Positions 1 through 64,000 of a stretch of DNA of 64,000 bases are shown piece after piece. The notes beneath the pieces are model-generated. The model was given only the letters and a program-made list of their open reading frames with translations. It was not told the DNA's origin and did not search any database. A program made the position numbers and the translations under genes. The stretch's first letter is position 1. Each line of letters opens with the position of its first letter. The DNA is from Natronolimnobius sp. AArcel1 (GTDB taxonomy: Archaea; Halobacteriota; Halobacteria; Halobacteriales; Natrialbaceae). The DNA lies in contig NZ_JAAKXY010000002.1 of NCBI RefSeq assembly GCF_011043775.1, positions 496,001-560,000 on the forward strand, written 5' to 3'.

Positions 1-551
1 GCAACGACGATTCCCGCGAGCCCCATCCGAACGGCTGCAACGTACCACCGCTGTTTCGAGATCGACGCGAGGTAGATCCCGAACGTCGCCAGAATCGCAA
101 TACCGACGAGAATCGATGCGAGAACGGCCTGGAACATCGTAAAGACGACCCCCTCGAGCGCGAGAGGTGCGAGGACGAGAATAATCGCCAGAATGGGGCC
201 GGTTGCACTCGCCGTCGCATGGACGATCTGGGCGGCCCGATTCTCGCGCTGGAGGCGTGTATCCTCGAGTTCAGTAAGCATTGCCCGTTCGATGCGTTCC
301 TGTTCGGCCATCGCCTGGGCGCGTTCGATCTCCCAGACACTCCAGACGCCCGACGTGCCGAGGCCGACGGCTGCGCCCAGGCCGATCATAATCGCCGTCA
401 CGCCGTCACCGATCCCCGACAGGTACGCGCCGACGACGACGCCGATGCTGGTGAGTGTGCCGTCGAAGCCGTTCGCGATGAAGTATCGTCGGGAGATCGC
501 GCGGACGTCCTCTTTTGCGAGGACACGCTGGAGTCGATCGAGTCGCCCCAT
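1..551 (-). CDS. VIT/CCC1-family membrane transporter (partial, cut by window start)
   Basis: A reading frame begins at ATG 549-551 and stays open to the window edge for 183 codons, so the C-terminus is missing. The N-terminus has the family-typical run around FIANGFDGTLTSIGVVVGAY, followed by a helix (about residues 43-72), a charged cytoplasmic stretch rich in Glu and Arg (about 73-105) and two further hydrophobic helices (about 112-165). This resembles VIT1/CCC1 (DUF125) iron/manganese transporters, with the charged stretch in the place of their metal-binding loop. It sits 2 bp behind the DUF211 gene on the same strand, so the two are probably co-transcribed. Substrate is not shown by sequence. 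Confidence 0.8.
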   Translation of the reverse strand, partial: MGRLDRLQRVLAKEDVRAISRRYFIANGFDGTLTSIGVVVGAYLSGIGDGVTAIMIGLGAAVGLGTSGVWSVWEIERAQAMAEQERIERAMLTELEDTRLQRENRAAQIVHATASATGPILAIILVLAPLALEGVVFTMFQAVLASILVGIAILATFGIYLASISKQRWYVAAVRMGLAGIVV

Positions 552-553
552 CG

Positions 554-832
554 CTACAGCCAGGGGTCCTCAAGCGTTCGCGAGCCACAGGACACCTGAT
601 CGACCGAGTGAATCGACGCGCTCAGATCCTCGATCTCAGATCGGACTCGCTCGAGATCCAGATCCTTGCCTTCGATGGTGACGCGCAGCGTCTTGACACT
701 CTCGTCGACTTCGATAACCGTCGCCGTGGCAGCCTCGATTCCCTCGAGATCACCGAGTTGCGACGTAAACGTGACGACGCTCGGATCGTGGGGCTTCAAC
801 ACGTCGAGGACGAGCCGTCTGATCGGAGCCAT
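554..832 (-). CDS. DUF211 family protein
   Basis: 92 residues starting at the ATG inside MAPIRRLVLDVLKPH; this matches the usual length (about 93) and start of the archaeal DUF211 family. Longer in-frame starts up to position 925 exist but lead through a sequence that does not look like the family. The protein is a compact alpha/beta domain with regular alternation (VVTFTSQL, VTIEGKDLDLERVRSEIEDL) and no membrane segment. It ends 2 bp before the VIT-family gene, so the pair looks like an operon. DUF211 function is unknown; co-occurrence with a metal transporter suggests, but does not prove, a regulatory or metal-linked role. Confidence 0.85.
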   Translation of the reverse strand: MAPIRRLVLDVLKPHDPSVVTFTSQLGDLEGIEAATATVIEVDESVKTLRVTIEGKDLDLERVRSEIEDLSASIHSVDQVSCGSRTLEDPWL

Positions 833-955
833 AATCGGTCCGACGAGCGGGCAACTGAAAGAGCTACGGGCAGCGGAAACGGGCATCATACCGGCGCAAA
901 TCGTGCGTGTGAACACCAGCGCCACTCTCTTGTACGCCCCCGTGATAGCGTCGCT

Positions 956-2317
956 ATGGCAACCCTCGAGGACCCGCTCTCGGTCGGCGGCTGCGAGATT
1001 CGCAACCGACTCTACCGGGCTCCCCTGCTCGAGTGTGCGGGCAACGGACCGGACGCCGTCGACACGCTGATCGACGACCTCGAGCCCGCCGCCGAATCAG
1101 GCGTCGGCCTCATCTTTCAAGGGGCGACCATCGTCCGCGAGGACGGCGGCTGCGCTGCACCGGGGATGACCCGCGTCCACGACCCCGAGTTCGTCTCGCG
1201 TCTCTCCCGACTGACCGACCGCATCCACGACCACGGCGGGCGTATCTTCGTCCAACTCGAGCACGGCGGCTTGCGCAGCATGGAAACCTGGCACGCCGAA
1301 CACCGCCGGGAGAATCCGGCTCTCGAGCAGCTGGCGGTGTCGAACCCACCCTGGCAGTTACGCCTCGCTGACCGTCTCGGCTTCCTCGAGTACAATCCAC
1401 ACGTCCTCTCGACCGAAGAGGTGTACGAACTCGCGGCAGATTTCGGCCGTGCGGCAGCCTCCTGCGTCAATGCGGGCTACGACGGTATCCACCTCTCGGG
1501 GGCGAACATGGGCATTATTCAGCAGTTTTGCTCGCCGTTTTACAACCGTCGGGACGACGAGTTCGGTGGTTCGCCCGAGGCCAGACTCGAGTTCCTCGCA
1601 CTGGTTCACGACGAAATTCGCGACCGAGCGGGTGACGTCCCACTTGTGAGCAAAGTGCCGGCAGAGACGCCCGCGCCGCCCACACCCATCGTTCGACGAA
1701 AACTCTCACTCACAGACGGGATCGAAATCGCGAGACGGCTCGAGGCAATCGGCTACGACGCCGTCGTCCCTGTCCAGGCGTCGGTCGTCTGGGACATGAG
1801 CATCATCCGCGGAGAGTATCCAGCGCGTGCGTGGGCGAATGAGGCGCTGCGAGAGGGCTACGACGCAGCGTTCGGCAGTCCACTGCGGCGACGGCTGGTC
1901 GCGTTCGGCAACTGGCTCGAGTCGCTCACCTACGACTTCGATCCGGCCTGGAACGCTGAGTTTTGTAAGCGTGTGCGCGAACAGGTGTCGATTCCCGTCC
2001 TCGCAGAGGGAGGTATCCGTGAACGCGGCGAGATGGATCGCCTGTTGGGCACCGGGACGGACGCAGCGGCCTGCGATATGGTCGGCATGGCCCGCCCGTT
2101 CTACGCCGAACCGCGATTGGGGGCGCGGCTGCTCGATCTCGAGAACGGTGAAACAGCAGGTATCGACAACGAGACGCGAGTCCTCTGTGAGAACTGTAAC
2201 AACTGCACGGTGCCGCAGGCGACCGGCGCGCCCGGCATCTGTCGCACGCCCGCCGTGTTGCGTGAACGCGGGTCACTCGAGCGAGCAGGCGCGTATGATC
2301 GAGCGGACAGCGATTAG
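956..2317 (+). CDS. Old Yellow Enzyme-type NADH:flavin oxidoreductase
   Basis: 453 residues from ATG 956 (MATLEDPLSVGGCEIRNRL); the open frame continues upstream to 515 but that part is an antisense shadow of DUF211. It shows the FMN-binding TIM-barrel of the OYE/2,4-dienoyl-CoA reductase group: the N-terminal NRLYRAPL strand, FVQLEHGG, YDGIHLSGANMGIIQQF for the substrate/FMN site with the expected FYNRRDDEFGGS segment, and PVLAEGGI plus DMVGMARPFYAEP for the phosphate-binding end. Near the C-terminus is a CENCNNC motif with a fourth Cys 12 residues on, resembling the 4Fe-4S motif of the larger dienoyl-CoA reductases, but the dinucleotide-binding domains that follow there are absent. It overlaps the convergent rhodanese gene by 4 bp. 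Confidence 0.88.
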   Translation: MATLEDPLSVGGCEIRNRLYRAPLLECAGNGPDAVDTLIDDLEPAAESGVGLIFQGATIVREDGGCAAPGMTRVHDPEFVSRLSRLTDRIHDHGGRIFVQLEHGGLRSMETWHAEHRRENPALEQLAVSNPPWQLRLADRLGFLEYNPHVLSTEEVYELAADFGRAAASCVNAGYDGIHLSGANMGIIQQFCSPFYNRRDDEFGGSPEARLEFLALVHDEIRDRAGDVPLVSKVPAETPAPPTPIVRRKLSLTDGIEIARRLEAIGYDAVVPVQASVVWDMSIIRGEYPARAWANEALREGYDAAFGSPLRRRLVAFGNWLESLTYDFDPAWNAEFCKRVREQVSIPVLAEGGIRERGEMDRLLGTGTDAAACDMVGMARPFYAEPRLGARLLDLENGETAGIDNETRVLCENCNNCTVPQATGAPGICRTPAVLRERGSLERAGAYDRADSD

Positions 2318-3075
2318 GCCGTAATAACGCCGTCCATCGCCTCCTCGAGCGTCAGTTCGCGGGTGTAGTCGGGTGCCTCGACCTCAAGCAGCGCGTCATC
2401 CTCAAGATTCGTAAAGTGAAGCGTCAGTTCGTAGCTGCCGTCATCTTCGACCGCACTAATCTCGCTTTGCTCGCGCTCGAGTGAGCGCACTTCGACGAAC
2501 TCGCCAGCGTAGGCCGGATCGGACTGGCCCTGGACGTTGTACGCCGGGAGGCTCTGCTCGACACCCTCGAGTTCGTCACCCTCGAGTGGATAGCCTGACT
2601 CGACCCACGCCTGCAGCCCCTCATCGAGTGCATAGACCTCCTCGTGGCCGGCATCCATCAACGTGGCTGCACGCTGGCCAGCGAGGGTGTGGGGACACAC
2701 ACAATAGGTGATGATGCGGTCTTCCTCCGGCCACGACTCCGTTGGATCGCTCTGAACACCGTCTGGCGCACTGCTCAGCACCGATCCAGTAATCCGAACG
2801 TCATTGTGTTGCTCAGACGTGCGCGTATCGACCATCCGCGCTTCCTGTCGTTCATACCAGTGGATAACGTCCTCGAGTGGCGCGAGCGGAACGTCGACGC
2901 CATTGAACTCTGCAGTTTCGTAGGCGCCAGTATCGATCGAACGTTCCTCAGGCATATCGTCGGACTCAGGCCCGTAGCCGTCGCCGTCGTTTGCGTTATC
3001 ATCGCCGCCGAGACACCCTGCGACGCCCACTATCGTCGTCGCCGTTCCCGTCGCAAGAAACTGCCGTCGATTCAT
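2314..3075 (-). CDS. Tat-exported lipoprotein with rhodanese domain
   Basis: 253 residues from ATG 3073-3075. The N-terminus has a twin-arginine signal (NRRQFLATG), a short hydrophobic stretch and a lipobox GVAGC (Cys21), so it is predicted to be a membrane-anchored extracellular lipoprotein. Residues about 70-170 form a rhodanese-like domain: MVDTR near the start, then IITYCVCPHTLA carrying the presumed catalytic Cys (C125) followed two residues later by C127, and LDEGLQAWVESGYPL at the end. The C-terminal 80 residues are of unknown fold. A GTG two codons upstream is an alternative start; a TATA-like run (3100-3109 in reverse) lies about 29 bp upstream of the ATG. Likely handles sulfur transfer at the outer membrane face, by inference. 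Confidence 0.85.
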   Translation of the reverse strand: MNRRQFLATGTATTIVGVAGCLGGDDNANDGDGYGPESDDMPEERSIDTGAYETAEFNGVDVPLAPLEDVIHWYERQEARMVDTRTSEQHNDVRITGSVLSSAPDGVQSDPTESWPEEDRIITYCVCPHTLAGQRAATLMDAGHEEVYALDEGLQAWVESGYPLEGDELEGVEQSLPAYNVQGQSDPAYAGEFVEVRSLEREQSEISAVEDDGSYELTLHFTNLEDDALLEVEAPDYTRELTLEEAMDGVITA

Positions 3076-3146
3076 TGACACCCACTAGGGGCGTCGCTCA
3101 AATAGGCGTTCTGGTGACACAGACGTTACCAGTGACAAGCAATAGA

Positions 3147-3166
3147 CCCCTTCGTTTCAACTGGAG
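3147..3166 (-). repeat. ORB-like 20-mer
   Basis: The sequence read on the minus strand, CTCCAGTTGAAACGAAGGGG, closely matches the core of the origin recognition boxes at 34837-34861. It lies in the intergenic space between the rhodanese gene and tRNA-Gln, about 31 kb from the origin. Whether Orc1 binds it is unknown. Confidence 0.6.
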
Positions 3167-3216
3167 ACCGCACTGCGGCTCGAGGAGGGTTCTCGAGTCG
3201 AAAGAACGGAACGAAG

Positions 3217-3289
3217 TAGTCCATGCTGGATTCGAACCAGCGTCCCAAGCCCCAGAAGCTCGGAGGATTGGCCGCTACCCTAATGGACT
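3217..3289 (-). tRNA. tRNA-Gln (anticodon CTG)
   Basis: The minus strand folds into a full cloverleaf of 73 nt without an intron. The acceptor stem AGTCCAT/ATGGACT is fully paired, with A as discriminator. The anticodon arm is CGAGC-TTCTGGG-GCTTG, giving anticodon CTG. The T arm is GCTGG-TTCGAAT-CCAGC. The 3' CCA is not encoded, as is common in archaea. tRNA genes are frequent integration sites, and the low-GC HNH gene begins about 130 bp away, but I see no attL/attR duplication of the tRNA 3' end in the window. Confidence 0.93.
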
Positions 3290-3421
3290 TGACATGTTTC
3301 GTCGGACCGTCGTTACCGACGACGTACCAGTTAGTAGAAGCGGGATCGTATTAGAGTGTTACGAACTCAGCCGGAACCAAAAACCAGCACAGAATTTAGA
3401 AGGGGCTGCCTCATTGCGGTA

Positions 3422-4207
3422 CTACGGCGCTGGAGGATCGTAATGTTCCTTTCGGTGGCAGTTTGCGCAGAGAACTTGACATCGTTCAATCTCAGTAAGA
3501 ATCCGTTGTTTTGGTTTGGAGTCAGACACAAGCTTCGAAACAGTAGCCTCTTTTTCACTAGCGACGTGGTGGAAATCCAAACATGCTGGATCCGATTCTG
3601 TACACTGATTGCATCCAGTATTACGCTTTCTGTTGTGAACCCATTGACGCAGTTCCTGCTGTGGTGAGGAATAGTGAAGGCGGCGATGGCAGTTCGCACA
3701 CAGTACCTTGCACTTCTCAATTTCCTTGCGAAGCGCATCTTTTCCGTAACCAAAAGTCACCATTTGTCCGACTGCCATTTTCTTCGTGCTTCCATCGACA
3801 TGATGGTAATCCAAACACGCAGCAGTGTCGGTACCACACTGTGAACAGCCACACTCACGCTTTTGATCATTGACCCACGAACGGAGACGAGAACGGCGTT
3901 GTAAGGTCCGTTCCTTATTCCACTCAGTGTTGCGATAATGCCACCGCTGATCGACAGAGAGATTCTCCCACGACATACCTACTGGAAGGTCGACATTGTC
4001 TGGTTTTGGTCCGACACGACTCCCCCTCGAGTAACTGGTTTCTAATCCTGCCTTCTGCTTTGCATCGTTCCAGCCGCCACACGTTCGAATAATCGTCGCA
4101 GATGCCGGCGTCAATCCCAACTCCTCGTACTGTGCTTTCGTCGGCGATTCACCAAGCAATTCAGCAGCCTCGAGCAAGGCCTCGAGACAGTCCGCTTCGG
4201 TCGTCAC
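3422..4207 (-). CDS. HNH protein with tandem zinc/HNH modules and a homing-endonuclease-associated repeat
   Basis: 261 residues from a GTG at 4205-4207, chosen because a strong TATA box (4231-4237) lies about 27 bp upstream, as for leaderless haloarchaeal genes. N-terminal residues about 1-60 ([20 protein letters not shown], then [12 protein letters not shown]) resemble the small DNA-binding repeat found beside homing nucleases. Two similar modules follow, each with CxxC, then LDYHHV or LDFHHV, then CANCHR and a final His, i.e. two HNH/zinc-finger units in tandem. Base composition is clearly poorer in GC than the neighbours, which suggests recent transfer. It lies next to tRNA-Gln. It could be a solitary homing or defence nuclease; whether both modules are catalytic is unclear. 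Confidence 0.75.
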
Positions 4208-4230
4208 GCCGCGTTTGGCCGCGCTATTGC

Positions 4231-4237
4231 ATATAAA
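4231..4237 (-). promoter_or_regulatory. TATA box of the HNH gene
   Basis: TTTATAT on the minus strand, centred about 27 bp upstream of the GTG start of the tandem HNH gene. This spacing decides the GTG over the more distal in-frame ATGs. Confidence 0.6.
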
Positions 4238-4325
4238 CCACAGCCGCTGGCCCGCTGTTCCGGCGACGATCATCACTCGAGCCCAAACCGATACCACTTT
4301 TCCGTTCTCTCACGCAGCCTCGAGT

Positions 4326-4919
4326 ATGTACGTTGGACGATTCGTCGTTGTCAGTCCTGAGGGTGGTGCCTATCGCGTCTCCTCGAGATCGTTCCCGAAC
4401 CGACAGATCAGCGAGCGCGAGGATGCATTGACCGTGGGACCAACCGAGGACGCACCGGAGACGGACAACCCCTACGTTGCCTACAACTGCCTGCGTGTCG
4501 TCGAAACGCCAGCGGACGGTGAGACCGTTGCGTTCGGAAACGGCTCGCACGTCGACCCAATCGCGGAGAAACTCGAGTTGGGGTATCCCGCTCGAGACGC
4601 CCTCGCGGAGAGTTTGCTCGCGCTGGATTACGAGAAGGACGACTACGACACGCCACGAATTGCGGCGACGATCAGCGATGACGGCGAGGCGCTGATCGGC
4701 ACCGTCCGCAAGGATGCCCTCATCGTCAAACCGGTCGAAGAGCCGACGCTGGTCGCAACCTACGAGAAGGACAGTCCCGAGCCAATTGATTTTGCAGCCG
4801 AGAGCGCGTCCGAGGCAGCACGCGAGGCGTACGACCTCGAGTTCGAACACGCGGTCTGTGCGGCCGGCGTGTCGCTGACCGACGATGGCTTCGAGACAGC
4901 GCTCGAGAACGGCAACTGA
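4326..4919 (+). CDS. purO: IMP cyclohydrolase, archaeal type (PurO)
   Basis: 197 residues from ATG 4326 ([20 protein letters not shown]). The opening YVGRF, the [12 protein letters not shown] segment and [11 protein letters not shown] are hallmarks of the archaeal PurO family, which closes FAICAR to IMP in the last step of purine synthesis; length is typical. A frame extension up to 4215 is rejected because the family starts with MY[IV]GRF and a T-rich TATA-like run at about 4296-4303 lies some 27 bp before this ATG. It stands alone, divergent from the HNH gene and convergent with the SHOCT gene. Confidence 0.93.
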
Positions 4920-4950
4920 GTCCGTTGAGAGCGTCGGAATCTACGAGATG

Positions 4951-5370
4951 TTACTCAAGAAGGCGTTCGCGCTCAGTCGTGGGTTGAGCGCTCGACTCCG
5001 TCTCGGACTCGAGGAGGCGGTCGAGACGGTGATCGAATTCCTCGTCACTGAGTTTTCCGTCAGCGTATCGCCGGCGGAGCGTTTCGATCGGTGTCTCGGA
5101 TTCCCGAGTTGACTCCGTTCGTGGTTCGGTAAGCGGCGTCGCGTCGGGTGCTGCGTTCGCTTGGCGGACAACGCCCAGAGTGAGACAGCCAGCAGCGGAG
5201 AGGGTGACGGCGCTGAAGAGGAACAGCAGTATCACTGTCGTAAACGGTGCGCCGCTCAGTCCGAAAAACGCGAGCAACAGCGCTGGAACGCCGAGTAACG
5301 AGACGGCGATGGCAACAGCGGTTCGACCGGCTGGGCTCTCCGGGGCGAACTGGTGGACCAATTCGTACAT
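4951..5370 (-). CDS. small two-helix membrane protein with C-terminal SHOCT domain
   Basis: 139 residues. Two hydrophobic helices (about residues 16-37 and 43-67) are followed by a charged linker and a C-terminal short helical hairpin, ETLRRRYADGKLSDEEFDHR, which is the SHOCT signature (short C-terminal domain). A paralogue with the same plan lies at 52956-53495. SHOCT domains are thought to mediate oligomerisation. No operon partner; it is convergent with purO and divergent from the phosphoesterase. Function unknown. Confidence 0.8.
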   Translation of the reverse strand: MYELVHQFAPESPAGRTAVAIAVSLLGVPALLLAFFGLSGAPFTTVILLFLFSAVTLSAAGCLTLGVVRQANAAPDATPLTEPRTESTRESETPIETLRRRYADGKLSDEEFDHRLDRLLESETESSAQPTTERERLLE

Positions 5371-5518
5371 CGGGAAAAGAGTCGCAATCAGTTGTCAAAT
5401 ACATTCGGTTCTCGAGCGATCGTCTCCGTCTGCCGATTCGACCCGGAACGCGGACACCGAGACTCGATCGACAACGCAACGGCCAATATACAAACCGCTA
5501 CAGCTGTTATGGACGGGC

Positions 5519-6187
5519 ATGCAGGTGGGACTCATCTCGGATGTCCACAGCAATCGGGTCGCACTCGAGGCCGTGCTCGAGGAGATGCCCGCGGTCGACC
5601 GGCTGCTGTGTGCGGGTGACGTAGTCGGCTACAACCCGTGGCCGGCAGACTGCGTCGAGGAACTCCGAGAGCGCGACGTGGCCACAGTGATGGGCAACCA
5701 CGATGCGGCAGTCGCCGCCGAGACACCGTTTCGGTTCAATGGGATGGCCCGCGCTGGCGTTGAGTACGCTGAGGACCAACTTGAGGATGACCACCTCGAA
5801 TGGCTGGCCGACCTTCCCACGGAGCACCTCACATGCGACGGGCGAATCAAGCTCGTCCACGGCCACCCGGGCGATCCGGACCGCTACACGCGGTATACCT
5901 ACCCGCGAGAGTTCTCGCCGCGGCTGCTCGATGAGGAGGACGTGCTGGTTCTCGGCCATACCCACGTCCAGGGCGTCGAACGCTTCGCGGAGGGAATCGT
6001 CGTGAATCCGGGCAGCGTTGGCCAGCCTCGAGACGGCGACCCGCGGGCAGGCTACGCGGTGGTGGATCTCGAGGCGATGACCGTCGACACGTATCGCGTC
6101 GAGTACGATATCGAGGCGGTGCAGACGGCGGTCAGTGAGGCTGGGTTACCTGAGCGGATTGGGTCACGCCTCGCACGCGGAGAATAG
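5519..6187 (+). CDS. calcineurin-like metallophosphoesterase (YfcE/MJ0936-type)
   Basis: 222 residues from ATG 5519. The two-metal phosphoesterase motifs are present in order: DVHSN (residues 8-12), GDVVGYNPWP, GNHDAA, then HGHPGD and finally GHTHVQ, with NPGSVGQPRDGDPRAGYAV at the end as in the YfcE/MJ0936 group of phosphodiesterases. Cytoplasmic, no signal. A TATA-like AATATAC (5485-5491) lies about 30 bp upstream. The natural substrate cannot be read from the sequence. Confidence 0.9.
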   Translation: MQVGLISDVHSNRVALEAVLEEMPAVDRLLCAGDVVGYNPWPADCVEELRERDVATVMGNHDAAVAAETPFRFNGMARAGVEYAEDQLEDDHLEWLADLPTEHLTCDGRIKLVHGHPGDPDRYTRYTYPREFSPRLLDEEDVLVLGHTHVQGVERFAEGIVVNPGSVGQPRDGDPRAGYAVVDLEAMTVDTYRVEYDIEAVQTAVSEAGLPERIGSRLARGE

Positions 6188-6211
6188 CACCACGGCGTCC
6201 AGAAACGAACC

Positions 6212-6218
6212 TTTTAGG
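6212..6218 (+). promoter_or_regulatory. TATA box upstream of the small Cys-Cys ORF and cysE
   Basis: TTTTAGG centred about 28 bp before ATG 6243. This places the transcript start at or very near the first base of the small ORF, so a transcript carrying cysE would begin with this ORF. Confidence 0.5.
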
Positions 6219-6242
6219 CGACCTCCACCGGTAGTCCTGTCC

Positions 6243-6407
6243 ATGGGACCCACCGATACCACTGCGTGTGTTGGACGAACAAACACCTCTCACGCCGTGG
6301 AGCGGTGTTGTCAGACTATCTGGCAGATCAATGAGTCGTTCTACCAACACCTAATCGAGACGTTCCTGCGACAACGGATGGTGAGCAATGTTACGCCGGC
6401 TGCGTGA
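6243..6407 (+). CDS. small ORF (54 aa) with tandem Cys codons overlapping cysE; candidate leader peptide
   Basis: ATG 6243 to TGA 6405-6407, 54 residues, overlapping the first 20 nt of cysE. A TATA box sits about 28 bp upstream of this ATG, while cysE has no good TATA of its own, so both are probably on one leaderless transcript. The peptide contains Cys9 and an adjacent pair Cys22-Cys23 (TGT TGT, 6306-6311), unusual in a proteome where Cys is scarce. No known domain. It may be a translated leader that senses cysteine, a coupling ORF for cysE, or an independent small protein. I do not recognise the family. Confidence 0.5.
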
Positions 6408-6900
6408 GGACACGCGGGCGATGTGCAAGCGCGACCCCGCCGCAAAGCGGTGTCTCGAGGTCGCACTCGCCTATCCCGGCGTGCATGCGGTCTGGGGTCA
6501 CCGGATCGCACACTGGCTCTGGAATCGCGAGGTGCGACTTCTGGCACGGCTGTTCTCCCATCTCGTGCGCCTGCTGACGGGTGTCGAAATCCATCCGGCG
6601 GCGACGCTTGGTCGTCGCGTCACAATCGACCACGGTATGGGCGTCGTCATCGGCGAGACGGCCGAGGTTGGCGACGATGTTCATATGTACCACGGCGTCA
6701 CGCTCGGCGGAAGCACCAACGAACCGGTCAAGCGACATCCGACGCTCGAGGATGGTGTGACGATTGGTGCGAACGCGACGCTGCTTGGCGATATCGTGGT
6801 TGGCGAGGATGCAGCCGTCGGTGCCGGTTCGGTCGTCACCGCTGACGTCGAGGCGGGCGCAACCGTTGCAGGTGTTCCAGCGGAGCGCGTCGACAAGTAA
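6388..6900 (+). CDS. cysE: serine O-acetyltransferase
   Basis: 170 residues, the short form of SAT. It transfers acetyl from acetyl-CoA to serine, making O-acetylserine for cysteine synthesis. Seen: the N-terminal helical part with [17 protein letters not shown], then the left-handed beta-helix of hexapeptide repeats from about residue 70: [44 protein letters not shown], and the C-terminal [29 protein letters not shown]. Catalytic His candidates are in IDHGMG and MYHGV. The start overlaps the upstream small ORF; GGTGA at about 6380-6384 may serve as a ribosome-binding site. No cysteine synthase gene is adjacent. Confidence 0.92.
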
Positions 6901-6909
6901 CGACGATCC

Positions 6910-7278
6910 CTACTGCTGGCTCTCGTCGACCGTTCCATCTGTCCCAGGCGGCGACCCTTCGGCCGGGACACCCTCGCCCGTCTCAACGCTTTCGTCGGAC
7001 TGTTCGGCGTCCGAGTCCGTTGCCTCCGGATCAGGATTGGAAACGTATCCAAGCTCGAGCCAGAGCTTAGCCGTGCAATCGAAGGTTTCTTCGTCGAGTT
7101 TCGTCTCCTCTTCCTGCTGGTCGAGATAGCCGTTACAGCGGCCGTGTTTGACGACGTTCATCAGCGTCGCCGCGGAGCCACACTCTGGACAGTCAAGATA
7201 GTAGTTGCCGGCGTCGTTTTGATGCCAGGAATCCGGCGTCAACTCCGTGTATGCGGCGTCCTCGGATTGGTTGCTCAT
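6910..7278 (-). CDS. uncharacterised zinc-ribbon-like haloarchaeal protein
   Basis: 122 residues. One CPEC motif (about residue 30), a Cys in HGRCNGY (about 48) and another in FDCTAK (about 68) could bind zinc. The last 45 residues are a disordered acidic tail rich in Asp, Glu, Ser and Pro. No signal or membrane segment. It is convergent with cysE (9 bp between stop codons). Not recognised beyond being haloarchaea-like. Confidence 0.6.
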   Translation of the reverse strand: MSNQSEDAAYTELTPDSWHQNDAGNYYLDCPECGSAATLMNVVKHGRCNGYLDQQEEETKLDEETFDCTAKLWLELGYVSNPDPEATDSDAEQSDESVETGEGVPAEGSPPGTDGTVDESQQ

Positions 7279-7421
7279 GGGCCACTACTAGAGCGCAAGC
7301 CCGGTAAACGAAAGCCCGGAGCACGCAACCCTCACCGGAAAGGTATGTCAATTATATGTACACACCACATGTTTAGGAAGGGTGCTTAGACGTCTTGCTG
7401 TATAACTCTCGAGTGAGCCAC

Positions 7422-7880
7422 ATGACTAACCTCATTCCATCCGAGCCGATCGAGATTTTGCTCATCGAGGACAATCCGGGTGACGTTCGCCTCACGAAAG
7501 AGGCGTTCAACTCGATCGAAACGGAAACAACCTTCCAGGTTGCCCGAGATGGCGAGGAGGCAGCGGATTACTTCCGACTGCGAGACGACGAGCCAGGACT
7601 CTCGAACGGGAATCCTGACCTTGTGCTATTGGACCTCAACTTACCGCGACTCGACGGATTCAGCGTCCTCGAGTTGTTGGATACAAAACTCGATTACCCA
7701 CCGCCACCGGTGCTCGTCCTCTCGAGTTCGGCGGCCGAGTCCGATATTGTCAAGAGTTATAAAAACGCTGCAAACGCGTATCTCACGAAGCCAGACAACC
7801 TGATCGAGTACAACGAAATGGCCGGCGCAATCGAGGAGTTCTGGATCGAGACGGCCCATCACCCCCCAACGCCGTCATAA
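7422..7880 (+). CDS. single-domain response regulator (CheY-like receiver)
   Basis: 152 residues from ATG 7422. Receiver motifs are complete: acidic pair in LLIEDNPGD, phospho-acceptor Asp in VLLDLNLPRLDG, Thr/Ser switch in VLVLSSSA, and Lys in YLTKPDN. There is no output domain, so it works through protein contacts. The DVRLTKEAF helix places it in the subgroup typical of haloarchaeal stand-alone regulators near bacteriophytochrome-type systems. No partner kinase is adjacent. Confidence 0.9.
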   Translation: MTNLIPSEPIEILLIEDNPGDVRLTKEAFNSIETETTFQVARDGEEAADYFRLRDDEPGLSNGNPDLVLLDLNLPRLDGFSVLELLDTKLDYPPPPVLVLSSSAAESDIVKSYKNAANAYLTKPDNLIEYNEMAGAIEEFWIETAHHPPTPS

Positions 7881-7913
7881 CGCAGCCACGATAGAACGCC
7901 GGCCGGTCGCGAG

Positions 7914-9311
7914 TTAGACGAGTGGCTCGACCAGCGCAGTACCGGCCTCGAGCAGCGACTCGACGCGGTCGTCGTCAGTCGCCTCAGCGTACACGCGCAA
8001 CACTGGCTCGGTGCCGCTTGGCCGGACGAGCAGCCACGACCCATCGGCGAGTTGGAGTTTGAAGCCGTCAGCCGTGTTAACCCCCTCAACAGCGGTCCCA
8101 GCGACGGTTTCTGGAATTTCATCTTCAAGGTCCTCGAGCACACGTGCTTTCTCGTGATCTGGACAGGCCACGCTTCGTTTGTCCTGGACGACAGTGCCGT
8201 GTGCCTCGAGCAGTCGGTCGACGCGCTCGTCGAGTGGCTCTTCGGCGTGCATCGCAGCGGCGAGCAGGGCCATCAACACGCCGTCTTTCTCGCGAACGTG
8301 GCCGCGAACGGTAAAGCCGCCCGACTCCTCGCCGCCGATCAGGGCGTCGTGGTCGGCCATCGCTTTTGCGACCCATTTGAAGCCGACTGGCACCTCGTGG
8401 ACGACTTCATCGTGGGCCTCGGCAACGCGGTCGATCAGGAACGTCGTCGATACCGAGCGGACGACGGAGCCAGCGTCATCCTCGAGCAGGTAGTCATAAC
8501 AGGCAGCAAAGAACAGGTTCTCATCGAGATAGCCGCGTTCGGGCGTGACGATTGCGATGCGGTCGGCATCGCCGTCGTTTGCGATTCCCAACTCGGGTGC
8601 CGTCTCCTCGGCGGTGACAAGATCGATCAACGCCTCGAGGTTCTCGGCTGCAGGTTCCGGTGCGCCGCCGCCAAAGTCAGGGTCGCGCTCACAGCGCAGA
8701 CACTCGAGTGAGGCACCCCCGTTCTCGAGGACGGCATCGGTCGTTCCCCGGCCGCTGCCGTGCATGGCGTCGTAGGCGACAGTGAGTTCAGAGAGGTCGA
8801 TGTCGTCGCCAGTGATGTCAGTGACGCGCTCGCGGACGGCCTCGGCGTGGGGAGTCATGAGGTCGACCTCACGGACGCTGCCGTGTTCGTCCTCGGGCAG
8901 CGGATCGGGTTCAGCGAGGCGCTCGGCGATTGCGTCGGTCACCTCGGGTAAGGCCGGTGCGCCGTCCTCGGGAATGAACTTCACACCGTTGTACTCCGGC
9001 GGGTTGTGCGAGGCGGTAATCGCGAGGCCACCCGCGAGGTCGCGCTCGACGATTGCATGGGCGACGAGCGGCGTCGGCCGGTCGCGGTCGGGAATGAGCA
9101 CATCGAATCCGTTGGCACAGAGCACACGCGCCAGGTCCTCTGCAAAGCCACGCGAGGTTTCGCGTGCGTCGTAGCCGACGACGACAGGGTCGTCGTGGCC
9201 CTCGTCGGTCAGGTACGTCGCCACCGCCTGCCCGACCATCTGGACACGGGGTGCAGTAAACTCCTCGAGCGTCGCCCGCCAGCCATCGGTACCGAAACGG
9301 ATCGTCTCCAT
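7914..9311 (-). CDS. phosphohexomutase (phosphoglucomutase/phosphomannomutase family)
   Basis: 465 residues, full length for the alpha-D-phosphohexomutase family. It interconverts hexose 1- and 6-phosphates through a phosphoserine. Seen: FGTDGWR at the N-terminus, the active-site loop TASHNPPEYNG with the phosphoserine at S101, the metal-binding loop DGDADR, the sugar-binding loop GGEESGG, and the C-terminal phosphate-binding RPSGTEPVLRVY. Whether it acts on glucose, mannose or glucosamine phosphates cannot be settled by eye. A possible Shine-Dalgarno (GAGGAGG in the reverse strand near 9327) precedes the start. Confidence 0.92.
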   Translation of the reverse strand: METIRFGTDGWRATLEEFTAPRVQMVGQAVATYLTDEGHDDPVVVGYDARETSRGFAEDLARVLCANGFDVLIPDRDRPTPLVAHAIVERDLAGGLAITASHNPPEYNGVKFIPEDGAPALPEVTDAIAERLAEPDPLPEDEHGSVREVDLMTPHAEAVRERVTDITGDDIDLSELTVAYDAMHGSGRGTTDAVLENGGASLECLRCERDPDFGGGAPEPAAENLEALIDLVTAEETAPELGIANDGDADRIAIVTPERGYLDENLFFAACYDYLLEDDAGSVVRSVSTTFLIDRVAEAHDEVVHEVPVGFKWVAKAMADHDALIGGEESGGFTVRGHVREKDGVLMALLAAAMHAEEPLDERVDRLLEAHGTVVQDKRSVACPDHEKARVLEDLEDEIPETVAGTAVEGVNTADGFKLQLADGSWLLVRPSGTEPVLRVYAEATDDDRVESLLEAGTALVEPLV

Positions 9312-9442
9312 ACGTTCACATTATCGTCCTCCTCGAAAAAACCGACGCCGACTGCCAGTGTCTGCCCAGAGACCGAGCCCTGCAGTACGAACCGACTACG
9401 CAAGACGGCGGAGATTTATCGACAGAGTCACTAGCTCGAGCC

Positions 9443-10033
9443 ATGAGTCAGTCCCCCTCCGTTCTCGCAGTCAACGGCAGCCTCCGTGCGGACAGTTACA
9501 CGAGAACCGCGCTCAAATACGCACTCGAGGCGGCCAAGCAAGCCGGTGCGGAGACCTCACTCCTCGATTTGCGCGAGTACGATCTCCCAGTCTACAATCC
9601 GGATATCGACGACCAAGGCGACGGCGCAGAAGTCAAACAGATTATGCGAGACGCCGACGCCATCGCCCTCGGCACGCCCGTCTATCATGGCTCCTATTCG
9701 GGCGCGCTGAAGAATTTCCACGACTACTGCGGCTGGGACGAGTACGAAGACACCACTGTCGGCCTGCTCGCAACCGCCGGCGGCGGCAGCTACGGCTCAA
9801 CGCTCGATCACCTCCGGATTACGGTTCGCGGCGTCCACGGCTGGGTGCTCCCCCACCAGGTCGGCATCCGCAGCGCCTCGAGCAAACTCGTTGACGATCC
9901 TGACGCTATCGACGGTCGTGCGTTCACCGAGGACGCTCTCGAGGACCGAACGCGAAAGCTCGGCCGAATGCTTACCGAGTACGCCTTCATCGACCCCGAC
10001 GTAACTTCGCCGAGAACAGCAGTCAACGACTAA
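9443..10033 (+). CDS. NADPH-dependent FMN reductase family protein
   Basis: 196 residues. Flavodoxin-like fold with the phosphate-binding loop VNGSLRADSYTRT at residues about 10-22, a mid-domain TPVYHGSYSGALKNF that contacts the flavin ring, and ATAGGGSYGS. These are the marks of the SsuE/azoreductase-like group of NAD(P)H:FMN reductases or quinone reductases. A TATA-like GATTTATC at 9413-9420 lies about 26 bp upstream. It ends directly against the convergent GIY-YIG gene. Confidence 0.9.
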   Translation: MSQSPSVLAVNGSLRADSYTRTALKYALEAAKQAGAETSLLDLREYDLPVYNPDIDDQGDGAEVKQIMRDADAIALGTPVYHGSYSGALKNFHDYCGWDEYEDTTVGLLATAGGGSYGSTLDHLRITVRGVHGWVLPHQVGIRSASSKLVDDPDAIDGRAFTEDALEDRTRKLGRMLTEYAFIDPDVTSPRTAVND

Positions 10034-10306
10034 CTACGCGCCCGAGTCGGTACTTGAGGGGCGCTCAAGCAGTTGTTCCTTTTTCGCGCGCGTGAACTGT
10101 TTGATCTCGTATTCGCGAGACATCGCCGCCGATTGTGTGTCGTAGCACTCGTGGTGGCGAACTTCGACTGGCGTGCGCCCGCGCGTGTACTTCGCCCCCT
10201 CACCCGCGTTGTGTTCGCGGACTCGCCGCTCGAGGTCAGTTGTATAGCCAGTATAAAGGGTTCCATCGGCACACTCGAGGATGTAGACAATGTGCTCGTC
10301 AGCCAT
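10034..10306 (-). CDS. GIY-YIG nuclease-superfamily protein (UPF0213-type)
   Basis: 90 residues consisting of a single GIY-YIG domain: [16 protein letters not shown] at the N-terminus, the catalytic Arg in LERRVREHN, and SREYEIKQF with the catalytic Glu. Length and order match the small stand-alone UPF0213/YhbQ family. These proteins are presumed nucleases with unknown substrate. Its stop codon abuts that of the convergent FMN reductase. Confidence 0.9.
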
Positions 10307-10390
10307 AGCAGACGGATACGAACACGGCTGTAAAAAGCGACTCGTCCGCAGGGGTCCTGGGTGGTCGTCAGTCGCGATTCTCAGGTGGAG

Positions 10391-10540
10391 TTAGGAGCCA
10401 CGAGCACGCTTTCTCGCGGCTTCGGAGATACCAGCGTTCGCCGAGCAACTCACACAAGCGTGAATGTTGCCGTGCTCGTCAGCGAAGACGCGTGCAAAGC
10501 GCTCGGAAACGTGGGCATCGCAGTGGTCACAGGTGGGCAT
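10391..10540 (-). CDS. small zinc-finger protein (DUF7563-like), 49 aa
   Basis: 49 residues from ATG 10538-10540. Two CxxC-type pairs (CDHC at residues 4-7 and CVSC at 29-32) form one zinc finger; the C-terminus is basic (AARKRARGS). A TATA-like TATGTAC on the minus strand near 10560-10567 fits a leaderless start here. Such one-finger proteins are common in haloarchaea; function unknown, possibly nucleic-acid or protein binding. Confidence 0.75.
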   Translation of the reverse strand: MPTCDHCDAHVSERFARVFADEHGNIHACVSCSANAGISEAARKRARGS

Positions 10541-10634
10541 TGGACACACCGGCGAAGGCCGGTACATAGCTCTTGCAGTCGAGGTGTTAAAAAGACTTAG
10601 CCAAACACAGTAAGGTATTGTTGATATCAGAAGA

Positions 10635-11408
10635 TTATTTTTGCTGTTGTGGTCCATCAGCTCGGGCGTTGGAAACCATGCGAGCGAGTAGCGCAGCCTG
10701 TGCACCAGCGACGAATCCAGCGTCGATGTTGACCACCGACAGGACGGTACAGGACTGAAGCATGCCCGAAAGGGCAGCCTCGCCGTCGCCACCGTAGCCG
10801 TACCCACTCGAGACTGGGACGCCGATGACTGGCGTATCGACGAGTCCCGCGATGACCGTCGGGAGTGCGCCCTCGCGACCAGCGGCGACGATCAAGATAT
10901 CTGCCTCACGAAATCGTTCGACCTGATCGAGCGTGCGATCGAGCGCAGCAACGCCAACATCGTCGACGCGGTCAACCGTCGCACCCGAATCGACACAGAC
11001 CGCCTCCGCTTCGTCTGCAACCGGCCCATCGACGGTACCCGCCGTGACGATCCCAACCGTCGCCTCGAGCGATGGCTGCTCGTACTCGTCTGTACACAGT
11101 CGAACCGAACTCCCCCACTGCTCAAAGGAGACTGCTGGGGACTCGACGTGAGACTCGAGCGCTGTGAGTTGGTCGTCGGATACTCGCGTCACAAGTGCTC
11201 GGTCAGTCGTCTCGAGGGCGGTTTCAGCGAGAGCGACGACCTGTTCGACTGACTTCCCCTCAGCCAGGATTGCCTCCGGAATCCCTCGCCGATCCTGGCG
11301 AGCCGCATCGAATCGGCCCGCCTCACCCGTGACGTACCCGTTGAGTTCGGCTTCAGCCTGTGCTGGGGACAACGAGCCGTCAGCGACGGCCTCGAGCAAT
11401 TCGCGCAT
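10635..11408 (-). CDS. larB: nickel pincer cofactor biosynthesis protein LarB
   Basis: 257 residues from ATG 11406-11408. The N-terminal half has the LarB-specific helical region (ELLEAVADGSLSPAQAEAEL) and the strand around VSDDQLTAL. The C-terminal half is the AIRC/PurE-like domain: VGIVTAGTVDGPVADEA, ADILIVAAGREGALPTVIAGL, and PVIGVPVSSGYGYGGDGEAAL with the LarB-type GYG run. LarB carboxylates nicotinic acid adenine dinucleotide to make the pyridinium dicarboxylate precursor of the nickel-pincer cofactor. larC and larE are not in the window. Confidence 0.88.
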   Translation of the reverse strand: MRELLEAVADGSLSPAQAEAELNGYVTGEAGRFDAARQDRRGIPEAILAEGKSVEQVVALAETALETTDRALVTRVSDDQLTALESHVESPAVSFEQWGSSVRLCTDEYEQPSLEATVGIVTAGTVDGPVADEAEAVCVDSGATVDRVDDVGVAALDRTLDQVERFREADILIVAAGREGALPTVIAGLVDTPVIGVPVSSGYGYGGDGEAALSGMLQSCTVLSVVNIDAGFVAGAQAALLARMVSNARADGPQQQK

Positions 11409-11630
11409 ACTCGAGGGTGGGAGCGTGCACACTCGAATGCGTCGACCTCCCTCGGCACGAGGAAAGTGCGCACGAGAGCGTCCGAACCGCGCGCGAGCCC
11501 CATTCGCCGCCGTGAGAGGTGCAAAATGGTCGACCTAGATTCATCCGACATATACTTTCCGGTGAAAACAACCATCGAAACGGACGAATCAACCCCTGAG
11601 GACCCCATATATCGTGCCGTAACCAGAATG

Positions 11631-11639
11631 TTTATATGG
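11631..11639 (+). promoter_or_regulatory. TATA box of the DUF1931 gene
   Basis: TTTATATGG centred about 29 bp before ATG 11664, a textbook haloarchaeal spacing. It decides the short 55-residue start over the longer open frame. Confidence 0.75.
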
Positions 11640-11663
11640 AGGAAAAGGAAACGGATACATCGT

Positions 11664-11831
11664 ATGGCAGACCTTATCGTCAAAGCCGCCGTGAAGGAAG
11701 CGCTCGATGACAAGAACGTCGCCTCGGACTTCTATGACGCACTCGACGAGGAAGTCGACGAGCTGCTCGAAGACGCCGCCCGACGTGCCGAAGCAAACGA
11801 CCGGAAGACGGTCCAGCCCCGCGACCTGTAA
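11664..11831 (+). CDS. DUF1931 small histone-fold protein (55 aa)
   Basis: 55 residues from ATG 11664, fixed by the TATA box at 11631-11639. The chain MADLIVKAAVKEALDDKNVA, then YDALDEEVDELLEDAARRAE and a C-terminal TVQPRDL is the half-length form of DUF1931, a family with a histone-like helix-turn-helix dimer fold. Strongly acidic, so unlikely to compact DNA in the classic way. A T-run (11852-11855) downstream may end transcription. Confidence 0.85.
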   Translation: MADLIVKAAVKEALDDKNVASDFYDALDEEVDELLEDAARRAEANDRKTVQPRDL

Positions 11832-11988
11832 GGAACGCCTGTTGACTACCGTTTTATTGACGCTACAGTCCACACCGACAGGTACGGACAGATTACTCAA
11901 ACGAACAGTGACCATCCACTGAGTGGGCTGGGAGTCTCACAGGGCCGTCGGCGTACTCGAGTGGTGAAAAAGTCCGCGTTCCCCTGCG

Positions 11989-13044
11989 CTATCGCTGCTC
12001 GAGATACTCGTTGGTCCGACCGCAGACGACGTACTCTGCGTTCTGTAAGTCCGCAATCGATGCCGAGCCGGTGACAAACATCGCCGTCCGAAGCTCGAGC
12101 GACAGCGTCTCGATCAAATCGATAACGGTGTCTGTTCCCTGCCCTGCCGGGCGGAGGAACGGTTTCGCGAGGCCACCCGCCTGTGCACCGAGTGCGATTG
12201 CCTTCGCAATGTCCAGTCCAGAGCGAACGCCACCGCTCGCGATAACTGTCTCGTGGGCCGACGCCGCCTCAGCCGTACTGACGGCGGTTGGGACGCCCCA
12301 CGCACGAAACAGTTGGCCAATCGCTTCCTGCCGGTCGGCACCGACGGCGGCCGCTCGGTACGACTCGATTCCGGACCACGTCGTTCCGCCCTGGCCAGCG
12401 ACATCGATTGCGTTGACGCCAGCGTCAGCGAGTCGCTCCGCCGTTTCCCGCGAGATGCCGTTACCCGTCTCCTTGACGATTACTGGCACCGAAAGGTCGG
12501 CTGCAACGTGTTCGATCGCCTCGAGGCAGCCTCGAGCGTCGACATCGCCCTCCGGCTGAACGGCCTCCTGGAGGAAGTTCAGATGAATCGCCATCGCGTC
12601 TGCGTCGATCATCTCGACGGCTTGCTCGACGTCGTCGACGTCGTACTCGAGCAACTGTGCTGCGCCGACGTTTCCATAGAGGAACGCATCGGGTGCGACG
12701 TCGCGGACCACGGTGTAGGACTCGAGAAGGGCTTCATCCTCGAGTTCGATCCCGGCGCGCTGGCTCCCGACGCCCATGGCAATGTTCGTCTCCTGGGCGG
12801 CTTCGGCGAGCGCGCGATTGATTTTCGTCGTGTTCGGGTGGCCGCCAGTCATGCTCTCGATGACGATGGGGGCGGCCAGTTCGTGGCCGAACAACGTGGT
12901 CGTTGTGTCGATTTCGTCGCGATGAAGTTCCGGCAGTGCCTCGTGAACGAGGTCGATATCGGCGAACCCGGCGCCGGTGGTCTCGACGTCTTCCTCTTCG
13001 ATGATGCGGATGTGATCGTCTTTCCTGTCGGATGTCTCAGGCAT
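11989..13044 (-). CDS. fni: type 2 isopentenyl-diphosphate delta-isomerase
   Basis: 351 residues. FMN- and NADPH-dependent enzyme that interconverts IPP and DMAPP for archaeal lipid synthesis. Seen: R-K-DHIRI at the N-terminus, [12 protein letters not shown], the AMGVGSQR loop, [29 protein letters not shown], the glycine-rich phosphate site AGQGGTTW and the [18 protein letters not shown] flavin phosphate site. Complete in length and motifs. It stands alone, divergent from a small membrane protein. Confidence 0.94.
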
Positions 13045-13174
13045 CGAATCGTCTCTACTGAAGAATGGAAGACAGCCATTGAAAAGGTGTCCATCGCCGT
13101 TGCCACTCGGATGAGCACACCGCCACCATCAGCACTCGAGTTTTTTGGTCCATGGGGTCGTACCTGTTGTATCG

Positions 13175-13582
13175 ATGAAACGCGCACTCGCGGTTGGCTT
13201 CGGGCTCTGCTACGTGCTCCTTCCCGACAGAATCCTTGGCGCGGCCGAACAGGCCGCATTCGAGAATCCCGCGGACGGCCAGTTGCGGTCGTGGACGCTC
13301 CCGATAGCCCGACTCGAGGGGCTGGCGTTCTGTGCGTTCGCGCTGCGCGGGCAGTTCCCGAAACCGCTGCGTGCGCCCCTTACCCTCCTCGGCTTCATGC
13401 TCGCAGCGATTCCCCAGCAGATGCTCGCATACGGCCTCGCCATCGCCTACAAGAACCCGACCGACCTCGAGGTGAAGCCGTGGGTGGTGCCGGCTGCTCG
13501 AGTTATCGGCGTGCTGTACGTGATTCTCGGACTGTTCATCGGGCGAACGGATGCGCCGACGGACGACGCTACGGCGAAATAG
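13175..13582 (+). CDS. small membrane protein, haloarchaeal hypothetical
   Basis: 135 residues from ATG 13175 (MKRALAVGFGLCYVLLPDRI). Three to four weakly hydrophobic helices (about residues 3-18, 50-62, 70-92, 105-124) and a hydrophilic C-terminus. No enzyme motifs. A T-rich box (13139-13147) lies about 30 bp upstream. It precedes another membrane protein in the same direction by 54 bp, so the two may be co-transcribed. I do not recognise the family. Confidence 0.65.
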   Translation: MKRALAVGFGLCYVLLPDRILGAAEQAAFENPADGQLRSWTLPIARLEGLAFCAFALRGQFPKPLRAPLTLLGFMLAAIPQQMLAYGLAIAYKNPTDLEVKPWVVPAARVIGVLYVILGLFIGRTDAPTDDATAK

Positions 13583-13636
13583 TCAATAGAACAATAGGTT
13601 GAAGAGCTTTCGTGCGAAACGGGGCACATACGATCT

Positions 13637-14536
13637 ATGTCCCTGTTTCGCTCTCTCCGCGACAGACTCAGTGACGAGTCACTGCGGGTCGCGATTCTCA
13701 TCGGTTTGGCGACGGTCCCGATCACTGTCGTCGACTCTTGGGAGTCGGTCACCGGCGAGGCGTCTGCCCTCGGTGGCACCGTCTCAGGCAGTGCCCTGCT
13801 GCTCGCCGGAGTCGTCGTCGGCTACTACTATCACGGCCGCGAAACGAGCGCTCGACGGGCGGGCATTTGGACCGGGCTCGCCGGCTCGCTCGCGACGATC
13901 ATCATCTTCGGCGCGAACTCGGCGACGACGATTGCCGGTACGTCCTGGCCGTGGATCGTGGTCACACTCGTGGGATCGCTCGTCACTCTCGCAATCGGCG
14001 TCGGACTCGCCGTCTTCATCACAGCCCTCGTCGCGATTGGCACGGACTGGGTACTGACACGACTCGAGCGAGAGCATCGCGTCGTCGATCCCGAATCGGG
14101 GGCAACCGCCGAACGAGGAGAGGGAGCGCTGGGCTGGTGGCTCTCGATTGTCGGCTACGCGATTCTGGCACCGATCACGTTCGGAAGTCTGCTCTGGTTC
14201 GAACCTGCAAGCGATGGTGCCGCGCTCGTCGCGCTGTTACTGCTGTTTCCAACAGTGCTTCTATCGGTCGCAGCCGTCATCGGCCTGTTCGTTGGCGTGA
14301 CCGCGCCTCGAGATGCGCGCACGGAGTGGTTCCCACGCGTGTGGCTGTACGTCGGCGGGCCGATAGGCGTCGGCGTACTTGTCTACCTGTTCGCCGCCGC
14401 TCGCGGCTGGGGCTATCCACCGGGCTATGCCCAATACGCGTTTCTTGCAGCGCTGTGGGTCGCCATCGTCGTCTACCTCGTGAATAAGCGTCGCTACCAG
14501 TCGAACGGATTTCAACGTACCACCGCGTCGTCATAG
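13637..14536 (+). CDS. polytopic membrane protein, DUF5518-like
   Basis: 299 residues with about seven hydrophobic segments. The first third (LGGTVSGSALLLAGVVVGYY, SARRAGIWTGLAGSL) resembles the glycine-rich helices of the haloarchaeal DUF5518 group; the second part (about residues 150-290) has three more helices and a basic C-terminal tail. No catalytic residues are evident. It converges on rpiA. Confidence 0.6.
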   Translation: MSLFRSLRDRLSDESLRVAILIGLATVPITVVDSWESVTGEASALGGTVSGSALLLAGVVVGYYYHGRETSARRAGIWTGLAGSLATIIIFGANSATTIAGTSWPWIVVTLVGSLVTLAIGVGLAVFITALVAIGTDWVLTRLEREHRVVDPESGATAERGEGALGWWLSIVGYAILAPITFGSLLWFEPASDGAALVALLLLFPTVLLSVAAVIGLFVGVTAPRDARTEWFPRVWLYVGGPIGVGVLVYLFAAARGWGYPPGYAQYAFLAALWVAIVVYLVNKRRYQSNGFQRTTASS

Positions 14537-14559
14537 CGACGCCCACTCGACGAGCAAAA

Positions 14560-15267
14560 TCAGTACACTCGAGTCTCGACACCGTCCTCGAGGCCAACGT
14601 AGGTCACGTCCGCGAGGTCGACAAAGAGACCATGCTCGAGGACGCCGGGAATTCTGGATAGCTGCGTCGCCAGCTCGTCCGGATCACCAATCGGGCCGAA
14701 CGCACAATCGAGCACCAGATTCCCGTTGTCGGTCACAACGGGGCCGTCCTTGTGTTCGGCATCGCGCAGCGTTGGCTCACCGCCCAGCTCCTGTACGTGG
14801 TCAGCGACGACAGTGTGAGCCTCAGGGATGACTTCGACCGGCACCGACCGCTCGAGTCGATCCGCGAGTTTCGAGGGATCAGCGACGACGACGAACCGCT
14901 CGGCGGCGGCATCGACGAGTTTCTCACGCGTATGCGCTGCGCCGCCGCCTTTGATCAGCGCGCCGTAGCCACTCGAGTCGGCGTCGTCGACGACCTGATC
15001 TGCGCCATCGATTGCGATATCCACTGTTTCGACCGCATCGAGGCTCGTCAACGGAATCCCCGCCTCGAGTGCGCGCTGGCGTGACTGAAACGAGGTCGGA
15101 ATGGCACGCACCTCGAGGCCGTCGCTGACTGCTTCACCGATGGCGTCGATGGCGTAGGCGGTCGTCGACCCGGTTCCAAGCCCGACGACGTCGCCGTTGT
15201 CGACGTCTTCGGCTGCGCGTTCGCCCGCCCGTCGCTTCGCTGCGTCGGTGCCACCTGCCGTCTTCAT
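14560..15267 (-). CDS. rpiA: ribose-5-phosphate isomerase A
   Basis: 235 residues from ATG 15265-15267; the open frame runs far upstream but that part is antisense to DUF5788. It converts ribulose 5-phosphate to ribose 5-phosphate. Seen: VVGLGTGSTTAYAI phosphate loop, AIPTSFQSRQ, IAIDGADQVV with the catalytic Asp, LIKGGGAAHTREKLVD with the catalytic Glu/Lys region, and VVTDNGNLVLDC near the C-terminus. Full length for RpiA. Confidence 0.94.
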   Translation of the reverse strand: MKTAGGTDAAKRRAGERAAEDVDNGDVVGLGTGSTTAYAIDAIGEAVSDGLEVRAIPTSFQSRQRALEAGIPLTSLDAVETVDIAIDGADQVVDDADSSGYGALIKGGGAAHTREKLVDAAAERFVVVADPSKLADRLERSVPVEVIPEAHTVVADHVQELGGEPTLRDAEHKDGPVVTDNGNLVLDCAFGPIGDPDELATQLSRIPGVLEHGLFVDLADVTYVGLEDGVETRVY

Positions 15268-15369
15268 ACTCCAACGGGTGCGGGGCGACGGGAAAAAGGT
15301 GTATCTCTCGGTCGCGACTCCGCTCGAGCAACCGAAATTGGTTTTTCGCTTACATTCATTGCCGCCGGT

Positions 15370-15777
15370 ATGGACACCGCGGAACGACGGAACCTCCTCG
15401 AGCGAGCCAACCGGCAGAGTGCGACTATCGGGCAGGAACTTCCCGAGACGATCACCGTTGGCGACGACGAACTCCCACTTGAAGAGTTCCTCATCGAGAC
15501 GCGCAAGGTCGACGGTATCCCTGACGAGGCCAAACCGCTGCTGCACGAGACGCGAAAGGAACTCACGAACGAGCGCAAACGCCTCGTTCAGCGCCTCGAG
15601 TCGGCCCCAATCGACCGCGAGGAGGGCGACGAAATCGTCGAAGCAATCGCCGGCATCGACCGCGCCGCGAACGCCCTGCGGAGTCTCCGGCGCGGCCGAT
15701 TCGGGTCTGAGTCTCGCTCGGCGACACTCGAGGATCACGAGCGCTGGCTCGAGTTCGTGGATACAATTCGTCGGTAA
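15370..15777 (+). CDS. DUF5788 family protein
   Basis: 135 residues, mostly helical and charged. The layout (NLLERANRQSATIG at the start, IGQELPETITVGDDELPL, a long basic-acidic helix and a closing IAGIDRAANALRSL then EDHERWLEFV) matches the haloarchaeal DUF5788 pattern as I recall it. No membrane segment or cofactor motif. Divergent from rpiA (102 bp) and almost abutting the convergent signal peptidase gene. Function unknown. Confidence 0.7.
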   Translation: MDTAERRNLLERANRQSATIGQELPETITVGDDELPLEEFLIETRKVDGIPDEAKPLLHETRKELTNERKRLVQRLESAPIDREEGDEIVEAIAGIDRAANALRSLRRGRFGSESRSATLEDHERWLEFVDTIRR

Positions 15778-15780
15778 GAC

Positions 15781-16500
15781 TCAACGCACTCGAGAACTCG
15801 AGAGAGCGGACAGGACGACGACGCTCGAGACGAGCGACTCGAACGCGAGGCGGACGTGGCCGAGCCATGGGATGCGGAACGAGGCTTTGCTGGTGATCCA
15901 GTCGGGTTTGACGACATCGCTGGCGTGGTTTCCGTGTTGGTCGTAGCCGTCGGTAGCGTCGCCTTTCGTGATGAACCCGGCGTGCTCTGCGGGACAGGTA
16001 CTGACCTGCTCACAGGTCGTGTCGCCGATGATGTCCGGATCGGCCTGTGCAACCCAGTCGTCACCCTCATCGACCCAGAAGTGTGCGCGGTGGATGATCG
16101 GCGTTTCGTGGGCGTCGCCGTCGGGCGCGAAGATTATCACGTCGCCAGCCTGACCGAATTTCTCGTGGCCGTTGTCTTCGCCGGTGGTCATCGGAACGAC
16201 GCCAGTTCCCTCGACCGGATCGTCGCCGACGAAGCGCTCGGTGTCGACAACGAAGACGAGGTCGCCAGTGTTCGCGTTTGGTTCCATGCTGGGGCTTTCG
16301 ATGGCGACCATCGGCGGCCAGACACCGCTGATCCCGAACAGCAACAGGCCGATGAGGGCCACAACTGCGACAACCTGGCCGATGTCACGTATCGCAACGA
16401 CGCGAGCGTCATCAGTCCGCAGAAACCAGCGAACGAGGCCGTCGTCCTCGATGGAAGGGGCGCTTTCGTCGGGAGGCGTATCGGGAGGGGACTCGGGCAT
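15781..16500 (-). CDS. signal peptidase I-like protein (S26B), paralogue of the one at 31391-32317
   Basis: 239 residues from ATG 16498-16500, fixed by a TATA run about 30 bp upstream. One N-terminal transmembrane helix (VVAVVALIGLLLFGISGV) precedes the catalytic Ser in IESPSMEPN and the GDLVFVV box; the presumed catalytic His is in PIIHRAHFW, and DVVKPDWITSKASFRIPWLG forms the C-terminal box. Archaeal and ER-type enzymes use Ser-His. It is a close relative of 31391-32317 along its whole length but lacks that protein's long acidic N-terminus and C-terminal helix region. Ends 3 bp from the DUF5788 stop. Confidence 0.85.
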   Translation of the reverse strand: MPESPPDTPPDESAPSIEDDGLVRWFLRTDDARVVAIRDIGQVVAVVALIGLLLFGISGVWPPMVAIESPSMEPNANTGDLVFVVDTERFVGDDPVEGTGVVPMTTGEDNGHEKFGQAGDVIIFAPDGDAHETPIIHRAHFWVDEGDDWVAQADPDIIGDTTCEQVSTCPAEHAGFITKGDATDGYDQHGNHASDVVKPDWITSKASFRIPWLGHVRLAFESLVSSVVVLSALSSSRVR

Positions 16501-16524
16501 CGTCTCGAGTGTTATGCAGGATAC

Positions 16525-16536
16525 ACTATATATTTT
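16525..16536 (-). promoter_or_regulatory. TATA box of the S26B gene at 15781-16500
   Basis: AAAATATATAGT on the minus strand, centred about 30 bp before the ATG. It is the most AT-rich part of the 85-bp divergent gap with the ABC exporter operon. Confidence 0.65.
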
Positions 16537-16585
16537 CGAGGATTGATCGGCGAACCTTTTTCCCGGCCTCCGTGGTCCGACACCT

Positions 16586-17410
16586 ATGACATCGGGTGCA
16601 GGCGGACAGTCGGGACCGGCGGCAGAACCCGCGTCGAATGCGGAGTCGACGGGAACGGGAAGCGCAGTCACCCTCGAGAACGTCCGCAAGACCTACCAGC
16701 TCGGCGAGCCGGTCCACGCGCTGGATGGCGTCTCGCTCGAGATACCACGCGGCTCGTACACGGCGATTATGGGGCCGAGTGGGTCGGGAAAGTCGACGCT
16801 GATGAACCTCGTGGGCTGTCTGGATACGCCGACGGAGGGCACCGTCGTCGTCGACGGCGCGGACGTAAGCCAGTTGAGCGACCGTGAGCGGACCCGGCTC
16901 CGGGGGACGACGGTCGGGTTCGTCTTCCAGACGTTCAATTTGATGCCACGACTGAACGCCCTCGAGAACGTTGCGCTGCCGCAGTTGTTTCAGGGGATTG
17001 ACCGCGGTGAGCGCCACGACCGAGCACGGGAGCTACTCGAGCGCGTGGGACTGGGCGACCGGACCGATCATATGCCAAACGAGTTGTCCGGCGGCCAGCG
17101 CCAGCGAGTGGCGCTCGCTCGCGCACTGGTGAACGATCCCGCAATCGTGTTGGCCGACGAGCCGTCGGGTAATCTCGATACCGAGACCGAAGCGGACGTG
17201 CTCGATCTCTTCGCCGAGTTTCATGACGCTGGGACGACGATGGTCGTCGTCACCCACGAGCGCCACGTCGCCGAGCGCGCCGAGCGGATCGTCCACGTCC
17301 TCGATGGGGAACTCGAGCGAATCGAGTCGCTCGACGATGGAGCGGCCATGACACCAGAGGGAGACGCAACTGCAGACGATGACACCCCGCCGGAGTCGGG
17401 GCAAAAGTAA
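16586..17410 (+). CDS. ABC transporter ATP-binding protein (LolD/MacB type)
   Basis: 274 residues. Walker A GPSGSGKST (residues 63-71), Q-loop FVFQTFNLMP, signature LSGGQRQRVALARAL, Walker B IVLADEPSGNLDT and H-loop VVVTHERH are all intact. The NLMPRLNALENVALP segment is typical of the MacB/LolD/FtsE subgroup that powers transport or extrusion of lipoproteins, peptides or drugs. About 25 disordered residues lead and an acidic tail ends the protein. Its stop overlaps the permease start by 1 bp. Confidence 0.92.
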   Translation: MTSGAGGQSGPAAEPASNAESTGTGSAVTLENVRKTYQLGEPVHALDGVSLEIPRGSYTAIMGPSGSGKSTLMNLVGCLDTPTEGTVVVDGADVSQLSDRERTRLRGTTVGFVFQTFNLMPRLNALENVALPQLFQGIDRGERHDRARELLERVGLGDRTDHMPNELSGGQRQRVALARALVNDPAIVLADEPSGNLDTETEADVLDLFAEFHDAGTTMVVVTHERHVAERAERIVHVLDGELERIESLDDGAAMTPEGDATADDDTPPESGQK

Positions 17411-18738
17411 TGGGACCACTCGAGTTGCTGGGATTGGCCTGGCGGTCGATCCGCGGACACAAACTGCGCTCGGCGCTGACGACGCTTGGCGTGGTGATCG
17501 GCATCGCCGCCGTCATCGCCTTCGTCACGCTCGGTGCAAGCCTGCAGGCGGGCGTTATCGGCGACATTAGCCCAGACGATCAGCGCAACGTCTACGGCTG
17601 GGCGTCCGATCCCGATACCGAAGGTGGCCCACTCGCGGGCGCACAGCCAGTGGTGAGCGAACATGATCTCGAGACGCTCGACGGGGAGGCCGACATCGAC
17701 GCGGCCTACGGCTACATGCCGTTGTCGACGCAGGCACTCGTCTTCGAAGACGAAATTTCGCCCCAGAGCGACGCCCTCGTCGCCGCCGGGCCGCCGTATA
17801 TCAGGGAGGGAACGCTCGAGGAGGGCCGCCAGTTCGAGCAGGGCGAACAGGAGGCGGTGATCAACCCGGCCGTCGCCGAGCAGTTCGAGGAGAACGTCTC
17901 CGTCGACGACGAACTCACCATCGCGCTTCAGGGTGGCGAGACGACGACCGTCACGGTAGTCGGAATTACGGACAGTTCGGAGGGGCTGAGCCCGTTCGAG
18001 GGCTTCGAGCCGTCGCCGCGGGTGTACGTGCCTACTGACCCCTTCTACACCGAGGCAGGCGGTGACATGGTCCCTGTTCCGGGCGGTGATGACGGTGCGG
18101 AAGACGGCGATGACACAGCGGACGGTGCAGAAGACGGCGATGAAACCGACACCGGCGACGACGCGCTCTTTCTCGCCATCGTCGTCCAGGCCGACTCGGC
18201 TGACGAGGCCGACATCGACGCCGCTCGAGAAAGCGCACTCGCCTATCTCGAGAGCGGAGACTCCGATGCGGGCGAACTGCTGGGTGATGATCTCGAGATG
18301 ACGCTGCAGACGAGTACCGAACTGCTCCAGCAACTCGAGGATATACTGGATCTGCTACAGAACTTCATCGTCGGCATTGCGGCTATCTCGCTGGTCGTCG
18401 GCTCGATTGGGATCGCGAACATCATGCTGGTCTCGGTGACCGAGCGGACGCGCGAAATCGGGATCATGAAAGCCGTTGGCGCGCAGAACCGGGACGTTCT
18501 CGGACTGTTCTTGACCGAAGCCGTGATCCTCGGCGCAATCGGGGCGGTGCTTGGCACCGCGCTTGGGCTCGCAGTGGGCTATCTGGGTGCGTGGTACATC
18601 GACCTGCCACTGGTCTATCCCTACGAGTACGTCGCGCTCGCAATCGCTGTCGGCGTCCTCGTCGGTGTCGTCTCTGGACTCTATCCCGCCTGGCAAGCCG
18701 CCCGAACCGACCCGATAGACGCACTCCGATACGAGTGA
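17410..18738 (+). CDS. MacB/FtsX-like ABC transporter permease
   Basis: 442 residues. N-terminal helix (about 20-42) preceded by SIRGHKLRSALTTLGVVIG, a large extracellular MacB-like periplasmic-core domain (about 45-310), then three helices ending in YPAWQAARTDPIDALRYE, the FtsX-family C-terminus. SVTERTREIGIMKAVGA between helices is the coupling segment. An acidic low-complexity run rich in Gly, Asp and Glu (about residues 222-256) interrupts the extracellular domain and looks like a haloadaptive insertion. Co-operonic with the ATPase. The two lipoproteins that follow may be cargo or partners, by inference. Confidence 0.9.
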   Translation: MGPLELLGLAWRSIRGHKLRSALTTLGVVIGIAAVIAFVTLGASLQAGVIGDISPDDQRNVYGWASDPDTEGGPLAGAQPVVSEHDLETLDGEADIDAAYGYMPLSTQALVFEDEISPQSDALVAAGPPYIREGTLEEGRQFEQGEQEAVINPAVAEQFEENVSVDDELTIALQGGETTTVTVVGITDSSEGLSPFEGFEPSPRVYVPTDPFYTEAGGDMVPVPGGDDGAEDGDDTADGAEDGDETDTGDDALFLAIVVQADSADEADIDAARESALAYLESGDSDAGELLGDDLEMTLQTSTELLQQLEDILDLLQNFIVGIAAISLVVGSIGIANIMLVSVTERTREIGIMKAVGAQNRDVLGLFLTEAVILGAIGAVLGTALGLAVGYLGAWYIDLPLVYPYEYVALAIAVGVLVGVVSGLYPAWQAARTDPIDALRYE

Positions 18739-18774
18739 CTGTGTGCCGTCTGTTCGGCTGACGGTAACGACAAA

Positions 18775-18782
18775 ACATATAT
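18775..18782 (+). promoter_or_regulatory. TATA box of the beta-propeller lipoprotein operon
   Basis: ACATATAT centred about 26 bp before ATG 18805. It shows that the two propeller genes have their own promoter 37 bp after the permease stop. Confidence 0.65.
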
Positions 18783-18804
18783 CTTCGCTGTTAGATCTGT
18801 GCGT

Positions 18805-20139
18805 ATGCGACGCCGCCAGGTCCTCGCGGCTGTCGCCGGCACGGGAACCGTCACCCTCGCCGGCTGTCTCGAGGACGAGTGCCCTCCCCGAGCGGATGCC
18901 GAACCCCTGCCAGCCGGCTGGCCAATGGCGGGCTTCGACGCTGCGAACGCGAGTATCGGGGCCGATGACGAGCCGAGCAGTGCCGTCAACGATGACAATG
19001 GCGACGGCGACTCGCTCGAGCCCGACGACATCGAACACTGGCACGTCGAACTCTGGGAGCAAGCCGACGACGGGATCAACGGCGGCACGAGCGCGCCGGT
19101 CGTCGACGGCGAGCGCGTTTACGTCAGCTACGGCCTGCCGGGTGGGTGGAACCGTGAGAGCGACGGCGGCGTCCTGTTAGCACTCGAGGAATCGACCGGC
19201 GAACTCGAGTGGGAGTACACCCTCGCAGAACGGGCCGGTGGGGCACCCGTACGCGTTGGTGACGGCGTTTTAGTCGGCAGCGCCGATGGCACGCTCGCGC
19301 GACTCGAGGCCGAAACCGGCGAACCCGAGTGGACGACCGACCTCGGAGATGCGGTCAGAACGCCCGCAGTCGCCGACGGCTGGTGTTACGTCCAGACTGA
19401 CGACGGACGCGTCCACGCGATTGACGCCGCGACCGGCGAGCGCTGCTGGGACGCACGGGCCGGCGGCCTGCGCGAGCGGGTCGGCTTCGGCGACGAGTAC
19501 GAAGCCACTGGTCGACCTGCTATCTCCGATGACGCGGTCGTCGTCACGACTGGGGTTGACGATGGCTCGAGGTCCAGTGGACTCGTACGCGCCCTCGAGC
19601 GCGACACCGGCGAGGAGCGCTGGACGATGGACCTCGAGGGGCGGAGTACCCCACGATCACCCGTCATCGGGGATGGAGTTGTCTACGCCGTCGGCGACGA
19701 ACGGCTCCACGCCGTGAACCTCGCAGACGGCACCCGCGAGTGGACGTTTGCGACGGGCTATACGACGAGCGCACCCGCAGTCGACGACAACACAGTGTAT
19801 GTCGCTGCAAAGAACGTCTACGCCATCGACAGCGAAAGTGAGCAACACCGGTGGCGACACGTCAATCTCGCGTCGGAATCGACCTCGTTACAAGGACCTG
19901 ATCGTGTACCGATAACCACGACACCCGCAGTCGCGGGCGACCTCGTCGCCGTTGGCTTCGGCGCACTCGAGCGTGCAAGCGGCGAGCACCTGTGGGGCGA
20001 GGTTGGGAATCACGAGGAAAGCGCGTATTTCAGCCCGGGGACGCGCACGTTCGGCCCAGCGATGGCGGGCCACGCTATCGCAAACGGCGCGCTATACGCG
20101 AGTACGCGTGAGGGACGAATCGCGAAGGTGGCACCATGA
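18805..20139 (+). CDS. PQQ-like beta-propeller lipoprotein
   Basis: 444 residues from ATG 18805 (a GTG two codons earlier is possible but the TATA spacing favours the ATG). Tat signal MRRRQVLAAVAG with lipobox LAGC directs export and lipid anchoring. After an acidic linker come repeated blades of the PQQ/YncE/BamB type: EESTGELEWEYTL, EAETGEPEWTTDL, DAATGERCWDAR, ERDTGEERWTMDL and DGTREWTF, each with the xxTGxxxW core. No PQQ-dehydrogenase catalytic residues are evident, so it is likely a binding scaffold. Overlaps the next gene by 4 bp. Confidence 0.85.
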   Translation: MRRRQVLAAVAGTGTVTLAGCLEDECPPRADAEPLPAGWPMAGFDAANASIGADDEPSSAVNDDNGDGDSLEPDDIEHWHVELWEQADDGINGGTSAPVVDGERVYVSYGLPGGWNRESDGGVLLALEESTGELEWEYTLAERAGGAPVRVGDGVLVGSADGTLARLEAETGEPEWTTDLGDAVRTPAVADGWCYVQTDDGRVHAIDAATGERCWDARAGGLRERVGFGDEYEATGRPAISDDAVVVTTGVDDGSRSSGLVRALERDTGEERWTMDLEGRSTPRSPVIGDGVVYAVGDERLHAVNLADGTREWTFATGYTTSAPAVDDNTVYVAAKNVYAIDSESEQHRWRHVNLASESTSLQGPDRVPITTTPAVAGDLVAVGFGALERASGEHLWGEVGNHEESAYFSPGTRTFGPAMAGHAIANGALYASTREGRIAKVAP

Positions 20140-21353
20140 CTCGAGTCGGACGCCGAGTGCTGCTTTCGGCAGGGGCAGCGGGCGTCGTGGGCACGGTCGC
20201 AGGCTGTAGTGATCGTCTCACACCGGGCCTCAAGACCTTCGACGGCTCCGTCTCAGTCGATCCCTCACTCGCAGCAGATACATCGTCGTGGATGGTCACC
20301 CACGGCGACCCCGCGAACACGCGCTCCGTCCCAGCCGACGCTGTTCCCGAGGACCCGAGCCTCGAGTGGGCTGATGCCTACGACACCCACGTCGGACACA
20401 CCCAGCCAGTCGGTCACGAGGGAGCGGTCGTCGGCTCAAACCAGGTTGATTCGCTGTTTCTCATCGACGCCGACCGCGGCGAGCGCGAGTGGACGGTCGA
20501 CGATGAAATCGCGAGCGGCGAGTTCGAACCGCGAAGCAATCCAATCATCACCGACGAGGCCGTCCTGATCGCCTCTCGGTCGGCACTCTGGGCGTTCGAC
20601 CGCGACACCGGCGACGAACGCTGGCAACTCGAGAATGCGTTCTCGATCAGTTCGCTCGGTCCGAACCCGACCGCGGGCGACGAGTTCGTTTTCGGGAGAA
20701 CCACCCTCGGTCTCGCGGCCCATTCACTCGAGACTGGTGAGCGCGAGTGGGAATACCAGATCGGATTACAGCCGACTGCAGTCGCCGCACTCGAGGGAGA
20801 GACCGTCTACGTCGGCGGCGGCGATGCAACCCTGTACGCCCTTGAGCGCGACACCGGCGAGGAGCGCTGGCACGCAAAGGCCGACGGGCCAATCGGTGGC
20901 GGCCCAGTCGTGACCGACTCGCGGATTTACGTCGGCACCGACGCCGGCAGCGTCAGCGCCATCGACCAGGACGGCGACGAGCGGTGGCAAACTGGCGTCA
21001 CAGACGGCCAAGTCGAGACGCTTGCAGTCGGCAACGGCATCGTCTGTGCCGAAACGAGCGACGACGCGATCACCGTTCTCGATCCCGAGACGGGCGACCG
21101 CGTCTGGCGCTCGAGTCGGGTGCTCTCGATGTACTCCGGTGGCCCCGTCATCGGCGACGGCCTGATCATCACGACGGTCGGATCGTCGACGACAGGTACG
21201 TCGAATCGGATTGCTGCGTTCGACGGCGAAAGTGGCTCGCTCGAGTGGGAAAGCGATAGAGGCGGCCTCTCGTACGGTCCCGCAGTGATCGATGGGGCAC
21301 TCTATGCGACAGGCCGACACGACGGACGTTCAGCACTCGCCAAATTCTCCTAA
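20136..21353 (+). CDS. second PQQ-like beta-propeller lipoprotein
   Basis: 405 residues starting inside the previous stop (ATGA overlap), so translation is coupled. Signal RRVLLSAGAAG with lipobox VAGC. Blades are again marked by a W core: DADRGEREWTV, DRDTGDERWQL, SLETGEREWEY, ERDTGEERWHA, DPETGDRVWRS and DGESGSLEWES. It is a paralogue of the preceding lipoprotein with about the same blade count. The pair presumably acts as an extracellular complex; substrate unknown. Confidence 0.85.
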   Translation: MTRVGRRVLLSAGAAGVVGTVAGCSDRLTPGLKTFDGSVSVDPSLAADTSSWMVTHGDPANTRSVPADAVPEDPSLEWADAYDTHVGHTQPVGHEGAVVGSNQVDSLFLIDADRGEREWTVDDEIASGEFEPRSNPIITDEAVLIASRSALWAFDRDTGDERWQLENAFSISSLGPNPTAGDEFVFGRTTLGLAAHSLETGEREWEYQIGLQPTAVAALEGETVYVGGGDATLYALERDTGEERWHAKADGPIGGGPVVTDSRIYVGTDAGSVSAIDQDGDERWQTGVTDGQVETLAVGNGIVCAETSDDAITVLDPETGDRVWRSSRVLSMYSGGPVIGDGLIITTVGSSTTGTSNRIAAFDGESGSLEWESDRGGLSYGPAVIDGALYATGRHDGRSALAKFS

Positions 21354-22094
21354 TTACTCGCGGTCGCGTTCGCGTTCAGTTTCGCGATGTTGCTCCGTCT
21401 CCGAGTTCACGCCAGTCTTATCGTTGGCCTCATCGCTCTCGAGCCAGCGCGCCGGGTCGTGTCGGTGGTTCGGGTCTGGCTGAAACGTCTCTCCGTCTGG
21501 CCCGCTGTTCGAACGGTCGTCGCCAGTGTGGTCGTGCGACCACGAACGGGACCGTGATCGGTCGTCTCGAGAATCCGGGCTCCCCCATCGGTCACGCTCG
21601 TGTTCGTGTGTTCGGCCGCGCTCGCGTGGCGACCGGTCGTGGGCATCCCACGAGTCCGGCCTCGAGTAGCGTCCAGCGGACGTGTGTGAGCCACTGCCGA
21701 GTGACTCGCGTGTGCTGGCATACTGCTCGGGATACTGGCTGGCGAGATACGCACCGAGATAGCCACCCAGAAGCGCCAGCCCGACGGTATAGAGGAGGAC
21801 GATCATCGACAGGAACCCAATCAGGACCAGCGCCAGTGCGCCGCCCTCGAGCGGAATCGCGGCGACGCCGACACCAACTCCGAACACTGCCGCGACGAGG
21901 AACACACCCGCGAGAATCGGCACGAACGTGATCGCGCCCGCAAGCGCCCCGACGACAGCCCCGTCGCGACCATCTGGACCCTCGAGAAAGCCCGCGACCG
22001 CGCCACCGATGACGGTCGAGAATGGGATAAACGAGAGGACGACGCCGACGAGTGCACCAACGAGTGCGTGGACGAGTGTTCGGCCGGTCACCAT
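21354..22094 (-). CDS. DUF5518-type membrane protein with charged C-terminal tail
   Basis: 246 residues from ATG 22092-22094. Three to four glycine-rich helices in the first 125 residues (VHALVGALVGVVLSFIP, VIGGAVAGFLEG, GAVVGALAGAITFVPILAGV, GFLSMIVLLYTVGLALLGGY) match the haloarchaeal DUF5518 fold. Residues about 135-246 are a long hydrophilic, probably disordered tail rich in Arg, Asp, Ser and His. Its stop directly abuts that of the convergent propeller gene. Function unknown. Confidence 0.75.
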   Translation of the reverse strand: MVTGRTLVHALVGALVGVVLSFIPFSTVIGGAVAGFLEGPDGRDGAVVGALAGAITFVPILAGVFLVAAVFGVGVGVAAIPLEGGALALVLIGFLSMIVLLYTVGLALLGGYLGAYLASQYPEQYASTRESLGSGSHTSAGRYSRPDSWDAHDRSPRERGRTHEHERDRWGSPDSRDDRSRSRSWSHDHTGDDRSNSGPDGETFQPDPNHRHDPARWLESDEANDKTGVNSETEQHRETERERDRE

Positions 22095-22148
22095 ACCCGT
22101 TTCAACGATGGGCAGCCTCAAAAATCGGGGTGGACAGTATCGACGCCG

Positions 22149-23312
22149 TTAATCGTCGGCGATCGGTGGCTCCGACGGGGTTTCAGGCGGTTCAGTGCTC
22201 GGGTCGGCTTCAGGAGCATCCCCAGACTCGAGTGCGTCCTCGGCGAGCGTCTCGAGGGAAACATCGCCGTTGACTTCGTCCGCGAGGAGGTCAACGGCTT
22301 CGACGAAGACGGCGACGATCAGCGGGCCGACGACGATGCCGATTGCCCCGAGCGTAAAGAGGCCACCTGTGAAGCCGACGAAGTAGAGACTGCCGGGCAG
22401 TCCCGCAGACCGGCGGGCGAGGCGAGGTCGCACCGCAATATCGGGCAGCCAGGCGACGAAGGCGATGCCGAGGACGCCAACCAGCGTTGCTGCCATGAGT
22501 TCGCCCGCTGCGACGTGATAGAGTGCAATCGGTGCGATCAGCAGGCTCGGGCCGATGATCGGCACGAACTGGAGGATGGCAGCGATGAGTGCGAGCGTAA
22601 AAGCCATCTCGTAGCCGAGTCCCCAGAACAGTGGATACGCAATGACAAGCGTCGCAAGCGAGGTTGCAAGTTGCAGAACGTAGATTGCATACAGCGTCTC
22701 TCGAGTGCGCCGAGCGAGTGCGTACACGATGTCCCGGTAGTCGTGCGGGACCGGCGCGATTGCGGCCCGACCGGCGGCATCGCCTTTGAGCAACAGCGCG
22801 AACAGCAAAATAACGAACAGCGCGAACTTGATCGCAAGCACTGGCAACGCGAGCGCGACCGAGGCTCCGATGCTAGTGAGTGCGTCGACTGCGAGTGACT
22901 GAACGTGTGCAACCTCGATAACGTAGGTCACGTCGAAGGCGGTGACCGGAATCTCGTCTGGCAACCCCTCGATGAGTGCTATAACCTCCTCGAGTCGAAA
23001 GTAGAGCGTGCCAACGAGCGGCGAAAAAACCGCAAGCGCGCTGGCAAAACCGATCATCGTCGCGACGACCGCACTCAGCCACTCCGAGAGGCCACGACGA
23101 ACGAGCCAGGCGTGAACCGGCAACAGGACGTACGCGACCGTCAGCGCGAGCAAGATTGTACTGAGAACCTCGAGCAAAATTGCACCCGTAATGACCCCCA
23201 GCACGAGGACGATTCCGGCGAGCACGTATCGACGCCTTCGGCTCGAGTCGGATGATTGCTTCGCGCCCGGCGTTGGAGGGTCCGCAGCCGGGGTGGCACG
23301 CTCGTTCGACAT
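22149..23312 (-). CDS. AI-2E family (PerM-like) membrane transporter
   Basis: 387 residues with about eight helices. The N-terminal pair (YVLAGIVLVLGVITGAILLE, ILLALTVAYVLLPVHAWL), the large mid loop with the EEVIALIEGLP helix, and the C-terminal GLGYEMAFTLALIAAILQFV, PIIGPSLLIAPIALY and GAIGIVVGPLIVAVFVEAV are typical of the AI-2E/UPF0118 group. These are permease-like proteins; in archaea some members are thought to be sodium-proton antiporters. An acidic tail ends the protein. Same strand as the DUF5518 gene, 54 bp apart. Confidence 0.88.
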   Translation of the reverse strand: MSNERATPAADPPTPGAKQSSDSSRRRRYVLAGIVLVLGVITGAILLEVLSTILLALTVAYVLLPVHAWLVRRGLSEWLSAVVATMIGFASALAVFSPLVGTLYFRLEEVIALIEGLPDEIPVTAFDVTYVIEVAHVQSLAVDALTSIGASVALALPVLAIKFALFVILLFALLLKGDAAGRAAIAPVPHDYRDIVYALARRTRETLYAIYVLQLATSLATLVIAYPLFWGLGYEMAFTLALIAAILQFVPIIGPSLLIAPIALYHVAAGELMAATLVGVLGIAFVAWLPDIAVRPRLARRSAGLPGSLYFVGFTGGLFTLGAIGIVVGPLIVAVFVEAVDLLADEVNGDVSLETLAEDALESGDAPEADPSTEPPETPSEPPIADD

Positions 23313-23400
23313 CTACAGAAGACAGTCACTGAGGGCGTAAAATTGTTCCCACCGAAGGGGTAGCATCGGCCTTAAGCCATCCCACGCGAATGTGCGTACA

Positions 23401-24642
23401 ATGAACCGACGGGCGTTCGTCCGACGTGTTGGCGTGGGCTCGAGCGTCGGCGTCGCCGGGCTTGCAGGGTGTTTCACCCGTGAGGAAAGCGACGATCCGC
23501 AAGAAGACACCGACAACGGTCCCGCCGACGACGCCCTGCGTGTTGCGACCTACTCGTCGATGGTTACCGGCGAAACATCTGCTGGCGCGTGGCTCAAAGA
23601 AACGTTTGAGGAGGAGTACGACGCCGATCTTCGCTGGCGCGTCCCAGAGGCCGGCATTGATCACTTCATCCGCCGTGGCGAACTCGAGACCAGCCTCGGT
23701 GCAGACGTCTATCTCGGACTAACTGCTGGCGACCTCGTTCGCATTGATGACGCACTCAGTGCTGGCGCACTCTTCGAGCGCATCGATCGCGAGGTCCTCG
23801 AGCATGACCAGCGAATTCGAAGTGACCTCGCCTTTGACGATCCGGCTAACCGAGTGTTGCCGTTTGAGACAGGCTATCTCTCGCTCATCTTCGATGAGAA
23901 CGAATTCGGGTCGGAACCACCCGAAACGTTCGATGCACTCCTCGAGGAAGACACCGCGGGGACGCTGCTCGCACAGGACCCACGGACATCCAACCCCGGA
24001 CTTGCATTCTTGCTGTGGACAATTGCTGAATACGGCGATGACTACCTCGAGTACTGGCAAGCACTGGCCGACAACGGTCTCGAGGTACACGACAACTGGT
24101 CAGATGCCTATCGGACGTATCTCGCCGGCGAGCGCCCGCTGGTCGTCTCGTACTCGAGCGACCCCGTTGGCGCAGCCGAGGCCGGCCGCGATCTCACCCG
24201 ACATCAGACGACCAGCCTCGAGGGCCAGTACTTCCAGGTCACCGAAGGTATCGGCGTTTTCGAGACGACGCCGCGGCCGGAACTCGCCTACGAATTTATT
24301 GATTTCGTGCTCTCGGAGACGGCACAGGCTGAACTCGCGCTTCGAAACGTCCAGTATCCTGCCGTCGACGAGGCGTACGTTGAGTTACCCGCGGCGTTCG
24401 ACGACCTGGGTGACGAACCCACCGAAACACAGGCAGTAACCGCAGACTACGATGATCTGAGTGTCTCACTTCCGGCCTGGCTCGAGGAGTGGGAGACCGA
24501 GTTCGGCGACGAGTGGGCGGACGTAACGCCGCCGGAACCACCAGAGACGGACGACGAGACGGACGAAACAGTGTTCGATAATGCAACGGACGATATGGCG
24601 GCAGAACCAGACACGCAGTCGGTGAACGAAACCGATGGATGA
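23401..24642 (+). CDS. thiamine-binding-type ABC substrate-binding lipoprotein
   Basis: 413 residues from ATG 23401 (GTG three codons earlier is possible; a CTTAAG box lies about 28 bp before the ATG). Tat signal NRRAFVRRVG with lipobox LAGC. The mature part is a class II periplasmic-binding fold close to TbpA/ThiB: LRVATYSSM, GADVYLGLTAGDLVRID, VLPFETGYLSLIFDE and a Trp-rich site including WTIAEYG and YWQAL. An acidic tail follows. No permease or ATPase is adjacent, which is unusual for a binding protein. The ligand could also be another small cation or metal. Confidence 0.8.
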   Translation: MNRRAFVRRVGVGSSVGVAGLAGCFTREESDDPQEDTDNGPADDALRVATYSSMVTGETSAGAWLKETFEEEYDADLRWRVPEAGIDHFIRRGELETSLGADVYLGLTAGDLVRIDDALSAGALFERIDREVLEHDQRIRSDLAFDDPANRVLPFETGYLSLIFDENEFGSEPPETFDALLEEDTAGTLLAQDPRTSNPGLAFLLWTIAEYGDDYLEYWQALADNGLEVHDNWSDAYRTYLAGERPLVVSYSSDPVGAAEAGRDLTRHQTTSLEGQYFQVTEGIGVFETTPRPELAYEFIDFVLSETAQAELALRNVQYPAVDEAYVELPAAFDDLGDEPTETQAVTADYDDLSVSLPAWLEEWETEFGDEWADVTPPEPPETDDETDETVFDNATDDMAAEPDTQSVNETDG

Positions 24643-24746
24643 GCAGTGAGTACACGCAGAGTTCCCATCGAACTCGAACCCTACATCTCACAACACGCGA
24701 CTTCGCGTTGCAGTTTTAAGGCCCCGAGCGTGGTACGTGGCGTCGC

Positions 24747-25112
24747 ATGGCACTCGGACGGTTACTCAGCAGCGACCCATCGAGAAGCTCAAAACTCTAC
24801 CTCGCGATTGGCGGCCTCTCGCTCGTCAAGGCCATCGCGGTACGCAACGACCAGGAACGGTTCCGCCGAGAACTACTCGACGCCGGCATGTTCATCGGCG
24901 TCGGCTTGCTCCTCCGGCAGTACAGTCAGGTAAAAGAACAGAAACGCGCCGAAATCGAATCACAGGTCCCCGACTGGGCGATTAGCCTCGCCGGCTCCGA
25001 ATCCGCAAAACACGGCGTTCGAACCGCCGCTCAACGCCTCCAGAGTCGATCAGAACCCGAGCCCGATCCGACGCTTCGCGAACGGGCACGCGGGATGGTC
25101 TCGAGTCGCTAA
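24747..25112 (+). CDS. haloarchaeal hypothetical protein with one hydrophobic segment
   Basis: 121 residues from ATG 24747, with TTTTAAG (24714-24720) about 30 bp upstream. One short hydrophobic helix (about residues 45-57, AGMFIGVGLLLRQY), an amphipathic N-terminal part and a basic C-terminus. No known motif. It converges on the tryptophanase gene. Family not recognised. Confidence 0.65.
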   Translation: MALGRLLSSDPSRSSKLYLAIGGLSLVKAIAVRNDQERFRRELLDAGMFIGVGLLLRQYSQVKEQKRAEIESQVPDWAISLAGSESAKHGVRTAAQRLQSRSEPEPDPTLRERARGMVSSR

Positions 25113-25135
25113 CGACCGGTTCCAGACACGCCCGC

Positions 25136-26488
25136 TCAGGGCGATACCGGCTCGAGTCCCGCCGTAAAGTGACGCAACTCCGGAATCGCAGGATCCGTCG
25201 AAATCTCGAGTCCCGAAATCGCACCACTGTTCTCGAGGACGGTCTCGACCGTCTCAGCGACGTGTTCGAAGTGCTCGCGGTGGTAGGTCCGACGCGGCAC
25301 GGCAAGACGAACCAGTTCCGGACGGTCGGCGTCCGGGAACGCAAAACTCCCAAGTTCGACCCCGCGGACGCCGCCTTCCCGATAGAGTTCACAGACCAGC
25401 GCCTGCCCCGGAAATGCCGTGGCCTCGAGATGGGGTAGGGCTTCGGCCGCGTCGAGATAGACCGCGTGGCCGCCGGTCGGCGTGTAGACTGGCGCGCCGA
25501 CCTCGGCGAGCAGCGAGCCAAACGTTCGAACCTGTTCGACGCGGTCGGCGACGTACGATTCGGTGACGGCTTCGCGCAGGCCGACAGCCATTGCGGCAAG
25601 GTCGCGCCCGGCCATCCCGCCGTAGGTTGGAAAGCCCTCGTAGAGAATCGCTCGCTGCTTGCAACGGTCGAACAGATCGGGAAGGTCGGTTGCAACGAAG
25701 CCGCCGGTGTTTACCAGGCCATCTTTCTTCCCGCTCATGACGATCGCGTCGGCGTAGCCGAGTTGCTCGCGGGCGATGGCGTCGATATCGGCTCCGTCGA
25801 ACTCGTCTTCGTGTTGGGCGACGAAGTAGGCGTTCTCGGCGAACCGACAGGCGTCGATGACGAACGTTGCGTCAATCTCGTCGGCGAACTCACGAACTTG
25901 ACGAGTGTTTTCGATGCTCACCGGCTGGCCTGCCGCTGAATTGTTCGTAATCGTCTGAATCACCAGCGGAACGCGGTCGGCTCCAACATCGTCGACGAGC
26001 GCGCGAAGCGCCTCGAGCGAAGTGTTCCCCTTGAACGGCCCTGTCGCATCTGGGTCGTGGGCCGCAGGGGCTGGACAGTCAACCGGTTCAGCGTCCTGAT
26101 TCGCAACGTGTGCGCGAGTGGTATCGAAATGGGTATTGTTCGGAACGACGGCCGCAGTGTCTTCCTCGAGAAGCGTCCCATAGAGAACGTTTTCCGCACC
26201 TCGGCCCTGATGGGCCGGGATGACGTACTCGAAGCCCATCACGTCCGCAACCGCCGACTCGAGGCGCTTAAAACTGCGCGAGCCGGCGTAGGCTTCGTCG
26301 CCTCGCAAGAGCGCAGCCCACTGCTCGTCGCTCATCGCGCCCGTTCCGCTGTCAGTGAGCAGGTCGATGAAGACGGATTCGGCGGACAGATTGAAGACAT
26401 TATACTGAGCCTGCTGCAAGTTGCGCTCGCGTTCCTCCCTCGAGGGCAACTGGATGCGCTCGACGGATTTCGATTTATAGCTCACCAT
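25136..26488 (-). CDS. tnaA: tryptophanase / tyrosine phenol-lyase family enzyme
   Basis: 450 residues, PLP-dependent beta-eliminating lyase. Seen: the N-terminal FNLSAESVFIDLLTDSGTGAM, PAHQGRGAEN, the FDTTRAHV segment, IDACRFAENAYF and the PLP-lysine motif MSGKKDG (K255 as in TnaA). The C-terminal HFTAGLEPV matches the tryptophanase end. It would convert tryptophan to indole, pyruvate and ammonia; tyrosine phenol-lyase activity is an alternative that sequence alone does not exclude. Downstream of aspartate kinase on the same strand but 252 bp away, so probably separately transcribed. Confidence 0.9.
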   Translation of the reverse strand: MVSYKSKSVERIQLPSREERERNLQQAQYNVFNLSAESVFIDLLTDSGTGAMSDEQWAALLRGDEAYAGSRSFKRLESAVADVMGFEYVIPAHQGRGAENVLYGTLLEEDTAAVVPNNTHFDTTRAHVANQDAEPVDCPAPAAHDPDATGPFKGNTSLEALRALVDDVGADRVPLVIQTITNNSAAGQPVSIENTRQVREFADEIDATFVIDACRFAENAYFVAQHEDEFDGADIDAIAREQLGYADAIVMSGKKDGLVNTGGFVATDLPDLFDRCKQRAILYEGFPTYGGMAGRDLAAMAVGLREAVTESYVADRVEQVRTFGSLLAEVGAPVYTPTGGHAVYLDAAEALPHLEATAFPGQALVCELYREGGVRGVELGSFAFPDADRPELVRLAVPRRTYHREHFEHVAETVETVLENSGAISGLEISTDPAIPELRHFTAGLEPVSP

Positions 26489-26708
26489 ACAGCCGTCACA
26501 CTGCCAAGATAGTTGAAATTGAGTGACGGAATGTGGCGTCTAACGGAGAGATTCGGCTGGGATCGGACAGTTCCGGCGAAGCTGTCTCGTCCGCACGATC
26601 ACCGACACGAGGGGACGCCAACCGACTCAGATATCGCTCGCGGACAACCGATCTCCGCAGGCAAAACAGTAGCACAACTCGGTCGGCTGTCGGATACCGC
26701 TCGAGAAC

Positions 26709-26732
26709 GAACGGACTCGAGAACGGACTCGA
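26709..26732. repeat. 12-bp tandem duplication
   Basis: GAACGGACTCGA occurs twice in immediate succession, followed by a partial third copy (GCGAACGG). It lies in the 252-bp gap between aspartate kinase and tnaA. Apart from the tnaA promoter region I see nothing else in that gap; its open frames look like noise. Confidence 0.6.
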
Positions 26733-26740
26733 GCGAACGG

Positions 26741-27919
26741 TTAGAACAGGTCCTGTGTCAACTCGAGGGTTTTCTCGCGGTCGTCCCACTCGACGAACAG
26801 GGCAACGCTGGTTGCGCTGGTGACGACATCCTGCAGGTGGATGCGTTCTTCGGCGATCGGCTTGACGATCTCGTTGATAATGCCCGGCTGATTTGGCAGT
26901 TCCCCACCCGTCACACGGATGACAGCGGTTGGCGAATCGACGGTCACACTCGAGAGTTCGTCGCGGGCGATGACCTCGCGGTGGAGGATGTTTTCGGCGC
27001 GTTCGGCTTCGGACTCGTCGATATAGAACGTGATCGTGTCCATCCCACTGGCGACAGCGTCGATGTTGACGTTGCTCTCGCCGAGGGCTTCCGAGAGATG
27101 CTGGAAGATTCCGGGTTCGTTGCGGATTGCCCGACCGGCGACGGTCAGGCAGGCGAGTGGACGCTCGCGCAGGTCGACGAGGTTCTTGAACTCGCCTTCG
27201 ATACTCGTCCCGCCGTCGAGGAGGTCGCCATGCTGGTAGTGGACAACGCGAACGTCGAGCTTGCCGGACTTATACGACAGTGCGGAAGGGGCAACGACCT
27301 CGGCGCCACGGAACGAGAGGTTCCGGAGTTCGTCAACCGAAATCTCGCCAACGTTACGAGCGCCTTCGACGACGTTCGGGTCGCCGGTCATAACGCCCTC
27401 GACGTCGGTCACGATGACGACCTCGTCGGCGTCCATGTACTTGCCCATCATGACGGCCGTCGTGTCACTGCCACCACGGCCAAGTGTCGTGATCGAACCG
27501 TCCGGACCTTGCGCGAGGAAGCCAGTAAGGACCGGGACGACACCGTCCATCTCCGCAGCGAGGTCGAGTGCACGTGCCTGCGTTTCTTCGACATCGACTT
27601 CGCCGTACTCGTCCGTGATAACCGGCCAGTCGTCGCTACCAGGCTCTAAGAATCGAGCCTCGATTCCGCGCGAGGAGAGAGCAGCTTTGAGCATCCGCAC
27701 GGATGTTCGCTCGCCCATACTGACGATCTGAGCACGGTCCATTTCGTCTGTCTCGAAGGTGATGTCCTCGAGCAAGTCGTCCGTGGTCGATCCCATTGCA
27801 CTGGCGACGACGGCGATTTCGTGGCCGTCCTCGACCGCTGCAGCGACGGAGTCTGCAGCGCGATCGATTCGGTCACCGCTGCCGAGACTGGTTCCGCCGA
27901 ATTTGGCTACAACTCGCAT
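26741..27919 (-). CDS. lysC: aspartate kinase
   Basis: 392 residues. It phosphorylates aspartate in the first step to threonine, methionine and lysine. Seen: VVAKFGGTSLGSGDRI at the N-terminus, VVASAMGSTTD, SMGERTSVRML, GRGGSDTTAVMMG and IVTDVEGVMTGDP of the amino-acid kinase fold, then two ACT domains (about residues 255-330 and 335-392, the second starting VIRVTGGELPNQPGI) that probably mediate feedback control. Threonine synthase is in the window at 61681-62946. Confidence 0.94.
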   Translation of the reverse strand: MRVVAKFGGTSLGSGDRIDRAADSVAAAVEDGHEIAVVASAMGSTTDDLLEDITFETDEMDRAQIVSMGERTSVRMLKAALSSRGIEARFLEPGSDDWPVITDEYGEVDVEETQARALDLAAEMDGVVPVLTGFLAQGPDGSITTLGRGGSDTTAVMMGKYMDADEVVIVTDVEGVMTGDPNVVEGARNVGEISVDELRNLSFRGAEVVAPSALSYKSGKLDVRVVHYQHGDLLDGGTSIEGEFKNLVDLRERPLACLTVAGRAIRNEPGIFQHLSEALGESNVNIDAVASGMDTITFYIDESEAERAENILHREVIARDELSSVTVDSPTAVIRVTGGELPNQPGIINEIVKPIAEERIHLQDVVTSATSVALFVEWDDREKTLELTQDLF

Positions 27920-28030
27920 ACTGACACCTCACACGCAGTTCGCATACCGGTGGCGTGGCTCATACACCGTCGTTACCAGAGCGTGCAAATAACTGTGTCC
28001 CATTGCGTGTTGTGCCACCCGCGGGCGGGA

Positions 28031-28037
28031 TTTATAG
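28031..28037 (+). promoter_or_regulatory. TATA box of the gene at 28063
   Basis: TTTATAG centred about 29 bp before ATG 28063. It fixes the start against the longer open frame from 27955. Confidence 0.7.
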
Positions 28038-28062
28038 TCGTGGGAGTAATTATCATACCACG

Positions 28063-28506
28063 ATGAACGTACGGGATGCCCTCGAGGCTGATGCGGACGC
28101 GCTCGCGGCCATTGCTGATTCGCCGACCGACGTGATGCGAAATCTCGTCCATGACCGGACGGTTCGCGTCGCCGAAGACGGCACCCACGATCCGAACGCA
28201 GATATTGAAGAGTCACAGTATGACGGTTCGAATCCCGAGGATCTGCTGGGTTTCATCAGTTTTGACGCGCGCGAAGAAACAGTTCATATAACCCAACTCG
28301 ACGGAACTGGCGAGGCGTGTAAGCGACTGCTCGGCGAGCCAGTCCGCTTTGCCGAGCGCGAATCGATGGCCGTCGAAGTGCTCGTCTCCCCGGAAACAGA
28401 CGCAATCATCGGTGCCGCCGAAGAACTCGGCTTCGAACGCCAGGGCCTTGGGCCGCGATTCAACGGAGCCCAGACGGTTCGGTTTCGACTCGAGCCCTCA
28501 GCGTAG
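28063..28506 (+). CDS. GNAT-like hypothetical protein
   Basis: 147 residues from ATG 28063. The opening MNVRDALEADADALAAIADS is typical of the first strand-helix of GCN5-related N-acetyltransferases, and IIGAAEELGFERQGLGPRFN resembles the C-terminal GNAT helix-strand. The canonical acetyl-CoA loop (R/Q-x-x-G-x-G/A) is not obvious, so it may be a divergent or inactive member. Its stop is 2 bp from that of the convergent DUF6293 gene. Confidence 0.65.
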   Translation: MNVRDALEADADALAAIADSPTDVMRNLVHDRTVRVAEDGTHDPNADIEESQYDGSNPEDLLGFISFDAREETVHITQLDGTGEACKRLLGEPVRFAERESMAVEVLVSPETDAIIGAAEELGFERQGLGPRFNGAQTVRFRLEPSA

Positions 28507-28508
28507 CG

Positions 28509-29261
28509 TTACAGTTTGTGGCGAAACGCTCGCAGCGCGTTCTCTCCAGTCTCGGTCAGCAATACCTGTTTGGTCCGGCCGACTGATTCGACCCGAATAT
28601 AGCCAACCTCGAGCAGCGGGTCGATGATCCGGTTGTTCAACAGGGCGAATTTCGCCTTGTCGTTCGCCGGTTGGGATTTCGTGATAAACGTGAGATCGTG
28701 TTCCTCTGCGAAGTCTATCAGGTCACTCTTTTTCGGCGTGTAGGCTGCCGTATCCGTGTTTTCGATGAAGTTCAGGATACGAACTTGATCCGCCGTCGGC
28801 GTCTCGAGCGGATAGGAGGGTAACTGTTCAGCGACCGTCATGCCTGCCGTTCGCGGCGTATCGGTGACCGGGTGGGCCCGCTCTTCGGGATGGACGTAGT
28901 AGCCGTTTGCGTCCGTCGCCATGCACGCGAGCGCCGCACCGATATCCGCCAGTTTCGGGCCACTCGAGACGTTGACGCGGACGATGTCCTCTCGGTACTC
29001 GTCGACGATGGTTGTGATTTCGCCGAGGACGTCGTACATATCACCTAGATCGATTTCGCGAACATGAACCGAGACATCGTGGTCAGAGAGTTCTTCAACC
29101 AGATTGTCGTGATAGGGGACCTCCTCGCTGTCGTCGTCGGCGAGCAAGTACAGCAGATCAGCACCGTACTGGAGGACAGGTTGGCAGATACGATCGTACT
29201 CGTAGCCAAGTGGAGCGATGTGGACCTCGACGATTGGGCGAAGTTCCGTATCACCTGTCAT
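28509..29261 (-). CDS. HFX_2341/DUF6293-type transcriptional regulator (CARF-like domain plus winged helix)
   Basis: 250 residues from ATG 29259-29261. Residues about 1-140 form a Rossmann-like sensor with strands IVEVHIAPLG, DLLYLLADD, DVSVHVREID and the diagnostic IVRVNVSSGPKLADIGAALA, which resembles the Asn-(Ser/Thr)-Gly motif of CARF domains (Csa3/Csm6 type). Residues about 160-250 form a winged-helix DNA-binding domain ending LLTETGENALRAF. CARF domains bind cyclic oligoadenylates in CRISPR systems, but no CRISPR genes are in the window, so the ligand is unknown. A palindrome sits on its TATA box (29284-29300), suggesting autoregulation. Confidence 0.75.
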   Translation of the reverse strand: MTGDTELRPIVEVHIAPLGYEYDRICQPVLQYGADLLYLLADDDSEEVPYHDNLVEELSDHDVSVHVREIDLGDMYDVLGEITTIVDEYREDIVRVNVSSGPKLADIGAALACMATDANGYYVHPEERAHPVTDTPRTAGMTVAEQLPSYPLETPTADQVRILNFIENTDTAAYTPKKSDLIDFAEEHDLTFITKSQPANDKAKFALLNNRIIDPLLEVGYIRVESVGRTKQVLLTETGENALRAFRHKL

Positions 29262-29283
29262 TACAAATAGTATAATTAGTACC

Positions 29284-29300
29284 GATACTATAGTAGTATC
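29284..29300. promoter_or_regulatory. palindromic operator between two divergent regulators
   Basis: GATACTA-TAG-TAGTATC, perfect 7-bp arms with a 3-bp spacer. It covers the CTATAG that serves as TATA box for the DUF6293 gene (about 28 bp from its start). A further half-site GATACTA lies at 29321-29327, towards the divergent winged-helix gene. Either regulator could bind here. Confidence 0.6.
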
Positions 29301-29357
29301 GATTGTAACCATAGTTTCAGGATACTACTGAATAACCCCCACAGTATAGAGGGATAT

Positions 29358-29684
29358 ATGGCACGACAGCACTATCGACGACAGAAACTCGAGGCAAGCG
29401 TCGACGTCGAAGCAGCGCTGACACTGCTTGGCGACGAGTACGTCCAAGAGATCTTTGCAGTGCTTCGCGAGGAACCAGCGACTGCTCGAGAGATTACGGA
29501 TCGGTGTTCGGGCTCGAAGGTGACGATCTATCGGCGACTGAACGATCTTGCGGATGCCGGACTCGTCAACTCAGAGCCACAGATCAGTCCCGACGGAAAT
29601 CACTGCAAGCGGTACCGCGCCGTCGTCGATGAACTGACGATTTCGCTGACCGGAGACGGATTCGAAGCAACGGTCGAGGCGTGA
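29358..29684 (+). CDS. winged-helix transcriptional regulator (ArsR/HTH_20-like)
   Basis: 108 residues. A single winged helix: DVEAALTLLGDEYVQEIF, the recognition region ATAREITDRCSGSKVTIYRR and LNDLADAGLVNSEP for the wing lead-in, then HCKRYRAVVDELTISLTGDG as wing and dimer strand. No sensor domain. Divergent from the CARF-like regulator with a shared 96-bp palindrome-containing region, and downstream it converges on polD1. Confidence 0.85.
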   Translation: MARQHYRRQKLEASVDVEAALTLLGDEYVQEIFAVLREEPATAREITDRCSGSKVTIYRRLNDLADAGLVNSEPQISPDGNHCKRYRAVVDELTISLTGDGFEATVEA

Positions 29685-29715
29685 GCAGACGCCCGTCCCA
29701 CAATCGAGGCGGCTC

Positions 29716-31287
29716 TCAACTGAACTTCTGAACGGTCACATCGAGTGTATCGAGATCGACGATTGGCGCGAATCCAGCGTCCGGATCGATGTTGACGCTC
29801 TTCTGGAAGTCCGTCTGTGACTGCCAACAGCCCGAGTTGATCGCAAGCACGTTGTGATACTTGCCAAAGCCGAGTTTGTGGACGTGGCCCGTGTGGAAAA
29901 TGTCCGGCACCTCGTCAATGACGAGATAGTCCTCCTCCTCAGGCGCCAATCGAGTGTGTCCGCCGAACTGCGGGGCGACGTGGCGCTTTTTCAGCAGTTG
30001 GAACATCGCCTTGTGTGGCTCGTCGTAGTTCGCTTTCTCCTCGGGTAACTCCGCGATGACCTCATCCAGCGAAACCCCGTGATACATCAGGACAGACACG
30101 CCCTCGAGCGTGACCGTCGAGGGATTGCTCACGATCTGTGGATCGTGCGCGGACATGATTCCTCGGAGTTTCTCGTCAAATCCGGGCTGGGGTTCGGCCA
30201 GTCGCACCGCGTCGTGGTTCCCCGGAATCATGACGACGTCGAGATCGCCGGGTACCTGCTTGAGCCGTTCGTTAAACGCCTCGTACTGCTCGTAGATGTC
30301 GATGATCTCGAGTTCGTCGTCCTGATTGGGGTAGACGCCAACCCCTTCGACCATATCGCCCGCGATGAGCAGGTACTCGACGTGTTTGGCCTGCTCCGTG
30401 TGGAGCCAGTCGGAAAAATCGTTCCAGGCGTCGGCCATGAACTCGTCGCTGCCGACGTGGACATCGCTGATGAGTGCCGCCTGAACGTGGCGATCCGCCG
30501 TCGATGGCTCGTGCGTTCGCGGTACATCCGGGAAGTACATCGAATCGACGAACGCGATGCCGGCGTCATCGGAGAGTGTCCCCTCCATCGCCAGCGCCTC
30601 GTCACAGAGCAGTTCGCCCACCAGATCAGCGTACTCCCGATCTTTCATCACGAGCCACGGGAACGTTCCGGTGGCATCCTCGAGTTCGACCAGCCAGTGA
30701 CCGCTGGCCGTCGAGCGAACGTCGTTGACCAGACCCACCATCGCAACCTCGCTCCCGCCGGGCATCGACTGTATCGCCGTCGCCGGTCGGTGATTGATCC
30801 GCCCACGGAGCTTGGATCCGAGTCGCTCGAGGCGATCCCGAAACACCGTCACGAAATCCGAATAGTCGCCCGTGCCGGTGCTCTGACCGGTCATATCCCC
30901 CGTTATCTCGAGGTCGCGTAGGTCGTGATCGACGCTCCGTTCGATGGGCTGAGACCCCTCCGTTTCGACTGGAGTTTCAGCCCCAGAGCCACCCGCCGTG
31001 GGCTGGGTCGTTCCAGTCGAAACAGAGGGGGTCGAGTCAGCCTGTGCGGCGGCGTCGGGAGCAGGGTCCGGATTCGTCGCGGCGGCGTCGGTCTCGAGGG
31101 CCGACCGCGCCGATTCGACGTGCGTCGAGCGGACGACCAGCGCATCCGCCGGCAGTTCGTCGAGAAGGAACTCGAGGACGGCCGCGGGCTGGTCTGCAGC
31201 CGCGAGTTGTGTCACGGCTTCGCGTTCGGCATTGTAGCCGCGGCTGGTGAGTTCGCTGACGATTCGGGCGTGGTCCTCGAGAGGCAC
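29716..31287 (-). CDS. polD1: DNA polymerase D small subunit (DP1)
   Basis: 523 residues from a GTG at 31285-31287, with a T-rich box about 27 bp upstream; the frame is open to 32022 only because it runs antisense through the signal peptidase gene. An N-terminal helical region (1-60), an acidic linker (65-135), an OB fold (about 175-255) and a calcineurin-type phosphoesterase domain follow: SDVHVGS (274-280), GDMVEG (310-315), GNHD (356-359), a mid His in MYHGV and HTGHVH (465-470), as needed for the 3'-5' exonuclease of archaeal DP1. Two inverted ORB-like 20-mers are embedded in the linker. DP2 is not in the window. Placement near orc1 agrees with conserved haloarchaeal origin synteny. Confidence 0.93.
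   Translation of the reverse strand: MPLEDHARIVSELTSRGYNAEREAVTQLAAADQPAAVLEFLLDELPADALVVRSTHVESARSALETDAAATNPDPAPDAAAQADSTPSVSTGTTQPTAGGSGAETPVETEGSQPIERSVDHDLRDLEITGDMTGQSTGTGDYSDFVTVFRDRLERLGSKLRGRINHRPATAIQSMPGGSEVAMVGLVNDVRSTASGHWLVELEDATGTFPWLVMKDREYADLVGELLCDEALAMEGTLSDDAGIAFVDSMYFPDVPRTHEPSTADRHVQAALISDVHVGSDEFMADAWNDFSDWLHTEQAKHVEYLLIAGDMVEGVGVYPNQDDELEIIDIYEQYEAFNERLKQVPGDLDVVMIPGNHDAVRLAEPQPGFDEKLRGIMSAHDPQIVSNPSTVTLEGVSVLMYHGVSLDEVIAELPEEKANYDEPHKAMFQLLKKRHVAPQFGGHTRLAPEEEDYLVIDEVPDIFHTGHVHKLGFGKYHNVLAINSGCWQSQTDFQKSVNIDPDAGFAPIVDLDTLDVTVQKFS
30955..30974 (-). repeat. ORB-like 20-mer inside polD1
   Basis: The minus strand reads CTCCAGTCGAAACGGAGGGG, nearly the core of the origin boxes. 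It encodes residues around TPVETEGS of the DP1 linker and forms an inverted pair with 31012-31031. Confidence 0.65.
31012..31031 (+). repeat. ORB-like 20-mer inside polD1 (inverted partner)
   Basis: TCCAGTCGAAACAGAGGGGG on the plus strand. It differs from the inverted copy at 30955-30974 at very few positions although, read in the polD1 frame, it encodes a different peptide (TPSVSTG). Confidence 0.65.
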
Positions 31288-31390
31288 ACGATTCGCATTC
31301 GTGAGGGTGGCAAAAAGAATAGCGATGACTCGAGCAAACTCGTGCGTATGAGCAGAAGGTTGATTTTCGCCCCTAGCAAAGGACGGGACA

Positions 31391-32317
31391 ATGAGCGGGC
31401 CCGACGCCGGCAGGTTCGACGACGATGACGACTGGGAAGACCGTGACGACGGCGCTGATCGGCAGCCGCCTGTAGAAACGGACCAAGACGGCCACGGTAG
31501 TGAGCAACCGCCAGCAGCAACTGACCAATCGAACGACGTGACGATTGCGGACGACGGATACGTTCGCTGGTTTCTCAACACCAATGACGAGCGCGTCGCC
31601 ATTACGCGAGATATCGTAAGCAGTGTCGCAATCGTCGCCGTGATCGGGCTCTTGCTGTTCACGGTCAGCGGTGTCTGGCCGCCGCTGGTCGCCGTCGAGA
31701 GCGGCAGTATGGAGCCGAACATGGAACGTGGTGACCTGATCTTCGTTGTCGACGACGACCGCTTCGTTGGCGATGAGCCGGTAGACGGAACAGGTGTTGT
31801 TCCGATGGAGACGAGCGAGGGCCACGATAAGTTCGGCGAGGACGGTGATGTCATCATCTTCCAGCCCGACGGTTCTGAGTACCAGACGCCCGTCATCCAT
31901 CGCGCACACTTCTGGGTCGATGAAGGCGACGACTGGGTTGCACAAGCCGACGAAGATATCATCGGTGACACCACCTGCGAACAGGTCAACACCTGTCCCG
32001 CAGAGCACGCCGGGTTCATCACGAAAGGCGATGCAAACAGCGGCTACGACCAACACCGCGGTCATGTCAGCGATGTCGTCAAACCCGAGTGGGTTACTGG
32101 CAAAGCCTCCTTTCGCATCCCGTGGCTCGGCCACGTTCGACTGGCCTTCGAAGACTTCTTTGCCGGAATGGCCGCCCCAGCACCCGTAATCGACGTCCCC
32201 GCCAGTGCGGTCGATGTGATGGACCCACAGACACTCTCGGTGAGTGCCCTCGGTGCAACCGGCGTCGCCAGTGTCAGTACCGGTCTCGCCGTTGCTGCAG
32301 GTCGAACTCGAGACTGA
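31391..32317 (+). CDS. sec11: signal peptidase I (S26B, Sec11-like)
   Basis: 308 residues. A 55-residue acidic leader, one transmembrane helix (SSVAIVAVIGLLLFTVSGV), catalytic Ser in VESGSMEPN, GDLIFVV, catalytic His in PVIHRAHFW, and the C-terminal WVTGKASFRIPWLG box; a second hydrophobic helix closes the protein. It cleaves Sec-type signal peptides at the outer face of the membrane. The position between polD1 and orc1 matches the haloarchaeal origin neighbourhood, so this is likely the ancestral copy and 15781-16500 the paralogue. Confidence 0.9.
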   Translation: MSGPDAGRFDDDDDWEDRDDGADRQPPVETDQDGHGSEQPPAATDQSNDVTIADDGYVRWFLNTNDERVAITRDIVSSVAIVAVIGLLLFTVSGVWPPLVAVESGSMEPNMERGDLIFVVDDDRFVGDEPVDGTGVVPMETSEGHDKFGEDGDVIIFQPDGSEYQTPVIHRAHFWVDEGDDWVAQADEDIIGDTTCEQVNTCPAEHAGFITKGDANSGYDQHRGHVSDVVKPEWVTGKASFRIPWLGHVRLAFEDFFAGMAAPAPVIDVPASAVDVMDPQTLSVSALGATGVASVSTGLAVAAGRTRD

Positions 32318-32459
32318 TATCTCCACTCCCTATTGTTCTCTCCCTCCAGTACGGGAACCACAAGTCAGGTATGGTAATCTCGAGGAAAGAGATAGCGCTG
32401 TTGTGGAGGCCCGCCGCTGTCAGGTTATGATCGCCGTTTCGATCGAAGGGTGTTCACGC

Positions 32460-34187
32460 TTAGTTTTCGAATCGAGCCTGGACGAACGGCTGAACATCGT
32501 CGATATCGGAGAGGCGCGAATCCGACAGGAGAACGGCTTCGGTTTCGTCGATGGGCACCGAGAGGCTGATCTCTTTGGTTCGGCCGTACCGCCCCTTCGA
32601 GACAACCACAGCATTGACGATCCCGAGCATATCGAGTTCGCTAATGAGGTCCGTTACCCGTCGCTGGGTGAGTACGTCAGCATCGATCTCCTCACAAAGC
32701 CGTTTGTAGATATTGAACACCTCGCCCGTGTTGATGCTGTGAACGCCGTTTTTCTCGAGCAAGATGATCGCGAAGAGGACGAGTTTCGATTGCGTGGGGA
32801 GGGTTCGGACGACCTCGACGACGCGATCGAGTTCGATCTTATCCTGGGCCTCGCGGACGTGTTCTTCGATGATCGTCTCGGCTTGCGAACGTTCGGCGAG
32901 TTCACCCGCCGTCCGCAACAGATCGAGCGCTCGGCGCGCATCGCCGTGTTCCTGCGCGGCAAACGCTGCACACAGCGGAATCACGTCATCCGAAAGCGCC
33001 CCGCCTTTGAACGCGACTTCGGAGCGATGTTCTAAGATGTCTCGCAACTGATTCGCGTCGTACGGTGGGAAGACAATCTCTTCCTCGCCAAGCGAAGACT
33101 TGACGCGCGGGTCGAGAAAGTCCGTGAATTTCAGATCGTTCGAGATGCCGATGATCGAGACCCGCGAATTCTTGAGTTCGGAGTTCATCCGCGAGAGATT
33201 ATAGAGCGTGTCGTCACCGCTTTTCTCGACGAGTTTGTCGATCTCGTCTAACATGATAACGACCACCCGTTCGTCGTAATCGACGGCATCGAAGAAAACG
33301 CTGTAGACGCGGTCGGTCGGCCACCCCGTCATCGGCACGTCCTCGAAGGAATCTTTGTCGTCCTCGAGTGATTCGATTCGGTCGTCGATTTCCTCACGCG
33401 AATCGAATGGCGTCGACGCAAGCGGGTGGTCATCCGTCTCAGTTGCATCCGAACCGGTGGGGGATGTGCCGTCGTGATCGGGACCAGTCTCACGACCGTC
33501 TTCACCCGCTTGTCCGCCCGAATCAGACCCCCCTGTTTCGCCTGGAGAATTGCGCTCCGTCGGCTGATTGGCGGGTCCAGTAGAAACGCCTGGGGTGGCG
33601 GATTCGTCGGCGTCGTCGAACACGTCGGGGTCGACCTCGAGGTCGACTGACTCGTCTGTGCCGTCCTCGTACTCTTCGAGTGCGTCTCGAAGCGTCTCGA
33701 GAGAGTCAACCTGGTCGTCGATCCGAGCTTTGTTCTTCTCGATGAACTTATTCGCGAGTTGTGCGAGAACGCGATACTGCGTGTCGGTCACCTCGCAGTT
33801 GATGTACTCGACGTCACAGGGGACACTGTATTTCTGGGACGTGCTCTCGAGTTCCTTACTAACGAACTTGGCGCTCGCGGTCTTGCCGGTCCCGGTCTTG
33901 CCGTAGATCAGGATGTTCGATGGCGTCTCGCCGCGAAGGGCAGCAACGAGGATCGTCGCCATCTTGTTGATCTGATCGCTCCGGTGTGGGAGTTCGTGTG
34001 GCGTATAGGAGGGGCGCAGCACTTCCTTGTTCTCGAAGATCGGCTCTCCGCTGAGGAGGTCGTCGAACAGCCCCTGCTTGGGCTCATCGCCGCCAAGATC
34101 GGTTCCCTCGAGGTCCGCTGAAAACCCATCTCGGTTGTCGATCTCGGTCGTCTCTGACTGTGGTGGTTCCGTATCGTCGTTTGACAT
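32460..34187 (-). CDS. orc1: Orc1/Cdc6 replication initiator
   Basis: 575 residues. AAA+ initiator: Walker A GKTGTGKT (96-103), Walker B IMLDEID (311-316), sensor 1 ISNDL, sensor 2 GDARRALDLLRTA and a C-terminal winged helix (about 455-575, ending with the TQRRVTDLISELDMLGIV recognition region). About 90 acidic, Gly/Ser-rich residues (about 178-262) are inserted between Walker A and B, longer than in compact Cdc6 proteins, and contain two ORB-like DNA boxes. It is transcribed away from the adjacent gene-free origin region with matching ORBs, the arrangement of oriC1 in other haloarchaea. It loads MCM and initiates replication. Confidence 0.95.
   Translation of the reverse strand: MSNDDTEPPQSETTEIDNRDGFSADLEGTDLGGDEPKQGLFDDLLSGEPIFENKEVLRPSYTPHELPHRSDQINKMATILVAALRGETPSNILIYGKTGTGKTASAKFVSKELESTSQKYSVPCDVEYINCEVTDTQYRVLAQLANKFIEKNKARIDDQVDSLETLRDALEEYEDGTDESVDLEVDPDVFDDADESATPGVSTGPANQPTERNSPGETGGSDSGGQAGEDGRETGPDHDGTSPTGSDATETDDHPLASTPFDSREEIDDRIESLEDDKDSFEDVPMTGWPTDRVYSVFFDAVDYDERVVVIMLDEIDKLVEKSGDDTLYNLSRMNSELKNSRVSIIGISNDLKFTDFLDPRVKSSLGEEEIVFPPYDANQLRDILEHRSEVAFKGGALSDDVIPLCAAFAAQEHGDARRALDLLRTAGELAERSQAETIIEEHVREAQDKIELDRVVEVVRTLPTQSKLVLFAIILLEKNGVHSINTGEVFNIYKRLCEEIDADVLTQRRVTDLISELDMLGIVNAVVVSKGRYGRTKEISLSVPIDETEAVLLSDSRLSDIDDVQPFVQARFEN
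33528..33547 (-). repeat. ORB-like 20-mer inside orc1
   Basis: The minus strand reads CTCCAGGCGAAACAGGGGGG. It encodes SPGETGGS in the acidic insert of Orc1 and is inverted relative to 33576-33595, 28 bp away. Confidence 0.6.
33576..33595 (+). repeat. ORB-like 20-mer inside orc1 (inverted partner)
   Basis: TCCAGTAGAAACGCCTGGGG on the plus strand, encoding TPGVSTGP on the gene strand. A weaker match than the polD1 copies because the G-run is interrupted. Confidence 0.5.
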
Positions 34188-34201
34188 TCCTCGTACACGT
34201 A

Positions 34202-34220
34202 CCCCCTGGTTTCAGGTGGA
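34202..34220 (-). repeat. weak ORB-like box near orc1 start
   Basis: The minus strand reads TCCACCTGAAACCAGGGGG, 14 bp upstream of the orc1 ATG. It could allow Orc1 to regulate its own gene. Confidence 0.5.
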
Positions 34221-34524
34221 ATCACGAACCCAGAACAGGAATTATTGCGTGTAGATGGGCCAAAGAGCACCATTTACGAATGTGGAAACCTGGTCCGGGT
34301 CCAGTTGATGCAAACGAAACAAAGGAAGACGGACGTATTAAATTCTTCCCTTCAGTAGACGACGGGTGTCACGAGTAGACTGCATAGGCGACGATGACCC
34401 GAAGTTACGACCGGCTTGTTCCCATCTCGATTAGAGGATTTGTCACATTCCTGAGTGTGCTGTTTCTTCGAGTTGTATTGGAGTGTGCTACCAAGGGACA
34501 TGAGTGTTCGGAACGGGCCGGATG

Positions 34525-34550
34525 CCCCCCACCCCTTTGTTTCGAGTGGA
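34525..34550 (-). repeat. origin recognition box 1
   Basis: The minus strand begins TCCACTCGAAACAAAGGGG and continues into TGGGGGG. It differs from ORB 2 at one position of the shared core. The G-run points away from the AT-rich segment, i.e. towards orc1. Confidence 0.85.
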
Positions 34551-34585
34551 ACGGTGAACGAGAGGGGGTGGGGGAACGATGGCTT

Positions 34586-34721
34586 CTAGAACGGGAAGGT
34601 TTAGGTAGGTGGGTAAGAAACAGTATCCGCAGTCCTAGCAAAGCAGATAGATTACTAGATGTATCTGCTATTGTTACTAGTTCCTACTAGAATAGGTCTC
34701 TAGAGCATCTTGAGTTACTAG
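34586..34721. other. CTAG-rich, AT-rich unwinding segment of the origin
   Basis: Seven CTAG tetranucleotides at 34586, 34635, 34655, 34677, 34687, 34700 and 34718, three of them within TTACTAG. Elsewhere in the window CTAG is seen only as scattered single copies, in line with its known depletion in haloarchaea. The segment also contains an 8-bp inverted repeat (34642-34669). Confidence 0.75.
34642..34669. repeat. inverted repeat in the origin unwinding segment
   Basis: AGCAGATA and TATCTGCT, perfect 8-bp arms around a 12-bp spacer that contains one of the TTACTAG copies. It may extrude as a hairpin or bind a dimeric protein. Confidence 0.7.
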
Positions 34722-34836
34722 ACATCCCGTACCTGCTGGATTCATGAGGGAGACGCCATCTCTCTCCGGTTCGAGGTGAACAAAGCGCATCCTGTACCCA
34801 GCTGAGAAACAATGCCCCTCCCCAGCAGTTGGCGTC

Positions 34837-34861
34837 TCCAGTCGAAACAAAGGGGTGGGGG
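34837..34861 (+). repeat. origin recognition box 2
   Basis: Begins TCCAGTCGAAACAAAGGGG and continues TGGGGG. It matches ORB 1 in inverted orientation 286 bp away and follows the known haloarchaeal ORB pattern with a 3' G-string. Confidence 0.85.
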
Positions 34862-35046
34862 TGTGACGTCGATCGTTCTCCCTAACAAATCACAACTATC
34901 ACAGGTCTGATTTCAAACACTTATACAGCGCATCTCTGTACTGGTAGTTCTATCCTATTGGTTAGTCGATAGGACAGACATAAGCTTAAGTGAATTCAGT
35001 CAGTAGTACGCGCAGATGCACCCCGCGGTGCTGGAGGCCCTTACAG

Positions 35047-35685
35047 ATGGGATTGTTCACAGAACTCAAAGATAGTGTCTCTCGGGTTACGGATCGCCTG
35101 TTCTCAGAACAGGAACCCAAACGTATTGGAATCTATGGTCCGCCGAACGCTGGTAAGACGACCCTCGCGAACCGTATCGCACGCGACTGGACTGGTGACG
35201 CCGTCGGCACGGAAAGTCACGTTCCACACGAAACACGTCGCGCACGTAGAAAAGAAAACGTCGAGATTGAACGCGACGGAAACACGGTGACGATCGACAT
35301 CGTCGACACGCCCGGTGTGACGACGAAAGTCGACTACGAAGAGTTCACCGACGAAATGGACGAAGACGACGCAATCCGTCGCTCTCGAGAAGCCACCGAA
35401 GGTGTCGCTGAAGCGATGCACTGGCTGCGCGAGGATGTCGACGGCGTCATCTACGTCCTAGATAGCGCGGAAGATCCGATCACGCAGGTCAACACCATGT
35501 TGATCGGGATTATCGAATCTCGCGATCTCCCTGTTCTTATCTTCGCGAACAAGATTGACCTGGACGACTCGAGCGTGAAACGGATCGAAGACGCCTTCCC
35601 ACAGCACAAGACGGTCCCGCTGTCGGCGAAAGAAGGCGATAACATGGACGAAGTCTACGATAACATCGCGGACTACTTCGGGTGA
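35047..35685 (+). CDS. arvA: origin-associated Era-like small GTPase (ArvA/OapA)
   Basis: 212 residues from ATG 35047, preceded by GGAGG (35033-35037). G motifs: G1 GPPNAGKTT, G3 DTPGV, G4 NKID, G5 LSAK. An N-terminal amphipathic helix (GLFTELKDSVSRVTDRLF) could touch membrane. This is the origin-linked GTPase known as OapA; in Haloferax volcanii its homologue ArvA is reported to drive extracellular vesicle formation. The three-gene order with DUF2073 and zinc-ribbon partners is conserved. It overlaps arvB by 4 bp, so the genes are translationally coupled. Confidence 0.92.
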   Translation: MGLFTELKDSVSRVTDRLFSEQEPKRIGIYGPPNAGKTTLANRIARDWTGDAVGTESHVPHETRRARRKENVEIERDGNTVTIDIVDTPGVTTKVDYEEFTDEMDEDDAIRRSREATEGVAEAMHWLREDVDGVIYVLDSAEDPITQVNTMLIGIIESRDLPVLIFANKIDLDDSSVKRIEDAFPQHKTVPLSAKEGDNMDEVYDNIADYFG

Positions 35686-36092
35686 TTTCGATGCCACAAG
35701 CAACCAATGATGACTCTGAGTCGCCCGAAAACGGTGTCCAGATCGATCTGATCAGCGGCGAGCGAATGGAAGGGATGGCCTCGATGGAGAAGATCCGTAT
35801 GATCCTCGATGGCGTCCACGATGGCAACATCGTCATCCTCGAGGAGGGATTGACGCCCGACGAGGAGAGTCGCCTCATCGAGGTGACGATGGCCGAAATC
35901 AGCCCGGACGAGTTCAACGGGATCGAAATCGAAACGTATCCCAAGTCGGACTCGCGCGATTCGTCCCTGCTTGGCCGGATCATGGGGAGCGAGCAAGCGG
36001 ATACGAAACTCACGGTCATCGGGCCGGCAAACCAGATCGAAACGCTTCACAAGGACGAAACGCTGATCAGCGCGCTCGTCTCCCGGGACTGA
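35682..36092 (+). CDS. arvB: DUF2073 protein (ArvB/OapB)
   Basis: 136 residues, starting within the arvA stop codon. An alpha/beta protein with GVQIDLISGERMEGMASMEK, IVILEEGLTPDEESRLIEVT and LTVIGPANQIETLHKDETLI, the DUF2073 pattern. No membrane segment. Second gene of the origin-proximal GTPase cluster; it presumably acts with the GTPase. Confidence 0.9.
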   Translation: MISMPQATNDDSESPENGVQIDLISGERMEGMASMEKIRMILDGVHDGNIVILEEGLTPDEESRLIEVTMAEISPDEFNGIEIETYPKSDSRDSSLLGRIMGSEQADTKLTVIGPANQIETLHKDETLISALVSRD

Positions 36093-36098
36093 CCACTA

Positions 36099-37346
36099 AT
36101 GCCACACCAATGTACGAACTGCGGCCGGACGTTCCCTGACGGCTCCAAAGAGATGCTGTCAGGATGTCCCGACTGTGGCGGGAACAAGTTTCAGTTCACG
36201 CCCTCGAGTTCGAGTGCAACCGCCACCGGCAGTTCCAGCGAGTCTGCGGCATCCGGGACAAACGAAACGGCGGGCATCACAACTGATGAGTCCGCCACGG
36301 CCGCTACTGGAAGCGACGCAGACGCTTCGACAGCCAGCGCCGAGAGCGAGAGCGTCACCGCCCGCGCGGCAGAAACCGTTCGTGACTGGGTGACCTCTGA
36401 ATCCGACTCGGCACAATCCACTCGCTCGAACACCCCATCGACGGCCTCGAGCGCCACATCAGCTTCGAGTTCGCAAGCCGCCTCGGGTACTCCCTCGAGT
36501 TCCGAAACATCCTCGAGCACCCCACCGTCTTCATCGAATTCCGAGACGCCCTCAAGTTCGAGTGGAACCGACTCCCCCTCGGACTCAGACGGAGACGACC
36601 GAGCGTGGCCCGAAACCGCGACCACCGAATCACTTCCGAGCGACGCTCCAGACGAAACAGGGGCGTTTTCGGAGTGGCCAGAAACTGCTCGCAGACCGGA
36701 AGATCGCTCGTCGACGGAATCTGCTCCCTCGACCGATTCATCGTCTACGAACGCAACCGATTCGACGCCAGCGGATGCAAGCCCGAGAGCCGATTCGACG
36801 GCGCCGTCTGCATCGACGTCTCCCTCCGACAACGCGGGTCCACAAACTGCTGACTCGCGGGCGGACGCCGATGACTCGAGCCCACAGGTCGAGAATAACT
36901 CGGGGCCAACGGCGCGTCCGACGACCACGTACGCGGACGACGAAAACGACGCGCAGGCAGACGCCCGAAGCGGTGTCGTCTCCAAGGACGAACTGTCTGT
37001 CCACTCAAACTCGAGTGTCGAGCAGCCGGAGACTCCGAGTGCAGAATCCGCTACACAACCGCCAGCCGACTCGGCGACACCGGACGCGCCTGACTCGAGC
37101 GACGCGCCGCCGGAGCATGGCCGTGTCGTCAGCGAACCGACTGGCGACGAGCCATCGATTGAGGACCTTCGAGAGGAACTCAACCAACAGTTCGAGAGCA
37201 TCAAGATCGTTCGGCCCGGCCAGTACGAACTCAATCTGATGGAACTGTACAACCGCGAGGAGTACATTATCTCGTTGCAAGAAGACGGCCGATACGTCAT
37301 CGATGTTCCTGACTCTTGGCGCGATGGCGACGGTGACGACGCGTAG
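36099..37346 (+). CDS. arvC: zinc-ribbon protein with long disordered linker (ArvC/OapC)
   Basis: 415 residues. An N-terminal zinc ribbon (CTNCGRTFP about residues 4-12 and CPDCGGNKF about 27-35) is followed by about 300 residues of low-complexity Ser/Thr/Ala/Asp/Glu sequence and a folded C-terminus (about 345-410: IEDLREELNQQFESIKIVRP, QYELNLMELYNREEYIISLQ, IDVPDSW). The ribbon and C-terminal module are as in the third member of the origin-linked GTPase cluster. The gene carries one ORB-like box at 36647-36664. Confidence 0.88.
   Translation: MPHQCTNCGRTFPDGSKEMLSGCPDCGGNKFQFTPSSSSATATGSSSESAASGTNETAGITTDESATAATGSDADASTASAESESVTARAAETVRDWVTSESDSAQSTRSNTPSTASSATSASSSQAASGTPSSSETSSSTPPSSSNSETPSSSSGTDSPSDSDGDDRAWPETATTESLPSDAPDETGAFSEWPETARRPEDRSSTESAPSTDSSSTNATDSTPADASPRADSTAPSASTSPSDNAGPQTADSRADADDSSPQVENNSGPTARPTTTYADDENDAQADARSGVVSKDELSVHSNSSVEQPETPSAESATQPPADSATPDAPDSSDAPPEHGRVVSEPTGDEPSIEDLREELNQQFESIKIVRPGQYELNLMELYNREEYIISLQEDGRYVIDVPDSWRDGDGDDA
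36647..36664 (+). repeat. ORB-like box inside arvC
   Basis: TCCAGACGAAACAGGGGC encodes APDETGA in the disordered linker. It is about 1.8 kb from ORB 2 and in the same orientation. Confidence 0.5.
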
Positions 37347-37389
37347 CACGTTTTGCGTTTTCGTGGCCCGATGAGCGGGAGACAGATGG

Positions 37390-37396
37390 ATTTAAG
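37390..37396 (+). promoter_or_regulatory. TATA box of the 29-residue membrane peptide gene
   Basis: ATTTAAG centred about 28 bp before ATG 37421, with no room for a leader. It supports the small ORF as a translated first gene. Confidence 0.65.
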
Positions 37397-37420
37397 CGAC
37401 GGTAGTGATTGCTCTCGAGT

Positions 37421-37510
37421 ATGAGCACTGCAACCAAGATCGTACTCGCAACGGTCGCTGTCTCAGCACTCCTATCAGTCTTGCTCGTCTTCCAGAACGT
37501 CTTCGCCTGA
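37421..37510 (+). CDS. 29-residue single-helix membrane peptide
   Basis: MSTATKIVLATVAVSALLSV is followed by LLVFQNVFA and TGA (37508-37510). The whole peptide is one transmembrane helix. It has its own TATA box at the leaderless spacing, and the next gene's ATG follows the TGA directly, so the two form an operon with coupled translation. Function unknown. Confidence 0.7.
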   Translation: MSTATKIVLATVAVSALLSVLLVFQNVFA

Positions 37511-38293
37511 ATGTTCACCGAACGAGACTGCTCGAGCGCTGTCACGGCCGTTCGAGACAAGCACGCGCCGGACGCAATGATTCTCGAGTGCGATCAGGAC
37601 TTCGAGACACTTGCGCCTGCGCGCGCGGAAGATCTCGGACTCCTCGTCAACGAACTTGATCTGGCGAGTTACCCCTCGTCGTGGCTCCCAGCGGACGCGC
37701 CAACGTTACTCGAGCGCTACGCTGGGACTGCGTTCACGGTCGGGATGCCCGGCGACGGCAGCATCGCCTGGACACGTCAGACGACGCCCCCAGTCGTACT
37801 GGTCAAATCTCGAGTCGAGGGTACGCCTGAGCCGTTTTTGGACTTCTTACTCGCAGAAGCGCTCGTCGAAGTCGGCCTCGAGGTTCCCGAGCACTTCATC
37901 GGCTTCTTCGAGGACCAGTATCGCGATCTCGATGACGCGGTCGCACTCGATCCGAACGGCACGTATCAGGTGGCGGCGGCGCTGTTCGATGGGTGGGTTG
38001 GCCTGCAAACGCGCGAGACGTTCGCGACGTGGCATGACGACCAGCCGGCGCTTGCCGATGCGTGGCAAGACGCAGGGACGCGTCTCGAGGATCGGGTTTC
38101 TGGACTCCCGCGGGCAGTTGCACGCGGCGACACGTCGTTTGCAGATGCCACGGAACTTGCGTGTGCAGCGATCAAACACGCGATCGAGTTACCAGCGCCG
38201 TTTGCGGCGCTTGACACGGCCGCGTATCTCGATCACGGCCCGGCGTATGCCGTCCAGTGGGCAGAGAAAACGTTCGACTCACTTGCAGAGTGA
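37511..38293 (+). CDS. haloarchaeal conserved hypothetical (DUF7089-like)
   Basis: 260 residues, soluble, acidic. The N-terminal part (ERDCSSAVTAVRDKHAPDAM, RAEDLGLLVNELDLASYPSSW) and the helical C-terminal part (ELACAAIKHAIELPAPFAAL) show no catalytic motif. It follows the 29-residue membrane peptide with no gap. I recall this as one of the haloarchaea-specific families that sit downstream of the origin cluster; the exact DUF number is uncertain. Confidence 0.6.
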   Translation: MFTERDCSSAVTAVRDKHAPDAMILECDQDFETLAPARAEDLGLLVNELDLASYPSSWLPADAPTLLERYAGTAFTVGMPGDGSIAWTRQTTPPVVLVKSRVEGTPEPFLDFLLAEALVEVGLEVPEHFIGFFEDQYRDLDDAVALDPNGTYQVAAALFDGWVGLQTRETFATWHDDQPALADAWQDAGTRLEDRVSGLPRAVARGDTSFADATELACAAIKHAIELPAPFAALDTAAYLDHGPAYAVQWAEKTFDSLAE

Positions 38294-38305
38294 GGGGCGA
38301 CGAAA

Positions 38306-38623
38306 TTACTGTTCGTCAACTCGCTCGAGGACGATTCGGTCCTCGAATCCACCTTTCTCAGCCCGTTTTTCCTGTTGAATCCGCTCGAGTTCAGCGCGAG
38401 AGCTGTCTCGGTGTGCGAGTATGGCGTCGATGACTTCCAAGACATCCGCTAGCTCCTCGAGCGTTCGGTCGTCGTCGAACTCGGTGGCTTCTTCGCGGAG
38501 TTTTGCGGCGAGGCGGTCTGCGTACTCGACGCTGTCGGCGGTGTGTGTTACTGGCTGCTCGTCGGTTGCCTCGATGAGCGCTGGAATCCGGTCGCGAACG
38601 AGTTTGTCGTATACTGTTGGCAT
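38306..38623 (-). CDS. MazG-like nucleoside triphosphate pyrophosphohydrolase
   Basis: 105 residues. MPTVYDKLVRDRIPALIEA is the typical start of the phosphoribosyl-ATP-pyrophosphohydrolase-like group, and KLREEATEF plus LEELADVLEVIDAIL supply the EExxE and ExxD metal-binding helices of the all-alpha NTP-PPase fold. It probably hydrolyses a nucleoside triphosphate to the monophosphate. Same strand as the next gene at 38650. Confidence 0.88.
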   Translation of the reverse strand: MPTVYDKLVRDRIPALIEATDEQPVTHTADSVEYADRLAAKLREEATEFDDDRTLEELADVLEVIDAILAHRDSSRAELERIQQEKRAEKGGFEDRIVLERVDEQ

Positions 38624-38649
38624 CGCTCAGGAGTGTCGTCGAAGCGGAG

Positions 38650-39228
38650 TTAGAAGTCGGCGTCGACGCTGCCGTCTTCGTCGAGGTCGATAATCCCGTC
38701 GAAGCGCTCGCGGAACGACTCGACGAGTTCGTCGTCGTGCGGTTCTTCCGACAGATGGAACAGCCCAACAGCGTCGTACTCCTCGAGTAACTCGAGAATT
38801 CGGTCGACGGCCTCGAGTGCGTCGTCGTCGCCGGCGTAGTAGGCGAGTTCGGTGACGGAGTCGAAACTGAGGCGCAGTTTGCCGTCGTGTTCGCTGAGGA
38901 AGCCATCGATGTGTTCGACGATGCCGTCGATATCATCGGGTGCGGCGACGTAGTGGACGGTGTCGGTTTTGCGTCGGGAGTAGCCGCGTTCGATGGAAAG
39001 CGTATCCAGAATCTCGGCGCGCTCTTCGTCGACGTCGTAGTACTCGAGTTTTTGTTTGACTTCGCGGGCGGTGGTTCGGGTGGAGACGACGAGGAAGTGA
39101 TCCGTATCGACTTTCAGAAAGTCGGTATCGATGCGGTCCGTTTCGCCCGTACTGGGATGGAGCAAGAGGATACCAGTCCCACCTGTGATCGTCTCCGGCG
39201 TGTCGTCAATCTCGAGCGTGTACTCCAT
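38650..39228 (-). CDS. haloarchaeal conserved hypothetical (DUF7090-like, RecA/KaiC-type layout)
   Basis: 192 residues. Regular strand-helix alternation (GILLLHPSTGETDRIDTDFL, DHFLVVSTRTTAREVKQKL, TVHYVAAPDDIDGIVEHIDG, KLRLSFDSVTELAYYAG, AVGLFHLSEEPHDDEL) recalls the C-terminal half of KaiC/RecA-like ATPases, but no Walker A loop is present, so ATP binding is unlikely. Possible operon with the MazG-like gene 26 bp downstream. Confidence 0.6.
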   Translation of the reverse strand: MEYTLEIDDTPETITGGTGILLLHPSTGETDRIDTDFLKVDTDHFLVVSTRTTAREVKQKLEYYDVDEERAEILDTLSIERGYSRRKTDTVHYVAAPDDIDGIVEHIDGFLSEHDGKLRLSFDSVTELAYYAGDDDALEAVDRILELLEEYDAVGLFHLSEEPHDDELVESFRERFDGIIDLDEDGSVDADF

Positions 39229-39314
39229 GGTGGCGTCAACAACTGGGGGAACCGACTTAATAGTGCGGATATTTCAAGGTTGGCTGACCGATTTGTCGCC
39301 GTTGCGTCGGTTTG

Positions 39315-40937
39315 TTAGCTGATTTCGCCGCCTTCCTGTCGGAGGAGGACCAGCATTGAGAGTCCCGAGATGAGGATCAAAAGTAGTGCGGGGATGGCTG
39401 CGTAGCGATACGCCAGTGCGTCCTGAGCGTTCCAGATGAGGCTGACGAGTGTTTCCATCCCAATCGGCCGAAGCATCAGGGTGACGGGCAGTTCTTTCAT
39501 CGTTGTCAGGAAGACAAGGATACTACCAGCAACGACGCCGGGCATAATCAGCGGCAGCGTCACGCGTCGAAATGCTTCGAATCGACCGGCGTTCAATGTT
39601 CGTGCAGCCTCGATTGTTTTATCGTCAACCTGTAGGACGGACGACCGGACGGTGCCGACTGCCTGTGGAAGGAATCGGACGACGTACGCGAACACGAGCA
39701 GCCACACACCCTGTCGATACAGCGACGGCAGCGCTCGGTTCCCGAGGAAGACCAGCGCGAGGCCGATGACGACACCGGGGACAGCAAAGCCAACGTAGGT
39801 CGCTCGCTCGAGAATGCGCGAGAGCAAAGAGTTTGCCCGGCCGGAGTAGTATGCGACGGGCAGGGCGAACAGACTGGCAACGAGTGCGGCCAACAGGGCG
39901 AGATACACGGAGTTGAACGCGAACTCCCACTGGAACTCGTAGGCGGGGATTGGGTCGCCTTCGCTGTATATCAGCCATCGCGAGAAGATGGCAACGGGGA
40001 CGATGAGGGTGAGTGTGCCGAGGACGGAGACGAATCCCATCGCGGGCCATTTCCAGTTGCCGAGTCGGATCGTACTTCCTTCGCCACCGCCACTGTTTCC
40101 GGCGTCTTCGTCGCGACCGATTCCGGCTTCGATGACGAGGACGACGGCAACGATCGCGATGAGTTGTAACGCGAGCAATGCAGCGTACTCGCGGCCGAAG
40201 CCAGTCGTTTCCCAGTAAATTCGACTTGTAAAGACGTTTGCGCCCATAAATGCGGGCGTCCCGAAGTCCGAAATCGCATACAGCCCAGCGAGTAATGCGC
40301 CAGCGGCGATCCCTGGTCTGATCTGTGGAAACGTTACCCGTCTGAACGCTTCGAATGGGCCAGCGTTGAGTGTGCGAGCGGCGTCGACAACCGAGCTATC
40401 CATCGAGAGCAACGCTGCTCGAGTGGTCAGAAAGACGTACGGATACGTATACAGCGTAATGATGAGAATGGAGCCAGGGAGGCCGTCAATGGTCGGAATC
40501 GAAACGCCAAAGACCGAATCAATTTCGCCGCCGGAGCCGAACATGCCGACGAACGCGATTGCACCGATGTAGCTGGGGATAACGAGTGGCAAGGCAGCGA
40601 CGATAGTCCAGAGACGCGGATAGGGGATATCGGTCCGTGCTGTGAGTACGGCAAGCGGGACACCGAGGAGGATCGAACAGAATGTCACGACTCCCATCAG
40701 GATGATACTGTTGACCGTGATCCAGCCCGTGTCAGGGGAGACGATTAGCCCGTACGCGCGGGCTGGCTCGACTTCCACTGCTCGCACGAACAGCCACAGC
40801 ATCGGAGAGATGACGAGCAGCGCGACGATGGCGCTCAACAGTACCAGTGCGGCCGTCGATCGGTCCGTTTCACGAAGCCGTTTGCGGATCAGTGGCAACT
40901 GCTGTGAGAGATCGAGATAGTTCGTGAGTGATTTCAT
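39315..40937 (-). CDS. ABC transporter double permease, ferric-iron (FbpB/ThiP) type
   Basis: 540 residues with about twelve helices, formed by two fused permease halves. Each half carries an EAA loop: DAARTLNAGPFEAFRRVTFP (first half) and EAARTLNAGRFEAFRRVTLP (second half). This is the arrangement of FbpB/SfuB iron and ThiP thiamine permeases. The binding protein at 41104-42270 lies upstream on the same strand, and an iron-box-like site (40988-41001) lies between them. No ATP-binding subunit is adjacent. Confidence 0.9.
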   Translation of the reverse strand: MKSLTNYLDLSQQLPLIRKRLRETDRSTAALVLLSAIVALLVISPMLWLFVRAVEVEPARAYGLIVSPDTGWITVNSIILMGVVTFCSILLGVPLAVLTARTDIPYPRLWTIVAALPLVIPSYIGAIAFVGMFGSGGEIDSVFGVSIPTIDGLPGSILIITLYTYPYVFLTTRAALLSMDSSVVDAARTLNAGPFEAFRRVTFPQIRPGIAAGALLAGLYAISDFGTPAFMGANVFTSRIYWETTGFGREYAALLALQLIAIVAVVLVIEAGIGRDEDAGNSGGGEGSTIRLGNWKWPAMGFVSVLGTLTLIVPVAIFSRWLIYSEGDPIPAYEFQWEFAFNSVYLALLAALVASLFALPVAYYSGRANSLLSRILERATYVGFAVPGVVIGLALVFLGNRALPSLYRQGVWLLVFAYVVRFLPQAVGTVRSSVLQVDDKTIEAARTLNAGRFEAFRRVTLPLIMPGVVAGSILVFLTTMKELPVTLMLRPIGMETLVSLIWNAQDALAYRYAAIPALLLILISGLSMLVLLRQEGGEIS

Positions 40938-40987
40938 AGAGGCGTCAGATCAGGTTGTCGGCTGCGAATCTGGTTGGACGCTTTGAG

Positions 40988-41001
40988 TTAGGTGTACCTA
41001 A
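40988..41001. promoter_or_regulatory. iron-box-like operator upstream of the permease gene
   Basis: TTAGG-TGTA-CCTAA, 5-bp perfect arms with a 4-bp spacer, the same plan as the boxes at 42277 and 42418. It lies 51 bp before the permease start and after the binding-protein stop, so the permease can be controlled on its own. Confidence 0.6.
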
Positions 41002-41103
41002 ATCCTCCGAAGCTTCCCACCACGCGGCGATGTCGAACGGGATCAATAACAGCGGATTGGAACGAATTCGATTCTCCCAGAACTGGCTCGAGTTACACGC
41101 TTG

Positions 41104-42270
41104 TTATGCGAACATGCCCTCCTCTTCGATGAGGTCGCCGGCTTCCTGCAGGTCCATGTCGAACCCGCTGAGGTCGAACTCCGGCGGGTTGATCTCGTCG
41201 AGGTCTGGCAGTGGGCCGACGTACTCGATGTCTTCGACAACAGGGTATTCGCCGTTGTCGTCCATCATGAGCTCTTGACCCTCTTCGGCGAGCAGGTGAC
41301 GGACAAACTCGGCGACGAGTTCGGAATCTCCGACCTGATCGAGGACGCCAACGCCAGCGACGCTGAACAGACATCCGGCGTCGTTTTCGGTAAACGTCGT
41401 TCGGATTGGCGCGTCGGAATCTTCGTTGAGAATACGAGCAGCGTAGTAGCTGTTTCCGAGACCAATAATCGGATCGTCATCACCACCTCTATTGATATCG
41501 TTCGCCTGATCTGAACCACCCTCGAAGAGTTGGGCGTCCTGATCGTCTGCCATCTGTCGGACCCACTCGCGGGTTTCTTCCTCACCCTTCCGTTCAACCA
41601 TTGCCTGAACGAACCCGCGGAACGTTCCAGAGTTCGGCCGGGTCGAGATGATGCCCTCGAAACGCTCGTCGGTCGCGTACTCCATAATGTCAGTCGGCAG
41701 CTCGTCCCAGTCGTCGAAGTCGGTTTCGTCCAACCGATCGCTGTTGTACTGGATCGAACGGGTCCGTCCGGTCACCCCGGTCCAGTAGCCGTCGCTGTGT
41801 TGGTAGCTTCCGGGAACCGCATCGATAACGTCGTCCGGGAGCTGTTGCAGGACACCGTCGTCGTGAAGTGCATTCAGCGCACCCGGATCCTGTGAGTACA
41901 TCAAATCTGCCGGATGGGTCTCTTCCTCGAGGATCTGATTAACCTGTACGTCGTTGTCGTCGTAATCGACGCTTACGGTGAGGCCATCGTACTCGTCCTC
42001 GAGCGCATCGAAAACGGCGGAGATTTGGTCGGGCGTCCGACCGGAGTAGATGGAAATCTCCCCTTCGAGGTCTCCCAGGTCGTCCCACGAGAGGGCACCC
42101 GAGTCGACACGTTCCGACATCGGCTCGACTTCTGCAATTGGTGTGTTATCGTTGTTGTCATCACCGAGACAGCCGGCGAGTCCGGCAAGTCCGGCCGCAG
42201 AACCGCCCGCGGCGGCAAGGAATGTTCGTCGACCGAATCGGCTCGTCAGGTCGCTGTTGCGCTGTTGCAT
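41104..42270 (-). CDS. ferric-iron-type ABC substrate-binding lipoprotein
   Basis: 388 residues. Tat signal GRRTFLAAAGGSAAG with lipobox LAGC, an acidic linker, and the class II binding fold: EISIYSGRTPDQISAVFDAL at the start of the mature domain, DLMYSQDPGALNAL, and GLGNSYYAARI with paired Tyr as in FbpA/FutA iron binders. TATATG (42297-42302 in reverse) lies about 30 bp upstream and an iron-box palindrome sits between TATA and start. Predicted to bind Fe(III) or a chelate. Confidence 0.88.
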   Translation of the reverse strand: MQQRNSDLTSRFGRRTFLAAAGGSAAGLAGLAGCLGDDNNDNTPIAEVEPMSERVDSGALSWDDLGDLEGEISIYSGRTPDQISAVFDALEDEYDGLTVSVDYDDNDVQVNQILEEETHPADLMYSQDPGALNALHDDGVLQQLPDDVIDAVPGSYQHSDGYWTGVTGRTRSIQYNSDRLDETDFDDWDELPTDIMEYATDERFEGIISTRPNSGTFRGFVQAMVERKGEEETREWVRQMADDQDAQLFEGGSDQANDINRGGDDDPIIGLGNSYYAARILNEDSDAPIRTTFTENDAGCLFSVAGVGVLDQVGDSELVAEFVRHLLAEEGQELMMDDNGEYPVVEDIEYVGPLPDLDEINPPEFDLSGFDMDLQEAGDLIEEEGMFA

Positions 42271-42276
42271 ATCTAG

Positions 42277-42294
42277 TTTTAGGCCGACCTAAAA
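42277..42294. promoter_or_regulatory. iron-box-like operator at the binding-protein promoter
   Basis: TTTTAGG-CCGA-CCTAAAA, perfect 7-bp arms. It lies between the TATA box and the start codon of the iron-binding lipoprotein, where a bound repressor would block initiation. The TTAGG...CCTAA ends are those of DtxR/IdeR/SirR-family sites. Confidence 0.7.
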
Positions 42295-42384
42295 CACATA
42301 TACCTTCCGATTATCCTCGAGAGAATGGTCGAGAGGGGGAGACAGCGTTGGCTGTCCGTTCGACCGAGACCGATGCCCACGGTA

Positions 42385-42400
42385 TTTCGGCCGACCTAAA
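42385..42400. promoter_or_regulatory. degenerate iron-box-like site
   Basis: TTTCGG-CCGA-CCTAAA; the right arm is intact, the left arm has one change. Part of a group of three sites over 157 bp. Confidence 0.45.
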
Positions 42401-42417
42401 CCTCTCAGTGCGAATGT

Positions 42418-42433
42418 TTTAGGCCATCCTAAA
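42418..42433. promoter_or_regulatory. iron-box-like operator upstream of the methyltransferase
   Basis: TTTAGG-CCAT-CCTAAA, perfect 6-bp arms. It lies 118 bp before the methyltransferase ATG, and 148 bp from the lipoprotein start on the other side; which gene it serves is open. Confidence 0.6.
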
Positions 42434-42550
42434 GAACCTGTCGGTCACTCCAGTTGACCAGGAGCGACCGGTTCCTCGCGCGCGTCTCAGGTATCCTTAT
42501 TCGAGTCGAAAGCCGAACCGACTTTGCCCGCGGAGGCCGATCGGTTCAGT

Positions 42551-43231
42551 ATGAGCGTACGCGCAGAATTCGACGACTGGGCGACGAGCGGCCGCGATAA
42601 AGGCATGGAAGAGCGCCACTGGCACACCGCGAAACACGCACTCGCGCGGATGCCGGTCGAACCCGGCGAGACCGTCCTCGATCTCGGCTGTGGCAGCGGC
42701 TACGCCGGGCGTGCACTTCGCGATACCAACGACGCCGGAAGACTGTACGGTCTCGATGGCTCACCGGAGATGGCCCGTAACGCCGCCAGCTACACTGACG
42801 ACCCCAACGTGGGCTACGTCGTCGGCGACTTCGACGACCTGCCCTTTGCCGACAACGCAATCGATCACGTCTGGTCGATGGAAGCGTTCTACTACGCCGC
42901 CAACCCCGAGCACACACTCGAAGAGATTGCTCGTATCCTCCGTCCTGGCGGCACGTTCTACTGTGCGGTCAACTACTACGAGGAGAACGTCCACTCCCAC
43001 GAATGGCAGGAGTTCATCGAAATCGAGATGACTCGCTGGGACCGACAGCAGTATCGCGAGGCCTTCCGCGAGGCCGGACTCCATGTCGCCGAACAGGACA
43101 CCATTCCAGATCAAGAGATTACGATTCCAGCCGAAGCCGAGTTCCCACTCGAGGACTGGGACACCCGCGAGGCAATGGTCGAACGCTACCGTGAGTTCGG
43201 CACGCTGCTCACTGTTGGCGTCGCGCCATAG
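42551..43231 (+). CDS. class I SAM-dependent methyltransferase
   Basis: 226 residues from ATG 42551; an in-frame TTG at 42524 is a possible alternative. Motif I VLDLGCGSGYAGRAL, motif II LYGLDGSPEMARNA, motif III DDLPFADNAIDHVWSMEAFY, then RILRPGGTFYCAV, the classic UbiE/COQ5-like order. The substrate is not evident. It is divergent from the iron transporter genes and shares the intergenic region with the iron boxes. Confidence 0.9.
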   Translation: MSVRAEFDDWATSGRDKGMEERHWHTAKHALARMPVEPGETVLDLGCGSGYAGRALRDTNDAGRLYGLDGSPEMARNAASYTDDPNVGYVVGDFDDLPFADNAIDHVWSMEAFYYAANPEHTLEEIARILRPGGTFYCAVNYYEENVHSHEWQEFIEIEMTRWDRQQYREAFREAGLHVAEQDTIPDQEITIPAEAEFPLEDWDTREAMVERYREFGTLLTVGVAP

Positions 43232-43327
43232 CTCCCGTCTCGTTCTTGCTCACCGAACCAGTGTTTCGACTCGAGGTGGTGAGCGACCGGTCTGTCGGGG
43301 ATTCGAGGGATTCACTCCCCTGTGGAA

Positions 43328-43347
43328 CCCCCTGGTTTCCACTCGAG
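43328..43347 (-). repeat. ORB-like 20-mer between methyltransferase and alaS
   Basis: The minus strand reads CTCGAGTGGAAACCAGGGGG. It lies in the 159-bp gap between two convergent genes. A truncated relative (GTTTCGACTCGAGG) lies at 43263-43276 in the same gap. Confidence 0.5.
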
Positions 43348-43390
43348 ACGATCCTCAAACGACAAAATCAGTGGAATCGATTACCCCGTC

Positions 43391-46165
43391 TCAGGCGTCC
43401 TGAATCTGGCGCAACACGTCGGGTGCGTCCTCGAGTGCGTCGTCCAGATCGTCGACGTTGGGGCCGCCGCCCTGTGCGAAGTCCGGCGGGCCGCCGCCAC
43501 CGCCGCCGACTTTGGCTGCGAGTTCGCCGACGACTTCGCCGGCGTTGACGCCGACACCATCGGGGACGGAGACAACGAACTGTGCGCTGTTCTGGCCGCT
43601 GCCGAGGACGGCGATTGTCCCGTCGTCACTGATGGCGTTTGCCGTGGCACGGAGTTCGTCGACATCGGCGTCGATGCGATCGATAACGGCCGTCGCCTCG
43701 CCAACGTCGATCTCTTCGGCATCGCCGCCACCGCCGGCGCGAGCCTCGGCAAGTTGTTCGGTGAGGTCGTCGATTTCCTTGCCTCGAGCCTTCCACTCCT
43801 CGAAGAAGCGCTCGGCGGTGTCGGGTACGTCCTCTGGTGAAACATCGAGAATGTCGGCGGCCTCGTAGAGGGCGTCCTCGTTTTCTTGTGTCGACTCGAG
43901 GGCGGCCTCGCCAGCGGCGAACGTAATTCGTTCGACGCCGTCTTGGACGCGTTCGGTGTTCAGGATCTTGATCGAGCCGATGTCGCCGGTTCGGGCGACG
44001 TGGGTGCCACCGCAGGCCTGGACGTCTTCGGCGACGTGGATGAGTCGGATCTGTTCACCCGGCGGGATACCGCCTTGATAGAGATCAAAGCCGTGTTCAG
44101 CCTCGGCATCGTGGCGGTCGGGCCACTCCTGGGTGACGCTGACGTTGTCCATCACGAGGTCGTTCGCGACGGCCTCGATTGCTTTGACGTGTTCGCGCGA
44201 GATGCGGTCGTAGTGTCGAACGTCGATTCTCGAGGAGTTGACGCCCTTCTGGGCACCGGCCTGACGGATGTGGTCGCCGAGGACGGCGCGCGTGGCGTGC
44301 ATGATGATGTGCGTCGCCGTGTGATGGCGCATGAGTTGGCGCCGGCGTCCGGCATCAATCTGGCCGTTGACGAACTCGCCTTTCCCGAGGCTGTCGTCGG
44401 TTCGGTGGAGGATGACGCCGTCTTCGATCTGGACGTCCGTGACCTCGACTGCGGTGTCGTCGGTCGACAGCGACCCAGTATCGGCAGGCTGGCCACCGCC
44501 TTCGGGGTAGAACATCGTCTGATCGAGGACGATATCGTAGCCGTCCTCGCGCTCGAAGACGTCGAGGACGACGGCCTCGAACTGGGTTCGCTGCTGGTCG
44601 TCGTAGTAGAGTTTCTCCGTTTTCGGGAGGTCCTCGAAGCGGCCGTCTTCGTCGTCGTCCGCCGTGGCTTCAGCCGCTTCGGCCGTGTCGTGACGGTCCG
44701 CAACGAGGCTGTAGAAGTCGTCCGGAACGTCGACGTCGGCTCCTGCCTCGTCGGCAATCTCGGCGACCATATCCGGCTGAATGCCGTGGGAGTCGTAGAG
44801 TTCGATCAATTCTTCAGTTGGAATTGACTCGTCCTTTTTCGCGTACTCCGCAGCGAGACTTTCGACGCGTCGGCCACCGCGCTCGAGCGTTTCGCGATAC
44901 TTTTCGACCTCGGTGCGGACGATGTCGCGGATGGTGTCGCGATTGTCATACTCGAGGCGCTCGGCTTGCATGTCGACGAGTTCGTCGAGGGGGGCGTCGA
45001 TCCCGACATTATCGCAGAGTCGTTTGGTGCGCCGGAGGACCATTCGTGCGAGATAGCCCGTGCCCACGTTCGACGGGACGATGCCGTCGCCGAACATGTA
45101 TGCGAGTGTCCGGCAGTGGTCGGCAATAGCGTAGATATCCTCGAGTGGTTCGACGAGGTCACGAAGGTCCTCAACTGGGACCTCGAGTGTGTCGGCTATC
45201 TCGCCGCGGGCTTCTTCGACGTCGTCGACGTCGTCGATGTCGAGGTTGCCCGAGAGGCGGGCAGCGCGGGCGACGAGCGCGGATTGCTCGTCGGTGTGTT
45301 CGATCCCCGCGTTGTCTTTGAGGAACGCGATCATGTCCGGGTAGATCGCCTCGTACACCGTTGGCGTGCCCTGGCTCATCCAGGTCCAGCGCTCTAAGCC
45401 GTAGCCGGTGTCGACGATGTAGGTGTCCATGTAGGAGTAGCGATCCCCTTTGATCTCGTAGTCGCCATTGGGGTCTTGCTCCATGCACATGAAGACGAGC
45501 GTCGCCAGCTCGAGGCCTTTGTAGATGACCTCGATTGCAGGCCCGGCGTTGCCGCCGCCGACCCACGGATCTTCGATGTAGGTGACGTCGGTGATGTCCG
45601 CGCCGAGTTCCTCGAGGAGGGTGTCACAGAGTTCGACGGTCCGATCTTTCCAGTAGACCTCGCCGTCGTAGGCGTAGTCGTCGTCAGCGTCCTCGCGGGT
45701 GTTGAAGGCGTGATGGGCCATCATCTCGAAGGCCATCGTATGCCGTCCCGTTTTGCCGACGTTGTCGATGTCCTGCATTCGGATACAGGGTTGGGACACC
45801 GTCAGCGGATTCGCTGGTGGTGGCGTCTCGCCGCTCGTGACAAGCGGCTGGAAGTCATAAATCGACGCCTGCGTGAGCAGGACGTCATCTCGCCAGCGAT
45901 TCGCCGCGACGGGGTAGGGGTCGATTCGGTCGTGGTCTTGGTCCTCGAAGTACGTGAGGAAGGCCTCGCGCATCTCCTCGAGGCTGTATTCCTCTGCAAA
46001 GCCGGGGCTCCCGATGAAGTCGTACTCTTCACACGGCGGTTCGCCGCAGGTGACCCGGTCTTCGTCGCGCGTCCAGAAGTGTGCCCCACACTCGGGACAC
46101 TCCTTGCGCACGAATCCTTCCTCCTCGAAGTACTCGAGGCGGTACTCGTCCGCCAGTTCAGTCAT
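43391..46165 (-). CDS. alaS: alanyl-tRNA synthetase
   Basis: 924 residues from ATG 46163-46165, with a TTTTAGG box (46188-46195 in reverse) about 27 bp upstream. Archaeal AlaRS: an N-terminal Cys-rich ribbon ([18 protein letters not shown]), then the class II core ([37 protein letters not shown]), the editing domain with [12 protein letters not shown] and [13 protein letters not shown], and a C-terminal DHHA1/C-Ala region with a glycine run ([16 protein letters not shown]). It charges tRNA-Ala and clears Ser/Gly mischarging. Complete. Confidence 0.96.
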
Positions 46166-46580
46166 TATATCTGTGTTGGCCAGCCAGCGCCTAAAACAGT
46201 TCCGCAACGTTCACCACGGGAGAATTCGCCCGCCAACCGGCCTCGAGTGGCGTCGAATCCAGTGCCCGCGCCAAGATTGATTCGGAAATCACCATTCGGA
46301 AATGAATATTGTTTTCACGTGAGACGTGTCCGTGCGGCCTCGAGCGGGCGTGGAGCACTCGAGGCTGACGGAAGACGCTGGATGGGTACTCGTCACGATT
46401 GCTATGATTCGGCCAGCAAATCTTTACCGCAGGTCTGCAGCACACTATGTATAGACGAACCTCGCTGGGATGGGCTGGGTGGTGACACCCGTTTCCCGGC
46501 GAGTTCCGAGTACGGACCCCCACCGACACGCTGCGACCGCACCCACCGCTTACCCACCGTTTACCGACCGCTGATCACTG
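46166..46580. other. gene-free spacer between alaS and the sensor gene
   Basis: 415 bp with no credible gene. It holds the alaS promoter at its left end, a 10-bp direct repeat ATTCGGAAAT (46280-46289 and 46294-46303) in an AT-rich patch, a TATA-like CTATGTATA near 46450, and ACCCACCGTTTACCGACC-type C-rich repeats before the sensor start. Confidence 0.6.
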
Positions 46581-48926
46581 ATGGCACACTCGTCACCTCG
46601 CTCACGCACACACGCACGAACGATCCTCTACGTCGCACCGACCGACGGGACAGCCCGTTCCGGGGCTGAAACACTGGCGCGCACCGCTGCACAGACGGAC
46701 CCCGACCTCGAGTCGACCGTCCAAGCAGTCCAGTCACTCGAGCGACTGCAGGAGTTAGCGCCGACGGCCGACTGCGTCGTCATCCACGAATCCTCCGAGG
46801 AGGAAGTCTCTGTCGGCGTTCTCGAGGTCGTCTCTGTCTGTGGACCGATCCCGCTCGTGCTCTTTACCGACGCGTCGTATGCCTCTGCAGTCACGCGTTC
46901 GGCGGAAGGCATCGACGGCTACGTCCGCCGCGGCACTGAGGACGCCGTTGTCCACCTCGCAGACGAGATTTCGAAGGTATGTCACAACGAGGCTATCAGC
47001 GGTCCCAGCGCACAATCGCCACTCGAGCAGGCAGACCAGGGCACAGACGAGGCTGTACTCGAGGACGAAGACGATGACCGTGATCTCGAGGACACAGCCC
47101 ACGAGGAGCAGACACAGACGGCCGACGACGACGCAGCCGCGACTGCGGATGAGACCGATGACGATGGCGCTGTGGCCGACACAGACGCTGGCGCCCTCGA
47201 GGAGTCCGTCGCCCACCCCGAGCAGACAATCGACGGCGGAGATGGGGCTGACACGCCCACCGTCATCGGCACCGACCGGCAGGCAATGCGCGCTGACCCG
47301 CGAACGGCGACTGCACTGCTCGAGACGACCGCCAGAATCGTCGACTGCCGGGACCGCGAACTCTTATTCGGCCGGGTCGTCGAGGGCGCAGTCGGTGTTC
47401 TTGGCTTTCGCCACTGCTGGCTTTCGACCGTCCACTTCGGCGAACTGGTCCCGCGCGCTGCGTCGCCAGCGGTTCCGGGACACGCCCTCGAGTCGACGGC
47501 CGTCGATGGCCCGCTCGGAACGGCGTTCAAGACGGGCCAGCCGACTCGTATCGACGACGTCAGCGAGCATCCGGATATTCGGCTGCCGATTGACGGCGCT
47601 CGCTCGCTGTGTAGCGTTCCAGTCGGCGATATCGGCGTGATTCGAATCGTCGCGGACACGGAGGCCGCGTTTGATGACATGGACGTCGCACTCTTGCAGG
47701 GCCTCTGTAACGCCGCGGCAGCCGTCCTCCAGCGCAACTGGGACGAGATGGGTGTCGTCAACGCACGCAGCCGTCTGGAACGCGAGGTCGACCGCCTCGA
47801 GTCCGAACGCGAGCAGTTCGCCGCCGCCGCGGAACAACTCGCAAGCGAGCGGGACCGAATCGCGGCCGAACGCGACCAGTTGCTCACCCTCGTCGAAGAC
47901 GTTGCCAAACCGACGCTGCGTTATGACATCGCTGACGGCCAGGCTATCATCCGCGATGTCAACGAGGCCGTCGAAGCCGTCTTCGGCGACGACCCCGACG
48001 CCGTTCGTGGCCAGCCAGTCGAGGAGTACGTCGTTCCCGATGGTCTCGAGGAGCGAGCCGAAACGCTTGCCGACGCGCTGGCTGCAACCGAGCAGTACCA
48101 GATTCTCGACCAGCGCGACACCGTCGAGGGCGTACGGGATTTCATGCTGACGATCATCCCGCTCGAGCAAGCGGCCGACGCGCCAGCGGCCGCCGACTGC
48201 GAAGGGTTGCTCGTCTACGACGACATCACCGAATCCAAGCGACGAGAACTCGAACTCGCCGCCGCGAACGCCCGTCTCGAGCGAGTTGCCGATCTGATTG
48301 ACGACGATCTTGAGCAGCCACTGTCGGCAGCCCGAAACTACCGCGAACTGGCCGCCAAGACTGGCAGCAACGATCACTTCGCCGTGATCGCGGAGGCCCA
48401 CGAACAACTCGAGGCACGACTCGAGGATCTCGAGGCCGTCGCTGCATGGGACGATGCCTCAGACGAGACGGAACCAATCGCGCTGCAGGACGTCGCCCGC
48501 CGCGCGTGGACCGATCTCGACACCGGCAGCGCACAGCTGGTTGCAGAGGACGACCTCATTCTCGAGGCGGACAGAGCGGGCTTGCGGGAACTGTTCGAGT
48601 ACGTGCTTGACGCAGCAATCGATGCAGACGGCGAGCCAGCACACGACGAGACGACCGTGACGATTACGGTTGGCGCAACTGACGATGGTTTCTACGTCGC
48701 TGGTGACCGACCGACGGCCAGCGAGAGCACTGAAAGCGACGGTCGCCAGGAAGCGCCGACTCCCGGTCGACTCACCGCCTCTGACGGTGCCGGTGTTCAA
48801 CTTGGATTGGTCGAACGAATCGCCGATCAGCACGGCTGGGATGTCGGCGTCGCCGAGGACGAGGACGGAACCGCGTTCGCGTTCCGCGGCGTCGACGCAA
48901 TCAGCGTAAACCGGAATCGGGTGTAG
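46581..48926 (+). CDS. GAF/PAS sensor protein with degenerate histidine-kinase module
   Basis: 781 residues. An N-terminal receiver-like domain (about 10-135), an acidic linker (about 150-225), a GAF domain (about 235-385), a coiled coil (about 390-435) and a PAS domain (about 440-555). Then comes a kinase-like part in which the catalytic elements are changed: where haloarchaeal kinases have S-H-D-L-R-N-P, this has DDDLEQP, with Asp575 in place of His. The N-box Asn is lost (ELFEYVLDAA), and the GxG ATP lid reads GDRPTASES and GAGVQLGLV. It should not autophosphorylate. Probably a signalling scaffold or pseudokinase; ligands of GAF/PAS unknown. Confidence 0.8.
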   Translation: MAHSSPRSRTHARTILYVAPTDGTARSGAETLARTAAQTDPDLESTVQAVQSLERLQELAPTADCVVIHESSEEEVSVGVLEVVSVCGPIPLVLFTDASYASAVTRSAEGIDGYVRRGTEDAVVHLADEISKVCHNEAISGPSAQSPLEQADQGTDEAVLEDEDDDRDLEDTAHEEQTQTADDDAAATADETDDDGAVADTDAGALEESVAHPEQTIDGGDGADTPTVIGTDRQAMRADPRTATALLETTARIVDCRDRELLFGRVVEGAVGVLGFRHCWLSTVHFGELVPRAASPAVPGHALESTAVDGPLGTAFKTGQPTRIDDVSEHPDIRLPIDGARSLCSVPVGDIGVIRIVADTEAAFDDMDVALLQGLCNAAAAVLQRNWDEMGVVNARSRLEREVDRLESEREQFAAAAEQLASERDRIAAERDQLLTLVEDVAKPTLRYDIADGQAIIRDVNEAVEAVFGDDPDAVRGQPVEEYVVPDGLEERAETLADALAATEQYQILDQRDTVEGVRDFMLTIIPLEQAADAPAAADCEGLLVYDDITESKRRELELAAANARLERVADLIDDDLEQPLSAARNYRELAAKTGSNDHFAVIAEAHEQLEARLEDLEAVAAWDDASDETEPIALQDVARRAWTDLDTGSAQLVAEDDLILEADRAGLRELFEYVLDAAIDADGEPAHDETTVTITVGATDDGFYVAGDRPTASESTESDGRQEAPTPGRLTASDGAGVQLGLVERIADQHGWDVGVAEDEDGTAFAFRGVDAISVNRNRV

Positions 48927-49005
48927 CCGGTCACTGTTGCTCGAGTTGTCCTTACGCGGTGTGGTGTTTGTAAAAACTCATGTAGATGTCGCAACTGGTT
49001 AGAGT

Positions 49006-49176
49006 ATGAACCGCACAGAACTGTTCCTCGCGATCATCGCGTACACGCTCATCGTGCAGGTGTTCGTCGACGGCGGCGAAGACATATGGTTTGCAATACT
49101 CCCGCTTTTTGTCCTCTTGTTTGCCCTCCCGATATTCGTCGTCCTCGACCTGCTGAAAAACCCGCAGTTCGAGTAA
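49006..49176 (+). CDS. 56-residue membrane protein
   Basis: ATG 49006 to TAA 49174-49176. Two hydrophobic helices: residues about 5-21 (ELFLAIIAYTLIVQVFV) and 28-50 (WFAILPLFVLLFALPIFVVL). The stop abuts that of the convergent rfcA with 1 bp between. High GC at third positions and hydrophobic continuity support it as real. Family not recognised. Confidence 0.65.
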   Translation: MNRTELFLAIIAYTLIVQVFVDGGEDIWFAILPLFVLLFALPIFVVLDLLKNPQFE

Positions 49177-49177
49177 C

Positions 49178-50173
49178 TTATTCGCCCTCGCCCTCGAGCG
49201 CGAGCGACGCCAGCAACGCCTCGAGTTGCAGGCGTTCGTTCGCTCCCTCGGTGATCCGGTAGTCGACCTCGCCGAGGCGCTCGAGGAGTCGAACTGTGGC
49301 CTGCTCGGGGATGTCGAACTCCCAGGCAGAGCGATGGAGCTGGTCGATCACGTCGCCGCCGGCCAGTCCGCGGTCCATCAGCAGATCCTCGAGTGCGGCG
49401 CGGGCGGCGGTGAAGTCGCCCTCGATAGCGTGGGAGACCATCGCTTCGACCTCCTCGGGGCGTGCGGTGGCGGTGATCGCGAAGACGGTTTCCTCGTCGA
49501 CGGTTTCGCCCATCACGGCCGCGGCCTGCAGGGCGTTGATCGCCTTTCGCATGTCGCCGTCGGCTGCGTAGACGAGTGCGTCGACGCCGTCGTCGGTGAC
49601 TTCGATATCTTGGTCGGCGGCGATTTCACGCACCTGCGCCTCGATGGCTGTCTCGGTAAGCTGAGTGAATCGGAACACCGCACACCGAGACTGAATCGGG
49701 TCGATGATCTGACTCGAGTAGTTACACGAGAGGATAAAGCGCGTGTTATTGGAGAACTGCTCCATCGTCCGGCGCAGCGCTGACTGAGCGTCAGAAGTGA
49801 GCGCGTCAGCCTCGTCGAGGAAAATTATTCGATGGTTGTATCCGCCAAAGGACGACCGGGCGAAGTCTTTGATCCGGTCGCGGACGACGTCGATTCCGCG
49901 CTGGTCAGAGGCATTGAGCTCGAGGAAGTTCTCTCGCCAATCATCGCCGTAGACTTCGCGGGCGATGCCGATGGCTGCTGTGGTTTTCCCCGTTCCGGCT
50001 GGGCCCGAAAACATTAAATTCGGCAGTTCATCCTGATCTACGTACTGTTTTAGCCGGGGAACGATGTTCTCGTGGCCCTTGATCTCGTCGAGCCGCTGCG
50101 GGCGGTACTTCTCGATCCAGACTTCGGTCTTCCCGGGTGTGGATTCCGCCGCCTCGGCGTCGGCCTCGCTCAT
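49178..50173 (-). CDS. rfcA: replication factor C small subunit
   Basis: 331 residues, AAA+ clamp loader that opens PCNA. Seen: [11 protein letters not shown], Walker [27 protein letters not shown], Walker B FLDEADAL, sensor 1 [10 protein letters not shown], the SRC arginine-finger motif, sensor 2 [11 protein letters not shown] and the C-terminal collar. Uninterrupted by any intein, which is worth noting because haloarchaeal rfcA genes often carry one. Confidence 0.95.
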
Positions 50174-50329
50174 ACCGGTCCAAGGGTGGGCCGGGAAATA
50201 AATCGACCGAAGGTGGCCGCTCCGTCAAATTGGTTGGTAATTCCATCAGAACGCCGACCAACCCGCTCGAGCAGTCCGCTGCACTTGAACTGCGTGACAG
50301 CTTTTTCTCGCTGCTCGAGGTAGTTCGAG

Positions 50330-51478
50330 ATGGTGAGTGAGATGACACGAACAGCGAGTCGATCACGGATGCGGATGTGGACGCGCGCCCGGTCGGTCCG
50401 GATAGCCGCCGTCGTCGCCGTTTCCCTGCTCTGTACGCTGGCGCTGGTTCCGACTGCGGCCGTCGCCCAGACTGACGCACAGACCGGCGGCACGGTGATT
50501 ATCGAAGAAGGAGAGACCGTCAGCGACCTCGAGGCGTTCGCCGGAACGGTCGTCGTCGAGGGAACAGTGACAGGCGATGCAAGCGCCGTTGCCGGCTCGA
50601 TACAGGTCACAGAGAGCGGCGAAATCGACGGCGATTTCGAGGCGGCTGGCGGGAGCGTCGTCATCGAAGGCACTGTCGAGGGTGAACTTCAGGCCGCAAC
50701 GGGAAGTCTCGAGATCCGTGAGGGAGCGACTATCGGCGGCGACCTCTCGGCTGGCGCTGGGAGTATCGTTATCGACGGCACACTCGCGTCGAACGCTGAG
50801 GTCGGTGCCGACACGACTCGTCTCGGTGACGACGCAGAAATCGCGGGTGACCTGCGCTACGGCGGCGACCTCGAGGGTAACACCGACGCGGTCGCGGGCA
50901 CGATTACGGAGGATTCCTCGCTCGGCATGGGTGGCGACATAGTGCCGACGCTCGATCCGATTGCCTCCTGGGTGTTCTCGGTGTACATCTTCGTGGCGAA
51001 CCTGTTGCTCGGCGCGGCGTTGCTCGCGCTGTTCCCGCGCTTTTCGGCGGGTGTTGCAAATCGCGTTGCGCGCGATCCGATTCGGACGGGGCTGGCCGGG
51101 CTTGGATTACTCATCGGCGTGCCAATCCTGCTCGTCGCACTCGCGATTACGATTGTAGGCATTCCACTGTCGTTCATCGGCGCGTTCCTGTTTGCCCTGA
51201 TCGTCTGGATCGGCGTCGTCTACGGGCGCTTTGCGGTTGCGGCGTGGTTGCTCGGGCTGGTGGGCCTCGAGAACCGCTGGCTTGCGCTCATTGTTGGACT
51301 GGTCGCCGGTGCACTTGTCGCACAGATCCCCTACGCTGGCGGGCTGATCAATTTCGTCGTCTTCCTGCTCGGACTAGGCGCACTCGGCTGGGGGCTGTAC
51401 GCCCACCGGCGAGCGGTTCGAAATCGGAAGCGTGACTCGCCGAGCGGGGTTGGATCGAGCGAGTCACCAATGGACTGA
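50330..51478 (+). CDS. bactofilin-like polymer-forming domain with signal peptide and C-terminal membrane domain
   Basis: 382 residues. A Sec signal peptide (about residues 20-46, ending AVAQTD), then a right-handed beta-helix of repeated short strands (about 50-200: GTVVVEGTVTGDASAVAGSI, DGDFEAAGGSVVIEGTVEG, GDLSAGAGSIVIDGTL) as in the bactofilin/polymer-forming cytoskeletal family, then four helices (about 215-360) and a basic tail. The helix faces outside, so it is probably an extracellular scaffold on a membrane anchor, unlike cytosolic bactofilins. A T-rich box lies about 27 bp upstream. Confidence 0.8.
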   Translation: MVSEMTRTASRSRMRMWTRARSVRIAAVVAVSLLCTLALVPTAAVAQTDAQTGGTVIIEEGETVSDLEAFAGTVVVEGTVTGDASAVAGSIQVTESGEIDGDFEAAGGSVVIEGTVEGELQAATGSLEIREGATIGGDLSAGAGSIVIDGTLASNAEVGADTTRLGDDAEIAGDLRYGGDLEGNTDAVAGTITEDSSLGMGGDIVPTLDPIASWVFSVYIFVANLLLGAALLALFPRFSAGVANRVARDPIRTGLAGLGLLIGVPILLVALAITIVGIPLSFIGAFLFALIVWIGVVYGRFAVAAWLLGLVGLENRWLALIVGLVAGALVAQIPYAGGLINFVVFLLGLGALGWGLYAHRRAVRNRKRDSPSGVGSSESPMD

Positions 51479-51536
51479 TCCGCACGCAACAGCGTCGAGC
51501 GACGCGCTCAAGTCCGCGCCCTCACAACCGTCGCGT

Positions 51537-51767
51537 ATGCACGTCACCGTCGATGTCAAAGGCGAGGGGACCCACGAGTTCGACCTCGAGGAGGTTGCAG
51601 ACGGAGTCGACGGCCAGCCGACCTACACCGACCTGCTCCGCGCAGTCGACCTCAGTCCCCACGAGGTGAGCGTGCTCGTCGACGGGCGGCCGGTGCCGGA
51701 GGACCAGCCAGTCGATAGCGAGCACGTGACGGTGTTGCGACTGATCAAGGGCGGTTGCGTCGATTGA
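51537..51767 (+). CDS. samp2: ubiquitin-like small archaeal modifier SAMP2 homologue with C-terminal extension
   Basis: 76 residues from ATG 51537. Beta-grasp fold: MHVTVDVKGEGTHEFDL, TYTDLLRAVDLSPHEVSVLV, DGRPVPEDQPV and VTVLRLIKGG, the pattern of SAMP2. In Haloferax SAMP2 the protein ends at the GG that is adenylated by the E1-like UbaA; here three residues, Cys-Val-Asp, follow before the TGA. They would have to be trimmed for conjugation or sulfur transfer. SAMP2 serves both protein conjugation and tRNA thiolation. Confidence 0.85.
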   Translation: MHVTVDVKGEGTHEFDLEEVADGVDGQPTYTDLLRAVDLSPHEVSVLVDGRPVPEDQPVDSEHVTVLRLIKGGCVD

Positions 51768-51847
51768 AGCGGGCTGGCCTCCTGAGTTCCGGGGTCATGG
51801 GATATGAAAGCTCGAGGGTTTTCACAGTCGAACTGATATAGACATCT

Positions 51848-52423
51848 ATGACTAATGGCGCCCGCGTTGCCCTGGCGAACGTCGGACCGGGTCCGGATAC
51901 ACTCACGCTCGCAGAGCTGGCTGACCCGGTCGAGCCGGTGGATCCGACGACGACGGAAGAGCCGGATCCAGCCTACGAGGCGGTTGTCGTCTTGCTCCAC
52001 CGCGATCACCACTGCGGGCAGTGTCGCCGCCAGGTTCGGGCGGTCGCCGACCGCTACGACGAGTTCCGCGACCGCGGGTGTCAGGTGGTTTCAATCGTCC
52101 CCGAACCAAGAGAGCGCGTCGAAGAGTGGCAAGAGACCTACGACCTCCCGTTCCCGATCTGTGCCGACCCCGACGCCGTCGCTGGCGAGGCGTTCGATCA
52201 GCCGGTCCGCCTCGGAACGCTCGGCGAATACTTCGACTTCGTCGGGCGGATGCCAGCTGCGCTCGTCTTCAACGTTCGATCTGATGACGTCGCCAGACTG
52301 GGCGCCCCGGATCAGGACTCGAGCGAGGCCCAACTCACGCTGACTGCAAGTCACCGCGGTCGAACGACCATGGATCGCCCCGACATCGACGACTTGTTGG
52401 CGACGGTCGACCGACAGACGTGA
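51848..52423 (+). CDS. peroxiredoxin/AhpC-TSA-like redoxin
   Basis: 191 residues. Thioredoxin fold with the redox pair in HHCGQCRRQVRAVADRY (CxxC), GCQVVSIVPEPRERVEEWQ, and PFPICADPDAVAGEAFDQ, typical of the AhpC/TSA-like family with a CxxC in place of the usual peroxidatic TxxC. No signal peptide, so cytosolic. A GTTTTCAC box lies about 27 bp upstream. Followed 1 bp later by a GNAT gene. Confidence 0.85.
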   Translation: MTNGARVALANVGPGPDTLTLAELADPVEPVDPTTTEEPDPAYEAVVVLLHRDHHCGQCRRQVRAVADRYDEFRDRGCQVVSIVPEPRERVEEWQETYDLPFPICADPDAVAGEAFDQPVRLGTLGEYFDFVGRMPAALVFNVRSDDVARLGAPDQDSSEAQLTLTASHRGRTTMDRPDIDDLLATVDRQT

Positions 52424-52424
52424 A

Positions 52425-52862
52425 ATGGCCCGCTTCGTTCGCGTTGCAACAGCCGATGACAGTCTCGAGGTCCGGCGCATTCTCGATGCCGCCATGCTCG
52501 AGCCGGGCGACGTCGAAACCCGAATCGACACTGGCGACGTCTTTGTCGCGGGCGACCACCGCGGCGGGACCCAACCAGCCGATTCTGGCAAGCACGGCCG
52601 CGAACGCATCCTCGGCACGATGGTGCTCGAGTCACTCGCAGACGACGCCGGCGCTCACATCGCTGCAATTGGCGTGCGCCGAAGCCATCGCGGCCGCGGA
52701 TTTGGCCGTGCGCTGATCGAACACGCTCTCGAGCGCGAGGGGCGACTCACCGCGCGCTTTGACGATGGTGTGCGGCCATTTTACGAGCGACTGGGCTTTT
52801 CGATTGAGTCAATCGACGGCAAGCGCCATCGCGGTGTGGCTGTCGCTACTGATCACGTTTAG
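52425..52862 (+). CDS. GNAT N-acetyltransferase
   Basis: 145 residues. AHIAAIGVRRSHRGRGFGRALIEHAL carries the acetyl-CoA pyrophosphate loop R-G-R-G-F-G, and VRPFYERLGFSIE is the usual C-terminal YxxxGF motif. Starts 1 bp after the redoxin stop, so the two are co-transcribed. Substrate unknown. Confidence 0.9.
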   Translation: MARFVRVATADDSLEVRRILDAAMLEPGDVETRIDTGDVFVAGDHRGGTQPADSGKHGRERILGTMVLESLADDAGAHIAAIGVRRSHRGRGFGRALIEHALEREGRLTARFDDGVRPFYERLGFSIESIDGKRHRGVAVATDHV

Positions 52863-52926
52863 TCTCGCAATCGGGCGATGACCTCGAGCCTCATCACTCA
52901 CCTCAGTGTGACCATACAGCGATACG

Positions 52927-52933
52927 ATTATGT
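52927..52933 (+). promoter_or_regulatory. TATA box of the second SHOCT gene
   Basis: ATTATGT centred about 26 bp before ATG 52956; it decides that start over the longer frame from 52878. Confidence 0.55.
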
Positions 52934-52955
52934 GTCAGTTTCACTGAGTATACGT

Positions 52956-53495
52956 ATGACCAGTCGTCGTCCGGACGAGTCGCCGTGGCGCCGATGGCAC
53001 GCCCTCGTCGAACAGTATACGCCGGATGGCGCTCTCGGGCGGTGGCTTCTTGGCTCGGTGAGTAGCTTTTTTGGATTTTGGATGCTCGTGATCTTCGGTG
53101 CCGAAGTGATCTACTGGGGGCTGTCGCTTGCCATGCTGTTCTGGACGACGGTGTTGCTCGGCGTCGGCATTCCCATGGTGCTCGTGGGACTGCTCACACT
53201 TTGGCCATTGTATCTCTCGCTCATCGGCAACCTCGAGTCAGCAGCCGACTATTCGCTTTCGGAGACGCCCACCCGCGCGAACCTGTCGGCCGAAACGCCA
53301 CAGCGCGAAACGTCCTCAGAGGACGACGTCGATTCGTCTGACCCGTTCGCTGATCTCAAGCGCCAGTACGCAGCCGGCGACCTCTCCGAAGACGAGTTTG
53401 AACGCCGACTGGACGCTCGCCTCGATGAAATTGACGCATCGACTCGAGGGGCCGACGACGAGACGACTCGAGACCGGCTTCCGGATCACAACTAA
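52956..53495 (+). CDS. two-helix membrane protein with SHOCT domain
   Basis: 179 residues from ATG 52956. Two helices (about residues 36-58 and 62-86), a polar linker and a C-terminal SHOCT hairpin (FADLKRQYAAGDLSEDEFER, then RLDARLDEID). Paralogue in layout of 4951-5370. Function unknown. Confidence 0.8.
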   Translation: MTSRRPDESPWRRWHALVEQYTPDGALGRWLLGSVSSFFGFWMLVIFGAEVIYWGLSLAMLFWTTVLLGVGIPMVLVGLLTLWPLYLSLIGNLESAADYSLSETPTRANLSAETPQRETSSEDDVDSSDPFADLKRQYAAGDLSEDEFERRLDARLDEIDASTRGADDETTRDRLPDHN

Positions 53496-53548
53496 CGCTC
53501 ACTCGTTTCGAAGAAAGTCTAAATACTCGCCGAGCAAACGACTGACTT

Positions 53549-53690
53549 GCACCGAAAGGTGCGGTATGTGAGAGCGCGATCCTACCACAACCACCCTCTC
53601 ACATACATGCTTCCGCATGGAAGCGACTGGGTATTCTCACTCACTCTCCTAAACGATAGTGGCTGCTTAGCCATGCATTCTCACTAACAC
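53549..53690 (+). ncRNA. candidate structured RNA (or MITE remnant) with four hairpins
   Basis: A TATA-like CTAAATA (53519-53525) predicts a transcript start close to 53549. From there four stems follow: GCACC-gaaa-GGTGC (53549-53562), an 11-bp perfect stem GTATGTGAGAG/CTCTCACATAC (53564-53606) with a 21-nt loop, GCTTCC-gcat-GGAAGC (53609-53624) and TGGCT-gctt-AGCCA (53660-53673). ATTCTCACT is repeated at 53633 and 53677. There is no coding frame. It does not match RNase P, SRP RNA or 5S by eye. A non-autonomous IS200/IS605-type element with end hairpins is an alternative. Confidence 0.45.
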
Positions 53691-53697
53691 TGTGATT

Positions 53698-56082
53698 CTA
53701 CGTGTCTGACTCGAGTTCCGATCGGAACCGATCCAATCCCATCTCGAGCATGTCCGGACTGACTGTCTGGAACTCGCCGTCATCAGGCAGGTACGGACGC
53801 ACGGAATCCCAACTTTCGCGTGCGTAGCGTTCGTCAAGCAGGACGCGCACGCCGACGTCGTCGGGCGAGCGAATCACGCGACCGATTGCCTGGCGGGCCT
53901 TGCGGACGGCAGGAATCGTCAGTGCGTACGTAAAGCCATCGCCGAACTCGTCGTCGTAGGCCCGTCGAACCGCCTTCGTGCGCGGGCTTGCAGTGTTGAC
54001 GAGTGGAACGCCACAGACGACGGCGGCGGAGAGGCGGTCGCCGCTGTAGTCGACGCCCTCCGTGAGCGTCCCCCGCAGACTCGTCACGAGCACCTTTCCG
54101 TCGCCTGCGAAGAACTCGCTTTTGAGCGACTCGGTCGCCTCGTCGTCGCTCGAGGCGTCGAGCAGGACGGGTTTCGAGAGGTGGTCCTCGAGTGCGCCGG
54201 CGATCCACTTTGCCTCCGAGTAGCTTGGCATGCCGACGAGGACGTTTCCGGGCAGGCGAGCGATCTTCGCAACGGCGTTGGCGTAGTGCGTGCGGGTTCG
54301 ATTCTCGTCGCCCGGCCGCCCCCGATTGTCGTACGTAAACTTCGGTGCGGCGACCGCGAAGCTCTCGCGATTTTCCGCGGGAAAGTGCAGCCCGTAGCGG
54401 CGTTCGACGACCGGGCGGTCGTCTTCACGTGCGAGGTACTCGAGGCCGGTCACCTCGGTGAAGGCGTCCATCGGCTCGAGGGTGGCACTCATCAGGACGC
54501 CGCCGCCGAACGAGGCGAGGCGCTCGCCGATAGCGTCGCTTGGGACGCAGTTATGCAGGGCGAGCCGGGCGTTGTACGCGCGTCGCCACGAGTCGCCGGG
54601 TTCGGTGTCGTCCCAGGTGCGCTCGAGTTCAATTTCGCGGAAGTACTCGGTGTGATCGCAGCGGTACCACTCGCCGAGGACGCGGCCCGCGGCGGGCGCG
54701 GAGCGGGTTCGGTCTTCGTCTTCGGCCTCGTTGAGGATGCGGGCGACGACGGCACCGACTGATTCGGCGCGAACCCACTCAGCGTCGCTATAGCCCTCGT
54801 TTCGCGCCCACTCGGTCAACTCGTCTTCGGCCGGATCCGAGGGGTCACGGAGCGGAATTTCGTCGTCCGACAGCTCGGTGAGATCCGACTGCCATCCCCT
54901 GTGTTTCCGGTCGAGATGGGCAGTCACACGCCGGTCGAGTTCGATCCGAATGTCCTCGATGAACTCGAGGGTGCGATTGAGTTCCTCGTAGGTGACGTCG
55001 CTGTCGTTCAGTTCGGATCGGACGAGGTCGGCGTCGGCGGTTTTCGAGCCACCCTGTGCCTGTCGGCCCTCGCGTTCGAATTTGATTGGCTGGAGCACGC
55101 GGGAAATCTCGGTGGCAGCATCTCGGAGCGTCCGGTCGCCGACGCCCTCGCTGACTAGATCTCGCACGCGCGGCTCTAACATGTGCGCTTCGTCGCAGAC
55201 GACAAACGTCGAGTCGTCGAGCAACGCGCCGGTGAAGGTACCCGTCGTGCGCGGATCGAACGCGTGGTAGTAGTTGCCGACGACGACCTCGGCGTGGCCG
55301 AGCACCGCGCCCATCACCGAGTGCGGGCAGGTGCCGTGGGCGACTGAGCGTGCGACGAGGTCTTCGGGCGTGATCATCCCTGCTTCCGTGAAATCGTACG
55401 GAACGGCCTCGCTTGCGTCGCCGTCACTGTCTTCCTCCGGGAGATCCTCGAGGTACTGCGCATAGAACGGGCAGTACTCGGTTTCGGCCCCGACAGGGCC
55501 GCCTTCGCCATACTCTGGCAGGTCGCGCGGATAGGGCGATGGCTCGCCGGCGCTCTCGAGGAAGGTTGCACTGCCCCCGCCTTGACTCCCGCTGTCGGCG
55601 AGGCCGATCTGCTGACTGCGGGCGCGTGCGGCGAGATTCTGGGCGGTCGTTTCGCCGGCTTCGCCAGTCAGGTCACGGGTGCGATCCCGCAATGTCTCAC
55701 AGCGGTCGTAGACGTTCCCGTCGTCGAACCCTGCTGTTTTCTCGCGATTGTACGGACAGACATCCGCCTTACCGACCAGTGTGAGCCCCGAGACGGGGTT
55801 CCAGTCGTCGGGCAGGTTCGCGTTGATCGTCTCTAAGTCTTCTTCGAACTGGCGCAGTTGCTGTTTGACGCTCGTGAGCACGAGCACGCGCTCGTAGTCG
55901 CTGTCGGGGTCGCGCACGAGGTCGATCCCCGCAGTGAGTGCGATCATCGTCTTGCCAGTTCCGCAGGCTCCCTCGATGACCGTATAGCCGCCGTCTCGAG
56001 CGGTTTCGATGGCGGTTTCGATGCCGTCGACCTGTGGGTCGTACGGCTGGGGGTGGCCGAAGATCGAGCGCCAGTCCGTCAT
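53698..56082 (-). CDS. XPD/DinG-type superfamily 2 DNA helicase
   Basis: 794 residues. Walker A GACGTGKTMIAL, motif II DEAH in VVCDEAHMLEPRV, LMSATLEPMDAF, GMPSYSEAKWI, the SLRGTLTEGVDYSGDRLSAAVV box and the final QAIGRVIRSPDDVGVRVLLDERY, all as in the DEAD_2/Rad3 group. Four Cys between the Walker motifs (including VCPYNR, RCETL, YCPFY and TCPHS) could ligate the 4Fe-4S cluster typical of XPD. The insert with low-complexity acidic sequence is longer than in bacterial DinG. Role in repair is inferred from family. Confidence 0.9.
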   Translation of the reverse strand: MTDWRSIFGHPQPYDPQVDGIETAIETARDGGYTVIEGACGTGKTMIALTAGIDLVRDPDSDYERVLVLTSVKQQLRQFEEDLETINANLPDDWNPVSGLTLVGKADVCPYNREKTAGFDDGNVYDRCETLRDRTRDLTGEAGETTAQNLAARARSQQIGLADSGSQGGGSATFLESAGEPSPYPRDLPEYGEGGPVGAETEYCPFYAQYLEDLPEEDSDGDASEAVPYDFTEAGMITPEDLVARSVAHGTCPHSVMGAVLGHAEVVVGNYYHAFDPRTTGTFTGALLDDSTFVVCDEAHMLEPRVRDLVSEGVGDRTLRDAATEISRVLQPIKFEREGRQAQGGSKTADADLVRSELNDSDVTYEELNRTLEFIEDIRIELDRRVTAHLDRKHRGWQSDLTELSDDEIPLRDPSDPAEDELTEWARNEGYSDAEWVRAESVGAVVARILNEAEDEDRTRSAPAAGRVLGEWYRCDHTEYFREIELERTWDDTEPGDSWRRAYNARLALHNCVPSDAIGERLASFGGGVLMSATLEPMDAFTEVTGLEYLAREDDRPVVERRYGLHFPAENRESFAVAAPKFTYDNRGRPGDENRTRTHYANAVAKIARLPGNVLVGMPSYSEAKWIAGALEDHLSKPVLLDASSDDEATESLKSEFFAGDGKVLVTSLRGTLTEGVDYSGDRLSAAVVCGVPLVNTASPRTKAVRRAYDDEFGDGFTYALTIPAVRKARQAIGRVIRSPDDVGVRVLLDERYARESWDSVRPYLPDDGEFQTVSPDMLEMGLDRFRSELESDT

Positions 56083-56168
56083 TGGGTTCGGAGTCGTCGG
56101 CGGTCGTCCATAGCGTTGACGAACCGACGTTGCTGCCTCCTGGTAGATAAAGACGCGGATCGGAGCGG

Positions 56169-57173
56169 CTACTCGGAATCTGCTGTCGGGTCGGAATCAG
56201 CAGAATCGGTCGTCTCGAGGTCGGAATCGTCGGTTCTGTCTCCAGCCTCAGTCTCGGACTCAGCCTCGGAATCTTCGTCTGCCTCCTCGAGCGCCCACTC
56301 GTCCGTCAGCGTCGGCGTGCCGGTCAAGGCAATCGCGAGGGCTGCGAGTCCGAAGACGGCGATTCCAATTCCGCCGACGGGGTTGACAAGGAGTTCGTGG
56401 CCGCCCTGTGCGAAGACGAGCATCGTCGTCGCAAAGCCGTTGAAGACGCCGTGAAGCACCGTCGGTGCGACGACCGACTTCGCGCGGACGGCGACGTAGG
56501 TGTAGACCGGCGACATGGCGAGACAGGCGAGCGTCATCACGGCGACGCCCTCGAGCGGGTAGGACGGGTAGTTGTACCCCTCGAGGATGATCGGCGCGTG
56601 CCAGAGTCCCCAGACGACGCCGATAGCGGCTGAGGCTCCCCAGAAGCCAAGCGGCGCGAGTTCGGTCAGGAGGACGCCGCGCCAGCCGAACTCCTCGCCG
56701 AGCGCGAAGATGGCGTTGATGGTTGCGCCGACGACGAGTGCTGCGACGAGCGCCACGAGGAGATTCAGCGGCCAGTCGAACGACGGGCCGTCGGGCGTTT
56801 CGCCGTCAGCACCCTCTGGGACCTGTGCGAAATCCGTCCCCTCGCCGGTCAGCGGATTCGCGTCGGGAACGAACTCAACGCCTGGCAGGCCAAGTGCGAG
56901 TCCAGTGCCGAGCAGGACGAGCACAATCGGGATGAGTGCGGCGAGAGCGAGCCACTGCAGGCGGTTCCACGGGAACCGAAGGCCTGCTCGCTCGAACGAC
57001 TTCCCGGCCGCGATATAGGTCGCGAGCCCGGCGAAAAACGGCGTGAACATGTACGCTGGCGCAAGGAGAATCAGACTCACGCCGGTCAGCCACGAGACGG
57101 CGACGAAGCCGCCTGCGAGCGCGACGAGCGAGCCGACAAAGACGATGAGTGACTGACGGTCGATCACGGCCAC
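56169..57173 (-). CDS. CPBP family intramembrane metalloprotease
   Basis: 334 residues from a GTG at 57171-57173. About eight helices. The CPBP/Abi motifs are present: EEFGWRG (motif 1, paired Glu), WGLWHAPIIL (motif 2 with HAP) and VVAPTVLHGVFNGF (motif 3 with His and Asn). A 55-residue Asp/Glu-rich tail closes the protein. Relatives process membrane proteins or prenylated peptides. The promoter is embedded in an unusual symmetric palindrome array (57177-57251), pointing to tight regulation. Confidence 0.9.
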   Translation of the reverse strand: MAVIDRQSLIVFVGSLVALAGGFVAVSWLTGVSLILLAPAYMFTPFFAGLATYIAAGKSFERAGLRFPWNRLQWLALAALIPIVLVLLGTGLALGLPGVEFVPDANPLTGEGTDFAQVPEGADGETPDGPSFDWPLNLLVALVAALVVGATINAIFALGEEFGWRGVLLTELAPLGFWGASAAIGVVWGLWHAPIILEGYNYPSYPLEGVAVMTLACLAMSPVYTYVAVRAKSVVAPTVLHGVFNGFATTMLVFAQGGHELLVNPVGGIGIAVFGLAALAIALTGTPTLTDEWALEEADEDSEAESETEAGDRTDDSDLETTDSADSDPTADSE

Positions 57174-57176
57174 TCA

Positions 57177-57191
57177 TTCTGTCGGACAGAA
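57177..57191. promoter_or_regulatory. palindrome 1 of the CPBP operator array
   Basis: TTCTGTC-G-GACAGAA, a perfect palindrome of 15 bp directly upstream of the GTG start of the CPBP gene. Confidence 0.65.
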
Positions 57192-57203
57192 CTATTTGAA
57201 GAT

Positions 57204-57223
57204 CGGTCGCGAATTCGCGACCG
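57204..57223. promoter_or_regulatory. central 20-bp perfect palindrome of the operator array
   Basis: CGGTCGCGAATTCGCGACCG. Its centre is equidistant (29.5 bp) from the centres of the two TTCTGTC palindromes. The TATA-like TTCAAATAG of the CPBP gene lies between it and palindrome 1. Confidence 0.7.
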
Positions 57224-57236
57224 GCTTCTCACTGAC

Positions 57237-57251
57237 TTCTGTCCGACAGTA
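57237..57251. promoter_or_regulatory. palindrome 2 of the CPBP operator array
   Basis: TTCTGTCCGACAGTA, 13 of 15 bases equal to palindrome 1 when inverted. It is a near-perfect palindrome on its own. Confidence 0.6.
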
Positions 57252-57403
57252 TCACCCACGACGATCTCGAGGTGTCGCATCGGAGAGTTGTTGTCGTGAG
57301 ACTCGAAAAGCCTTGCGTCAGCGCCGCGAGGGGCGCACACCGCCGTCTCGAGGGCGACTGCACAAAGCGCAACCCATTCCAGTCCCGAGGTGGTAGCGAC
57401 TGT

Positions 57404-58036
57404 ATGACCGACTCCAGCGAGCCGACCGACGCCAGCGGCGAGGACACAGCCGATGACGGCCTCGAGGGCGATATCGACATCGAGCAGTGGCGGGCCGAAC
57501 TCGAGGACAAGCGTGGCGAAAAGGACGAGTTCTTCGCCGAACATCCCCAGTCACCAGTCCCACCAGAACAGCGAGACGACTTTGCGGGTGTGGACTACTT
57601 CGATCCTGACCCGACCTACCGCGTCCACGCGACTGCGACAGTGCACGACGATCCCGAAGTCGTCCTGATGGACACAACCGCGGGCCGGGAGATGCGCTAT
57701 CTTCGGCTCGTCACCCTCGAGTTCGACCTCGAGCGCGACGAAGAGGATCTCGAAGATGGCACCTACGAACTAGCGGCCTACCAACTCGAGAGCCCGAACG
57801 AACAGCAGTTGTTCATCCCGTTCCGGGACAAAACGACCGGACAGCAGACCTACGAGGGCGGGCGCTACATGGAACTGGCACCGGATCGGGACCTCGAGAC
57901 GGGCGACGACCTCGTCGTGGACTTCAACCTCGCGTACACGCCGTTCTGTGGCTACAGCGAGACCTACGACTGTCCGCTCCCACCCGAGGAAAACTGGCTC
58001 GAGGTCACGATTCCGGCGGGCGAGCGCTTCGAGTAG
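57404..58036 (+). CDS. DUF1684 family protein
   Basis: 210 residues from ATG 57404. After an acidic N-terminus, IEQWRAELEDKRGEKDEFFA begins the DUF1684 domain; the later FIPFRDKTTGQQTYEGGRYMEL and VVDFNLAYTPFCGYSETYDC followed by CPLPPEENWLEV are the conserved core of that family (PF07920). Function of the family is unknown. Divergent from the CPBP gene; the operator array lies 153 bp upstream of this start. Confidence 0.9.
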   Translation: MTDSSEPTDASGEDTADDGLEGDIDIEQWRAELEDKRGEKDEFFAEHPQSPVPPEQRDDFAGVDYFDPDPTYRVHATATVHDDPEVVLMDTTAGREMRYLRLVTLEFDLERDEEDLEDGTYELAAYQLESPNEQQLFIPFRDKTTGQQTYEGGRYMELAPDRDLETGDDLVVDFNLAYTPFCGYSETYDCPLPPEENWLEVTIPAGERFE

Positions 58037-58105
58037 GCCGCCGAGACCGCTGACTTACTCGTCAGGAACCGAAACCATCGCCTTGCTCCACCCAGTTGTT
58101 CGAGT

Positions 58106-58891
58106 ATGCCGACTGCTGTGACCGACTCCGTCTCGCTGTACTACACCCACGAGGGCGATGGGCCACCCGTCGTCTTCGTCTCCGAGGCCGGCCTCGGCGG
58201 CTGGTCATGGGGGTGGCAACACACTGCGCTCGCCGGTCCCTACGAAACCCTCATCTGGGATCTCCGTGGTACCGGCCGCTCCGATGGACCGCCCGGTCCC
58301 TACGCCCTCGAGACGCTCGCCGCTGATCTCGAGGCCGTTCTCGCCGATTGTAGCATCCGAACCGCCCACGTCGTCGGCTGTGGACTCGGCGGCGCAGTTG
58401 CACTCGAGGCCGCCCGTTCCTCGAATCGTGTCGCAACGCTCTCGCTGATCGGCACCGCGGCTGAGGGCTCGGCGTTCGACCTCGAGCCGCTGTTCGCCCC
58501 GCCGGACGATTTGGACGCACTTCGGACATCACTCGAGGCCGGCTTTTCCGCCGAGTTCCTTGCTGCACAGCCCGATGCCGTGTCAGGAATGGCTGACTGG
58601 CGCGCCGACGGCGACGCCGACCGCGCGGGCTGGGAGGCCCAGGTTGGCGCACTCGAGGACTTCGACGCGAGCGACTGGCTCGTCGAGGTGACTCAGCCGA
58701 CGCGAGTTTTCCACGGGACCGAGGACGCGCTCGTGCCAGCGTCAGCGGGCCAAACCCTCGCCCGCGGGCTGCCACGGGGGGAATTCGTCCCGCTCGAGGG
58801 CGCGGGCCATCTCGCAATGATTGAGCAATCACGGACGATCAATGATCTGTTAGTGGGCTTTCTCGAGGACCAGACCGCCGACGAGCAATGA
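58106..58891 (+). CDS. alpha/beta hydrolase with Cys at the nucleophile elbow
   Basis: 261 residues. Alpha/beta hydrolase fold: PPVVFVSEAGLGGWSWGWQ, LIWDLRGTGRSDGP, nucleophile elbow HVVGCGLGGAVAL, Asp in VFHGTEDALVPAS and His in LEGAGHLAMIEQ. The usual G-x-S-x-G reads G-C-G-L-G, so the nucleophile would be Cys, as in dienelactone hydrolases. It leads an apparent two-gene operon with an AMP-ligase-like protein 18 bp downstream. Substrate unknown. Confidence 0.85.
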   Translation: MPTAVTDSVSLYYTHEGDGPPVVFVSEAGLGGWSWGWQHTALAGPYETLIWDLRGTGRSDGPPGPYALETLAADLEAVLADCSIRTAHVVGCGLGGAVALEAARSSNRVATLSLIGTAAEGSAFDLEPLFAPPDDLDALRTSLEAGFSAEFLAAQPDAVSGMADWRADGDADRAGWEAQVGALEDFDASDWLVEVTQPTRVFHGTEDALVPASAGQTLARGLPRGEFVPLEGAGHLAMIEQSRTINDLLVGFLEDQTADEQ

Positions 58892-58909
58892 GTTGCAACT
58901 AGCCAGGAT

Positions 58910-60328
58910 TTGGCCAATACACTCTTTCCTGTCCACTACTCTCCATCGCTGCTTGCGCACGACCCCCGTCGTATTACGGACTCGAGCGTGGGACACGCGG
59001 TTGTGACCCTCTCGCTCTCGCGACGTGCCGACCGCGTTCCAGACCGGACGGCGGTGGTTGACATCTCCGAGGACTACCGCTATGCGCCCGCAGAAACCGT
59101 CCACGAGAACCGAGTCTCCTATGCAGAACTGTCGGAGATTACGGCCGAGACGGGTGCGCGCCTCGAGTCGATCGGTATCGACGCTGGCGACACAGTCTGT
59201 CTGCTCACCCGAAATCGGATCGCCTCGCTCGCGCTGTTGTTTGCCTGTCGCCGTCTTGGGGCGACGTTCGCGCCGATTTCACACCTGTTGACGCCAGTGA
59301 CCGTCGAGTACCCGTTCGACGTGCTTGAACCGACACTCCTCATCGCGGAAACGGCCCAGCGCGACCTGGTTCACTCAGCTCCGATTGCAGACGACCAGGT
59401 GTTGACGCTCTCGGAACTGGCCGACATCGATGTCAGCGATACCGACGCCAACCGACAGTCTCAGCTCGATACTCCTCGACCTCGAGTCGGCGACGATCAA
59501 GACGCCGAGACTGAGCACCCACTGCTTCTCTTGCATGGCGAGGGCGGCCACCCGGTTGTGGCGTACTCCGCACAGGCTCTCGAGTGGAACTGCATTGCGG
59601 CGATGACGACGTGGGGGCTCTCCAAGGGAGATACCGTTCCGCTCATCACGCCGTTGTCGGCGTACGACGGCCTCCTTCGTGTCGCGCTGCCGACGGTGTA
59701 TGCCGGTGGGACGCTCCTACTCGACCGGGCGTTCGATCCCGGCGATATGCTCACTGCGATCGAGCGCGAGGAGGCAACGTTGCTTTCGGGTCGAACGGCA
59801 ACACTCCGTGGACTCGCATCTAAATCCGACTTCCCAGACGCACTCGAGTCACTCTCGTTTGTCGCGCCCGATGTGTCTGTTCCGAGGAGCGCCCTCGAGC
59901 CCTATCGAGAGGCAGGCATCTCACTTGCACGCGTCTACGGCCGCCTCGAGTGTCCGTTTGCGTGCGCGCAGGAGCCAGCGGAGCAGACGAACGCGGTAAC
60001 TGCTGCCGGAACGGATGACGAGCGCCGGTACGTTGGCCACCCGGTACTCGACTGTCGGGTGCGAGTGCGTGGCGCTGATGATGGCGACGGTGCTGGGTCC
60101 CGAATTGAAGGGGCCACAGAGGGCCGGCTTGCTCTGTCGGGCCCCGTTCTTGCCGATGGCTACGCTGGGACTGCAAACGAACCTGCGGTGGATCAGGACC
60201 GTCTCGATGAGCGAACAGACGACCACGAGACTAACACGGCTGATCGCGCCCAATTCGCGAACGGCTGGCTCGAGACGACTGATCTGTGCCGACGTGACAA
60301 CGATGGCCAGTTCACTATCGCCCAATAG
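58910..60328 (+). CDS. AMP-binding (acyl-CoA ligase-like) protein, degenerate and C-terminally short
   Basis: 472 residues if the TTG at 58910 is used; a GTG at 58988 is a plausible later start. The N-terminal domain resembles acyl-CoA ligases (RADRVPDRTAVVDISED, VCLLTRNRIASLALLFACRR, GATFAPISHLLTP). The phosphate loop TSGTTGxPKG is replaced by LHGEGGHPVV. The chain stops after GWLETTDLCRRDNDGQFTIA, just where the C-terminal swivel domain with the catalytic Lys should begin. It probably cannot adenylate acids. The sequence around it contains no frameshifted remainder. It may be a pseudoenzyme working with the Cys hydrolase, or a decaying gene. Confidence 0.65.
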   Translation: MANTLFPVHYSPSLLAHDPRRITDSSVGHAVVTLSLSRRADRVPDRTAVVDISEDYRYAPAETVHENRVSYAELSEITAETGARLESIGIDAGDTVCLLTRNRIASLALLFACRRLGATFAPISHLLTPVTVEYPFDVLEPTLLIAETAQRDLVHSAPIADDQVLTLSELADIDVSDTDANRQSQLDTPRPRVGDDQDAETEHPLLLLHGEGGHPVVAYSAQALEWNCIAAMTTWGLSKGDTVPLITPLSAYDGLLRVALPTVYAGGTLLLDRAFDPGDMLTAIEREEATLLSGRTATLRGLASKSDFPDALESLSFVAPDVSVPRSALEPYREAGISLARVYGRLECPFACAQEPAEQTNAVTAAGTDDERRYVGHPVLDCRVRVRGADDGDGAGSRIEGATEGRLALSGPVLADGYAGTANEPAVDQDRLDERTDDHETNTADRAQFANGWLETTDLCRRDNDGQFTIAQ

Positions 60329-60488
60329 TAGTCTCGTGCGGTGATTTTGTCCCATAAACAAACGATGAGTGGGTGATCGAACAGCACCTGTTTTATTATA
60401 GGCGATATTGGAAATCACATGTCCATGGTTGCGGCAACGCCCGCGCCGGACAGAAAACATTTCTTTATGGAGTTTCCAGTAGGGGACG

Positions 60489-61244
60489 ATGAGTCAACTA
60501 CGCATTGCCGTCCTGAATGCCGCCCACCAGGACGAGAACACGACGCGGAACTTCCGGCGCGAACTCGACGCCTCGCTGTCGGAATTCGACGTGACGAGCG
60601 GATCGGTCCCCGACCACTTTGCGTTCGACGGCGTCGTGGTCACCGGTTCGCGGTCGTCAGTGTACTGGGATGACGACTGGATCACGACAACCGCTGAGTG
60701 GGTCCGTAAAGCGATTGATCGTGACATACCACATCTCGGCATCTGTTGGGGTCACCAACTGCTTGCACACGTTCTCGGTGGCACCGTCTCCGATATGGGT
60801 GCCTACGAAGTCGGCTACAGCGATATTGAGCAAGTCGGCGAGTCCCGCCTGTTCAATGGCATCTCGAGCGAGTTTAGCGCGTTCACCAGCCACTCCGACG
60901 AAGTCGCGGACCTCCCACCCGGTGCCGACCCGCTCGCCGAAAACCACTACTCCAACCACGGCTTCCGCAAGGACCACGTCTTCGGCCTGCAGTTCCACCC
61001 CGAATACGACACGAAAACCGCCCGTGAACTCGTCCACCGCAAGGAACTATCCGACGAACGACTCGAGTCTATTCTCGCGGAAATCACCGAAGAGAACTAC
61101 CAACAGGCGTGCCCCGCAAAACTCATCTTCGACAACTATCTTGAGTTCGTCCGCGAGGTCGCAGCCGAACCGGCGATGACAGCGGCCAGTGTCGACGCTC
61201 CTGTTGGGGCGACCGCCGAGACGGACGTCGGCTGTTCTGACTGA
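60489..61244 (+). CDS. class I glutamine amidotransferase-like protein
   Basis: 251 residues. Catalytic Cys in GICWGHQLLAHVLGG and His-Glu in FGLQFHPEYD; VVTGSRSSVYWDDDW marks the N-terminal half. This is the GATase1 domain alone, as in GMP-synthase-like amidotransferases, without a synthase partner nearby. A TTTCTTTA box about 26 bp upstream suits a leaderless start. May transfer ammonia in an unassigned reaction or hydrolyse a gamma-glutamyl bond. Confidence 0.88.
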   Translation: MSQLRIAVLNAAHQDENTTRNFRRELDASLSEFDVTSGSVPDHFAFDGVVVTGSRSSVYWDDDWITTTAEWVRKAIDRDIPHLGICWGHQLLAHVLGGTVSDMGAYEVGYSDIEQVGESRLFNGISSEFSAFTSHSDEVADLPPGADPLAENHYSNHGFRKDHVFGLQFHPEYDTKTARELVHRKELSDERLESILAEITEENYQQACPAKLIFDNYLEFVREVAAEPAMTAASVDAPVGATAETDVGCSD

Positions 61245-61267
61245 GTTTTAGGCTGATTTTGTCTCTG

Positions 61268-61588
61268 TTAGGCTCGCCAGCGCTCGAGTAGCCGTGTGAG
61301 CAACCCGTTTTCGGACTCGTTGGCGTCGCTGGAGTCACCTGCGGTCTCCCGCTCGTCGAGGACTCGCTCGTATTGGGCGACGATTTCCTGTTCGCGCGAG
61401 CGACTCGCCTCGAGTGCGCGCTCGAGGGCGGTGACGCGTGCCTGGAGTTTTGCCTCCGTTGACGTCGATGCGTCGAACTCGAGTTCGATGCCGTTGGCTG
61501 CGGTCGTCGCGGTAGCAGTCGGCTCGCTGGAATCATCGTGCGTGTCGGCTTGGCGGTCGGTCTGGGCAGGGTGCTGGTCGACGGACAT
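61268..61588 (-). CDS. short coiled-coil protein, haloarchaeal hypothetical
   Basis: 106 residues from ATG 61586-61588; an ATG three codons upstream is also possible. A disordered N-terminus is followed by a coiled coil (about 48-85, EAKLQARVTALERALEASRS and REQEIVAQYERVLDE) and a conserved-looking end NGLLTRLLERWRA. No cofactor motifs. Convergent with the amidotransferase gene. Confidence 0.65.
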   Translation of the reverse strand: MSVDQHPAQTDRQADTHDDSSEPTATATTAANGIELEFDASTSTEAKLQARVTALERALEASRSREQEIVAQYERVLDERETAGDSSDANESENGLLTRLLERWRA

Positions 61589-61680
61589 GGACAGCACAAT
61601 GGTATGCGAGACTGTGACAAAAGGTTCAGTCAGTCACGCGTCAGACACGCCTGCGGAGACGTTTACGAGTGACAGCCGCG

Positions 61681-62946
61681 TTACTGTTTGAGGTGCTCGA
61701 GGACGCCCTCAGTCTCTGCAGGAACTGGCTCCGGATCGGCTCCAGCGGCCGCCGCAGCGTCGGGGTCTTTGAGCAGGTGGCCGGTCGTCAGGCAGGCAAC
61801 GTGCTCGTCGTCGTCAACGATGCCCTCGGCGCGCAGTTTTCGGAGGCCGGCGACGGAGGCTGCGGAGGCCGGTTCGACGCCAATCCCTTCGCCTGCGAGA
61901 TCGCGCTGCGCTGCAGTAATCTCTTCGTCCGAGACCGAAATCGCGGTCCCGCCCGTCTCGCGAATGCCCGGCAGCGCCTTCGGCGCGTTGACCGGGTTCC
62001 CGATTCGGATTGCCGTCGCGCGCGTCTCGACATCTTCCCAGCGCCGAACTTCGTCCGCGCCGTTCTCGATTGCTTCGACCATCGGCGCTGCGCCCTCGGC
62101 CTGGACGCCCGTCAGTTTCGGTACCTCATCTTCTTCGAGCGAGCCCACCTGGACGAGTTCGCGGAAGGCCTTGTACAGCGCCGACGTATTTCCGGCGTTG
62201 CCGACGGGGAGGATGATCCGATCCGGCACGGTGTCGTAGTCCGCGAGAAAGCCCTCGAGAATCTCGAGGCCGATCGTCTTCTGGCCCTCGAGTCGGAACG
62301 GGTTCAGCGAGTTCAGCAGGTAGGCTTCGCCCTGCTGGGCGAGTTCCTGGACGATGTCGAGGCAGGCGTCAAAGTTGCCGTCGACCTCGAGAATGCGCGC
62401 GCCGTGCAAACTGGCCTGTGCGATTTTTCCGGCGGCGACCTTCCCTGCTGGCAGGAGCACGAGCGTCTCCATCCCACCGCGGGAGCCGTAGGCCGCGAGC
62501 GCGGCGCTCGTGTTTCCGGTCGAGGCACAGGCGAGTCGCCCGACGCCGAGTTCTTTCGCGACCGCGACGCCGACGGTCATGCCGCGGTCCTTGAACGACC
62601 CCGTCGGGTTCATCCCCTCGTGTTTGATCCGCAGCGCCTCGACGCCGATATCCTCCTCGAGCCGTGGCACCTCATACAGCGGCGTTGCGCCTTCCTGGGT
62701 CGTCACGCCCTCTTCGAGCGGGAGTGCGTCGGCGTAGCGCCAAACACCCTGGCCCTGCCCCTCGTAGTCCTCGAGCGTGGGGAGATCGGCGTAGCGGACC
62801 TCGAGGAGGCCGTCGCACTCGTCGCAGGTGTAACGGACGTCGTCGAAGGGCGCGAACGTTTCACCGCACTCGATGCACTCGAGCCAGACGCCGTCGTCGG
62901 CGTCGTCGGGCACGGTCGGCTGGTCGGCCGAGAGATTGAGACTCAT
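61681..62946 (-). CDS. thrC: threonine synthase
   Basis: 421 residues from ATG 62944-62946; the longer open frame from 63030 would run through the promoter. An N-terminal zinc ribbon (CIECGETF, CDECDGLLE) precedes the PLP fold: NPTGSFKDRG with the PLP Lys, ACASTGNTSAALAAY, PVGNAGNTSALYKAF for the phosphate pocket and VEPASAASVAGL at the end. It makes threonine from phosphohomoserine, downstream of aspartate kinase. Confidence 0.94.
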   Translation of the reverse strand: MSLNLSADQPTVPDDADDGVWLECIECGETFAPFDDVRYTCDECDGLLEVRYADLPTLEDYEGQGQGVWRYADALPLEEGVTTQEGATPLYEVPRLEEDIGVEALRIKHEGMNPTGSFKDRGMTVGVAVAKELGVGRLACASTGNTSAALAAYGSRGGMETLVLLPAGKVAAGKIAQASLHGARILEVDGNFDACLDIVQELAQQGEAYLLNSLNPFRLEGQKTIGLEILEGFLADYDTVPDRIILPVGNAGNTSALYKAFRELVQVGSLEEDEVPKLTGVQAEGAAPMVEAIENGADEVRRWEDVETRATAIRIGNPVNAPKALPGIRETGGTAISVSDEEITAAQRDLAGEGIGVEPASAASVAGLRKLRAEGIVDDDEHVACLTTGHLLKDPDAAAAAGADPEPVPAETEGVLEHLKQ

Positions 62947-63048
62947 TGTCGAGCGAGAAGTGGGCGAGTGGCAAAAAGCACGTGGATTGGTTCCCGTTCG
63001 GAGCGTCCCCTGCTCGAGAGGACAATCCATCCCGCCGCGGGCAAAGAC

Positions 63049-63075
63049 TTGTATGCGTTGTACACAATGTATACA
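63049..63075 (+). promoter_or_regulatory. promoter with tandem TGTA-type operators of the toxin-antitoxin pair
   Basis: TTGTATGC (63049-63056) serves as TATA box about 25 bp before ATG 63078. Two short palindromes follow, TGTACA (63059-63064) and TGTATACA (63068-63075), placed over the expected transcript start, where an antitoxin could repress. Confidence 0.5.
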
Positions 63076-63077
63076 TC

Positions 63078-63368
63078 ATGGGGACGATTTCAGCCCGCGT
63101 GCCTGATGACCTCGAGTCGGAACTCGAGGAGTACCTCGAGGAGGAGCGACTCGACCGGAGTACAGCCGTCCGAAAACTGCTCTCGGAGGGCCTCGACGAC
63201 TGGCGGCGCGAGCGTGCACTCGAGCGACTCGCCGCGGGCGAGACGACACTCTCGAAGGCTGCTGATACTGCCGGACTCTCTGTCTGGGAGTTTGCCCAAC
63301 TCGCGGACGAACGCGACGTGACGTGGGTCTCGAGCGATCATCTCGAGTCAGATCTCGAGGAGTTGTGA
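63078..63368 (+). CDS. UPF0175-type antitoxin
   Basis: 96 residues from ATG 63078. The N-terminal half is ribbon-helix-helix-like (TISARVPDDLESELEEYLEE, DRSTAVRKLLSEGLDDW), the second half is a UPF0175 helix-turn-helix (LAAGETTLSKAADTAGLSVW, EFAQLADERDV). It precedes a PIN-type gene with 0 bp between stop and start, so they form a two-gene antitoxin-toxin operon. Confidence 0.85.
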   Translation: MGTISARVPDDLESELEEYLEEERLDRSTAVRKLLSEGLDDWRRERALERLAAGETTLSKAADTAGLSVWEFAQLADERDVTWVSSDHLESDLEEL

Positions 63369-63881
63369 ATGTGGGTTTTCGACGCGACCCCACTCATCTA
63401 TCTCGCAAAAGTTGAGCAACTGGAGATCGTTTCGGCACTCGATGGGACGTGTTACATCCCTGACCGGGTATACGCCGAAGTCGTGACGACTGGTCTTGAG
63501 GAAGGCTATCCTGATGCTCGTCGCATCGAACAACGGGTCGACGCAGGCGTCCTCGAGGTCGTTTCAACTCCGGACTCCCCACTCTGGGATCGATTACAGG
63601 ACAATCCTCGATTGAGTGATGCAGATGTGTCGGTGCTCGTCTGTGCTGACCAGTTCGATGCAACTGCCGTCATGGACGAAGCCGCCGGTCGAACGGCTGC
63701 GGCGGTCGAAGATATCAAGACGAAAGGAACTGCGTATCTCGTCCTCTCGTGCACTAAGAACGGCCATCTTCCTGTTGCAGACGCGCGTGAGACTATCGAC
63801 GCGATGGTCGACGCTGGCTGGCACTGTGCTCCCGACCTCTACGCGAAAATCGTCAAAAAATTGGACTCGTTCGACAACTGA
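63369..63881 (+). CDS. PIN-domain (DUF3368-type) toxin
   Basis: 170 residues. Asp in WVFDATPLIYLAKV at the N-terminus, Glu in DRVYAEVVTTGLEEGY, and an Asp pair in LSDADVSVLVCADQ plus MDEAAGR give the acidic residues of a PIN ribonuclease site; C-terminal VKKLDSF. Toxins of this group cut RNA and are neutralised by UPF0175 antitoxins. Immediately downstream of its antitoxin gene. Confidence 0.85.
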   Translation: MWVFDATPLIYLAKVEQLEIVSALDGTCYIPDRVYAEVVTTGLEEGYPDARRIEQRVDAGVLEVVSTPDSPLWDRLQDNPRLSDADVSVLVCADQFDATAVMDEAAGRTAAAVEDIKTKGTAYLVLSCTKNGHLPVADARETIDAMVDAGWHCAPDLYAKIVKKLDSFDN

Positions 63882-63933
63882 TTGACTAATCTGTCACTCG
63901 AGCAGCCAACTCAACAGCGCCTTCACTGCCACC

Positions 63934-63939
63934 TTTTTT
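63934..63939 (+). terminator. T-run terminator after the toxin gene
   Basis: TTTTTT about 53 bp after the toxin stop, followed by a second T-rich stretch at 63952-63958. Oligo-T runs end transcription in archaea. Confidence 0.4.
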
Positions 63940-63960
63940 CGCTCGGGTTCGTTTTATCTT

Positions 63961-63979
63961 CGCGCGGCGCTGCCGCGCG
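63961..63979. repeat. strong GC hairpin at the window end
   Basis: CGCGCGGC-gct-GCCGCGCG, perfect 8-bp stem with a 3-nt loop. It sits after the T-runs and beyond the toxin-antitoxin operon; it may belong to the next gene or a dispersed repeat cut by the edge. Confidence 0.5.
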
Positions 63980-64000
63980 AATGGTTCGTGGGACCGACGG

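Follow-up and report, generated by a model that had tools for sequence, protein, structure and literature searches.

Why does a tetranucleotide that is strongly depleted in the surrounding DNA recur seven times in a 136-bp piece of a haloarchaeon's main replication origin? The stretch analyzed here, which we call the window, comprises 64,000 nucleotides of Natronolimnobius sp. AArcel1 and holds 22 CTAGs in total, compared with 95.6 ± 9.6 expected from dinucleotide shuffles, and the window as a whole is thus strongly depleted of the motif. Seven of these 22 lie inside 34586-34721, with first bases at 34586, 34635, 34655, 34677, 34687, 34700, and 34718, exactly where an earlier note on this DNA had placed them, and the TTACTAG context that it had claimed for three sites is found at 34655, 34677, and 34718. 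The same note had described the CTAGs elsewhere as scattered single copies; the remaining 15 in the window are indeed all single, with two of its example positions in need of correction (22865 to 22873 and 55156 to 55155).

Given a background rate of 0.44 CTAG per kb (measured over a 464-kb sample of this genome), the Poisson probability of at least seven in 140 bp is ∼5e-13, or ∼2e-6 genome-wide. The origin also exceeds other AT-rich DNA in CTAG density, as the 869 AT-matched windows taken from elsewhere contain a mean of 0.28 CTAG and a maximum of 4, and together with the shuffles this excludes chance or AT-richness as the cause of the cluster. CTAG triplets with gaps of 5-33 bp occur at eight places in the whole 4.56-Mb genome, four of them within the cluster, and TTA precedes the motif at 3 of the 7 cluster sites, compared with 5 of the 199 CTAGs elsewhere.

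The cluster is situated between the orc1/cdc6 gene and a small GTPase-like gene, in the following arrangement, where slots are named by their distance from the start of the left ORB core (34532), the zero point of what we refer to as the ruler.

32460 to 34187, reverse strand: orc1/cdc6 initiator gene (575 aa), adjoining oriC1; open reading frame.
34526 to 34550, reverse strand: left ORB with halophile G-string (CCCCCACCCCTTTGTTTCGAGTGGA), 96% complementary to the right ORB.
34564 to 34574, forward strand: left half of the internal G-rich inverted repeat, read from the sequence, with a function suggested by analogy (PMC3936714).
34586 to 34589, no strand: CTAG slot 54, at -33 from the anchor.
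34619 to 34631, forward strand: 13-bp anchor element AACAGTATCCGCA (consensus AACARTATCCGCA), recognized by cross-family conservation.
34635 to 34638, no strand: CTAG slot 103 with conserved flank CTAGCAAA, 90% exact in the rows of the family alignment.
34655 to 34658, no strand: CTAG slot 123 (TTACTAG), 74% exact.
34677 to 34680, no strand: CTAG slot 145 (TTACTAG), 97% exact.
34687 to 34690, no strand: CTAG slot 155, 94% exact.
34700 to 34703, no strand: seventh CTAG, offset 168, 10% conserved and outside the conserved ruler.
34718 to 34721, no strand: CTAG slot 186 (GTTACTAGA), 97% exact.
34648 to 34727, no strand: least stable 80-mer by nearest-neighbor calculation, the probable duplex-unwinding element (DUE).
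34815 to 34823, forward strand: right half of the internal G-rich inverted repeat (CCCCTCCCC), read from the sequence (compare PMC3936714).
34837 to 34861, forward strand: right ORB with G-string (TCCAGTCGAAACAAAGGGGTGGGGG), inverted with respect to the left ORB.
35047 to 35685, forward strand: small GTPase-like gene, the other boundary of the origin; open reading frame, listed with a start at 34990 (GTG).

This is the make-up of a canonical haloarchaeal oriC1, with inverted ORBs bearing G-strings, an AT-rich segment between them and an adjacent orc1/cdc6, a gene for which 124 of 125 family genomes give a match at E ≤ 1e-150. The cluster does lie between two ORBs (34526-34550 and 34837-34861), inverted and 96% complementary, as had been proposed for it, and the left one is near-invariant in the family alignment. 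Its assignment to the unwinding segment also held, since no 80-mer between orc1 and the GTPase gene is less stable than the one at the cluster (-93.7 kcal/mol at 34648-34727, compared with a window mean of -122.6 in the nearest-neighbor calculation), and GC content reaches a minimum of 37% in 60-bp windows of the origin segment. We rejected a reading of the cluster as part of an open reading frame at 34394-34690, since the slots are not spaced by multiples of three and relatives carry indels in the segment.

Across the origin regions of ∼110 haloarchaea, the Natrialbaceae carry CTAG at constant distances of 54, 103, 123, 145, 155, and 186 from the left ORB core, with an extra slot at 207 in one group of the family. 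Counted in 30 relatives, leaving out the window and its closest relative, 155 slots are filled, compared with 22 ± 4 under random placement. At slots 103, 123, 145, 155, and 186 the CTAG tetramer is retained in 90, 74, 97, 94, and 97% of the alignment rows, whereas the other tetramers of the same segment have a median of 3%; overall identity of the aligned segment to the window is ∼55%. The cluster is therefore conserved in relatives, with five slots 74-97% exact, and this CTAG-specific conservation rules out plain descent as the cause of the array. Slot 54 is filled in 18 of the 30 family relatives, and slot 123 has a CTAG within 2 bp in 27 of 30, being displaced by 1 bp in a Natrinema-like group whose neighboring slots have not moved, a pattern in the alignment that suggests that the motif itself is selected and not simply inherited. 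TTACTAG is common to slots 123, 145, 186, and 207, and some bases flanking the CTAG slots are also conserved; the flanks of slots 54 and 103 differ from this, leaving CTAG as the only shared sequence, and the extra sites of single genomes are CTAGs in varied contexts.

Of 53 family genomes, 48 have the ruler with at least four of five slots filled, 44 of them beside orc1 and the other four elsewhere at an ORB-flanked site. These four (G061, G062, G110, and G117) have an orc1 with no neighboring inverted ORB pair and a complete ORB-array-ORB unit elsewhere on the chromosome, in which the ruler is intact or nearly so (loci L163, L165, L167, and L162, respectively); the separation of origin and orc1 is ∼160 kb in G061 and G062. 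A search of genomes from 84,980 species gave 45 exact ruler matches. Natrialbaceae account for 35, and each of these has an ORB core at -101 to -104 and/or +208 to +240 bp; the other 10 are bacterial and have no ORB nearby. The bacterial matches are probably chance or local repeats. They fall on nine contigs (L186, L187, L194, L195, L198, L210, L212, L217, and L219), mostly from Prevotellaceae and other Bacteroidales. In the scrambled-ruler control at most four of five slots were found, and mostly three; a mirrored ruler is useless as a control because the scan covered both strands and CTAG is a palindrome. No ruler was found among IMG/VR viral contigs, and a viral source was rejected on this basis.

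Origin membership of the cluster, which the earlier note had taken to be meaningful, is strongly supported because the fixed spacing, the selective conservation and the retention in moved origins all speak for it. We are confident that the CTAG array is a selected cis-element of oriC1. A functionless cluster, in which avoidance of CTAG is merely relaxed in non-coding AT-rich DNA and the pattern passed on by common descent, would fit the observation that the motif is avoided mainly elsewhere (observed/expected ratio ∼0.1 in the flanks), yet relaxation would bring the ratio to 1 and in the origin it is 5; because the CTAG tetramers are kept where their neighbors are not, and the ruler follows moved origins, we find this barely credible. 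The sites might instead serve as promoter or operator elements for orc1 or the divergent GTPase gene, a reading that gains from Haloferax lucertense, where CTAG is enriched ahead of transcription starts (PMC11001535). The cluster, however, lies within the ORB pair, upstream of both genes by ∼400 bp (orc1) and >300 bp (GTPase gene), the moved arrays stay with the ORBs and not with orc1, and no Rfam match to a structured RNA was found in the origin region, which together make regulation of either gene highly improbable.

Three family members of genus g11 (G031-G033) have neither an ORB pair nor a ruler beside orc1. In two of them, G031 and G032 (L154 and L147), there are several copies of repeats holding three or four CTAGs (CTAGTAAGTTCTAGGGTCCTAGCAAACG...), and those inspected adjoin a transposase-like gene and not an origin, being CTAG-rich mobile-element ends. 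Natronorubrum texcoconense carries a complete ruler on each of two contigs (L223 and L225), and G107, where orc1 has two matches of equal quality, may represent a further such case, a duplicated oriC1-orc1 region. Two other orc-type genes in the genome of the window (contigs C6 and C7; L026:11173-11208 and L030:7134-7156) have four CTAGs upstream within a span of ≤∼36 bp, spaced unlike the ruler and, in C7, located between repeats ACACCCCTATCGATTTGTT.

Besides the CTAGs, the origins share a second element. The anchor, close to AACARTATCCGCA, is present with at most one mismatch in 47 of 81 haloarchaeal origins, compared with a chance expectation of ∼0.0015 per origin, and its distance from the ORB core is 85-103 bp across families. 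CTAGs stand at about -34 and at +13 to +16 of the anchor in five families (f1, f2, f3, f5, and f10); Halorubrum-like genomes keep an anchor variant, AACAGTACCCTCGACAA, and have lost these CTAGs. In family f5 and one f3 genus (L104, L105, L114, L119, L069, L073, and L076) the anchor is on the opposite strand, the origin core there being inverted relative to orc1. With the anchor AACARTATCCGCA these origins contain a conserved non-ORB element in the DUE, a feature of ucm/UBP origins. The anchor is a second candidate origin part and possibly the haloarchaeal counterpart of the Sulfolobus ucm.

The spacings between slots 103 and 186 (20, 22, 10, and 31) give a mean pairwise cosine of 0.91 at 10.5 bp (P 0.0007 in a post hoc test), and in the family consensus the period of this one-faced phasing, likewise post hoc, is ∼10.3-10.5 bp. 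Other lineages, with different spacings, have a weaker phasing signal at 10-10.5 bp (P 0.01-0.04, post hoc). This post hoc phasing suggests a factor bound on one helical face. TpA is the weakest stacking step, and phased, meltable or kinked TpA steps could by themselves aid bending and unwinding of the DUE with no dedicated reader, since phasing would sum the bends and the cluster is the least stable intergenic 80-mer. The inter-ORB segment nevertheless contains no TATA or TTAA, its other AT-rich sequence is unconserved, and the exact conservation of the CTAG palindrome exceeds what low stability would need, so that structure alone is in our view an unlikely account. A search of the accessible literature found no account of m4C lowering duplex stability.

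The main rival to a methylation-based reading is a sequence-specific, methylation-blind protein that recognizes the (TTA)CTAG repeats and opens the DNA or releases MCM, the methylase being incidental. Such a protein is possible because TTACTAG is repeated at slots 123, 145, 186, and 207 and conservation extends to some flanking bases; the direct TTACTAG repeats on one helical face, the excess of TTA ahead of CTAG in the cluster and the persistence of the anchor, in altered form, where the CTAGs are lost all agree with it, as does the precedent of UBP, which recognizes ucm, a DUE motif with its own protein in Sulfolobus origins (PMC12141716). Against it, slots 54 and 103 differ in their flanks and have only CTAG in common, and the additional sites of single genomes again show CTAG in varied contexts. 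On balance we regard such a protein as a serious if rather doubtful alternative.

The genome encodes a single MthZI-type methylase (G000:C3:76860-77984, with an SPPY motif). Its counterpart on the Methanothermobacter thermautotrophicus plasmid NC_001337 is 49% identical, and we take this plasmid to be the one that carries MthZI (CTAG). MthZI has been named as a homologue of HVO_0794 (PMC5867850). No endonuclease was recognized by eye in the ORFs adjoining the methylase gene, its neighbors resembling a gamma-glutamyltransferase, a GAF/HTH regulator, a small hypothetical protein, and an NADPH-dependent reductase; as to adjoining genes it is solitary, like the orphan methylase of the published haloarchaeal clusters (Blow et al. 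2016). Every one of the 111 near-complete family genomes has it, and across the order 28 of 292 genomes lack it; the 20 of these 28 that are listed all belong to family f3, a pattern of absence resembling that reported for the CTAG methylase family. The inter-ORB observed/expected ratio of CTAG is ∼5 in f1 and f2, 1.8-2.9 in f10, in f5 and in the other, methylase-plus f3, and 0.7 in methylase-minus f3. The array is absent from 11 methylase-minus origins, and also from methylase-plus f3 genomes (0-3 CTAGs, never full) and from four methylase-plus Halorubrum-like genomes. In the Orc1 tree the methylase-minus genomes fall within one clade, throughout which arrays are missing, and because the covariation is essentially one lineage split it is alone no proof that the array depends on the methylase.

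Taken together, the array is probably the site where the orphan methylase or a CTAG-reading protein acts on the start of replication. The CTAG slots are very probably the substrate of the solitary methylase; that their methylation state matters for firing is a suggestion to which we give a little under even odds. In the mechanism we favor, the CTAG ruler, which stands at fixed distances from the left ORB and the 13-bp anchor, spans the duplex-unwinding segment, and the solitary methylase would make m4C at its CTAGs. A CTAG-reading factor, perhaps the methylase itself, might bind the mostly one-faced row, and either this binding or the state of the sites, fully methylated or half methylated directly after replication, would alter the opening of the segment by Orc1/MCM and so time or limit firing. 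For this explanation as a whole, with a ruler and CTAG reading or methylation acting on origin opening, we estimate a probability of about 0.5; its most specific form, in which a helically phased m4C ruler is read as fully or half-methylated and sets when oriC1 may open, is a tentative and rather unlikely extension. If true, this would give archaea their first functioning epigenetic switch of an origin, independent of Dam/SeqA and built on a conserved anchor common to several haloarchaeal families. Why the near-universal haloarchaeal CTAG methylase, found in 174 of 217 genomes, is kept has been called an open question (Fullmer et al. 2019, PMC6471742), and with a fixed ruler of its targets located in the main origin's unwinding segment, the replication hypothesis can be tested directly.

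Such a test may suit Haloferax volcanii, the usual test organism, poorly, because its CTAG density is reported only around oriC2. The species grows even without origins, and for both reasons its missing growth phenotype weighs little. The study concerned assigned its m4C at CTAG to HVO_0794, found CTAG enrichment around oriC2 and none in the oriC1 region, and saw no growth defect without CTAG methylation (Ouellette et al. 2018, PMC5867850).

The phenomenon itself is not new, because CTAG clusters and the replication hypothesis were published in 2016, and control of firing by methylation, as proposed in the earlier note, had thus been anticipated. According to the accessible part of that paper, CTAG density peaks upstream of haloarchaeal orc1/cdc6 and correlates with the orphan m4C methylase, and a role in replication was proposed (Blow et al. 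2016, PMC4752239); for its Fig. 6D the legend gives CTAG and the main text CATG. Our locus has both the CTAG enrichment in non-coding DNA upstream of orc1/cdc6 and a CTAG-type methylase gene in the same genome, so that motif, place, solitary type of methylase and proposed role are alike; the difference is that the accessible part of Blow et al. gives motif density per 500-bp window, whereas the anatomy of a ruler is described here. Fixed spacing, anchor, phasing and moved-origin retention were not found in that part of the paper (PMC4752239), and as far as the accessible literature shows, including the accessible part of PMC4752239 as well as PMC5867850 and PMC6471742, this array anatomy is new.

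The origin resembles E. coli oriC, with its GATC/Dam/SeqA system, in the excess of a palindromic methylation target and in the solitary methylase. The two differ in that the target here is CTAG with m4C and not GATC with m6A, and in the fixed ruler positions between ORBs and the archaeal Orc1 initiator; GATC, enriched where sequestration is of the Dam/SeqA type, occurs zero times in our inter-ORB segment, and we know of no SeqA-like reader for CTAG. Both halves of the G-rich inverted repeat of PMC3936714 are found here (34564-34574 and 34815-34823), flanking the CTAG array as a separate element, and the text of PMC3936714 has no mention of CTAG. Sulfolobus oriC1, with ucm and UBP, likewise has a short conserved non-ORB element between inverted ORBs in the DUE, for which the reader and essentiality have been shown, whereas the haloarchaeal element is a candidate put forward from sequence (PMC12141716). 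Compared with the ucm element, the halophile version combines an anchor with a multi-site CTAG ruler.
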